NCBI GenBank assembly: GCA_963575655.1
Contig: CAUYTY010000122.1
Coordinates: 1 to 45,632, forward strand
Direction of reading: 5' to 3'
DNA from: Gammaproteobacteria bacterium
Lineage (GTDB): Bacteria; Pseudomonadota; Gammaproteobacteria; CAIRSR01
DNA length: 45,632 nt
Translations under genes and position numbers: made by a program
Shown here: positions 1 through 45,632 of the stretch, piece after piece
Layout: each line of letters opens with the position of its first letter
Position numbering within the stretch: position 1 is the first letter of the stretch
The notes under the pieces: generated by a model
Database searches by the model: none
What the model was told of the DNA's origin: nothing
The model's input: only the letters and a program-made list of their open reading frames with translations

Positions 1-50
1 TAATAGATTATTTTTACTTGCTTGTCCCCTAACCAACGCGCAGGTTAGTA
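1..50 (-). mobile_element. IS630-family element, 5' end fragment cut by the window edge
   Basis: The first 48 bases match the transposase-proximal 5' end of the two complete IS630 copies at 3314-4457 and 17292-18435. They include the terminal CCCCTAACC...GGTTAG stretch. Bases 49-50 are the TA target dinucleotide. The orientation places the transposase to the left, outside the window. The element interrupts the kinase gene that begins at position 51. Confidence 0.9.
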
Positions 51-1439
51 GACGATAGCCTAATCGACCATGAGGAACAACATCTCTTGGTCGAATTAGC
101 GGCAGCAAGAAGAGGAGATTCGAAACTGCTGGTCCTTTATGTCGTTAATATGTTCAATCGCGATCGCTGTGAATTGGATCGTCTAAATGAACTACCCAAT
201 ACTGCCTATGTAATGAAGCCGATACATGCCTCATTGCTGTTTAATACGCTACAGGAGTTGTTCGGAATTTCCAGTAAATTGCATGCTACTGTTTCTAAAT
301 GGGAAGACTCTTCTTGGAAAGTGCTAATCGAACGGCTAGGGGTTCGCGAGCGTTTGTCGGGTGCGCGGATTTTGCTGGTCGAGGATAACCTGATCAATCA
401 GGAAGTGGCGGTGGAGGCCCTCTCGATGGCAGGGATCGAGGTACAGATTGCCACTAATGGCCGAGAGGCTGTGGATATGTTGAGTACGGGCAATATTTTT
501 GATGGGGTGCTGATGGATCTGCAGATGCCAGTCATGGATGGTTTTGAGGCAACCCAGATTATTCGCCGACGGCACAGCATGGAAACATTACCAATTATTG
601 CGATGACAGCCGGCGTTCTTTTTAAGGATCGTCAGCGTAGCCTAGATGTTGGTATGAACGACCATGTCAGCAAACCAGTTAACCTGCAGAATCTAATGGA
701 AACTTTGATGAAATGGGTAAAGCCGGCCCATCCTCGGCCATTACAGAACCATCAAAAAAGCAATGAGGATGGACATTCTTTAGGAAAGTCGTTGGTAATG
801 GGTAATAAGGTGGACTGGGAAAAAATTGAGCTACCAGGAATTCATATCCACAATGGATTGGCGCGTATTGGTGGGAATCAGAAACTCTATTTCAAGTTGT
901 TAAAGAGTTTTGCCAAGACACACGACAATACCGAGGCAGAGATCTTGGCGGCCCTGGCCAACCGCGATGCCAAGGCCTTGCGTCGCTTGACGCATTCTCT
1001 AAAAGGGGTGGCCGTCACCTTGGGTGCGGAGTTGCTACACAACAGTGCTGCACTCGCCGAACAAGAGGCTCTCACCGGTCAATTTGATCGCATACGGGTG
1101 ACCGTTGACTCACTGATCGTACACCTGAACAAGGTACTGAACAGCATCCAAATGATGCTGGAACTAATTCGCGTTGCCGATGGCGGTTCGACCGGAAGTA
1201 CTAGCGGCGCTACTCAAAACACTGTGCAACTTTATTCCGAGATAGTTAATTTGTTGGAACACAGTGATACTCGTTTGCAAGAGATCTGTGCGACCCATCA
1301 GACAACAATTCGAACCTGGTTTGGCGAAGCAGAATCTTACGAGACCTTCACGCAACACATCGAACTCTATCGCTTCGAAGAAGCTAGAGAGATTTTTCTA
1401 AATCGTGCGGTTGTTGAGACGCTTTCCTCATCGAATTGA
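51..1439 (+). pseudogene. C-terminal half of IS-split hybrid histidine kinase (REC-REC-Hpt)
   Basis: The open frame runs out of the IS630 end at 51 without a proper start; the TTG at 87 has no convincing role. It encodes the back half of a receiver domain (from VLDDSLIDH to the YVMKPI lysine). A complete receiver follows (LLVEDN, phospho-acceptor Asp in LMDLQMPVMDG, SKPV lysine), then an Hpt domain with the phosphotransfer His in THSLKG. This is the phosphorelay output end of a BarA/TorS-like hybrid kinase. The N-terminal half (membrane region, PAS, HisKA, HATPase, start of REC) lies at 31199-33211 on the other strand, and the junction codons fit exactly. The gene ends 14 bases before the REC-SpoIIE gene, so the two were probably cotranscribed. 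Whether this half is still expressed from an IS promoter is unknown. Confidence 0.85.
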
Positions 1440-1452
1440 AGAGAGACAGCTA

Positions 1453-2640
1453 ATGTTAGATAGAGCGAATAACCAGCTCGTCGACAGACAAAGTTCGACG
1501 GAAGGCTATCAAAGGGCAACCGAATTACAAACCATTTTGGTGGTGGACGATAGCTTAGAAATACTCGCTTTGGTGGATGAAACGTTACACTCGCAATATC
1601 GAATCCAAGTGGCAACTAATGGACCCCAGGCACTCACTGTACTGGAACGAACATCGATAGTAGATTTGATCCTACTTGATGTCTTGATGCCAGGTATGGA
1701 TGGTTTCGAAGTCTGCCAACGTATTAAGGAGGTACCTATTTGGCGCGATATTCCGATCATTTTTCTGACCGCGTTGGGCGAAAACAACGATGAGGCCTAT
1801 GGTTTGAGTTTAGGTGCGGTGGATTATATCACCAAACCTGTGGTTCCAGTTACCTTGCAGGCTCGGGTCAATACTCATATGGAATTGCGTCGCGTATCTC
1901 AGGAATTGCAGCATAAAAACGAAGTACTGCGCGCAGAGCGAGAAGTTATTGAAGGTATGATTGTTCGTATGCGTGCCGATCTTGATTTCGACCATCGGCA
2001 GCTGCGCTGGTTAATGCGACCGGTGGAAAGAACCAGTGGTGATATTTGCCTAGCCGCATTTTGCCCCGATGGTCGCCAGATAATTCTTGTGGGAGATTTT
2101 ACTGGACATGGTTTGACTGCTGCTATCGGAGGGCCTGGAGTTCAACGGGCATTCTATTCATTGTGCGCGAAAGGAGTCTCGATGATGCACCTGCTTACCG
2201 CCATTAACGATCTATTGGTTGCACAGTTGCTGACTTCGCAGTTTATGGCAGCGCATCTGATTGAGATTAATACCGAGCGACGGCGGATTTGTCTTTGGGG
2301 TGCAGGTATGCCAAGTCCACTATATGTCAATACGCAAGGAGAGGTGCAGCAAATCTCTATTGCTGGATTACCGTTGGGGGTGATGCCCGATTTGGATTTT
2401 TCAGAAGATGTCCATGCAATGAACGTTACAACCGGAGAACGGCTTCTGTTATATACCGACGGTATTAGCGAAGCGAAGAATGTCGCGGGCGAGATGTACC
2501 AGATCGATCGCTTGAATGCCAAGTATGCCACTTTACTAAAAAATGGTGGGCCACTTAGCGAACTCCTGGACGATCTGGACACATTTATCTCTGGCAGAAA
2601 ACAGAAGGATGATATATTACTGCTTGAGGTGAGTGTGTAA
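1453..2640 (+). CDS. REC-SpoIIE (PP2C-type) response-regulator phosphatase
   Basis: This is a 395-residue protein from the ATG at 1453, which has GAGAGA upstream and is preferred over 1405, because the latter overlaps the previous gene. Residues about 28-145 form a receiver domain (VVDDS; phospho-acceptor Asp76 in LLDVLMPGMDG; TKP lysine). A helical linker follows, then a SpoIIE/RsbU-type PPM phosphatase with the metal-site signatures SGDI, GDFTGHG, LLYTDGI and KDDILLLE. Family knowledge: such proteins dephosphorylate a STAS-domain anti-anti-sigma factor when their receiver is phosphorylated. The STAS gene follows 84 bases downstream and the Hpt-containing kinase fragment ends just upstream. 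The inferred chain is kinase, then this phosphatase, then STAS protein. The anti-sigma kinase partner is not visible in the window. Confidence 0.9.
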   Translation: MLDRANNQLVDRQSSTEGYQRATELQTILVVDDSLEILALVDETLHSQYRIQVATNGPQALTVLERTSIVDLILLDVLMPGMDGFEVCQRIKEVPIWRDIPIIFLTALGENNDEAYGLSLGAVDYITKPVVPVTLQARVNTHMELRRVSQELQHKNEVLRAEREVIEGMIVRMRADLDFDHRQLRWLMRPVERTSGDICLAAFCPDGRQIILVGDFTGHGLTAAIGGPGVQRAFYSLCAKGVSMMHLLTAINDLLVAQLLTSQFMAAHLIEINTERRRICLWGAGMPSPLYVNTQGEVQQISIAGLPLGVMPDLDFSEDVHAMNVTTGERLLLYTDGISEAKNVAGEMYQIDRLNAKYATLLKNGGPLSELLDDLDTFISGRKQKDDILLLEVSV

Positions 2641-2724
2641 ATAAAAGGCATGAGCTTCGATGGTTATGTCATTCACTTCCCTCCCGTTGGCGGGGAGTAA
2701 ACAGTTCAGGGTATACAAGTGACC

Positions 2725-3057
2725 ATGACGAGTTTAGAACAATACGAACCCAGAGAAGTCCTAGTTGTTTGTCCTGACCAATATTTAACGGTGAATCAGA
2801 TCTGGCCAATCCATGCACAAATCGAGAAGAATAGAGATATCCAATATCAACGTATCGTTGTAAATCTAAAAGAAGTTAAGTATGTGGATTCTCAGGGGCT
2901 AGGATTATTGTTGAGCCTCTTAACACAACTTAAAGTGCGGGGGTGTCAATTAGTTTTATGTGAGTGTAGCCCCTATATGTCGAATCTAATACATCAGTTA
3001 CGTTTCAATACGTTGTTTGAAATTTATACCAAAGAAGAGGATGCTTGCCAATTGTAA
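2725..3057 (+). CDS. STAS-domain anti-anti-sigma factor
   Basis: A protein of about 110 residues; the ATG at 2725 (M-T-S-L-E) is preferred to the GTG at 2719. It is a single STAS domain like SpoIIAA/RsbV. The conserved DSQGLG motif has Ser56 as the residue expected to be phosphorylated by an anti-sigma kinase and dephosphorylated by a SpoIIE phosphatase. It lies downstream of the REC-SpoIIE gene and is the likely substrate. Its target (sigma factor, or a cyclase/flagellar regulator as in other gammaproteobacteria) cannot be told. Transposon relics start directly after the stop codon, so any further operon genes have been separated. Confidence 0.88.
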   Translation: MTSLEQYEPREVLVVCPDQYLTVNQIWPIHAQIEKNRDIQYQRIVVNLKEVKYVDSQGLGLLLSLLTQLKVRGCQLVLCECSPYMSNLIHQLRFNTLFEIYTKEEDACQL

Positions 3058-3076
3058 AACAACCGCAAAACGCCCC

Positions 3077-3198
3077 TTAAATCCTTATGCAACCTAAGGG
3101 CGGATTACAACCTTGAAGTGCAACGGGTGAGTTAGTCGATTGTAACTCATTATTGAACACCTCAGAAGGAGTTTTGAATCCGAGGCATTTCCGTGTCC
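3077..3198 (-). pseudogene. IS30-family transposase, C-terminal remnant
   Basis: The minus-strand frame reads W-T-R-K-C-L-G-F-K-T-P-S-E-V-F, close to the conserved C-terminal signature of IS30-family transposases (RKCLGFKTP). It ends at a TAA at 3077. Only about 40 codons remain. The upstream part is replaced at 3198/3199 by the end of the IS91-like element. Continued sequence down to about 3060 probably holds the IS30 terminal region. Confidence 0.7.
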
Positions 3199-3313
3199 AT
3201 ATATCGGAAAAACATAAAAAGATAGGTAACCTGAGTTCGACGTAAGCAATCAGGGATTTGTTAAACATCTCATCACATTCTAGATAGAAATAGGGTGTTA
3301 TTTTCTTCAACTA

Positions 3314-4457
3314 CTAACCTGCGCGTTGGTTAGGGGACTCCAGCTAAATAGCATATTGGACGGATTCTTCTTTAAAAAGTTCTCTGACTTTCTCTGGCGA
3401 TTTTTTTAAATCCTCTAAAAGTTGAGTAGCTTTATTTTTTAACTCCTCCACATTACGAATAAGGTGACGCGCAATTCCTTGTGTCTTAATATTGCTCCAT
3501 ACTAGCTCGACAGGATTAAGGTGTGGAGAATAGGTGGGAAGAAAGAATATTTTAACCTTTCCATTTGTCGTCTCCAGATATTCCTTAACTACTTTTGCAT
3601 GATGGGCAGAATACCCGTCTGTTACAATATAGATGGGGCATGAATTCTCTTGAGCCAAAATTTTTAGATATTCAACAAACGCACCACCATTGAGCGATGA
3701 GGGACCTATTTGGAAATGCATCTTTCCTTCAGAAGTTATCGCAGCGATCATATTTATGCGATAACGTCCACCAGTGGAGGGAATTATGGGAGTTAAACCT
3801 TCTAGCCCCCAAGTTGTACCCGCGTGATAATCGGTGCGCGCCCCAGCCTCATCAAGAAAATAGATTATAGCACCCTCATTACTTGCCAACTCTTTGATTC
3901 TAGGAAACTCTTTGTTAATCCAATTATCTACTGAAAATTGGTCCCTCTCTATCGCACGATATACTGGCCGTTGTGGAGTTAAATTAATGCGGCGCAAAAA
4001 ACGGCCCACCGCGGAACGACTCATGTAAATAGAAAATTTCCTCTCTATTAATGTCTTTATCATTTCAGTTGTCCATAAGACTGTCGAGAATTCAAAATCC
4101 AATGGGGTAAATGCGCACAGCCAGAATACGAGTATTCCTTCTTGCTGTTCATTGATGAAGGATTTTCTTCCAGGGACAGGTTTCGCATTTAACGTAGCTA
4201 GACCCATCTCTTTTGCCTTCTTCACCCATTCGTACACCTTCGATCGGTGCATACCGAAAATCTCGCCCACCTCCCTAGGAGACATTCCTTTACGTACAGC
4301 TTTTACTGCTTGAAGCCTTATATACTCAAGGGTAGAGTGATCGAGAGAACGTCCATCAGAATTTTTCATAATTTTAGCAATTTCATGTCTTATTTTTTGG
4401 TTGGACTAATAATAGATTATTTTTACTTGCTTGTCCCCTAACCAACGCGCAGGTTAG
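3314..4457 (-). mobile_element. IS630-family element, complete copy A (1144 bp)
   Basis: It is flanked by TA at 3312-3313 and 4458-4459, the usual IS630 target duplication. The ends read CTAACCTGCGCGTTGGTTAG and are themselves near-palindromic. It encodes one intact 341-residue transposase. The same 1144-bp length and an identical transposase occur at 17292-18435, suggesting recent activity. Confidence 0.95.
3344..4369 (-). CDS. IS630-family transposase (copy A)
   Basis: 341 residues. The N-terminus holds a helix-turn-helix (EVGEIFGMHRSKVYEWVKKA) and a second winged segment (RKFSIYMSRSAVGRFLRRI). The C-terminal DDE_3 catalytic domain shows IYFLDEAGA, IVTDGYSAHH and the LPTYSPHLNPVELVW signature with the catalytic Glu. 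The predicted product is identical to that at 17380-18405, so at least one copy is likely functional. The stop lies about 30 bases from the element end. Confidence 0.96.
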   Translation of the reverse strand: MKNSDGRSLDHSTLEYIRLQAVKAVRKGMSPREVGEIFGMHRSKVYEWVKKAKEMGLATLNAKPVPGRKSFINEQQEGILVFWLCAFTPLDFEFSTVLWTTEMIKTLIERKFSIYMSRSAVGRFLRRINLTPQRPVYRAIERDQFSVDNWINKEFPRIKELASNEGAIIYFLDEAGARTDYHAGTTWGLEGLTPIIPSTGGRYRINMIAAITSEGKMHFQIGPSSLNGGAFVEYLKILAQENSCPIYIVTDGYSAHHAKVVKEYLETTNGKVKIFFLPTYSPHLNPVELVWSNIKTQGIARHLIRNVEELKNKATQLLEDLKKSPEKVRELFKEESVQYAI

Positions 4458-5654
4458 TACAATCAAATCTGTACTATTCGTCTTCCAGTTTCTAAGGTTC
4501 AATGATGGCTTTTTTGGTTGCCATGAGTATGCGATAAGGGCACAAACTATATTCACCATAAAATTAGCAAGACTGCGATGACGCGTGTGTTCCAGTTGAG
4601 AAATATTTTTTAGCTGATCGTTAACGGTCTCAATTATGGATCGTTTGCGCAACATTATTTTGTCAAAATCCCCAATAAAAACCTTTTTCATATTCTTTCG
4701 AATTTTTGTAATCAATTCAATTCCCTGCTCCCATAAAGATTCTTGAAGCGCCTTTGAAATGTACCCTTTGTCTCCAAACAATTTACCATTAATAAATTTT
4801 GCCATTTCCTTCAACCCCTTACGATCGTCAATATTTCCTGGCGTAACAAGAAAAGAGACCAGCTCTCCCTGGTCATCAATAACAAGATGCAACTTAAATC
4901 CATAATACCAATCAACGGATGTTTTTCCTCTTGCGGCGAGTCCATTGAATGTTCTGTGACGAGGAATACGGCGGTTATGGCAGACACGTAATGGCGTTGA
5001 GTCAATAAATGCAATTCCTTTTGAAGTAACGCGACGCGTGTTTAAATAGGCACACAGTGGAACTAGAACGGATTGCTCTAGCTCTACAAATCGGTTATAA
5101 CTAACTCGATTCGGAAACTCCCTACCTAAAACAAACGGTACATAACCGATATAAAAATTCTTCAGATTCCTAAAACCAGAGCAATGAAAAAGAATTAAAA
5201 TTGTCATCACCTCGGCGGGAGACATGATGAATTCCCGATCGCGTTGTGGCTTTTCTTCCGGCAAAAGCGATTGGCGCCACGCTGGTATGAAAACTCCATT
5301 AAAGTCATCAAGATCGCAAAATACCTTTGTTACATCAACGGGATTTGCGGTATTCATTGATGTGCTCCAGTGGTGAAGGATAATGGATACAGGCACTTAT
5401 CTTGTATCTTACGTCGAACTCAGGTTAGGTAGATTATTTTTATTTTTCTTGTTATTTGTCCGCTCGGATGAAAAGGAAATACAGGTTGAATTGCTATGAA
5501 AGAAGGATTTCAAGCTGCCGAAAATAAGGTATTTTGTGAAAGATGAAGTAAAACTCGAAAAAAAAATGGATAATCAAGAAAAAACTGATTGCAGCCTTTC
5601 CTTAACCAAGCGAAGGGGGTGGGAATATGATCCGAAACGAATTTCATGACCCTG

Positions 5655-6768
5655 TTACAAATTTTGAAAACCAATGGATCTTTCCCTCCAAGTTTTCGAA
5701 GTTTGAATACTGGAGAGAATACCGAGCAGTTTATCGGTAATTTTTTTGTAGGTGGTTTTCACTCGACTGGTCAGTAGACCGTAATGCCGAATGACGTTGA
5801 AATAATGGGGAGGAATGTGCTGAACCAGATTCTTGATGAACTCAACGGTTCTCAAGGTGTGAAGCACTTTTCCACCGTTGTTTCGATAATCCTTGAATTC
5901 GAAGGTGACGAATTCTCCGGTATAGTCCTTGATACGGAGTTCCGATAATGGAGGACGTCTGGCATATCTTCCGACATACGCGGCGGTCAGCTCGAGATCT
6001 TTCTGTTCTTCCGTGATGTGAACAAAAAAACATTTTGATACTCCTTCCGAAGATCATCAAAAAGGCTTTCATAACCGCTGGCTCCGAGAAAACCTTGAGA
6101 TCTGGATCTGGATTATTGGATTGAATATCCTTTCGGATTTGTTCCTTCAAATGCTCAATGAGGAGAGCTTGGTAACGCTTTTGGAGCATTTTGTGGGGAA
6201 AAGTGGACCAAGGGATCCACTCGGGATTTTCCGTCAAAACGGATACCGTTTTCATCCTGGCTTTTGGATCCCGTTGCTTCCTATTGATAAATCTGGTGAA
6301 GCGTTCCGCTTTCCCCGAGATCTTCAATCCACCGGCACTAATGATAACGTAGATATGAACATGCCGTTTCAAATCACTGCCGAATGTATGAAGAACAGCG
6401 GTTATCGCGGGGAGAAATCCTTGTTCCTTACAGAAGGAGAGGAGAGTCTCCGCGCAGGCGGAGAAAACCGCGTTTAGTAAGGTGCGTTTCTCGAAAAGCA
6501 AAGTCCGAAATTGCGATGGGACAGTAAAGGTGATATGAAAATATGGACAATTCGGGAGCATATTATTCATATCCGAAACCCATCTATCCGATTGAACCTT
6601 GGCGCAAACCGAACAGAAACGGCTTTTGCAAGAATGGGGGGCTTGGCATGTTTCCGTTGGATGAGTGGGACACGCAAACGTGGCGAAGCCGAGGCCATCC
6701 GGTTCTCGACAATTCATGACTTTCCAGACATTGTAGGCTACGTACCAAGTAACCAACGTCTTGTGCAT
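5655..6768 (-). pseudogene. IS91-family transposase, frameshifted
   Basis: The frame from 6768 encodes the N-terminal zinc-binding domain of IS91 transposases (C-P-T-H...C...C-K-S-R-F-C-S-V-C) and the PYFHITFTVP segment. It keeps in frame to about 6050 (E-P-A-V-M-K-A-F). A frameshift then moves the catalytic region into other frames: the Y-V-G-R-Y tyrosine motif is only readable in the right-hand copy. The C-terminal part resumes at 5655-5867 (LHTLRTVEFIKNLVQHIPPH). At full length it would be about 370 codons. Rolling-circle type transposition is known for the family. Confidence 0.8.
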
Positions 6769-7063
6769 GGAAAGGAACTTCAGTTTTCCTGGAGAATTTG
6801 TTTTAGGGTGAATCGCTTCCTGCTAGCGGTTCGGACGGTTTCCATGAGGCATCACACCTGGATAGTCGGCTGAAAGGCTAAGGAATAGCTTACCTTCCAA
6901 AGAAAACAAAAGAAAATTGACTTTGACTTATTGCCCGAAGGGCATCATGTTCTTCTGAATGCATTGAAGAAAGCTGGCATATGAATAATGGAAAGGATAA
7001 GGGAACTTTCTGTACATAATTGGTATAACATAAGGAAACCTTTAAGTGTAATTGGTATACCAG

Positions 7064-7660
7064 TCATCCTTCTCTTTTCTTGGTGTAGGTACGAACTTCT
7101 GTCACTACCGCATCGAGTGGTACGTCCCAAGGGCGTGGTGTTAAGACTTCTACCCGTTGAAAATCATAAGCAATCCCCACTATCCAAGGTTTTCGCCAGT
7201 AACGACGCCGAGCAAGGAAGGCCAGGGTCTGGTCGTAGTAGCCTCCCCCCATACCTAAACGGTTACCAGCTTCATCAAAAGCTACCAAGGGGATGAGGAT
7301 GAGATCCAACGTCCAAGCACGAACACGGCGCGGCGTGGGATGAGCGGGTTCTAGGATATGCAGACGGTCGCGGCGTAGCGGGTCGCCGGGACGATAAGGG
7401 GCAAACCACAGGCGACGGCTACCCAAGGGGCAAAGCACGGGTAGATAACAACGCTTTCCCACATGAGTGGAGCGAGAAATAATCGGTGTAGGGTCGATTT
7501 CACCGTCGTTGGGCAGATACAGTGCCACCCGCTGGCTGTTGCGAAAGGAATGAACGCTTTGTACACGCTGGGCCACGCGGACCGCACAACGCATTCTCTC
7601 GCCAGCAGCCAGCGCACGACGCTGATGCCGCATCGCGCGGCGCAACTGCATGCGGGTCAT
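7064..7660 (-). CDS. ygfA: 5-formyltetrahydrofolate cyclo-ligase
   Basis: 198 residues. The enzyme converts 5-formyl-THF to 5,10-methenyl-THF with ATP, a cytoplasmic folate-salvage step. Family features are the basic N-terminus (RRAMRHQRRAL), ALYLPNDGEID, the substrate/ATP loop near the C-terminus G-N-R-L-G-M-G-G-G-Y-Y-D, and the closing PWDVPLDAVVTE. In gammaproteobacteria this gene normally follows zapA and 6S RNA on the same strand. Here the order is kept, but the shortened IS91-like element (7750-8611) separates it from the 6S RNA. The second IS91-like copy lies about 110 bases after its stop in the opposite orientation. The gene looks intact but has probably lost the read-through promoter seen in relatives. 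Confidence 0.92.
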   Translation of the reverse strand: MTRMQLRRAMRHQRRALAAGERMRCAVRVAQRVQSVHSFRNSQRVALYLPNDGEIDPTPIISRSTHVGKRCYLPVLCPLGSRRLWFAPYRPGDPLRRDRLHILEPAHPTPRRVRAWTLDLILIPLVAFDEAGNRLGMGGGYYDQTLAFLARRRYWRKPWIVGIAYDFQRVEVLTPRPWDVPLDAVVTEVRTYTKKREG

Positions 7661-7749
7661 TTAAGTATTCTTACGAGGAGGAAGTTGCAAAATCGAGGGA
7701 AGTCGCGAATTTTTAACTCCTGGATGAAGTCAAGAGTTGGTAGGGGAAC

Positions 7750-8611
7750 ATGATGCCCTTCGGGCAATAAGTCAAAGTCAAAACCGCATGGATTCTGTAT
7801 TTTTCCTCCCTTTTCTTTTGTTTTCTTTGGAAGGTAAGCTATTCCTTAGCCTTTCAGCCGACTATCCAGGTGTGATGCCTCACGGAAACTGTCCGAACCG
7901 CTATCAGGAAGCAGCGGTTATGAAAGCCTTTTTTGATGATCTTCGGGAGGAGTATCAAAACGGTTTTTTCGTTCACATCACGGAAGAACAGAAAGATCTC
8001 GAGCTGACCGCTGCGTATGTCGGAAGGTATGCCAGACGTCCTTCATTATCGGAACTCCGTATCAAGGACTATACCGGAGAATTCGTCACCTTCGAATTCA
8101 AGGATTATCGAAACAACGGTGGAAAAGTGCTTCACACCTTGAGAACCGTTGAGTTCATCAAGAATCTGGTTCAGCACATTCCTCCCCATTACTTCAACGT
8201 CATTCGGCATTACGGTCTACTGGCCAGTCGAGTGAAAACCACCTACAAAAAATTACCGATAAACTGCTGGTATCCTCTCCAGTATTCAAACACCGAAAAC
8301 TTGGGGGGAAAGGCAGACGGAATTTCGAGGGAAAGATCCATTGGTTTGCAAAATTTGTAACAGGGTCACGAAATTCGTTTCGGATCATACTCCCACCCCC
8401 TTCGCTTGGTTAAGGAAAGGCTGCAATCAGTTTTTTCTTGATTATCCCTTTTTTCGAGTTTCACTCCATTTTTCACGAAATACCTTATTTTCGGCAGATT
8501 GAAATCCTTCTTTCATAGCAACTCAACCTGTATTTCCTTTTCACCCGAGCGGACAAATAACCAGAAAAATAAAAATAATTTACCTATCGTTTTTTTGTTT
8601 TTCCGATATAT
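7750..8611 (+). mobile_element. IS91-family element, internally deleted right copy (862 bp)
   Basis: This is the inverted counterpart of the left copy, starting after GAAC at 7746-7749 and ending at CCGATATAT. Compared with the left copy it lacks about 0.7 kb: the sequence jumps from CGCTATCAGGAAGC (about 7913) straight to AGCGGTTATGAAAGCC. The short shared AGC suggests deletion by slippage. Only the C-terminal third of the transposase remains, so it is a non-autonomous derivative. Confidence 0.8.
7914..8360 (+). pseudogene. IS91-family transposase, C-terminal remnant
   Basis: The frame starting A-V-M-K-A-F-F-D-D-L-R-E-E-Y carries the Y-V-G-R-Y-A-R-R-P catalytic tyrosine motif, then FEFKDYRNNGGK and LHTLRTVEFIKNLVQHIPPH. 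The last part drifts out of the frame used by the left copy. The N-terminal two thirds are deleted. Codons before about 7914 belong to non-coding element sequence, so the apparent longer reading frame from 7737 is not a gene. Confidence 0.75.
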
Positions 8612-8930
8612 CGGAAACCAAATCTGGGTACGCGGCGCACCCAAAATCTATACCCATTTGATGTTTAGTATTCTGGTGATTGCCGCTGAGCAGCTATTGC
8701 TGCTTGCTGCACTAACGGCGTAACCCCACCGCTGGGAACGCCACTCGTTTGGCGAGGGTTTTCTTTGGCTGCATATTGAGAAAGACAATGGTTCCTTCCG
8801 GTACTGACCCCAATTTAGGATGAAAAACGGCTGTTCTACAGTTTTCGACTAGTTTGCGAATTTCCTTATGAGGTATTTCGCAATTTGCTCACGAGGTAAA
8901 ACTTGGATAAAACGGAGGGGAATGTTAGGC
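8612..8930. other. intergenic stretch between IS91-like relic and 6S RNA
   Basis: No credible coding frame. The sequence has a small imperfect repeat of GCTGCTTGCTGC type near 8690-8705 and unremarkable AT-rich parts. It may contain the 6S RNA processing or termination region at its right end, on the minus strand. Confidence 0.5.
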
Positions 8931-9119
8931 GGCAACCCCTACAGCACCATCGGCGACCCTTTGCCCTTGAACCGAAGGTTCAGGGTGGAGATGTCGGCGT
9001 AACCTTAGGTTCTCCGCAGTAAAGCGGATATGCACACCAGTTAACGCACCAATCCCCCGGGTTTGAATTTAGGCTCAAGGAGTAACCCAGGCCGTCAATG
9101 GACACTGCAGGGGGTGCCT
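8931..9119 (-). ncRNA. ssrS: 6S RNA (SsrS)
   Basis: It sits immediately after zapA and on the same strand, the classic 6S location. The minus strand carries the family's 3' signature of a CCCTGAACC TTC GGTTCAAGGG hairpin (plus-strand 8967-8990), closely resembling the E. coli CCTTGAACC...GGTTCAAGGG element. The two ends form a closing stem: GGCACCCCCTGCAG near 9119 pairs with GCTGTAGGGGTTGCC near 8931. Purine-rich bubble strands and a GCATATCCGC segment lie between, as expected. Length is about 189 nt. 6S RNA mimics an open promoter and sequesters sigma70 RNA polymerase in stationary phase. Exact ends are estimated from the closing stem. Confidence 0.85.
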
Positions 9120-9123
9120 AAAA

Positions 9124-9447
9124 TTAAATCTTACTTCCTTTGTGGCTATCCTGTAGGGCGGTATCGATCTTGCCCTGAATGTTCCTGATCCGCACATTTA
9201 CCGCGCGGATATAGTCGTCCTTTTCGGATCGATTTTGCAATAGCTCGTACGCAAAATTGAGGGCGGCCATGACGGCGATACGCTCTTGTCCGATCACCCG
9301 ACCAGTGCTACGAATCTCCCTCATCCGCTCGTCGAGCAACCGCGCCGCGTACGACAGCGCCTCACGCTCCTCCTCAGGGCAGGTCACACGATATTCCTTG
9401 TCGAGGATGGTAACAGCTGCAACAGGTGGCATCTCTCTACTCATCAA
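9124..9447 (-). CDS. zapA: cell division protein ZapA
   Basis: 107 residues (two adjacent Met codons at the start). The N-terminal beta segment VTILDKEYRVTCPEEERE and the long C-terminal helix with the ALNFAYELLQ core are typical of ZapA, which cross-links FtsZ protofilaments at the division ring. Its stop is 5 bases from the inferred 6S RNA. A ZapB-like small coiled-coil gene precedes it. Length matches the family. Confidence 0.93.
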   Translation of the reverse strand: MMSREMPPVAAVTILDKEYRVTCPEEEREALSYAARLLDERMREIRSTGRVIGQERIAVMAALNFAYELLQNRSEKDDYIRAVNVRIRNIQGKIDTALQDSHKGSKI

Positions 9448-9519
9448 GTTCCCCGAAAAATCCCTGATCCGTAGCTAGGCAGGGAGATTGAAGAGGCGGT
9501 TTCTATGATCGTTTAGGTT

Positions 9520-9759
9520 CTAACCATGCAAGGCGGCTGTGGTTGGTGAGGGCTCCAGCAACCTCAATCGCTCAACGATGGTTTCTATCCGGGTTTTCGC
9601 GGCGGCATGACGTTCTAACAGATCTGCCCGTTCTGTCTTCCACACTTGTCGTTGGCGAAGGGGGGCAACCTCGTCCTGAAGGTGCGCGCGCCGAATCAAC
9701 TCATCCACCCGCACGTCGAGGGAATCCAGCGCATCTCGTTCGCCAGGTGCCATAGTCAT
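9520..9759 (-). CDS. small coiled-coil protein, TIGR02449/ZapB-like
   Basis: 79 residues from the ATG at 9759 (or 77 from 9753). The reading frame continues upstream, but those codons are hydrophobic and unlike the family, so the short start is chosen. The protein is a predicted coiled coil with heptad-like L/V positions (LDVRVDELIRR, ERADLLERHAAAKTRI, IVERLRLLEP). Proteins of this size encoded just before zapA are known as TIGR02449, thought to act with ZapA at the divisome. It is separated from zapA by 72 bases on the same strand. Confidence 0.7.
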   Translation of the reverse strand: MTMAPGERDALDSLDVRVDELIRRAHLQDEVAPLRQRQVWKTERADLLERHAAAKTRIETIVERLRLLEPSPTTAALHG

Positions 9760-10387
9760 TGTTGTGCCAAAGAGTAGCGGGGTTTTCCCAATGGTGACTG
9801 GAGAACGCATCCGCAGTGTCTGGGTGAGGATAATTGGCACTACGTAGACATTGGCTATTCTTCGAGAATAGTAATATACGTAAAATACGATTTTCGAAGA
9901 AACCACGCATGGCAAGGTGAGCGCCAGGGGATGACCTCGAAATGCTATTCAATATCGACGATAACGATTGTCCGAGAATTACCCTAGCGGACAAATTACA
10001 TTACCGTGTTTGGATACCTCTACCAGGATAGAATCGCTTTCTGAGATCTACCCATTTTGTCTCGTTGGGCAAAACGCCGCCTAAAGTTTTTTGCTCCACC
10101 TATAACCTACCGTTTTTGTAAATTAAAACCAAAGCCTTCTCCATCTGCTCGAAACGGTTGCCATGGAACCTACCATTAGGTGTATGGTAACCGCTCAATG
10201 CCCAAGCGTACAACGTCACTACTTAGAGGTTGCATAACAAAACCAATTATCCAGATGAAAAGAAAGGTAGATGGTAAACAAGTTGGCATAGTATTATAAA
10301 TTGCTTCATTTAAAATCCGGTCACAAGCCAAAATTCTGAATACAGACCGTTGCCTCTCTTGAAGAGGCGATGGAGGTGAAGAGCATC
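9760..10387. other. intergenic region between divergent zapB-like and sat genes
   Basis: This stretch of about 630 bases must hold the minus-strand promoter for zapB-like/zapA/6S and the plus-strand promoter for sat-aprBA. AT-rich segments occur at 9855-9900 and 10290-10320 (TAGTATTATAAATTG). No convincing -35/-10 pair could be fixed by eye. A strong ribosome-binding site (GATGGAGGTG, about 10369-10378) precedes sat. No gene is seen. Confidence 0.5.
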
Positions 10388-11605
10388 ATGTCCAAGTTAG
10401 TGAGGCCCCACGGGGGTGGTGAACTCAAGATCCTCTTGCTCCAGGGCGCCGCCCAAGAGGCGGAGCTTGCTCGTGCCGCAACCCTTCCCCAGGTACGTAT
10501 GTCGTCCCGTGAGACGGGCGATCTCATCATGTTGGGAATTGGTGGTTTTACCCCTCTCGAAGGATTCATGACCCGAGCTGATTGGGAAGGGGTGTGTGAC
10601 GGTTACAAAATGGCCAGTGGCCTGTTTTGGCCAATCCCGGTTACCTTGTCTACCAACAAGGCGACTGCTGACGGTCTCAAAGTGGGTGGCGATGTCGCCC
10701 TAGTGGATGACGAGACCGGAAGTATTATGGGGACTATGAAGGTCACCGAAAAGTATGCCATCGACAAGGAACATGAGTGCATCATGGTGTACAAAACCAC
10801 GGATATGGAACATCCCGGTGTCAAAATGGTGATGGAGCAAGGTGAGGTTAATCTGGCGGGTCCGGTAAAGGTGCTCTCTACCGGTGATTTTGCTGAGAAA
10901 TACGGTGCCCTATTCATGACCCCGACCGAGACTCGGGCGTTATTCGAGTCTAATGGCTGGAGCACGGTCGCGGCATTCCAAACCCGTAATCCGATGCACC
11001 GTTCCCACGAGTACCTGGCGAAGGTTGCGGTCGAGACTTGTGACGGTGTGCTCATCCACTCCTTGCTGGGTAAACTCAAACCGGGTGATATTCCTGCTGA
11101 GGTTCGTGCTCGGTCCATTGACACGTTGGTCGAGAATTATTTTGCCAAGAACACCGTTGTCCAGGCGGGCTACCCGTTGGACATGCGCTATGCCGGTCCA
11201 CGTGAGGCATTGCTGCATGCCCTCTTCCGTCAGAACTATGGTTGTTCGCACCTGATTGTCGGTCGTGACCACGCGGGTGTTGGTTCTTATTACGGGCCTT
11301 TCGATGCCCACCACATCTTCGATGAGATCCCCAAGGATGCCTTGGAGACCAAGCCTCTGAAGATCGATTGGACCTTCTGGTGTTATCGGTGTGGCGGAAT
11401 GGCCTCGATGCGGACTTGCCCGCACGACGACAAGGAGCGCTTGCTGCTGTCTGGAACCAAGCTACGCAAGGCTCTTTCGGAAGGCGGAGATGTTCCGACC
11501 GAATTCAGCCGCCCCGAGGTGTTGAGTATCTTGCGTGAGTACTATGCCAGTCTGCAGTCCCATGAGAAGGTAGAAGTTAAGTTGAGTGGCCACTCGGCCA
11601 GATAG
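10388..11605 (+). CDS. sat: sulfate adenylyltransferase (dissimilatory, homo-oligomeric ATP sulfurylase)
   Basis: 405 residues from the ATG at 10388 with GGAGGTG upstream (an earlier in-frame codon at 10370 overlaps this site). In sulfur oxidisers it works in reverse, turning APS plus pyrophosphate into ATP and sulfate. The catalytic motifs [11 protein letters not shown] and GRDHAGVG are intact, as is [12 protein letters not shown] Cys-rich segment W-C-Y-R-C-G-G-M...R-T-C-P, seen in prokaryotic dissimilatory Sat, is present. It lies 69 bases before aprB and all three genes run in one direction, so they probably form an operon. Codon use is GC-richer than that of the surrounding IS genes. Confidence 0.96.
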
Positions 11606-11674
11606 TTTTGGATTAACCGTTTGTAGAGTGCCCTAGATAACCGTTGTTTGTAGATAACTCCCTGGAGAGACGCA

Positions 11675-12142
11675 ATGCCAACTTTTGTACGCACTGACAA
11701 GTGTGACGGCTGTAAAGGTCAGGACAAGACCGCCTGCATGTACATTTGCCCCCACGACCTGATGAAGCTCGATAAAGACGGCTCTGAGACCGGCCACGCG
11801 ATGCGTGCCTTCAATCAGGAACCAGAGCAATGCTGGGAGTGCTACTCCTGTGTCAAGATCTGTCCTCAGAACGCGATCGAGGCCCGTCACTACGCGGACG
11901 TCGTCCCGCTGGGTGGCTCCGTTCAACCTCTGCGTGGCTCTGACTCCATCCTGTGGACCATCAAGTTCCGCAATGGAACCATGAAGCGCTTCAAATTCCC
12001 CATCCGGACCACCCCGGAAGGCTCCATCGACCCGTATGGTAGCAAGCCCATGCCGAAACTGGCCGATATTGCCAAAATCGGCTTCTTCACCCAGGAGGGC
12101 GGTTTCCGCCCCGGTAATCCTGCCGAGTTGATCCGCAAGTAA
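11675..12142 (+). CDS. aprB: adenylylsulfate reductase, beta subunit (iron-sulfur)
   Basis: 155 residues, start supported by GGAGAG 8 bases upstream. Two [4Fe-4S] binding motifs are visible: C-D-G-C-K-G...C-M-Y-I-C-P-H-D, with the insertion typical of AprB cluster I, and C-W-E-C-Y-S-C-V-K-I-C-P. The C-terminal tail (F-R-P-G-N-P-A-E-L-I-R-K) wraps the alpha subunit in known structures. It passes electrons between AprA FAD and a membrane partner. No aprM or qmoABC gene is present in the window. Confidence 0.97.
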   Translation: MPTFVRTDKCDGCKGQDKTACMYICPHDLMKLDKDGSETGHAMRAFNQEPEQCWECYSCVKICPQNAIEARHYADVVPLGGSVQPLRGSDSILWTIKFRNGTMKRFKFPIRTTPEGSIDPYGSKPMPKLADIAKIGFFTQEGGFRPGNPAELIRK

Positions 12143-12209
12143 ACGGGCTCGCCTGTCTACTAACGGTCAACGGATCCCGTTGAAATCTACCTTTCCGAGT
12201 AAAGAAAAC

Positions 12210-14222
12210 ATGTCAGGTACTTTTGTTAATCCCGAAGTCGTGCAGGAAGAGGTTGATATCCTCTTGATTGGTGGTGGAATGGCGTGCTGTGGCGCTGCCT
12301 ATGAGCTGATGCGTTGGGCTGAGGCCGTCAAGGCCGAGACCGGGACTGATCTTAAGATCAAGCTGGTCGACAAGGCCGCTATGGACCGTTCCGGGGCTGT
12401 GGCCCAGGGTCTGTCCGCCATCAACACCTACATCGGCTCCGAGCAGGATCCAGCCGATTACGCCCGCATGGTCTCCAACGACCTGATGGGTATTACCCGT
12501 GACGATTTGGCCTATGACCTGGGCCGCCATGTGGATGAGTCCGTCCATCTGTTCGAGGAGTGGGGTCTGCCGATCTGGAAGACCGACGAAAACGGCGAGC
12601 GTCATGATGGCTCTAAGGGCCTACCCGCGCTGAAGGACGGCGGCAAGCCGGTACGCTCTGGTAAGTGGCAGATCATGATCAACGGCGAATCCTACAAGTG
12701 GATCGTCGCTGAGGCCGCCAAGAAGGCCCTGGGCATGGACCGTATCCAGGAGCGCGTGTTTATCGTCAAGCTGGTCAACGACAAGAATGACAAGAACCGT
12801 GTAGCCGGTGCCGTAGGTTTCTCGGTACGCGAGAACAAGGTGTTTGTCTTCAAGGCGAAGGCCATCCTGTTGGCTGCTGGTGGTTGCGTCAACATCTTCC
12901 GTCCCCGTTCCGTGGGTGAGGGCCAGGGGCGCGCCTGGTATCCAGTGTGGAACGCCGGTTCCACCTACTCCATGGCCGCTGAGGCTGGCGCTGAGCTGAC
13001 CATGATGGAAAACCGCTTCGTACCCGCCCGCTTCAAGGACGGTTACGGCCCGGTAGGGGCGTGGTTCCTGCTGTTCAAGGCCAAGGCCACCAATGCCGTC
13101 GGCGAAGTCTACATGGAGACCAACAAGCACCTCCTGGACGACTACCCGCCCTACGGTCAGGCCGCCGTACCTGCCTCCTGCCTACGCAACCATTTGATGC
13201 TCAAGGAGATGAAGGAAGGCCGTGGTCCCATCTACATGGATACGGTCACCGCCCTTGCCAAAATGAAGGAAGTGCTTACCCCGCGTGAGGTCAAGCACCT
13301 GGAAGCTGAGGCGTGGGAAGACTTCTTGGACATGTGCATTGGTCAGTGCGGCGTTTGGGTCGGTGAGAACATCGAGCCGGAGAAGAAGAACTCCGAGCTA
13401 ATGCCAACCGAGCCTTACCTGCTGGGCTCTCACTCCGGTTGCTGTGGTATCTGGGTCTCCGGCCCCGAGGACCTGGGTGCCCCGACCAGCGAAGAGTACG
13501 GCAACATCCCCGGCCATCTGCCGAGTGGTTGGAATTGGGGCTATCGCTCCATGACCACGGTTAAGGGTCTGTTCACTGCCGGTGACGGCGTGGGCGCCTC
13601 CGGCCACAAGTTCTCCTCCGGTTCTCATGCCGAAGGGCGTATCTGCGCCAAGTCCTTGGTGCGTTTCACCCTCGACAACAAGAGCTGGACCCCAGAACTC
13701 GACACCGACGTCAATACCCTGGTCGAACAGATCTACAAGCCAGTACGTAACTTCTTGGAGTTCAAGGACTACACCACCGCTATCGACGTGAACCCCAACT
13801 ACATCACGCCGAAGATGTTGCAGTTCCGTCTCCAGAAGATCATGGACGAATACGTTGCCGGTGTGGCGACCTATTACACCACCAATGCCCATATGCTGAA
13901 GGTGGCCGAGGACAAGCTGGAAATGCTCAAGGAAGACGCCATGAAGATGCGTGCCAAGGACCTCCACGAGTTGCTGCGTGCGTGGGAAAACTACCACCGC
14001 ATCCTCACGGCCGAGGCCCACATGAAGCATATCCAGTTCCGCGAGGAGAGCCGTTACCCCGGCTTCTACTATCGCATGGATAAGAACTTTGTTGACGAGC
14101 AGAATTGGAAGTGCTTTGTGAACTCCATCTACGACAAGGATGCCAAGAAGTGGACGGTGTTCAAGCGTAAGCATGTGGACCTGGTAGACAAGTCCAAGCT
14201 GTTCAAGCCCGCCAAGCATTAA
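12210..14222 (+). CDS. aprA: adenylylsulfate reductase, alpha subunit (FAD)
   Basis: 670 residues from the ATG at 12210 (M-S-G-T-F-V-N-P); an upstream TTG at 12180 is less likely. The N-terminal FAD Rossmann motif reads LLIGGGMACCGAAYE. DKAAMDRSGAVAQGLSAIN and the FSSGSHAEGRICAKSL flavin-site segment follow. The ENRFVPARFKDGYGPVGAW block is characteristic of AprA. In sulfur oxidation it forms APS from sulfite and AMP. It lies 67 bases after aprB and is followed by a strong terminator at 14252, so the operon ends here. Confidence 0.97.
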   Translation: MSGTFVNPEVVQEEVDILLIGGGMACCGAAYELMRWAEAVKAETGTDLKIKLVDKAAMDRSGAVAQGLSAINTYIGSEQDPADYARMVSNDLMGITRDDLAYDLGRHVDESVHLFEEWGLPIWKTDENGERHDGSKGLPALKDGGKPVRSGKWQIMINGESYKWIVAEAAKKALGMDRIQERVFIVKLVNDKNDKNRVAGAVGFSVRENKVFVFKAKAILLAAGGCVNIFRPRSVGEGQGRAWYPVWNAGSTYSMAAEAGAELTMMENRFVPARFKDGYGPVGAWFLLFKAKATNAVGEVYMETNKHLLDDYPPYGQAAVPASCLRNHLMLKEMKEGRGPIYMDTVTALAKMKEVLTPREVKHLEAEAWEDFLDMCIGQCGVWVGENIEPEKKNSELMPTEPYLLGSHSGCCGIWVSGPEDLGAPTSEEYGNIPGHLPSGWNWGYRSMTTVKGLFTAGDGVGASGHKFSSGSHAEGRICAKSLVRFTLDNKSWTPELDTDVNTLVEQIYKPVRNFLEFKDYTTAIDVNPNYITPKMLQFRLQKIMDEYVAGVATYYTTNAHMLKVAEDKLEMLKEDAMKMRAKDLHELLRAWENYHRILTAEAHMKHIQFREESRYPGFYYRMDKNFVDEQNWKCFVNSIYDKDAKKWTVFKRKHVDLVDKSKLFKPAKH

Positions 14223-14251
14223 TCGCGGTCTAGGGCAGACGCCTGACAAGA

Positions 14252-14290
14252 GGCCGGGTACCGCAAGGTACCCGGCCTTGCAGTTTTAGC
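14252..14290 (+). terminator. rho-independent terminator of sat-aprBA
   Basis: A perfect 11-bp stem GGCCGGGTACC / GGTACCCGGCC with a GCAA loop (14252-14277), then TTGCAGTTTT. It is located 30 bases after the aprA stop. Confidence 0.9.
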
Positions 14291-14405
14291 TGTCACGAAT
14301 CAACGAGAATTATCTTGATGATTTTCTAATCGCAGAAATCATTTGGTCGGTTACCCATTTATGGAAAATAACCTACCAAGTTTCTCTCTACCTGGCTGAC
14401 ACCGC

Positions 14406-15293
14406 ATGGCTGACATCGACATCGACCCCACTTCTGCACCTTTTCCCCAAAGTCCGGTAGTCCCTGCGCTCTTGAGCGGTGACGCCCCTCTCCAATTCCG
14501 TTGCCACCCAGACATTGCCTGTTTCAATGCCTGCTGCAAGAACATTGATATCAGCCTCACTCCCTACGACATTCTCCGTCTACGGCAACGCCTGAAAGTC
14601 AGCAGTGACGATTTCTTAACGCGCTATACCATCCCCTACGAGATCGAGAAAGAAGGATTGGTGGGGATCAAATTGCGCCCGGTGGAGCAGGGTACGGCCT
14701 GCCAATTTATGACAGAAAAGGGTTGTGGCGTTTATAGTGATCGTCCCACCGCTTGTCGTTATTATCCGTTAGCCTTGCTCTCGCTACGCCATCAGGATGA
14801 GTATACCGACCGTAGTGCCTATGCCTTGGTCCAAGAAGATCACTGCCACGGTCACCAGGAATCCCGGCTCCTCACCATTGATGAATATCGTCAGGAACAG
14901 GGCTTGACAGAGTATGATGAACTCGCACGTGGTTGGCGTCAGCTCATCCTCAAAAAGAAATCCTCCGGTCCCACGGTCGGTAAACCGAGCAAGCGTAGTT
15001 TGCAACTCTTCTTTATGGTCTGCTACGACCTAGACCGCTTCCGGCAATTTGTGAATAATCCCGGATTTCAGGAGGTCTATGACCTTTCTGAAGACCTTTT
15101 GCAAACACTTCGTACGGACGATACCGAATTAATGTTGTTCGGTTTTCGGTTTCTGCTCCAGATTTTGTTCAACGAGACCTCGATTGCCCTTAAAAGCGAC
15201 GCCGTAGATCGACGCTTAGCACGCAAACAAGAACGAGAGACGGTAATGGAAACCATCGTAAGTAAGGTAGCTCCCACTCCCGTTGCTGAATAG
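14406..15293 (+). CDS. YkgJ-family cysteine-cluster protein
   Basis: 295 residues. It has the CxxxCxxxCC-type cluster of the YkgJ/Fe-S family (C-H-P-D-I-A-C-F-N-A-C-C). Further conserved Cys lie in TACQFMTEKGCGVYSDRP and TACRYYPLALL. The family is thought to bind zinc or an iron-sulfur cluster; no enzyme activity is assigned. It has its own leader after the apr terminator, so it is probably a separate transcription unit, although its place beside aprBA is suggestive. The C-terminal 100 residues are helical and charged with no motif I recognise. Confidence 0.8.
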   Translation: MADIDIDPTSAPFPQSPVVPALLSGDAPLQFRCHPDIACFNACCKNIDISLTPYDILRLRQRLKVSSDDFLTRYTIPYEIEKEGLVGIKLRPVEQGTACQFMTEKGCGVYSDRPTACRYYPLALLSLRHQDEYTDRSAYALVQEDHCHGHQESRLLTIDEYRQEQGLTEYDELARGWRQLILKKKSSGPTVGKPSKRSLQLFFMVCYDLDRFRQFVNNPGFQEVYDLSEDLLQTLRTDDTELMLFGFRFLLQILFNETSIALKSDAVDRRLARKQERETVMETIVSKVAPTPVAE

Positions 15294-15783
15294 GTGGGAA
15301 TATCAAATGTAAAATCTAACCTCTAGTCATATTGATGGTTGGGTTACTAAAAAATACGGAGACATATTACCTAGTAATGCTTCCCCTTGCGGTGGTGTAC
15401 TGCGGCGGTATGGTTACGATGGCTACCCAAAATAGATCATCCATCGCCAAGATCGTGCGGATTACTCTAAATCTAGATTCGTTTCCAATGACTTGAATCT
15501 GTTGATCAGGCCCAGAATGGTACTAGAAATACTTGATATGGCGCATTTACCGTGGGGGGTGTGATGAACATAGTTATTGATCTTCCAAGAGCCGACTATT
15601 GTGTTGAGTCCGGGTCGGCAAATAGGGCCGAGGCTTCAAATTATTGGCATTCGGTGTGGAGGGCGAACAAGAAGAAGCTTGAAAAAGTCTGCACCCCTAA
15701 TCCTAGGGTGAGTTTGAATTTTCCTAACACCAAAGAATTGATCTTCGTTTGATGTGTCAAACAATGGTGCTGGTTTTTCTGAA
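15294..15783. other. intergenic, no supported gene
   Basis: A frame of 66 codons at 15552-15752 has no ribosome-binding site worth the name and no recognisable motif, so it is not called. The remainder appears non-coding. The stretch ends at the strong hairpin at 15784. Confidence 0.5.
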
Positions 15784-15840
15784 AAGGGGCCAGACTCGTA
15801 TTATTTCTCAGAAATAATACGAGTCTGGCCCCTTCTTTCT
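15784..15840. terminator. 25-bp perfect hairpin, bidirectional terminator-like
   Basis: The arms read AAGGGGCCAGACTCG... and its exact complement over 15784-15808 and 15810-15834, with almost no loop, then CTTTCT. A related hairpin lies at 20777-20830 after the DUF928 gene. On the minus strand it is followed by a short T-run (AAAA at 15782-15785), like the terminator of that gene. Confidence 0.75.
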
Positions 15841-16000
15841 CAAGTTGTTGCCTATGGCCCAATGTAACTGTCATGCTACCCAGAATCAGAGTTTCGGGCT
15901 ATGGCGAACGAGAAGTCTTATCGTACTCAAGTTGCCACCGATGACTTAGTTCAACCGTCTAGAAGAGTCGTAGAACCTGAGCCCCTTCCAGAGTCGTGAA
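15839..16000 (-). repeat. flanks of a deleted DUF928-type gene (ghost locus)
   Basis: The bases 15839-15925 match the 3' untranslated region of the DUF928 gene (20834-20910), sharing CAATGTAACTGTCATGCTAC-type sequence. The bases 15931-16000 match the region just upstream of that gene (21543-21615), sharing CACCGATGACT and GAGTCGTAGAACC. Here the two flanks are joined with no coding sequence between them. It is read as a paralogous locus whose coding region was lost. Confidence 0.6.
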
Positions 16001-16344
16001 TTCCTGCGGAACTAAATCCAGAACTAAGTAGATGTCCTTTTGTCTCATTCTGTTTCACATTGAATACCCAACACATGAGTGGTATCGTGCTGGCCGTATT
16101 TGAGCTACCCAGTTAAGCCGCAACGGCATAGAAATCAATGTTCACCGGGGCAGGCATCTCACCCTACATTTTATGGATAGCCATCTGTGAAACGAATGAA
16201 CGAGCCTGCTCTTCGTCGGACACACCGGCATGTGTCGCGGATTAAATGGATAGCCCGTATTGGCTAGACGTGGTTGGCTTTCCTGTTCCTTACTTGATAC
16301 GTTTGCCCCTTACTCACCACTTCCTGAAAATACTGGAGGATGCT
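16001..16344. other. leader region of the RCC1-repeat gene
   Basis: About 340 bases without a supported gene. A short stretch near 16214-16250 (TGTCGCGGATTAAATGGATA) resembles 34618-34645 and would read S-R-I-K-W-I-A-R in one frame. A good ribosome-binding site (CTGGAGG) ends 5 bases before the ATG at 16345. Confidence 0.5.
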
Positions 16345-16729
16345 ATGTTCGCTAAATTTATAGGTCGCCTGTCGCTATTTCTCTGTTTTCTAATGCTTTG
16401 GTTGAATGCTGGGATTGTTACGGCCAATACCGAAGTATCCACAATTAATAGAACTACCTTTGTTTCTGTCACACTGCAGAAGAATAGCGTCTTCTTTTCC
16501 GTGAACGGGTTGTCTTACGAAGACATAACGGTATGGACTTGGAACGGAGTAGATATCACCGTGCACCTACAAGCCGCTGTGTCAGACGGGTCAGCAAAGG
16601 TACATAGTACTACCAAAGGTTGTAGCGTTGAATGGAGAAACCCTCCAGTAGAATTAGAATTGAATAGTAGCGGCGTTTTAGGGGTGAACGCGATGGCTTT
16701 AAGCGTAACCGCCGATAGTGGGTGGTGTC

Positions 16730-17289
16730 TTACGTTGACCTAACTGGCAGAGCGGGAAAGGAAATCCACTCATGAATTGTCCAAACATGATCGGTAAGAC
16801 CAGCAGCCATGGCTGGTGTTCGATCTTTCCATTTTTCACGATCATCCTTAATACGCAGTGTTCGCACAGGCCAGCGGAAATTGTAGCTGAGTGCTACAAA
16901 GTATGTCATTGCATTGTGCATTTCCCAATTCTTTGAGAAACGGTAACTCTTACGGGTCTTCCGGGCATTCTGGCCACGGTCGGTGGCATTGAGACGTTCG
17001 ATGAATGCGGTATTGATAAAGGAGCTGACTATCGAGCGCGCCAGCCATAGGATCAATAACTCCAGAGTACCGAAGACCACGGTTCGTTTCACATCCACAA
17101 CTCGACCCTTCTTGCGAGTTTTACGAACGGTGGCATAACACAAGTCATTTGGCATGACTCGCTTTGGGTTCGGAGGACGACCTGGCCCTGGTCGTTTAGG
17201 TTGTGCCACTTCGGTTGCGTAAACTTTCTCAATTGCAGTTTGGTAAGGGGCGTGTTCGTCGGATGTAAGTAACAAATCAGTTCTTCCTT
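16730..17289 (-). pseudogene. IS1-like transposase, C-terminal half
   Basis: The frame reads LLTSDEHAPYQTAIEKVY, A-T-V-R-K-T-R-K-K-G-R-V-V and then FIERLNATDRGQNARKTRK, followed by YRFSKNWEMHNAMTYF and RTPAMAAGLTDHVWT. These are the conserved C-terminal blocks of a DDE transposase of the IS1-like group. Across the IS630 insertion the frame extends upstream as N-S-R-Q-M-R-T-A-G-V-K-G-R-T-D (18438-18480). It then joins out of register to the zinc-ribbon start (C-P-D-S-R-I-R-G-K), so the central DDE region has been deleted. Not functional. Confidence 0.8.
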
Positions 17290-17291
17290 TA

Positions 17292-18435
17292 CTAACCTGC
17301 GCGTTGGTTAGGGGACAAGCAAGTAAAAATAATCTATTATTAGTCCAACCAAAAAATAAGACATGAAATTGCTAAAATTATGAAAAATTCTGATGGACGT
17401 TCTCTCGATCACTCTACCCTTGAGTATATAAGGCTTCAAGCAGTAAAAGCTGTACGTAAAGGAATGTCTCCTAGGGAGGTGGGCGAGATTTTCGGTATGC
17501 ACCGATCGAAGGTGTACGAATGGGTGAAGAAGGCAAAAGAGATGGGTCTAGCTACGTTAAATGCGAAACCTGTCCCTGGAAGAAAATCCTTCATCAATGA
17601 ACAGCAAGAAGGAATACTCGTATTCTGGCTGTGCGCATTTACCCCATTGGATTTTGAATTCTCGACAGTCTTATGGACAACTGAAATGATAAAGACATTA
17701 ATAGAGAGGAAATTTTCTATTTACATGAGTCGTTCCGCGGTGGGCCGTTTTTTGCGCCGCATTAATTTAACTCCACAACGGCCAGTATATCGTGCGATAG
17801 AGAGGGACCAATTTTCAGTAGATAATTGGATTAACAAAGAGTTTCCTAGAATCAAAGAGTTGGCAAGTAATGAGGGTGCTATAATCTATTTTCTTGATGA
17901 GGCTGGGGCGCGCACCGATTATCACGCGGGTACAACTTGGGGGCTAGAAGGTTTAACTCCCATAATTCCCTCCACTGGTGGACGTTATCGCATAAATATG
18001 ATCGCTGCGATAACTTCTGAAGGAAAGATGCATTTCCAAATAGGTCCCTCATCGCTCAATGGTGGTGCGTTTGTTGAATATCTAAAAATTTTGGCTCAAG
18101 AGAATTCATGCCCCATCTATATTGTAACAGACGGGTATTCTGCCCATCATGCAAAAGTAGTTAAGGAATATCTGGAGACGACAAATGGAAAGGTTAAAAT
18201 ATTCTTTCTTCCCACCTATTCTCCACACCTTAATCCTGTCGAGCTAGTATGGAGCAATATTAAGACACAAGGAATTGCGCGTCACCTTATTCGTAATGTG
18301 GAGGAGTTAAAAAATAAAGCTACTCAACTTTTAGAGGATTTAAAAAAATCGCCAGAGAAAGTCAGAGAACTTTTTAAAGAAGAATCCGTCCAATATGCTA
18401 TTTAGCTGGAGTCCCCTAACCAACGCGCAGGTTAG
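17292..18435 (+). mobile_element. IS630-family element, complete copy B (1144 bp)
   Basis: It is flanked by TA at 17290-17291 and 18436-18437. Length and encoded protein are identical to copy A at 3314-4457, in the opposite orientation. The two copies are therefore a long inverted repeat that could mediate inversion of the 13 kb between them. Confidence 0.95.
17380..18405 (+). CDS. IS630-family transposase (copy B)
   Basis: 341 residues, same predicted protein as copy A: two N-terminal helix-turn-helix segments, then a DDE_3 domain with LDEAGA, VTDGYSAHH and YSPHLNPVE. It starts at the ATG about 88 bases into the element and stops about 30 bases before the end. The reading frame is intact. 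It sits antisense to the IS1-like transposase it interrupts. Confidence 0.96.
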   Translation: MKNSDGRSLDHSTLEYIRLQAVKAVRKGMSPREVGEIFGMHRSKVYEWVKKAKEMGLATLNAKPVPGRKSFINEQQEGILVFWLCAFTPLDFEFSTVLWTTEMIKTLIERKFSIYMSRSAVGRFLRRINLTPQRPVYRAIERDQFSVDNWINKEFPRIKELASNEGAIIYFLDEAGARTDYHAGTTWGLEGLTPIIPSTGGRYRINMIAAITSEGKMHFQIGPSSLNGGAFVEYLKILAQENSCPIYIVTDGYSAHHAKVVKEYLETTNGKVKIFFLPTYSPHLNPVELVWSNIKTQGIARHLIRNVEELKNKATQLLEDLKKSPEKVRELFKEESVQYAI

Positions 18436-18460
18436 TAACACCAGCAGTTCTCATTTGCCG

Positions 18461-19051
18461 CGAATTCGAGAATCAGGACAGTCTACGTTGCGACAAGAAA
18501 ATACCTCAATTGGGTGTGTAGCCATCACTTTAACCTCAAGTAATTGAGAATAAAAATACGCACTACGCTCGTAAAACAACAGCATTACTTTTTGTAACTG
18601 ACAGAATTATAGAATGTTCTTGTCGTAGCGTAGGTTAGGTCAACGTAAGGCACCACCCGAATTCGGAAATCAGGACAATCTACGTTGCGACAACAAAATA
18701 CCTCAATTGGGTGTGCAGCCATCACTTTAACCTCAAGTAATTGAGAATAAAAATACGCACTACGCTCGTAAAACAACAGCATTACTTTTTGTAACTGACA
18801 GAATTATAGAATGTTCTTGTCGTAGCGTAGGTTAGGTCAACGTAAGGCACCACCCGAATTCGGAAATCAGGACAATCTACGTTGCGACAACAAAATACCT
18901 CAATTGGGTGTGCAGCCATCACTTTAACCTCAAGTAATTGAGAATAAAAATACGCACTACGCTCGTAAAACAACAGCATTACTTTTTGTAACTGACAGAA
19001 TTATAGAATGTTTTTGTCGTAGCGTAGGTTAGGTCAACGTAAGGCACCACC
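18461..19051 (-). repeat. three tandem 197-bp units made of an IS1-like end
   Basis: Units end at 18657, 18854 and 19051 (period exactly 197). Units 2 and 3 are nearly identical and unit 1 slightly diverged. On the minus strand each begins with the element's terminal repeat GGTGGTGCC..., has an AT-rich promoter-like stretch, and starts a reading frame M-A-A-H-P-I-E-V-F-C-C-R-N-V-D-C-P-D, the zinc-ribbon start of the transposase. Each copy is cut at the same codon and joined to the next terminal repeat. Confidence 0.9.
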
Positions 19052-19079
19052 CGATAGTGCAGCGGAAGACACCGCTCAA

Positions 19080-20510
19080 GTGTACAAGCAGATCAGTGTA
19101 GGCTCAGTGCATACGTGCGCCCTGAAAATGGACAACACCTTACGATGCTGGGGGTCGAACGAATTCGGCCAAGCTACCACGCCCATAGGAAGTTTCAAGC
19201 AAGTCAGCGCTGGGGGGGATGCACACCTGCGCCCTGAAGGCGGACAATACCTTACAGTGCTGGGGGGGATAATAGGTACGATCAAGCTACCCCACCCGCA
19301 GGAAGTTTCAAGCAAGTCAGTGCGGGCTATTCTCACTCCTGCGCTCTGAAGGCGAACAACACCTTACAGTGTTGGGGAAATGACTGGTACGGTCAAACTA
19401 TCTCGCCATCAGGAAGTTTCAAGCAAGTCAGCTCCGGTTATCGTCACGCCTGTGCCCTGAAGGCGGATAACACCTTACAGTGCTGGGGGTATAATGGTTG
19501 GGGTCAAGCCAACTCGCCCGCAGGAAGTTTCAAGCAGGTCAGCGTAGGTGAGTCACACGCCTGCGTTCTGAAGGCGAATAACGCCTTACAGTGCTGGGGG
19601 TATAGCCGGTACTGGGAGAATAACTGGTACGGTCAAGCCACTCTGTCCACAGGAAGTTTCAAGCAGGTCAGCGTTGGGGGGGGGGGACCTGCGCCCTGAA
19701 GGCAGACAACACCTTACAGTGCTGGGGAGGTCTCTACGGTGGCCAAGACATCCCACCCTCGAGAAGTTTCAAACAGGTCAGCGCTGGGGGGGCGCACACC
19801 TGCGCCCTGAAAACGGACAACGCTCTACAGTGCTGGGGGAATAATGGTTTCGGCGTAGCTACCCCGCCCTCAGGAAGTTTTAAGCAAGTCAGTGCAGGCT
19901 TAACACACACCTGTGCCCTGAAGGCGGACAACACCCTACAATGCTGGGGGGACAATGGTTTCGGCCAGGCTACCTCGCCCGCAGGAAGTTTCAAGCAGGT
20001 CAGCGCAGGCTTTGAGCACACCTGCGCATTGAGGGTAGATAACACGTTAGTTTGCTTGGGAAATGACGGGGATGAAGAGAGTCCTAGTCAAGTCATCATC
20101 CCAGGAAGTTTCAAACAGGTCAGCGTTGGGTCATGCATCTGTGCCCTAAAGACGGACAACTCTTTACAGTGCTGGGGGGGGCTAGCTACCACGCCCACAG
20201 GAAGTTTCAAACAGGTCAGCGCGGGCTATTTTCACGCCTGCGCCCTGAAAGTGGACAACACCTTACAGTGCTGGGGGGAGAATGGTTTGGGTCAAGCCAC
20301 TCCACCCTCCGGAAGTTTCAAGCAGGTTAGTGCGGGTGAGTTACACACCTGTGCCCTGAAGACGGATAATACCTTACGGTGCTGGGGGGACAATAGTTTA
20401 GGTCAAGCCACCCCGCCCGCAGGAAGTTTTAAGCAGGTCAGCGTGGGCCGTGGTCATTCCTGCGCCCTGAAGGTGGACAACACCTTACAGTGCTGGGGGC
20501 CAGATACCGT
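19080..20510 (+). repeat. 13 tandem RCC1-type repeats (about 110 bp each)
   Basis: The units share AGGAAGTTTCAAGCAGGTCAG, TGCGCCCTGAAG and TTACAGTGCTGGGG. Core positions are near 19140, 19255, 19364, 19480, 19590, 19720, 19830, 19940, 20050, 20165, 20270, 20380 and 20490. Each has about 37 codons. The middle of each unit (e.g. S-N-E-F-G-Q-A-T-T-P) varies more than the ends. The high DNA identity favours unit gain and loss by recombination. Confidence 0.9.
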
Positions 20511-20776
20511 TTATAAATAACGACGGGGAAAGTAAACACTAAACGAAAAAGCCCACAAGCTATAAACGGTTTGAGGATTTTTTCTATTTTTGTAGTCAGT
20601 GGTTGACCTTCTTTCGTTGCGATCCAGTGCTAACCGAACTTGGAGATTTCCTTTACGACCATAATTGCGGACCACCAACGTAAAGTTGCGCAGAAGGCAG
20701 AAAGTAGGTTGGCCAACGAAAGAGGCCGAAAGAACTAAGTGGACGTCCTTTTTTGAAATCAAAGAGGCAGAATGAT

Positions 20777-20832
20777 AAAAGGGGCTGGACTCGCATTATT
20801 CCTAATAATAATACGAGTCCAGCCTCTTTTTT
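20777..20832. terminator. hairpin terminator between convergent RCC1 and DUF928 genes
   Basis: The arms AAAAGGGGCTGGACTCG and its near complement lie at about 20777-20800 and 20808-20832, followed by TTTTTTC on the plus strand and by T-rich sequence on the minus strand. It is placed to end transcripts from both sides. Related to the hairpin at 15784. Confidence 0.75.
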
Positions 20833-20910
20833 CAGGTTGCTACCTATGACCCAATGCAACTGTCATGCTACTCCGAATCGTTAGTTTTTGGCTATAAAGA
20901 ATGGGAAGTC

Positions 20911-21522
20911 TTATTGCAAAGCAATACCTACTTGCGCCAGCAGATCATCGACCTGTTCAGATTTATTCTTCTCAATCAGTTTCTCCAGGGCGTCATACCA
21001 ATAACCCGCTTCGGCTAAATCTGCGACGTTATTTAGCGGTAGAGTTGGTGTTTTCCGGGAGATCGTGGCATTTGAAAATAAAAGGTTAGCGTCTGGTTCT
21101 TTATCGCTGGATAACACTACCGTCCAACGATATATCTGATCCGGTTTCAATTTTACTCCAAGCTCAGAAAGTCGGATGACCTGAATGCCGGGGGAATTAA
21201 CTGTACCTAATTTCACGTCCAATACGGTTTGGTTTTCGTCCTCTAACTCCAGAGAAAACTCCACGTTATACAGGGACAAAGTGGAACTGTACCAATACAA
21301 CGTCGGTGCTGCACGCTTAGTAAGGCCGGTCTGCGGAGGCGCCAACAACTGAATCTTAGGTACTTTTTGAAAGCTGCGCGTACCTCCACCAATCCGCTGA
21401 GTGGGCGCTCCCAGTTGGGCAGGTCTAAAAACAATAAGTTTTTCTGCACTAGCCGGAAAGGTTGAATTCAGAAACATCAATAGAATAAATAATGAACCTC
21501 GGTTCAGCGTTTTATTCTGCAT
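20911..21522 (-). CDS. DUF928-family exported protein
   Basis: 203 residues. There is a signal peptide (M-Q-N-K..., hydrophobic LFILLMFLNSTFPASA, likely cut after A-S-A). The conserved DUF928 core follows: APTQRIGGGTR, LLAPPQTGLT, APTLYWYSS and the IYRWTVVLSSD segment. The C-terminal GYWYDALEKL helix is also typical. Function of the family is unknown; in cyanobacteria and filamentous sulfur bacteria it is often found beside CHASE2/CHAT or repeat proteins. Here it is convergent to the RCC1-repeat gene. A deleted paralogue appears to have existed at 15839-16000. Confidence 0.88.
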   Translation of the reverse strand: MQNKTLNRGSLFILLMFLNSTFPASAEKLIVFRPAQLGAPTQRIGGGTRSFQKVPKIQLLAPPQTGLTKRAAPTLYWYSSTLSLYNVEFSLELEDENQTVLDVKLGTVNSPGIQVIRLSELGVKLKPDQIYRWTVVLSSDKEPDANLLFSNATISRKTPTLPLNNVADLAEAGYWYDALEKLIEKNKSEQVDDLLAQVGIALQ

Positions 21523-21651
21523 GTGTATTCTCCAGATTTAGTTAACTCAAGTCGTCACCGATGACTCAATCCAAGCGTTTAAAGGAGTCGTAGAACCCTG
21601 AGGCCCTTCCAGCCCGCGTGGGATGCGGTACGCTCTTTCTATAAACGCACG

Positions 21652-21999
21652 TTGATTATAGCGACCACCGGCAACTGCTTCGGGAAATTCCCGATGACCG
21701 ACAACATTCGCTTGTTGGATGACAATTATGAAATCACTGAACCGCCATACGCATTACCTGCCGAGGTACGTAGCGCAACAATGATCGCTTCCGAAATATC
21801 CATGGGCTATGCCCCAGTCAATGTCGTCGATGATGTCGGTAAAAGCTATACCCTAGCGCACAAAATACATTTATTTTAAAAAGATGGTGTCCTTGAACCG
21901 TCTCTTAGATTAGATGCCTTGCCACCTCACGGAAAGAATAAAATATTCCCAGGTATTGAGAATGCCGCCGATTTATATTTAATTTGCGAGCCAACTTGA
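21652..21999 (+). pseudogene. unrecognised degenerate gene with one in-frame stop
   Basis: A frame from about 21652 (TTG-type start, no clear ribosome site) gives 75 codons (D-N-Y-E-I-T-E-P-P-Y-A-L-P-A-E-V-R). It ends at a TAA at 21877. The same frame continues with sensible codons (K-D-G-V-L-E-P-S-L-R-L-D-A-L-P-P-H-G-K) to a TGA at 21997. The even residue composition on both sides suggests one former gene of at least 115 codons. No family recognised. It might be a fragment of a longer protein whose start was lost upstream. Confidence 0.4.
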
Positions 22000-22124
22000 C
22001 TAAAATTGGCAGCGCTAAAGACATTTCCGGTAATCGATCAGGCGCTCCCGAGGAGCGCTGGCAGAGATGTCGGCGCTCCTCAGGGAATGAATGGCTGCAC
22101 TACCTGTGGCTTACGTCCTGTCCA

Positions 22125-24152
22125 TTATTTTTTAGAGACGTTTAATAGCAGTACCGTTCCACCCCACCCCTCAGGATAGGGACCTTTACGCTTTGCCTCG
22201 CGCCACGGAAGCCCCTCTAGGGCCGTGCGGAGAGTAGCAAGAGGGGCGTCGTATTCCAGACCGGTCTTGGCTAAGGCCACCAATCCCAGAGGTTCAATAA
22301 ATTGCTGGCGGGCAACGTTACCTACCCATAACGGTATCTCGCCGGGAGTAAGTTGTGCATCTGCCTGCCATAGACGCAATACCAAACGTGTTGGCGAGGT
22401 TTCCGTGCCTGAGTAACAACAGATCATCCGTAATACCTCTTTGCGACCATCATGGAAATAAGGCAATACCGGCAACTCGATAACTTCCGGCTTCGGGATG
22501 AAAAGCCGCAGAACACTTGCCGTATCCAATGGGGCAGGGACACGCCAACCGTAAAGCTCCAAGTAACGACGTAATTCCATCGGATCACCTGCCACCTGAA
22601 AGGTCATGGGGGTATTGGAATTGCCTCTCCAATCCACCCGATAACCTGCCAATTCCGCCCAATCTTCGTCCCACCAACGCGAGGCATTCAAAATGCGTTG
22701 CGGATGACGGACTTCATAGCGTATTACGTGCAGACTGTGGTGGGTCGTTATATATCCGCTGCCGGTAATCAAAACGGTCAGAAGTAGCACTCCTCCGAGT
22801 TCCCGCAGATTCAACGAGGAGGATGCACGGCGGCGATAGGCAATTCCTATCAATCCCGACCAAATTGCCCCCAGGGTTATCCCTCCGACTATGTCGGACA
22901 ACCAATGGCGTCCCAAGTAGAGGTGAGAGATCGCCACCAAGATGATCCACACGGCGGCAATCGTATAAGGCAAACGGCGGAGCGTAGGGGGCAATTCCCT
23001 CGCTACCAGCACGGCCAAGAAACCATAGAGGGTACTCACTAACGCGGCATGGATACTGGGAAAGGAATCACTCATCTCCCCCAAATAGATCTCTGGTCTC
23101 GGTATGGCATCCGGTAACAAATAATTGAAGCCAATTCCGACCAATACCGCCATCGCCACCGCTGCTGCCCAATGGGTTGCCGCTAACCAGTGTCGTCGGA
23201 CCATAAGCCAAACCAATCCCGTACCGGCTACCGCGAGATTTACTGGGGCATCCGCCAACTCGGAGATGAATATCATCACCTGGTCGGCCCAGGAGGTACG
23301 TAGCCCATGCAGCAGGTAATAAACCTGATAGTCCAATCCCAGTGGCTGGGATTGGCCAATCTCTCCCAATAAAATGGCAAAGAAGATCCATCCTCCGAAT
23401 AACAGCGTTACACCCAATTCCACCAAACCTTTCAATTCTGGGTGTTTCGGATCGAGTAGACCGACGGTCACGTCTTCGAACAAGGGGTTGGCCTGCCCCC
23501 AGGCGAGCAGATGCAGGACCATGCGTTGCGTTCGTGGCTGGAGCAGGGCGTAGATCCGACGTACCAACCATGCGGTCGCCCAAACCACCAAGAGCAGCAG
23601 GACCAGGATCATCATAAGGCGGGTCGCGACCTTAGAGGCCAGGGTCAGAGACGCCCCAAACACTACACCGGGTAGGATGTACGCAGGTGCCCAGGTGATG
23701 GCAGAGAGGAAGTTTGCCCAGTAGAAGCGTCCCACGGGCATCCCCATCATCCCTGCTACTGCTGGAATAATGGGGCGTACTGGCCCAGCAAAGCGTCCAA
23801 AAACGACGCTCTTGGCCCCGTGACGGACAAAAAAGCGTTCAGCCCGCCCCAACCACTCCGGGTGATTGTTAAACGGCCACATCGTGCGGAGATGTTCGCG
23901 ATAATGGCGACCAATAAGGTAACTCACCCCATCGCCCACCAAGGCGCCGAGAATGGCCCAACTCAACGTTGCCCACAGCCCCATACCCCCCAAGGCCACC
24001 AAGGCACCAATGCCGAACATAATGATGGTCCCAGGAACAAATAATCCCACTACCACCAGCGATTCGGAAACGTTGATCAAAAATACCGTGATGCCGGCCC
24101 AATGAGGGTGAAGATTGAGCCACTCCACGGTGGCGGTTACATATCCATTCAC
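22125..24152 (-). CDS. DedA-PAP2-LssY fusion membrane protein
   Basis: 675 residues. Residues about 1-210 form a DedA/SNARE-associated domain (VVGLFVPGTIIMFGIGAL, G-R-F-A-G-P-V-R-P-I-I-P). From about 260 to 450 there is a PAP2 phosphatase domain in membrane helices, with the P-S-I-H motif and SHLYLGRHWLSDIVGG carrying the catalytic His and Asp. The K...RP motif is represented only by I-P-R-P. The last 180 residues are a soluble LssY-type C-terminal domain. Known relatives are thought to act on lipid or undecaprenyl phosphates and envelope homeostasis; LssY is linked to type I secretion regions in Legionella. Transcribed after aspS, separated by a terminator-like structure. Confidence 0.85.
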   Translation of the reverse strand: MNGYVTATVEWLNLHPHWAGITVFLINVSESLVVVGLFVPGTIIMFGIGALVALGGMGLWATLSWAILGALVGDGVSYLIGRHYREHLRTMWPFNNHPEWLGRAERFFVRHGAKSVVFGRFAGPVRPIIPAVAGMMGMPVGRFYWANFLSAITWAPAYILPGVVFGASLTLASKVATRLMMILVLLLLVVWATAWLVRRIYALLQPRTQRMVLHLLAWGQANPLFEDVTVGLLDPKHPELKGLVELGVTLLFGGWIFFAILLGEIGQSQPLGLDYQVYYLLHGLRTSWADQVMIFISELADAPVNLAVAGTGLVWLMVRRHWLAATHWAAAVAMAVLVGIGFNYLLPDAIPRPEIYLGEMSDSFPSIHAALVSTLYGFLAVLVARELPPTLRRLPYTIAAVWIILVAISHLYLGRHWLSDIVGGITLGAIWSGLIGIAYRRRASSSLNLRELGGVLLLTVLITGSGYITTHHSLHVIRYEVRHPQRILNASRWWDEDWAELAGYRVDWRGNSNTPMTFQVAGDPMELRRYLELYGWRVPAPLDTASVLRLFIPKPEVIELPVLPYFHDGRKEVLRMICCYSGTETSPTRLVLRLWQADAQLTPGEIPLWVGNVARQQFIEPLGLVALAKTGLEYDAPLATLRTALEGLPWREAKRKGPYPEGWGGTVLLLNVSKK

Positions 24153-24199
24153 TTGCGGCCCGCTCGATTTCTCTGAAAGAATGAAGGATAGAAATCAAA

Positions 24200-24300
24200 A
24201 ACCGAATAACTCAAAGTGAGCGCCAAAGATTAAAGTTTTTTCTTTTGAGGTAAAAGAAAAACTTTACGCTTTAGTTCATTCTCTTTGAATTACTCGGTTC
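24200..24300 (-). terminator. long nested hairpin between aspS and the DedA-PAP2 gene
   Basis: Outer arms AACCGAATAACTCAAAG (24199-24215) and CTTTGAATTACTCGGTT (24283-24299) enclose a second stem around AAAGTTTTTTCTTTT / AAAAGAAAAACTTT. On the minus strand the structure ends in CGGTTTTTG. It fits termination after aspS. Confidence 0.65.
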
Positions 24301-24318
24301 TTGGTAATATTCAATGAA

Positions 24319-26112
24319 CTACTTTTTTGGAGAATTCGCCTGCCCGTTCTGCCGAAGGCGGATTCCCAAGTCGCGCAACTGATCATCGGTGGCCACGGAG
24401 GGGGCGCCGGTGAGTAAGCAGGCCGCAGTTTGGGTCTTGGGGAAGGCGATAACGTCGCGAATTGAGGCAGAACCGGTCATTAGCATGACGAGGCGATCCA
24501 ACCCAAAGGCGATGCCACCGTGCGGAGGCGCACCGTAACCCAGCGCGGTGAGTAAGAAACCAAATTTCTCCTCCGCCTCCTTCGTGCCAATACCGAGCAG
24601 TTCAAATACCGCCTGTTGTAATTCGGGGCGGTGGATACGGATGGAGCCCCCGCCCACCTCAGTGCCATTGAGGACCAAGTCGTAGGCCCGCGATAGAGCG
24701 GCCCCTGGATTCGCGTGCAGGGCCTCGATGTCATTCACCTGAGGGGCAGTAAAGGGGTGGTGTAGCGCCGCCCAACGCCCGCCCTGCTCGTCGCGTTCAA
24801 ACATCGGGAAATCCACCACCCACAGTGGACGCCAACCACGCTCGACCAGTCCATGGTCTGCCCCCAGCCGCAGTCGCAACGCCCCCAGTGACTCGTTAAC
24901 CACCGTAGCCCGATCGGCGCCAAAGAAGATTACGTCACCTGTTTGGGCGCCGGTACGGTCTAGGACTCCCACCAATACCTCGTCGGAGAGGAACTTAACG
25001 ATGGGCGATTGCAGTCCCGCCCGTCCCCGCGTGATGTCGTTGATCTTGATATAAGCCAAACCCTTGGCCCCATAGGTCGTTACAAATTCCTGGTAGCCAT
25101 CAATAGCTGAGCGTGGCAACTCGTTACCTCCGGGCAGACGCAAGGCTGCCACCCGTCCTCGGGGGTCACGCGCTGGCGCGGAGAAGACCTTGAAATCCAC
25201 GTCACGCATCAGGTCACTGAGGTCTGTCAGTTCCAAGGGATTGCGGAGGTCGGGACGGTCGGAACCAAAACGATGCATCGCCTCGGCGTAGGTCATGCGT
25301 GGGAAGGGATTGGGCAGCGCCACTTCCAGCACCCGGGCGAACAATTCGCGCACCATCGGCTCCATGATCTCCATGATCCCGTTTTCATCCAGGAAGGAGG
25401 TCTCGATATCAACCTGGGTGAACTCGGGTTGGCGATCGGCGCGCAGGTCCTCATCGCGAAAGCAACGCACCACCTGGTAGTAGCGATCCATGCCCGCGAT
25501 CATCAGGAGCTGTTTGAAAAGCTGAGGTGACTGGGGTAGGGCAAAGCAGTGGCCAGGGTGGGTACGACTGGGTACTAGGTAGTCCCGAGCCCCCTCCGGG
25601 GTGGTCTTGGTTAGAAACGGAGTCTCGATATCCAAAAAACCACGGCTATCCAAGAAGTGGCGCAGGGTACGGGTAATCTCCGTCCGAATACGAATCCGAC
25701 GCAGCATTTCGGGGCGACGCAGGTCCAGGTAGCGATAGCGGAGACGTACCTCCTCGCTCGCATCCGTATCGTCTTCCAGGGTAAATGGCGGGGGATCGGC
25801 ACGGTTGAGCACCTCCACCGTAGTCCCCACCACCTCCACTAGACCCGTGGCTAAATGCTCGTTTTCAGTACCTTCAGGACGTAGACGAACCGTACCAGTG
25901 ATACGTAACACATACTCGGAGCGGACTCGTTCCACGGACAAAAACGCCTCTGGAACGTCAGGATTTACCACTACCTGCACCACTCCATCCCGATCACGCA
26001 GGTCGATGAAGACGATTCCTCCGTGGTCGCGGCGACGATTCACCCAACCGCAGAGTTCCACCGTTTGGCCCACCAAAGACTCGTTGATCTGTCCGCAATA
26101 ATGGCTGCGCAT
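24319..26112 (-). CDS. aspS: aspartyl-tRNA synthetase
   Basis: 597 residues, the usual bacterial length. The N-terminal OB-fold anticodon-binding domain begins [20 protein letters not shown]. The class II core shows motif 2 ([17 protein letters not shown]) and motif 3 ([10 protein letters not shown]), with a bacterial GAD insert between them. The [15 protein letters not shown] tail is family-typical. The start codon at 26112 has only a weak ribosome-binding site. Whether it is the discriminating or nondiscriminating type cannot be fixed by eye. Confidence 0.96.
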
Positions 26113-26298
26113 AGCAATAATCCGACATAAAGGAGGTGATATTGAGGCCCGTACCTAAGTTAAGGATGCCGGGGAGAGGCCGCGATGCTAAGGGGTGAGG
26201 CGCGGCGACGCAACCAGATCCCATCTCACTCGACTACCCTACCATTCATCTAGTATGGAAAATGGTGGGTCTTGCCGTTCCGAGGCGTAAGAACCCGC

Positions 26299-26326
26299 TT
26301 GTAACTAACTGCTGTTCCCGTATAAT
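26299..26326 (+). promoter_or_regulatory. sigma70-type promoter for tRNA-Pro
   Basis: TTGTAA (26299-26304), 16-bp spacer, perfect TATAAT (26321-26326). The likely start is near 26333, about 74 bases before the tRNA; a GC-rich stretch follows the -10. Confidence 0.7.
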
Positions 26327-26406
26327 ACGCTCCCTCTCGGTGAGGCCGCTGTGGGTTCCTTTCCATGCGGTGGTTTCAGAGGGGTTTTTGTAAAAGCTTA
26401 TTGAAA

Positions 26407-26483
<77 letters not shown>

Positions 26484-26645
26484 GTCGATACAACACTCTG
26501 GTTAGTGTGTCATTCAGCTTTGGTGGCCCATCGAATTCCGGGTAGGATGCCCACCCCTCTCCCGCATTTGGCTGTCCCGATGGTCCCAATTTAAATCGCG
26601 AGCACCTAGTGAGGTGCTGAGCCTTTCGCCTTGTAGCCCAAGGAC

Positions 26646-26702
26646 CAAAAAAACCGAAGAGGCTCCTACCTCTCGGGATAGGCAACCTCCTCGTCGTTTT
26701 TT
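26646..26702. terminator. hairpin terminator after the H-NS-like gene
   Basis: On the minus strand, GAGGTTGCCTATCC / GGTAGGAGCCTC form a stem, followed by CGGTTTTTTTGG. The plus strand also has a T-run (26697-26702), so the tRNA transcript may end here too. Confidence 0.65.
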
Positions 26703-26749
26703 CCTCATCTGCCTTTTCGCTATCCCTCAGAGGTTTCCTCTCGTACCAA

Positions 26750-27160
26750 TTAGGTGGGGGAGTCGTCGTTTTGTTGCAATTCCTCATCGGTTAGCGCAGG
26801 CGAAGCGATTGGACCTTCCTCATTGGCAATACGAAGCTTGTCGAGGGTCCAGCCCTCCGCAAGCAGATCCAACAACCAACCAGGTTTGCGACCTCTACCC
26901 GCCCAGGTCTCGGTGGGGATAGTTGGATGTCGGTAAAGGGCGCGAACCCCATCAGATTTCTTTGGCTCAGGGGCGTGTACACCTGCCTCAAAACCAAGAT
27001 CCGCTGCGGTAAAACCATACTCGCCAATGATCTGTGTGACGGTCTTTAACGCCTCGCTACGCCTGGAATTTACAATCCGCAGTGCATCATTACCAATCTG
27101 GGATAACTCAGTCGTAGACATCGAATTCATCACTGCAACAATCTCTTCTTTAGTAAACAT
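26750..27160 (-). CDS. H-NS-family nucleoid-associated protein
   Basis: 136 residues. The N-terminal part is helical and would form the oligomerisation domain. The C-terminal DNA-binding domain carries the H-NS signature Y-R-H-P-T-I-P-T-E-T-W-A-G-R-G-R-K-P-G-W. An acidic tail (D-E-E-L-Q-Q-N-D-D-S) follows. Such proteins silence AT-rich horizontally acquired DNA; the location next to a large IS cluster is notable but may be chance. The start at 27160 is preceded by AAGG. Confidence 0.88.
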   Translation of the reverse strand: MFTKEEIVAVMNSMSTTELSQIGNDALRIVNSRRSEALKTVTQIIGEYGFTAADLGFEAGVHAPEPKKSDGVRALYRHPTIPTETWAGRGRKPGWLLDLLAEGWTLDKLRIANEEGPIASPALTDEELQQNDDSPT

Positions 27161-27588
27161 GAGGTTACCTTATTCTAGTCTTCACGTATGGTAGGCATTC
27201 TACAAAACACCAGAGACATTTTATATCACTCACCGTGGGCATTGGCGACACGTACGGTGTGAACACCACAAATAATAGTCATGGTTCATCGCAAGATGGG
27301 CACCGAACAACGCTATCGCACAATCAGTCGCATAGAACACGCCATGCTGTTCAAGGTTGGTCTGAACCTTGCCTATCGGCGGTAGCGGGGCAACGGTGGG
27401 AGGTTCAATATCACTACTGCTCCCGAAATGATTATCGATTCCTCGATATCAGCACCACCGGTATTAGGCCTCCTGCGTTGGGCCGGCACTGGTCTATTTT
27501 GATTCTTGCTATAATCGATTGAAAATTATACACTATTCTATCTTAAGCTAAAATCATCCCATTTCCTGATAATTTGAAGAAGCTCTTA
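27161..27588. other. intergenic region, no supported gene
   Basis: About 400 bases. A 95-codon frame at 27235-27522 has low-complexity, His/Ser-rich random-looking content and no ribosome-binding site. The right part (27520-27570) is AT-rich and could be the upstream end of the truncated transposase gene that follows. Confidence 0.45.
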
Positions 27589-27891
27589 ATGTTGACCACA
27601 ATCCGCTGCCTTCATTGCAATTCTGAAGACTGCCGTATCTCCAAAACTTATAATACATCCAGCAACGGCAGCAGAAATCTTTATGAATGCAATAGCTGTC
27701 GGAATGTTTTTTCAGAAACAAAAGGAACATTTATGGAGAATATAAAAAAACCCATAAGCCTGATTGCAAAGGTACTCCAGGCGCGAAGTGAGGGAATTGG
27801 CTTTAACGCTGCCTGCCGACTTTCTGGAATAGCAAAAAATACGTTATTAGAATCAATACGTTCGCCAAATTTGATGACCACAGGAAGTTAG
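27589..27891 (+). pseudogene. zinc-ribbon transposase N-terminus (IS1-like), truncated
   Basis: About 100 codons from the ATG at 27589. Two CxxC pairs (C-L-H-C and C-N-S-C-R-N-V-F-S-E-T-K-G-T) form a zinc ribbon. A helix-turn-helix follows (GIGFNAACRLSGIAKNTLLE). These are N-terminal hallmarks of IS1-like transposases. The catalytic part is absent and the frame degenerates at L-E-S-I-R-S, just before the next transposase gene. Confidence 0.65.
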
Positions 27892-27937
27892 AGGGTATAC
27901 TTAGCGGCCACTAATCCAGCTGCTCGCAGGGGAGCCG

Positions 27938-29188
27938 ATGGACCTTTTATTTTTTCTGGCGTGTTTGGCTCCTTGCCTCAACGCTACCACTTTGCGCCGT
28001 CTAGCCCGTGTAGTGGCCGCGCTTCTGACCATGACGGGGCGGGTCACCATGCTGGGTATTTCACGCTGGACGGAAGCCGGCGGCAGTTATCGCACGGTCC
28101 AGCGTTTCTTCAACACCCTGATACCGTGGGAAAAAGTACAGTGGCACCTCATCCGTCGCCACCTGATGCGAGTTCCCTGCGTGATATTGCTCACCGCAGA
28201 CGAAGTGGTGACACCCAAGGCGGGCCGCCATACCCATGGGATAGGCCGGTTCTTCTCCTCCATTTACGGTAAGCCGCTTCCCAGCCTATGCCATTTGTGC
28301 CTCTCGCTGACCTCGGTCAACGACCGTGTGTCCTATCCCGTGATGACGCTACCGGTAATCCCTCCGGAAAAACCTCCGACGGCTCCATCCCGGCCAACCG
28401 TCAAACGGGGACGCGGCCGCCCCAAGGGGAGCCGCAACCAAGTCCGCACTGAAGTAGAACTGACGGCATTCCAGCGATTCTTACGGGACGCGATCCAAGC
28501 CCTGCAGGTTTTGGTCGGCGCCGACCTCCCGCTGCTCTACTTCGTCTATGACGGGGCTCTCGGCCACAACGCCGGGGTCCAATTGGTCCGACACTGTGGT
28601 CTCCATCTCATTTCCAAGCTACGCCACGATTCCGCGCTTTATTTCCCCTACGAGGGTCTTCAATCCGGCCGGGGACCACGCAAAAAGTATGGCGCTCGCC
28701 TCGACTACGGCCAGCTTCCCGAGCATTTCCGTAAATTCTCCGTGGTCGAAGACAACCTCCGTACCGACATCTACCAGATGAGCTTGCGCCACAAGAAATT
28801 CACGGAACTGCTCAACGTCGTCATCATCATCAAAACGAACCTAAAAACCCTCAAGTCTGCCCATGTTCTACTCTTCAGTTCCGATCTCGCCCTCGCCTGG
28901 AATGAGCTGATGGACTATTACTCGCTTCGCTTCCAAATCGAGTTCAACTTTCGTGACGCCAAGCAGTTCTGGGGGCTCGACGACTTCATGTCCGTCAACG
29001 AACGCCCTGCCATCAATGCTGCCAACCTTGCCTTCTTCATGGTCAATGTTTCGCATCTCTTGAGGCGACAAACCAAGTTCGTCGGCATGAGCATCATTGA
29101 CCTCAAGGCGGTGGTGTTCCAGACCTGGATATGGCCAGTAATGTTCCATAATTTAGATATTTTTCAGACTAAGACGCCAAATTCATAG
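27938..29188 (+). CDS. DDE transposase (IS4/IS701-like)
   Basis: 416 residues. An N-terminal helical region is followed by a DDE catalytic core with candidate acids in L-L-T-A-D-E-V-V, YFVYDGALGHN and F-Q-I-E-F-N-F-R-D-A-K. The KRGRGRPKGSRN basic linker lies in the middle. The frame is intact and GC-rich, unlike its AT-rich neighbours, pointing to separate acquisition. The last 10 or so codons (after 29150) may belong to the adjoining IS1-family relic, so the C-terminus may be altered. Terminal repeats were not identified. The exact IS family is not certain. Confidence 0.7.
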   Translation: MDLLFFLACLAPCLNATTLRRLARVVAALLTMTGRVTMLGISRWTEAGGSYRTVQRFFNTLIPWEKVQWHLIRRHLMRVPCVILLTADEVVTPKAGRHTHGIGRFFSSIYGKPLPSLCHLCLSLTSVNDRVSYPVMTLPVIPPEKPPTAPSRPTVKRGRGRPKGSRNQVRTEVELTAFQRFLRDAIQALQVLVGADLPLLYFVYDGALGHNAGVQLVRHCGLHLISKLRHDSALYFPYEGLQSGRGPRKKYGARLDYGQLPEHFRKFSVVEDNLRTDIYQMSLRHKKFTELLNVVIIIKTNLKTLKSAHVLLFSSDLALAWNELMDYYSLRFQIEFNFRDAKQFWGLDDFMSVNERPAINAANLAFFMVNVSHLLRRQTKFVGMSIIDLKAVVFQTWIWPVMFHNLDIFQTKTPNS

Positions 29189-29913
29189 CGATTTATGAAG
29201 AGACCAATCACAATATCATGCATTTTCTCAAGTTTGGAGAAGCAAATGGTTTTCCGGGCAAGCCGTTTGATACGTGTCCGTAACATTAAATGTTTCCTCT
29301 CGATTTTTTGAGTATTCTTCTTGCTAATGATTTGTTGTTCGACTGGTAAATTCCGTTCATAAGCCCCCCAATCGTCAGTATAAAATCGAGAAATCCCAAA
29401 CGGCTTGAGGAGTTCTTTTAAGGACAAAAATACCGAATCTTTCCTTTTGCCAAACACATACGCAAGAACATTTCCCGTAGCATGGTCAATAGCATGCCAA
29501 AGCCAGCGTTGATTTTCCTTGTTGCCGACATAGCTCCACATTATCATCCACTTCAGCACCTTCAACTTTCTGAATATCAGAAAGAATGTCATCTGAATTC
29601 AGTCTTTCCAGTAGTGACCGATTGACTGGTTCCATATAGGGTTCTTGTTTCTTTTATTTTGCTAATAACCGTCCCTGGACTAATTCCCAATACCCGCGCA
29701 GTATCACGGATCCCGCTGCCGTTCATTGCCATGTCGATGATCTGCTCCTTGACTTCTGGCAAATACCCCTGGTAGGTATAATCTAAAATGAATGTCTTCC
29801 TACCACATTCCGGCTTCAGGCAGAGATAGCGTTGTTTTCCAAGTTCCGTCTTGCCGCGTTTAACGACATGATCACATTTACAGCATGGACACAAAACAGC
29901 TCTGTTAGCCATT
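29164..29913 (-). pseudogene. IS1-family InsA/InsB transposase pair, degraded
   Basis: InsA (ATG near 29913, M-A-N-R-A-V-L-C-P-C-C) has zinc-ribbon cysteines and helix-turn-helix MNGSGIRDTARVLGISPGTV. InsB (29164-29592) shows YVGNKENQRWLWHAIDHATG, FYTDDWGAYERNLP and KKNTQKIERKHLMLRTRIKR, the IS1 DDE core. IS1 normally fuses InsA and InsB by programmed -1 frameshifting. Here the link region (V-E-G-A-E-V-D-D-N-V-E-L) is in yet another frame, so the pair is probably inactive. Confidence 0.78.
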
Positions 29914-29952
29914 GGAGGTTCTTTCCAAGTAAAGTTCTCGTTGCGCACGATA

Positions 29953-30336
29953 ATACTTCAAAATTATGGCAGAAAGTCACCCGATACCCATGTTTGAAGA
30001 ATGGCTACCGCAATATCCAGGTCTGAAACACCACCTTCTGCCCATCATGCAAAAGTAGTTAAGGAATATCTGGAGACGACAAATGGAAAGGTTAAAATAT
30101 TCTTTCTTCCCACCTATTCTCCACACCTTAATCCTGTCGAGCTAGTATGGAGCAATATTAAGACACAAGGAATTGCGCGTCACCTTATTCGTAATGTGGA
30201 GGAGTTAAAAAATAAAGCTACTCAACTTTTAGAGGATTTAAAAAAATCGCCAGAGAAAGTCAGAGAACTTTTTAAAGAAGAATCCGTCCAATATGCTATT
30301 TAGCTGGAGTCCCCTAACCAACGCGCAGGTTAGTAG
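29953..30336 (+). repeat. 384-bp direct duplication, left copy (contains an IS630 3' remnant)
   Basis: It is repeated at 30818-31201 (offset 865). The copy consists of about 83 bases of unrelated sequence (starting ATACTTCAAAATTATGG) fused at 30036 to the last 298 bases of the IS630 element. It ends with the terminal repeat and TA. The short frame M-A-E-S-H-P-I-P-M-F-E-E-W-L-P-Q at 29964 runs into the IS sequence and stops, so it is a truncated start of some other gene. Confidence 0.9.
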
Positions 30337-30356
30337 AAATGTGTTTTACTCTTTGA

Positions 30357-30788
30357 TCACTCAAGATTTACTCCCAAAACTATGCTTCTCCCTTCTGTTT
30401 CATATACTTCCATTCGCTCTTGAAAGGCTGTTCTCTTCTCTTCATTTGCTTTTGGGTGTGATAGTGTTTTTTTCTTATAGCTGATTCTCATGCGTTTTAA
30501 TGCTTGACCAATGCCGCTCCTACTCACCCCTAAACGTTTAGCTCGCTCGAATTGATAGGCGTCAGGGTGCATTGCAACATCACGCGCCAGCGATTCCCTA
30601 TTAATTTTCGTGGCGGGTTTGTCACGAGTTAGTTTTGGTTCCAGGCGTGAACGCCACCGCGTCAAAGTGGCAATCCCAATCCCAATCCCAATCCCAATTC
30701 CAAAGCGGCTTGCGATTTCTGCGTAGGTGAGCTGTTCTTGTTCTTGTATGGCGAGCACTTTGCGACGGAAATCAATTGAATATGTCAT
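30357..30788 (-). pseudogene. second IS630-type transposase, N-terminal part, with GI-repeat expansion
   Basis: The frame starts M-T-Y-S-I-D-F-R-R-K-V-L-A-I and carries the helix-turn-helix LTYAEIASRFGIGIATL-type region of another IS630 subgroup (ISSod10-like). Here it is expanded by repeated Gly-Ile pairs from a CAATCC hexamer repeat at 30671-30694. It reads on to ERMEVYETEGRSIV, where the catalytic domain should begin, and is cut off. It lies between the two direct repeats. Confidence 0.75.
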
Positions 30789-30817
30789 GGGTTTAATCAC
30801 TTTATAATGGCTTTGCT

Positions 30818-31201
30818 ATACTTCAAAATTATGGCAGAAAGTCACCCGATACCCATGTTTGAAGAATGGCTACCGCAATATCCAGGTCTGAAACACCACC
30901 TTCTGCCCATCATGCAAAAGTAGTTAAGGAATATCTGGAGACGACAAATGGAAAGGTTAAAATATTCTTTCTTCCCACCTATTCTCCACACCTTAATCCT
31001 GTCGAGCTAGTATGGAGCAATATTAAGACACAAGGAATTGCGCGTCACCTTATTCGTAATGTGGAGGAGTTAAAAAATAAAGCTACTCAACTTTTAGAGG
31101 ATTTAAAAAAATCGCCAGAGAAAGTCAGAGAACTTTTTAAAGAAGAATCCGTCCAATATGCTATTTAGCTGGAGTCCCCTAACCAACGCGCAGGTTAGTA
31201 G
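30818..31201 (+). repeat. 384-bp direct duplication, right copy (IS630 3' remnant abutting the kinase)
   Basis: Same content as 29953-30336. The IS630 part is 30901-31198 and the flanking TA is 31199-31200. The right edge is exactly the point where the minus-strand kinase frame is interrupted, so the IS end is a genuine insertion end even though the rest of this IS copy is missing. Confidence 0.9.
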
Positions 31202-33211
31202 CACGATTAAACAGAGACGCTCCTTGTTATCCATACCACGGGTCCAGTTGACTGCTTCGGTGACCGATGATATCGCGTGGGTTTTGAAACCGAAAGAATC
31301 AAGGGCATGAGTAATCGACTCACGTACTGCCTCCTGCCGGATCCAGATCAGTGTTTGGCATTCATGCCAGAGTTGAGAAACCAACCGTGGTATTGTGCGC
31401 GGTATATCAATTACACCCACTGGCACCTCAAAATGAAACACACTGCCTTCCCCAAGGCTGCTTTCTACTCCGATCTTTCCCTCCATAGCATCCACCAAGC
31501 GTTTACTGATAGGCAGGCCCAACCCGGTCCCTTCGTTGGAAAAAGAACGGTTACCCACTCCTTGTTCAAAAGGGAGAAACACCCGTCGCAGTTGATGCGG
31601 CGCGATGCCAATACCCGTATCACGTACCGACACACAAAGCAGCAATCGATTATTAGCAAGGTCGCGTTTCCTTATGGTGATTTCTACCTCGCCGCGCTCC
31701 GTGAATTTTATTGCATTGCCGACCAGGTTTATTAATATTTGTTGGATACGGAAAGGGTCACCAATCAACTGATCGGGTACATCTGGGTCCTGCCGCAAAA
31801 CCAATTCCAGATCTTTTTCAAAGGCGCGCTGCGAGGTCGCATTAAATAAGTTCCCAATGATCTCGCTTAGCGAAAAGCGAATATTCTCCAGACGCAATCG
31901 CCCCGCTTCAATTCTAGAGAAATCCAAGATATCATTGATAGTAGACAAGAGGATTTGACCCGATCCACGGATCGCATTAACCCAATGTTGCTGTTTGTTG
32001 CTCAAGTGGGTGCCGCGCAAAAGTTCCACCATACTCAGTACCCCGTTGAGTGGAGTGCGAATCTCGTGACTCATACTGGCCAGAAATACGCTCTTGAGTT
32101 TATTTGCTTGTTCTGCTGCCTCTTTGGCCCGACGCAAGTCTTGTGCAATTCTTCTTTCGGTGACATCGCGAATCACCAAGACCATCTCACCATCATCCAG
32201 CGAAAAAACATGACAGTCTAACCGATAATTATGACCAGTTCTTTCCAGAGAAAATTCCTCAATATGGCACGGTGCCTGATTCTTTGATGCATTCCGTAAA
32301 ACCTCATAGAGAGCGGGAGCCTCATTTTCCTTAATCACCTCATTGAGGTTGGTAACCTGCCGTTTGCCTATTCCCAAAACCGGTAAGCGGCGACAACTCT
32401 CATTGAGATCCTCAATCCGAAAGTTATTTTCCGCACCTGATAGCACCATACAACCAGAGATCATGTTGTCGAATAACCCCCGATAGCGTAGTTCGCTGCG
32501 ATTAATCTCTCGTTTGAGGTTTAACAAAGTAGTGGCTGCCTCGCTAAGCTTCTGTAACTCGCGGGCGGCGTAGGGCATAGCGACCTTCGAGGCAATCTCG
32601 GTCTGCAAGGATTCATGAATGATTCGAATTGGTCGTATCACAATCAGCCGTGCTAACAGGATCAAACTGGTAGCAAGAGTCAACAGCGTCAGCGTTAGGG
32701 TATAAAGTAATCGATGAATATGTTGCTTAATCTCCGTTAGATGGGAGGTCATATCCCATGTTACCCGTACCTGACCGAAAACCAATAACTCCGACTCCAT
32801 AGTTTTGGCAACTATTGACGAAGCAGACGCCACCCTTTTCCATTCGGCAAGAGAAATACCAGCATGGTTATATACTTCCAAAGATAGAATATTATCATCT
32901 TTCTTCCCGGTCTCCGCTAAGATTACTTTAAGTACCCGCACATCTAGATCGATTAAATCATCCATAATTGTACTCACCAAAGAGGATAGTTTTTCTCTCA
33001 AGGTAGCCTCATATATCTTATGATGCTGTTGTTCCTCAGTGTTGATGATAAAAGTTCCTGCCGTCACGACTAATACCAACGTCACTAATAACGAGGAGAA
33101 TAACAATTGATGAGACAACTTCCATTGCCTAGACCAATACAGCGAGCGACTTATAAAGCCACTCTGCCATTTCTTTAATACAGCAAAAGATATTAAATAT
33201 TTATATTTCAT
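31199..33211 (-). pseudogene. N-terminal half of IS-split hybrid histidine kinase (TM-PAS-HisKA-HATPase-REC start)
   Basis: About 670 codons from the ATG at 33211. The order is: membrane helix (LLFSSLLVTLVLVVTAGTFI, about 35-54), periplasmic sensor of about 110 residues, second helix (LLYTLTLTLLTLATSLILLA), HAMP-like linker, PAS domain (RYRGLFDNMISGCMVLSGAE), HisKA with [13 protein letters not shown], and HATPase with N box (NLVGNAIKF), DTGIGI and EGTGLGLPIS. A receiver domain then starts (TLIWIRQEAVRESI, lacking the usual acidic pair) and breaks off at L-C-L-I-V. The continuation is at 51-1439. The track past 31199 is IS sequence. The two parts together give about 1,130 residues, typical for a BarA-like kinase. 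Confidence 0.88.
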
Positions 33212-33445
33212 AAATTAATTATCCATTTAACACATGATAATTCCCGGTGGTAAGCGCTTTCCCCAATATGGTGGGAATGAAGGGTTACGGGAAACTTTGT
33301 AGATTTTGTTGTTCGGTATATAATTCAGCAGGAATCAATGGGTAGTTCGTCAGTGTAACAATCTATTGTTTCGATTATGTGACAAGCGAATCACCAACGC
33401 AGCTACCCACCTAAGAAGAGGTCCGGCACAGAATTTGCGTTATTT

Positions 33446-33525
33446 ATGATTTTATGATTTTATGATTTTATGATTTTATGATTTTATGATTTTATGATTT
33501 TATGATTTTATGATTTTATGATTTT
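33446..33525. repeat. ten perfect copies of an 8-bp repeat (ATGATTTT)
   Basis: 80 bases of uninterrupted ATGATTTT repeats beside the end of the IS5-like relic. The last codons of that transposase run into it. A tract of this purity is expected to change length by slippage. Confidence 0.95.
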
Positions 33526-34325
33526 CCTAAATATAATCAATGCACAACCTAAATGAACCATCGCCAAGTAATTTCTTGCTTTACAGATGTAACGGGTACG
33601 AATCGCCCGAAAACCTTTCACCCAGGCAATTGTTCGCTCGACCACCCAGCGTCGGGCGGTACGCGCTTTCTTTCCTTTCCCGATTTTCTTTTCACCAATG
33701 CGGCGAATGTGTGGAACATAATCATTTTCCCTCACTTCTTTTTCGACGCGAGGGTAGTCGTACCCTTTATCTAAGCACATATTTTGGGGACGTTCTGGCG
33801 TCGGTTTAGGGCGTGGGAGAATATCGGTTGCCAACGTTAAGGAGACTAAACTGCTATCGTGGATATTGGCTCCAACAACAACTACTCCCAAAGGTATTCC
33901 ATCTTGATTCACCTGCAAATGGAATTTACTTCCGCTACGTTCTCGGTCGGATTATGTCCTAATCCTTCTTCCGCCAAACATACTATCTGCCCTCGTACGG
34001 GCGCTTGTACCAATGAACCATCCATAGACTGCCATTCCCACCTAACGACTTTAAGTTATTAATATTCATAATAATCTAAACGAAAAATTTCACGAAAAAC
34101 GCCAGCAGCCTCCCATTGTTGAAAGTGCTCATGAATTGTACTCTTTGAGCCATAGATATGTGGTAGGCAATTTCACTGACAGCCTGTTTTAAGAATGTGT
34201 AGAATACCATTTAGAATGATCTGGAAGTCTATAGGCGGACTGCCACCTGATTTCTTCCGCACGAATGGATCCAGCAAGGGTTTAACTTTCTTCCAAAATT
34301 TATCTGAAATCTCTTGATGTTCCAT
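33508..34325 (-). pseudogene. IS5-family transposase, degraded
   Basis: The start M-E-H-Q-E-I-S-D-K-F-W-K-K-V at 34325 is followed by the PPIDFQIILNGILH-type segment and then frameshifts and stops. The C-terminal part (33508-33918) is readable: GVVVVGANIHDSSLV, L-D-K-G-Y-D-Y-P-R, and RRWVVERTIAWVKGFRAIRT with the catalytic Glu. These are the IS5 (IS427-like) signatures. Several disruptions lie between 33918 and 34180. Not functional. Confidence 0.8.
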
Positions 34326-34642
34326 GTTACTTTCTCCAGGCAGGTATAATTGTACACATTATAACTTTACAAAATTTTAGAGCCACAATAGAGTAAGAAT
34401 TAGTTAATCCCATATAGCTATGGTGCGCTAGCAGAGAGTGATATAAGGAATTGTCAGATCCGTATGGCCACTTCTATAAGAAACTACTATAAATCTATCA
34501 ATAGAATAACCATTCAACAGAATAGTTTTTGTTTGTCAAGCTTGGTGCATATTTTGTGCCGGATGTCCTCTAAGCCACAACAGATACGAACGCTGGAGAC
34601 AGTGCGCCGTTGGCGTATGTCGCGGCTTAGGTGGATCGCCCG
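34326..34642. other. intergenic stretch after the M36 peptidase gene
   Basis: No supported gene. The 60-codon frame at 34464-34646 has no ribosome site; its last codons (M-S-R-L-R-W-I-A-R) resemble a stretch at 16214-16250. No clear terminator was seen for the minus-strand peptidase gene. Confidence 0.45.
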
Positions 34643-37600
34643 TTAGTCCACGTTAAGTAGGGTCACCGTGACCGATCCGATGCGGGTGTTGGTCCCATCA
34701 CTGACCCGTAACTCGAAGCCCATAACGGTATCCGTGCTAACCAATGGGGCTCGAAAGTAGGCGGTGGGTCTTTGCGCATTGTTTAGTGTCACCGCTGGGC
34801 CAGAGGTCTGGGTCCAGAGGTAGGTAAGGCCGTTGAGGCCGTCCAGATCCTTGGCGCTGCCGACCAGTTTGATGATCGCTTGGTCAGACTGACCGGCAAG
34901 GCGCTCCGGGGTCGAGAACACGGCCGGGACACGCACGTAGGGAGGGCGATTGACGCAGGTGGCAGTGTCAGCGACTACCTCGCTGAAGGGTAGATTGGTG
35001 GCGCCAACCACTCGAATGTTGTCCACCAACCAACCGAGTTCACCAGTACCGCTATCGGTGGCAGCACGGAAGCGTAGACGCACACTACGCCCAGCAAGCG
35101 CAGTACCGAAGCTGATCGTCTGCGGTGTGAGTCCAGCGCTAAAACCACCAAAACCAGCACAAGCGCCAGCGACATCGTAGTTTGGGGCGAAGGCTATGAC
35201 CTGAGTGTTGTAGCCACCCCGAGTAAAGCTACCCCCTGCCGCCAGTACGTCTTGCCACCTGCCGCTGCCGATTTTGACCTCGACTACACCGCCATCGAAA
35301 CTAAAACCGGGACCATCATCGGTGTCGATCTCAAATTGGAACGCAGTATCAAATTTGACGCTGAAAGGCTGGGTTCCAACCTTAATCACCGGGGAAATAA
35401 GAGATGCGTCGGTGGGAGTATCGTTGTCCGGGATGAACCATGCCTGACCAGTGTGATAGCTGTCGTTAAGGTCGCTAGTGACTCGCCAACCTTCACCTGC
35501 CCCTGGGGAAATCTCCGTCAATGTGGGTGACCAGTCAGCCGTGGTGGCTGCGATTTGCTCCGCATTATCCACGGTGAAAAGAGAACTTTTGAGGTTGTAA
35601 TTGACGATCCTTTCGACCCATACGGTTTGCGGTTCGAACACCGTGTTGGGGGTCGCACCCGCCTGCGGGAAATCAACCTTCAACTTTAAATCAGCCGCAG
35701 TGGCAGCACTATGCAGCGTGACAGGGAGGCTACCGGTGGCAAAACCATTGACATCAAAGACGCCAAAGACGATCCGGCCACTGTTACCAAAGGACACATC
35801 CGCCGTCGAAGTAACTTGTGCCGTCAATCTCCGTGGCAGGGGCTGGTTCCCAGAGTTGCGGATGCGCAGAGTCAACAATGCGGTCTCACCGGCATCCAAT
35901 ACCCCGTCCGCATCGCAGTAGCCAGCGGTGCTAGTAAGGTAGGTGGTATCCAGGGTTGTTTCCACCACTTCGTACGAAGCCCTTAACGCTACGAAACTCT
36001 CTACCAATCCAGAGTTATCTTGGGAATTGCGAGAGGGCGCTATCGCACCTACCCCCATGCCGTACTTTGCAAATGATTTGGTCGCGAGTTCGAAGTCTGC
36101 GCGATCCGTGGCCTTGACCGCCGCCAACAGCGCGTCACGTGCCTCAAGGAAGGTTGGGGCGTTCGGGGTCATCTTGAGGCCGGCGATAATGTAGTCCTTC
36201 ATCCGGTCCTGGGCCTCACGGAAGGTATAGCGTGCATCGTTGATCAAGGAGACGTAGAAATCCCACAGGGTGTTGGCCCAGATCTCACCGGCGCTATGTT
36301 CCTCGGAGTTGTCTCCTCCCGGCGCCAATGGTGCGGTGCTGGGAAGTGTCACACCGTCGGTGATGTGCTTGAAGGTCATCGGGAACACCGCCGGATTGGT
36401 GGAGTAAGGCGCACGCCGAATACCAAAATAGGGACTCGGCATAGTGTAGATGCCGAACGGATAGGCCCCCTGGAAATTGGCGTTGCCCGCCACGGTTGCA
36501 TCCTCCGGGCGCGCCTCCAGCAGTAGGGCACTAACGTCACTCCAACCCTCGCCCAGGGCGCCACCTTGTTTATTGGAGAGGCCATCACCGTTACCAACTA
36601 GGCGATTACTGACGTAGTGAAACCATTCGTGGGCGATGATGCCGTTGTCTATACCTCCATCACGGTTGGCGCTTGGGGCTCGATGCATGGTCACCGTAAG
36701 CGGACCTCGGGCAATCTCGTTTTTGATGCGAGCACCATCCGCAAATGAGGTGCTTAGGACGGGGATGGTGACCGCTTCGTTGGTACCGGTCATGCTCGGT
36801 GCAGTCCCGTCATCGCTGTTGTTAACAATGATCGCGCCAATAGCCCCAGCCTTTTGGACATTCGCCACCTTATCCACGAAGAAACAATTCCCGCGGTCGA
36901 TGAACGCAATGTTGCCGCTGACGTTGGTGGTATTGGTGAGGTCGGTGCAGGCATCGGCCGGGGTAACGGTTACCACCTGACCGTCGAGATCAAACTGCAT
37001 TGCCCCGAAGTCTGCGACATTAGTAACCAGTGAACCGAGACCCACTGCGGAAAGCGTAGCGTTGGCAGCAGTTGACCCGCTCCAAAGAAACATCTGCATA
37101 CGCGGACTTCTACCATCGGCGGGCGTATCCATGTTGGCGTTATCAAAACCACTATAATCCTGCCCCTCAGCGAGGATGGGATCGCCACCTAGTCCACCAC
37201 GACCATAGTTGTTGGTTTGGGCGTTACCAGCGGCCTCGTCGAAACCGTTGCCGTACCACCAATCGTGTAGAAAGTTGTTCACGTAGAACAAATTGACGAT
37301 CCCCCCGTTGCGTGCGGTCGGGGTGGTCGGATCGGTATCGGCGACGACTGAATAGTCGAAGCTGCGCAGGCTGGTAACCTTGGCGCGAAAGTCACCAGAC
37401 TTGGGCTGACGCCCGTTACCACCCCCTAGATCCACGTAGGCATCAACATTGTTACCTACGGTCGTGGTAGCACCGCTGGGAAGCCACGGATCACCGGTAG
37501 CAATAGGACCACTCTCCAGAGTGACTAGATTGGTCTCCGCCGAGATGCGCGGCAGGGTAAGATTGGGATCCAACGCCGTTAGTGGGACAATATCATTGCC

Positions 37601-38593
37601 GAAGGGGGTATCGAAGGGCATTCCTGGAGAGATAGCATCGGCAAACACGCGGTAACTAAAGGCCGCGCGATCTATATGGTTGTTACGGAACAGGATACGC
37701 CCATCTTCCGCCGCGACCACATAGCCGTAGGAGAGGCGCCCAGCCTGACCGCGCTTTTCCAGCGACACATCCAAGTACCAAGCCGGGACAAGACGACCAT
37801 CAAGGGGAAAGTAAACTCGTTTACTACGCGCCGTATCGGTGAGGCGGTATGCTCCCGTCTGCCGAGTAACACGAAACAGGGTGTAGTCGTCGCGTTCTCC
37901 AAGCGATTCCAGGGTAGCAGGGTCGATCTCCCCCCCAAGGTCAGCGACCGCGCTGGCGATTGCCTGCTGCGGGGATTGGCGAAATCCTCCATCGGCCAAG
38001 GCGGAGGCAACGGCCGTACCGTCGCTGCTGTCATCCGGTGCGAAGTAGCCAGAGGCAGCGACCGGTCGTAGCTCGCGATCCAGCATTACGTTCAGGTGGC
38101 GACCAAAGACCTCAACGCCACCGTGCATCTGCTGATAACGTGCGATGAGGGGACCACGCTTGGTATCGTGTAATTCGCGCAACCGCGCCGTAGCGATAGT
38201 GTGTTTACTAAGCCCGAGGCGCACCCCGTTATGGCCGAGGAATTCGCGGGTCGTGCGCTCCACCTGGGCCGCACGCTCCTGCTGCTTTGCCGCCATCGCT
38301 GGCGGTGGCGAGGGGTCGGTGTTGGGGGCAGCCCACAGAAAAGTAGTAGTACCGAGTTGTTCGTCGTCGTTGGATGGATAGCCCGCTGCCTGGTTGCGCG
38401 AGGAACGACGAGACTGGACCCAGGCCGAGCGTGGCAACACACCATTCGTAACGGATGGAACCGTGGAAGTAGCCGATCCTTCAAGAGATGCGTCGTAGTT
38501 GGGGCGCACCACTGGCGTAGCACCGAGTGCGACACTGCTTTCAATGACTAGGGCTGAGGTTAAGGCTAGAAGGACGAATAAATTCTTCTTCAT
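34643..38593 (-). CDS. secreted M36 (fungalysin-type) metallopeptidase
   Basis: 1,316 residues from the ATG at 38593, chosen because it begins a good signal peptide (M-K-K-N-L-F-V-L-L-A-L-T-S-A-L...V-A-L-G-A). An FTP-like propeptide region follows. The catalytic domain has HEWFHYVSNRL (zinc ligands His655 and His659, catalytic Glu656) and the downstream G-E-G-W-S-D with the third ligand Glu. A PA domain is inserted before the active site (FIDRGNCFFVDKVANVQKAG). The C-terminal 450 residues carry beta-sandwich domains, ending in an Ig/cadherin-like SDGTNTRIGSVTVTL module. Probably secreted for protein degradation. The gene is GC-rich, single and flanked by long intergenic regions. Confidence 0.92.
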   Translation of the reverse strand: MKKNLFVLLALTSALVIESSVALGATPVVRPNYDASLEGSATSTVPSVTNGVLPRSAWVQSRRSSRNQAAGYPSNDDEQLGTTTFLWAAPNTDPSPPPAMAAKQQERAAQVERTTREFLGHNGVRLGLSKHTIATARLRELHDTKRGPLIARYQQMHGGVEVFGRHLNVMLDRELRPVAASGYFAPDDSSDGTAVASALADGGFRQSPQQAIASAVADLGGEIDPATLESLGERDDYTLFRVTRQTGAYRLTDTARSKRVYFPLDGRLVPAWYLDVSLEKRGQAGRLSYGYVVAAEDGRILFRNNHIDRAAFSYRVFADAISPGMPFDTPFGNDIVPLTALDPNLTLPRISAETNLVTLESGPIATGDPWLPSGATTTVGNNVDAYVDLGGGNGRQPKSGDFRAKVTSLRSFDYSVVADTDPTTPTARNGGIVNLFYVNNFLHDWWYGNGFDEAAGNAQTNNYGRGGLGGDPILAEGQDYSGFDNANMDTPADGRSPRMQMFLWSGSTAANATLSAVGLGSLVTNVADFGAMQFDLDGQVVTVTPADACTDLTNTTNVSGNIAFIDRGNCFFVDKVANVQKAGAIGAIIVNNSDDGTAPSMTGTNEAVTIPVLSTSFADGARIKNEIARGPLTVTMHRAPSANRDGGIDNGIIAHEWFHYVSNRLVGNGDGLSNKQGGALGEGWSDVSALLLEARPEDATVAGNANFQGAYPFGIYTMPSPYFGIRRAPYSTNPAVFPMTFKHITDGVTLPSTAPLAPGGDNSEEHSAGEIWANTLWDFYVSLINDARYTFREAQDRMKDYIIAGLKMTPNAPTFLEARDALLAAVKATDRADFELATKSFAKYGMGVGAIAPSRNSQDNSGLVESFVALRASYEVVETTLDTTYLTSTAGYCDADGVLDAGETALLTLRIRNSGNQPLPRRLTAQVTSTADVSFGNSGRIVFGVFDVNGFATGSLPVTLHSAATAADLKLKVDFPQAGATPNTVFEPQTVWVERIVNYNLKSSLFTVDNAEQIAATTADWSPTLTEISPGAGEGWRVTSDLNDSYHTGQAWFIPDNDTPTDASLISPVIKVGTQPFSVKFDTAFQFEIDTDDGPGFSFDGGVVEVKIGSGRWQDVLAAGGSFTRGGYNTQVIAFAPNYDVAGACAGFGGFSAGLTPQTISFGTALAGRSVRLRFRAATDSGTGELGWLVDNIRVVGATNLPFSEVVADTATCVNRPPYVRVPAVFSTPERLAGQSDQAIIKLVGSAKDLDGLNGLTYLWTQTSGPAVTLNNAQRPTAYFRAPLVSTDTVMGFELRVSDGTNTRIGSVTVTLLNVD

Positions 38594-39329
38594 TGGGAAT
38601 ACCAGGGTCGTTGTCGCCAGTGAGCCGAGAGGGGGCGATGAACCTCTAATCAACATTAGATCCTTGCCACCGTCTGGGATAGTTGCACTACGACCGCCAG
38701 CATAACAAGATTGCTGTTGCCAAGTCTCTCCCCGTCCATTAACTTCCCGTGGAATAACTCCATTTTCTATATTCGTGCGGAATTGTTAGATCAACTAGCA
38801 TGATTCTCCTTCCTCCCAACGAAAAAAGGTGAATGCTTGCTCATATCTTTATCTGGTGCATTGCACTGAGTTATCTCATTCAGGACGACTGACCATAACC
38901 TGACGAAACGATAACCAAGCCCGACGAATAGGTAGTAACTTGGATTATCTCTGCGGCGTCGGACGTATTTTCTGATCGCCCCTCCCCCTGACCTTAGTTA
39001 TCGTTTCGTCAGGCTACATTTAGCTTATTACCCAAAAGGGGTTACGTCGTTTGGCCCAGGGTTGCAACATAGTCGCTACCCTGGGGAAATAGAAAATAGC
39101 GTTACCCTGGAATTATGTATGGCATAGCTCAACCCAGAATGGGTTGCATACGTCTAATTTAGCTCGGGGTAGCGACTACGTCGCAACCCTGGGCCAAATA
39201 ACGTAACCCCTTCGAGGTAGCATGAAATGTAGCTTGACAAAACGGTGGCCAAGCCCCTCCCCCTTCTTGCTGAGAGGGGGAATAAACAATTCTAAGCAAT
39301 TACGAGAAAATTATAAGAAAGGAAACACT
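38594..39329. other. intergenic region with promoters and long inverted repeats
   Basis: It separates the divergent peptidase and cheR genes. The 3' part (38896-39252) holds several inverted repeats (next entry). The remainder (38594-38895) would contain the minus-strand peptidase promoter; no certain box was found. A good ribosome site (AGAAAGGA) precedes cheR. Confidence 0.5.
38896..39252. repeat. interleaved imperfect inverted repeats
   Basis: The arm 38998-39080 (CGTTTCGTC AGGCTACATTT...GGCCCAGGGTTGC...TAGTCGCTACC) is an imperfect inverse of 39165-39250. A 19-bp sub-repeat TGACGAAACGATAACCAAG at 38897 is inverted at 38995 and appears again directly, diverged, at 39235. A smaller hairpin lies in the loop (39117-39152, CAACCC AGAAT GGGTTG). 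No coding capacity. It may be a non-autonomous element or a large structured leader upstream of cheR. Confidence 0.75.
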
Positions 39330-40187
39330 ATGGTAGATACTGAGATCGAGGATCTGGAGATCGACCTATTCGTTGAGGCGATGCGACTGCGTCATGGTTA
39401 TGATTTCGATCACTATGCGCGGGCGTCGTTTAAGCGTCGGGTACAGGCCCTTGCCAATACCTTTAGTTGTGCGAGCGTGGTGGATCTGATCCCACGTATA
39501 GTACGCGAACCAATGTTGCTACCGAATATCCTTGCACATCTTTCGGTACCAGTGACCGAGATGTTCCGCGACCCACTGGTATTTCGCGCCATCCGTGAAC
39601 AGGTGGTGCCTATCCTAAATTCCTACCCACGCCCTAATATTTGGCAAGCCGGTTGCGCGACCGGCGAGGAGGTCTATTCCCTCGCGATTCTGCTCCAAGA
39701 AGAAGGATTGCTACACAAGACCCAGATCTACGCTACCGATATTAATGACGCGGCCCTCTCTTTTGCCGAGGAAGGGGTATTCTCGGCCAAGAATATCCAT
39801 GAGTACCACGATAATTATCGCAAGGCGGGTGGTAAGGCCGCACTGAGTGACTACTTTCACATGAAGTATGACCTGGGGCGCGTGGATGAAGCACTGCGCA
39901 GCCGCATTGTCTTTGCCCACCATAATTTGGTTGCGGATGGGGTGTTCTGTGAGGTGCAGATGGTGATCTGTCGCAATGTCTTAATATATTTCAATCGACA
40001 ATTGCAAGACCGAGTCCTGTCATTATTTCTGGCGAGCCTGGCACGGGGCGGGGTGTTGTGCGTTGGGACACGTGAGAATCTGTCATTTGCGGAGGCGGGG
40101 CGCTATTTTCTGCCTCTCGATAGTGAGCTACGTCTCTTCAAGAAAACGGGAGAATATCATGATCGCGCACTTTCAATCGACCACTAA
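39330..40187 (+). CDS. cheR: CheR-type protein-glutamate methyltransferase
   Basis: 285 residues from the ATG at 39330 with AGAAAGGA upstream; codons before it are not family-like. The N-terminal helical domain is followed by the SAM-binding methyltransferase domain (WQAGCATGEEVYSLAILL; YATDINDAAL; VICRNVLIYF). It methylates glutamates of chemoreceptors or of receptor-like sensor proteins. It overlaps cheB by 29 bases, so the two are translationally linked. No receptor, CheA or CheW gene is visible in the window. Confidence 0.95.
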   Translation: MVDTEIEDLEIDLFVEAMRLRHGYDFDHYARASFKRRVQALANTFSCASVVDLIPRIVREPMLLPNILAHLSVPVTEMFRDPLVFRAIREQVVPILNSYPRPNIWQAGCATGEEVYSLAILLQEEGLLHKTQIYATDINDAALSFAEEGVFSAKNIHEYHDNYRKAGGKAALSDYFHMKYDLGRVDEALRSRIVFAHHNLVADGVFCEVQMVICRNVLIYFNRQLQDRVLSLFLASLARGGVLCVGTRENLSFAEAGRYFLPLDSELRLFKKTGEYHDRALSIDH

Positions 40188-40788
40188 CCATTCTTTTCGA
40201 CTATCGCAACCACAGGCGGTGGTTATGGGATGTTCTGCCGGCGGTGTGGATGCCTTACGAATTATTTTAGCCGGCCTGCCAATGGATTTTCCCTTGCCGG
40301 TGGTGATCGTTTCTCATATCGCGGCATCGCTAAAAAGTCTATTGCCGGAAATTCTTACAGTGATATGTAAGCTTCCGGTGCAGGAGGCGATTGAACGTTG
40401 TCCAGTGGCGCCAGGATTGGTCTACGTGGCCCCGCCGAGTTATCACCTGCTGCTTGAACCAGATCGAACCTTTGCCCTGTCGGTCGATGACAAGGTATGC
40501 AACGTACGACCGGCCATTGACCTCTTGTTTTATTCCGCCGCCGATCTTTATGGCAATGGATTAATTGGTGTAATCCTTACTGGGGCCAATGATGATGGGA
40601 GCCGAGGGATCGCCGCTATCAAAAAGGTGGGGGGACTGACCATAGCCCAAACTCCGGAAACAGCAGTTGCCCGCAAAATGCCCGAGGCAGCGATTGCGAC
40701 CGGTTGTGTGGATGTAGTACTCCCCCTCGAGGCAATTGCCGATTTTCTGGTATCCGCAGTACACCATCCCCATGGGAATGTCACATGA
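40159..40788 (+). CDS. cheB: CheB-type methylesterase domain protein, without receiver
   Basis: 209 residues. The whole protein is the methylesterase domain. The catalytic triad is visible: Ser26 in VVMGCSAGG, His53 in VIVSHIAAS and Asp145 in GANDDGSRG. It lacks the N-terminal receiver of classical CheB, so its activity must be controlled another way, possibly by the receiver domains of the kinase encoded next. It overlaps cheR by 29 bases and the following gene by 4 bases (ATGA). Confidence 0.93.
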
Positions 40789-43517
40789 GTCTGCCGACGC
40801 CCAAGATCCTGATTGTCGATGACCAGCCCGCCAATCTCCACGCCCTGCGCAAATTATTCGCCAAGTTGATGGCCGAGGTCATTGAAGCGACCGATGGTAA
40901 TCAGGCATTGGCACTCACCCTCGACCACGAATTTGCCCTCATCCTCTTGGATGTCGATATGCCGGAGATGGATGGCTACGAATTGGCAGAACTTCTCCGT
41001 GATGAACCACGCACCGCTGAGGTACCGCTGGTATTTCTAACCGCCTCATGCCTGGATGAGGCCGACCAAATCCGTGGTTATGCAGTGGGCGCTGTCGATT
41101 ATCTGCTAAAGCCGGTCGATCCATTCATTCTACGGGCCAAGGTTACTATTTTTCTTGAACTCTACCTAAGCCGTAAACAGGTCGCGGTTGAATTGGCGCG
41201 TGTCAATGCGGTGACCAATGCCTTACGCGATAGTGAGGAACGTCTGCGGGAGGCCAAAGCACTCGCAGAACAGGCAAATCGGGCCAAGAGCGACTTTGTC
41301 GCGAATATGAGCCATGAAATCCGCACACCGATGAACGCCGTCATCGGGATGCTCTATCTATTGCAGAAAACCGACCTGACGGAACAACAAAAAAATTATG
41401 TCTGGAAGATTCATACAGCAGCAACCTCGCTGCTGGCTGTTATTAATGACATCCTCGACTTTTCCAAGATCGAGGCAGGTAAGCTGGAACTAGAAACTAC
41501 CCGCTTTCGTTTAAGCGACGTGATGAGTCACTTGATTGATGTAACCACCGATATGGTTCGTCAAAAGGATATTGAGGTTGTACTCAGCGTTGCGCCAGAT
41601 GTCCCCGATACACTATTGGGTGATCCGCTGCGCCTCGGCCAAGTTTTTCTTAACCTGGTGGGCAACGCCATCAAATTTACCAATCGTGGCGATGTAGTTC
41701 TGCAAGTCGTGCCGGTCATGGTGACAAATGAATCTGTAGTATTGCGCTTTTCGGTACGAGATACCGGTATTGGTATGACACCCGAACAAATGAATCGGCT
41801 CTTCCAACCATTTACCCAAGCAGATAGCTCGACAACCCGCAAATATGGTGGTACGGGTTTGGGATTAATAATCGTTCGTCAACTTGTGGAGATGATGGGC
41901 GGCACTATGTCGGTGGATAGCCGATCGCAACAAGGTAGCACCTTTGCATTTACCGCCCGTTTTGACCGCTGGTATGATCGTAATTCCTCTAGTGGCGAGC
42001 AGCATACCGTAGATCTTAGTATCCATCGTGCCCTAGTGGTCGATGACTTAGATGTTGCACGTGAGACGATGAGTGCAATGCTGTCGTCATTCGGGGTATC
42101 AACGACCACGGTTGAAAGCGGCGAGGCCGCACTCGCTGAATTGGAACGAGCAGTAACAATTGGTGAACAACCCTATAATCTGGTATTCGTCGATTGGCAG
42201 ATGCCTGACCTCGACGGAATGGAAACCGCGCGGCGGATTAGAAATTATCGGGGCTACGCTAATCCTGCTGCGGGTACCCCCCTGATTATCATGGTGACCG
42301 CCTATGGTCGAGGATTGATTACGGAAAATGCAGTAGAGGCAGGTATCGGTAATCTGTTGGTTAAACCCGTTACTCCATCAGCACTACTCGACACTTTACA
42401 TATGGCCATCGGTCATGGTGGCGAACGAGCATTAGCAACCAGCAGAACGATAGCCAATACGGTCCCCGACAGTACCGGTTTAGACGGCATCCACCTATTG
42501 GTAGCGGAGGATAACATCACTAATCGGGATATCGTGCGTGAAATCTTTAGTGATGTTGGGATCACTGTGGACTTTTCCGAAAATGGGGCCGAAGCGGTTC
42601 GGGCATTTTCAGAGAATCACTACGACGCGGTGCTGATGGATCTACACATGCCGGTGATGGATGGCTACGATGCCACACGGTGTATCCGCGCCAATCCAGA
42701 AGGCGAATTGGTACCGATTATTGCAATGACTGCCGATGCCATGATGCAGGACCGTGAAAATTGTCTGGAGGCCGGCATGAATGACCATGTAGCGAAACCC
42801 ATCGATGTCGGACAACTGTTTGATGTATTGCGCAAGTGGACACAACGTAGTAATACGCTAGCTGCACTTGAGACAGGACAGAGCGCGAAGGTAGCAAAAA
42901 TTGCAACTGAACAACCACTCACCATCGATATAGTTCAAGCGGTACGGCGACTTGGGGGGCGCGAAATTGTTTTCAGAAAACTCTTGCGGCAGTTTATTAG
43001 CGCCAATCTGGAGGTGGTAGAAAAGATACGCGCCGCCTTTAGTGAAAATGATCTGGCCCAGATTCGACTAATCGCCCATACGATTACCGGTGCGGCTGCC
43101 AATATTGGCGCATTGGCAGTATCGACAGCGGCACGTAGTTTGGAGGAGGCTGTCAAAGAGGGCACACCTGAACGAATCGCCCTCGGTTTGGATGAATTGA
43201 ATAGTCGGATGCAAGATCTCATTGCAGCGACCAAACAGCTTCCTTACGATAGCGAGGATCCGGGACCAACCCCGATGACGACTTCCACCAATGCACCCAA
43301 TTGCACGCTGACCGTACAACAGCTCGCCACCCTGTTGCGTGAACACAATATTAGGGCACTTCGATTATTCGATACCCAGATCAAACCGGAATTGCATCAG
43401 ATGTTCGATAACGATGAGCTTGCGCATCTTACTCATGCGATTGAAACACTTGATTTCAATGCGGCCTTGGTTCTGCTAACCAATATTGCCGCCACTTTGA
43501 AAATCCAGATGACGTGA
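40785..43517 (+). CDS. hybrid histidine kinase REC-HisKA-HATPase-REC-REC-Hpt
   Basis: 910 residues from the ATG at 40785 (4-base overlap with cheB). The order is: N-terminal receiver (Asp56 in [11 protein letters not shown]), coiled linker, HisKA with His177 in [11 protein letters not shown], HATPase ([23 protein letters not shown]), receiver 2 from about 418 ([15 protein letters not shown]), receiver 3 from about 568 ([16 protein letters not shown]) and Hpt at about 750-800 with His in [12 protein letters not shown]. No membrane segments, so it is cytosolic and its input is probably via the first receiver or methylation-linked partners. It can feed the next two genes, both of which have receiver domains. 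Confidence 0.93.
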
Positions 43518-43524
43518 GACCTCC

Positions 43525-44430
43525 ATGAATACACGACCGAAAGTGGTCATCATTGATGATATCCCGGAAAATATCCTGAGTCTTCATGAAATATTGGAGA
43601 AGGATTACGATATTTTCTTTGCGACCTCCGGGACAGAGGGGATTAATATTGTCGAAGAGCAGTTGCCCGATGTAATTCTGCTGGATGTCAGGATGCCGGG
43701 TATGGATGGTTATGAGGTCTGTGTGCGGATCAAGTCGGCTGCACGGACAGCAACGATCCCGATTATCTTTGTTACCACGGCAAACCAGACGGAAGACGAA
43801 ACAAAAGGGCTTGAGCTGGGTGCAATTGATTATCTGATCAAGCCGGTGAGTGCCTCGATCGTTAAGGCGCGGGTGCGCAATCATATCGATCTCAAACGCA
43901 GTCGCGATGTTTTGGAACGGCTATCGACCACCGATGGCCTAACCGGGATTGCCAATCGGCGTCGTTTTGACGAATATCTCGATTTCCAATGGCGGCAATC
44001 GATGCGCCTGAAGTATCCGTTATCACTACTCCTCGCAGATGTGGATCACTTCAAGGCGTTCAATGACCATTATGGCCATGCACGCGGAGACGTATGCCTC
44101 AAGCAAGTGGCCGGGGCGATTGCCGGGGTGGTGGCGCGATCATCTGATCTTGTCGCCCGCTACGGTGGCGAGGAGTTTGTATGTCTATTACCAGGGACGG
44201 ACCTAGACGGGGCGCAGTTGATTGCAAATCGGTTGGTGGGCCTGGTTCAGGCATTGAAGATCCCCCATGCCTTTGCACCGGAAGCCAATTGCGTCACGGT
44301 AAGTGTAGGGCTCACAACGAAAATACCGACACCCACAGAATTATCCCTACAACTAATTGAGACGGCCGATCAGGCACTTTACCGCGCCAAACATGCAGGC
44401 CGTAATCAGATTTCGATAGCCAATTCATAG
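43525..44430 (+). CDS. receiver-diguanylate cyclase (REC-GGDEF)
   Basis: 301 residues. The receiver has its phospho-acceptor at Asp54 (LLDVRMPGMDG). The GGDEF domain (about 135-300) has an intact GGEEF site (214-218), the D-V-D-H-F-K-A-F-N-D metal loop, and an inhibitory RSSD site at 205-208, five residues ahead of GGEEF. It should therefore make c-di-GMP and be feedback-inhibited by it. It resembles PleD/WspR-class regulators. It begins 7 bases after the hybrid kinase gene, consistent with the Hpt passing phosphate to it. Confidence 0.95.
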   Translation: MNTRPKVVIIDDIPENILSLHEILEKDYDIFFATSGTEGINIVEEQLPDVILLDVRMPGMDGYEVCVRIKSAARTATIPIIFVTTANQTEDETKGLELGAIDYLIKPVSASIVKARVRNHIDLKRSRDVLERLSTTDGLTGIANRRRFDEYLDFQWRQSMRLKYPLSLLLADVDHFKAFNDHYGHARGDVCLKQVAGAIAGVVARSSDLVARYGGEEFVCLLPGTDLDGAQLIANRLVGLVQALKIPHAFAPEANCVTVSVGLTTKIPTPTELSLQLIETADQALYRAKHAGRNQISIANS

Positions 44431-44445
44431 AATGAAAGAACGGAC

Positions 44446-45537
44446 ATGCCAAATAAAATTCTTATTATTGATGATAGTCCCAGTGAGATCAAAGTTCTAG
44501 CCACTATTCTATCGCCAAGCTACGAGCTACTATTCGCCACCAATGGTGCGGATGCACTGGAGCTGCTGATTAATGGAAAACCAGACTTGATTTTACTCGA
44601 TGTGGTCATGCCGGGGATGGATGGCTACCAGGTATGCCGCAGCCTGAAGGAAAATCCGCGAACTGCGGAAATTCCGATAATCTTTGTCACGGTACGGTCC
44701 TATGATGCGGATGAAACGATTGGCCTTGAGCTAGGGGCAGACGATTATATTCACAAACCATTTGCGCCGGCGGTGATTCGCGCACGAATACGTAATCTGT
44801 TGGCACGTCGTAACGCCGAATTAGCCCTGCGGGCGAAGACGGTGCAATTAGAGCGTTCCAATGTGGAGTTGCAGGATTTTGCTCATATCGTCTCGCATGA
44901 TCTTAAGGAGCCCTTGCGTGGTATCTACACCTATGTAACCTTACTGGCGGAGGATTATTCCGAACGACTTGACAGTGAGGCAAAAAATTATATTGAGCGC
45001 ACGCAGCGATTGGTTGAGCATCTGTCATTCTTTATCGACCGCCTCTTGGACTATTCACGTTTGGGATATGCGGAACTGGATTGGACGACCCTTGACCTTA
45101 ATGAACTGGTCGATGAGATCACCGAGGTGGTCGCACCATTTTTTAGAGAGCAGCAGGCTGAATTGCGACGGGTGGGACATCTACCGATCATTCGTGGTAA
45201 TGGGGTACGGGTCGCTGAGATTTTTCAGAATCTGCTCATTAATGCCGCGAAATATAACGACAAATCGGAGAAATGGGTCGAGGTAGGTTATCGCGAGGAT
45301 ACGAGTGGGCCAATCTTCTGGGTTCGTGATAATGGCGTGGGGATTGCGGCACAGCACCATGATATGGTCTTTCGTATCTTCAAACGGCTCTACGAGAAAG
45401 ACCAATACGGTGGTGGCGCAGGAGTGGGACTTACGATTGTCAAAAAAATCGTCGAACGTCACGGTGGACGGATTTGGATCGAATCGACGTTGGGAGAGGG
45501 AACGACCTTCTATTTCACCCTGAACGGGGAGATGTGA
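44446..45537 (+). CDS. receiver-histidine kinase (REC-HisKA-HATPase)
   Basis: 363 residues. The N-terminal receiver has Asp52 (LLDVVMPGMDG). A coiled stretch leads to HisKA (IVSHDLKEPLRGI, His151) of the phytochrome-kinase-like kind. The HATPase domain has FQNLLINAAKYN, DNGVGI and GGAGVGLTIVKKI. No membrane helix. It is 15 bases after the cyclase gene and ends the operon; an IS982 starts 43 bases downstream. Its cognate response regulator is not visible in the window. Confidence 0.92.
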   Translation: MPNKILIIDDSPSEIKVLATILSPSYELLFATNGADALELLINGKPDLILLDVVMPGMDGYQVCRSLKENPRTAEIPIIFVTVRSYDADETIGLELGADDYIHKPFAPAVIRARIRNLLARRNAELALRAKTVQLERSNVELQDFAHIVSHDLKEPLRGIYTYVTLLAEDYSERLDSEAKNYIERTQRLVEHLSFFIDRLLDYSRLGYAELDWTTLDLNELVDEITEVVAPFFREQQAELRRVGHLPIIRGNGVRVAEIFQNLLINAAKYNDKSEKWVEVGYREDTSGPIFWVRDNGVGIAAQHHDMVFRIFKRLYEKDQYGGGAGVGLTIVKKIVERHGGRIWIESTLGEGTTFYFTLNGEM

Positions 45538-45580
45538 TTGGAACGATAATTTAACCGGCTATCCGTCTAAGGGCTATCTA

Positions 45581-45632
45581 ACCTGAGTTCGACGTAAGAT
45601 ACAAGATAAGTGCCTGTATCCATTATCCTTCA
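45581..45632 (+). mobile_element. IS982-family element, 5' end cut by the window edge
   Basis: The last 52 bases match the inverted-repeat end and transposase-start region of the IS982 copy at 3229-5425 (read from 5425 backwards). The orientation here is plus; the transposase continues outside the window. Confidence 0.92.

Follow-up and report, generated by a model that had tools for sequence, protein, structure and literature searches.

Copy A, a segment of about 200 bases at positions 15782–15992, appears on balance to be what remains of a second DUF928 unit, the gene of which would have been lost by a deletion ending at the tip of a MITE-like element. The segment lies in a 45,632-nucleotide stretch of gammaproteobacterial DNA (the window), upstream of a wrecked RCC1-repeat gene, and a DUF928 gene is found 5 kb away within a second, filled copy of the same unit (copy B). 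From left to right, the unit consists of a hairpin, a first repeat piece (rep1, 35–40 bp), a linker, the gene (in copy B only), a second repeat piece (rep2, 35 bp) and a tail (Table 1).

A global alignment of positions 15760–16060 with 20755–21660, combined with a repeat search, shows that A 15782–15921 corresponds to B 20777–20914 and A 15925–15992 to B 21545–21613. The two blocks are collinear, in direct orientation and about 80% identical over the matched flanks, and the likeness ends at both outer edges. Taken piece by piece, the identity between the copies amounts to 81% for the hairpin, 81% for rep1, 74% for the linker, 81% for rep2 and 85% for the tail. At the join in copy A, three bases replace 630 bp of copy B, which comprise the start codon, the ribosome site and the whole DUF928 gene minus its stop codon. 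No remnant of DUF928 coding sequence was found near copy A or within 15782–15992 (tblastn, E up to 10), and copy A is probably without coding function today.

When the whole 4.22-Mb genome was searched with copy A as the query, the blocks of copy B were recovered with E-values of 9.1e-25 and 6.2e-13. Furthermore, the hairpin, linker and tail scored 31, 20 and 21, respectively, compared to 1, 5 and 4.5 for the best of 2000 shuffles. Across the genome, the hairpin (≤3 mismatches) occurs at A and B only, and no match to the linker was found elsewhere. The linker and tail together gave one further, weak match (contig C21, E 0.12), which belongs to a different palindromic repeat with a weak and partial likeness to the tail. 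Since the homology of hairpin, linker and tail outside the dispersed repeat is far above chance, A and B represent a true duplicated unit. The sequence-only reading had proposed that the flanks of the DUF928 gene recur at 15784–16000, joined without the gene, and the two collinear blocks bear this out as more than a set of short chance matches. It also correctly placed the two loci on either side of the RCC1-repeat gene. The genome search that it called for returned no further empty or filled copies of the unit. Its interpretation stands in part, as it had overlooked that both flanks hold the ends of a genome-wide MITE-like family.

Table 1. Features of the two copies and of the segment between them (window coordinates)
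Feature	Position	Strand	Remarks
Copy A hairpin, terminator-like	15782..15834	.	Perfect 25-bp inverted repeat; unique to A and B
Copy A 3'-flank piece (rep1)	15835..15876	+	Resembles end of MITE-like family, without TIR tip
Copy A linker	15877..15921	+	Ends in TTAT; the counterpart in B is the stop codon of DUF928 (TTA, read as TAA on the - strand) and one further base
Copy A join, CGT	15922..15924	.	B has 630 bp with the DUF928 gene here
Copy A 5'-flank piece (rep2)	15925..15960	+	MITE-like end; damaged tip GTACTCAAG vs T followed by AACYCAAG
Copy A tail GAGTCGTAGAACC.TGAGCCCCTTCCAG	15961..15992	+	
22-bp direct repeat, copy 1	16020..16041	+	Just right of copy A
RCC1-repeat gene	16345..20520	+	Parts 16345-16720 and 19052-20520; between A and B
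IS1-like element in RCC1 gene	16721..19051	-	Inverted ends, transposase fragment
22-bp direct repeat, copy 2	20731..20752	+	Just left of copy B; 20/22 identical
Copy B hairpin	20777..20828	.	Between convergent RCC1 (+) and DUF928 (-) genes
Copy B 3'-flank MITE-end-like piece (rep1)	20829..20868	+	
Copy B linker	20869..20914	+	Includes DUF928 stop codon, 20911-20913
DUF928 gene, 203 aa	20911..21522	-	PF06051; putative N-terminal signal peptide (by eye)
Copy B 5'-flank piece (rep2)	21541..21580	+	MITE end; intact tip AACTCAAG, canonical ANNT site (AGTT) before tip
Copy B tail	21581..21613	+	

The 35-bp pieces rep1 and rep2, both present in each copy, resemble each other as well as sequences on other contigs, and are ends of this abundant family. 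Its 17-bp core, CAAGTTGCYACCYATGR, was found (≤2 mismatches) at 375 sites in the 4.2-Mb genome, compared to 4 for a reversed-pattern control, and at 132, 144 and 1 sites in three relatives. In 75 sites, conservation begins sharply at the tip AACYCAAGTTGCYACCTA, which is preceded by an A at −8 and a T at −5. The genome holds 32 two-ended elements with inverted ends and variable interiors, most commonly 91 bp in length. An exact 4-bp target duplication (ANNT) bounds 10 of the 32, where about 0.1 would be expected, and these duplications identify the tip of the family. For rep1 and rep2 of either copy, no inverted partner was found in the window at ≤2 mismatches, each being represented by one end; rep2 lacks its right end. 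Family members are located at L012, L013, L064 and L082–L101, and in the window at 15841, 15928 and 20833. In one relative (G002), a large number of the sites are close to the ends of contigs, which suggests a longer element in that genome.

Bacterial MITEs are non-autonomous IS derivatives (reviewed in PMC10969869). The family agrees with them in being short (often about 91 bp), in its TIRs and 4-bp duplication, and in having hundreds of copies with no evident coding capacity. Around the DUF928 gene, single ends are found instead of whole elements. The analysis also reveals that such a family, MITE-like and abundant, is present in this bacterial family, where it could drive small deletions.

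In copy B, the gene-proximal tip is canonical, with AGTT directly followed by AACTCAAG, whereas copy A has TCGT followed by ACTCAAG, the damage falling exactly at the gene-less join. Among 75 copies of the family, a G at −5 is found in none and a T at −4 in three, while 64 have a T followed by AA. The breakpoint in copy A falls within about 2 bases of the MITE tip, the polarity of the change being inferred. At the other end of the 630 bp, the linker of copy A retains the stop codon. The best homologue of the DUF928 protein, encoded at L112 in another family of the class, shares 42% identity over residues 23–202 and terminates at the equivalent position (window protein LLAQVGIALQ, L112 protein LLEQVGIQLR), so the stop codon marks the natural end of the gene. 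The protein of copy B belongs to PF06051 (71.2 bits against a cut-off of 26, residues 45–194), and homologues occur in 11 of 369 genomes of the class, this one included. The genome has one other DUF928 gene (L008, C110:35930–36463), next to a two-partner-secretion transporter-like gene and a CHAT-like gene, both named by reading the proteins.

These observations are best explained by an old duplication, in direct orientation, of the whole unit from hairpin terminator to tail and including the gene; the duplication itself is shown by the 74–85% homology of the non-MITE parts. Copy A would then have lost the entire gene and its ribosome-binding site by a deletion that ran from the outer tip of the MITE end, on the upstream side of the gene, to the stop codon (both breakpoints are shown by the alignment, ±3–4 bases). 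An adjacent deletion at the transposon tip may be the most likely route of this loss, which is a more tentative step than the deletion itself. Both hairpins would have been retained, perhaps as terminators. Recombination between the two MITE pieces was rejected as the cause, as both pieces are still present in copy A. Several points count against this reading. At about 20% divergence, two ordinary substitutions could give the tip of copy A, it is in its own right a coincidence for a deletion to end only a few bases from the stop codon, and no parent transposase was found for the MITE-like family.

The opposite direction of change, which takes copy A as the ancestral state and has one copy of a duplicated non-coding unit, copy B, receive the DUF928 gene between its linker and its MITE end, seems rather unlikely. 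The three nearest genomes of the family lack the gene, and its distribution in the class is patchy, as would be expected for a horizontal gain. However, the insert would have had to arrive without a stop codon of its own and to borrow an in-frame one from the linker, and also to restore a canonical MITE tip with its ANNT site at its other end; moreover, any target duplication at the ends of the 630 bp is at most 3 bases long (TTA). The stop codon at the natural gene end and the tip damaged by the join in A, but not in B, both favor loss from copy A. The related proposal of DUF928 as a mobile gene that landed at a MITE end, with A as the empty and B as the filled site of an undescribed insertion process, is very improbable. 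The claim of the sequence-only reading that copy A is the ghost of a second DUF928 gene is accordingly the best-supported one, with the stop codon kept and the tip broken in A and intact in B, while the evidence for the direction of the change, loss in A as against gain in B, is circumstantial. No close relative carries the unit and can serve as an outgroup, so the direction is not polarised. The genes on either side, a cysteine-rich YkgJ-like gene (14406–15293) and a DedA/PAP2-like gene (22125–24152; both named by reading), are conserved in three relatives but located on different contigs, and no part of 15294–22125 turned up next to them in any of the three. These relatives therefore do not polarise the change either.

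It is distinctly unlikely that the flanks are a non-coding repeat family duplicated apart from the gene, such that copy A never held DUF928 and the similarity is repeat homology only. Both flanks do contain ends of a family present in hundreds of copies, and the first 35 bp of the 5' flank of copy A are closer to a family copy on contig C209 (89%) than to copy B (81% over rep2). Yet this would leave unexplained a hairpin and linker confined to the two copies, the gene's natural stop codon in the linker of B, and the non-consensus states that A and B share within their MITE pieces (e.g. ACCGATGAC and CCCAATGYAACTGTCATG), in the same order and spacing. The sequence-only reading had also considered that the RCC1 gene can be excised or inserted as a cassette, a movement that would proceed by recombination involving the direct copies A and B. 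Their direct orientation on either side of that gene would suit such a process, as would a second, 22-bp direct repeat just inside them (at 16020 and 20731). At the observed divergence, however, the longest exact word common to A and B is 14 bp, neither another RCC1_2-repeat gene nor another empty or filled site was found in the genome, and the RCC1 gene is itself split and frameshifted, which makes the cassette highly implausible.

The putative loss from copy A resembles cases in which one of two gene duplicates disappears, in that the flanks are kept, the coding region is gone and an intact paralogue is present nearby: B retains a member of the DUF928 family (PF06051) and A has no coding sequence. 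Unlike the gradual decay of duplicates, which leaves remnants, the loss would have been complete and clean. Deletions adjacent to IS elements are a documented process (PMC11708052), and the putative deletion is similar to those next to IS150 in the E. coli long-term experiment in having one end at a transposon tip. It differs from them in being deduced from a single old and diverged pair, and in involving a MITE end instead of a full IS. Copy A may offer a legible example of a duplicated gene that was cleanly lost, in a genome rich in IS elements and MITEs and with a MITE tip at the breakpoint. The fossil is real, though of a fairly ordinary sort; it is of interest to specialists in genome decay and unsurprising in kind.

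The hairpin of copy A has perfect arms and a predicted stability of −42.7 kcal/mol (z −11), compared to −36.1 kcal/mol (z −9.8) for that of copy B. A simple terminator scan was positive for both, on the + strand for A and on the − strand for B (the side of the neighbour of DUF928). By eye, the arms of A and B differ at four pairs, of which two are compensated double substitutions (C-G to T-A and A-T to G-C), a third changes to G-T and the fourth is mismatched. The compensated changes fit either retained function or palindrome correction, which two sequences cannot separate. In Rfam, all matches to the hairpin were below threshold and mostly of the microRNA type, such as any long perfect hairpin might give, and it was not taken to be a known RNA. 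An exact match to the hairpin pattern in Aeromonas aquatica lies, by reading, at the start of a glutathione-S-transferase-like ORF and was taken as chance. The hairpin was not found in viral contigs. An assignment of the hairpin or the 22-bp repeat to dispersed REP-type elements was rejected, as both are essentially confined to this locus.

The RCC1 gene between the copies starts at an ATG at 16345 with a signal-peptide-like sequence (by eye), and its reading frame shifts at least three times at or near G-runs downstream (e.g. around 19210, 19262 and 19678). It is best regarded as a wrecked pseudogene, with variable (phase-variable) G-runs or sequencing errors being less likely. The element that splits it is bounded by an 8-bp target duplication, CGATAGTG, at 16713–16720 and 19052–19059, and the match of its transposase fragment to IS1 is weak (Pfam 17.1 bits, below the cut-off of 24.1). 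The right end of this IS1-like element is present in three tandem copies (18461–19054) with a 197-bp period and 97–98% identity. The direct repeat of 22 bp on both sides of the RCC1 segment (AGAACTAAGTRGAYGTCCTTTT) has a weaker third copy on contig C34. Speculatively, it may indicate that A and B were once in tandem, with the RCC1 segment entering between them. Nested within the IS1-like element is an IS630-type element (17289–18438), and one IS630-type transposase is present in identical full or partial copies within 28 kb, at 3344–4369, 17380–18405, 30001–30303 and 30866–31168.
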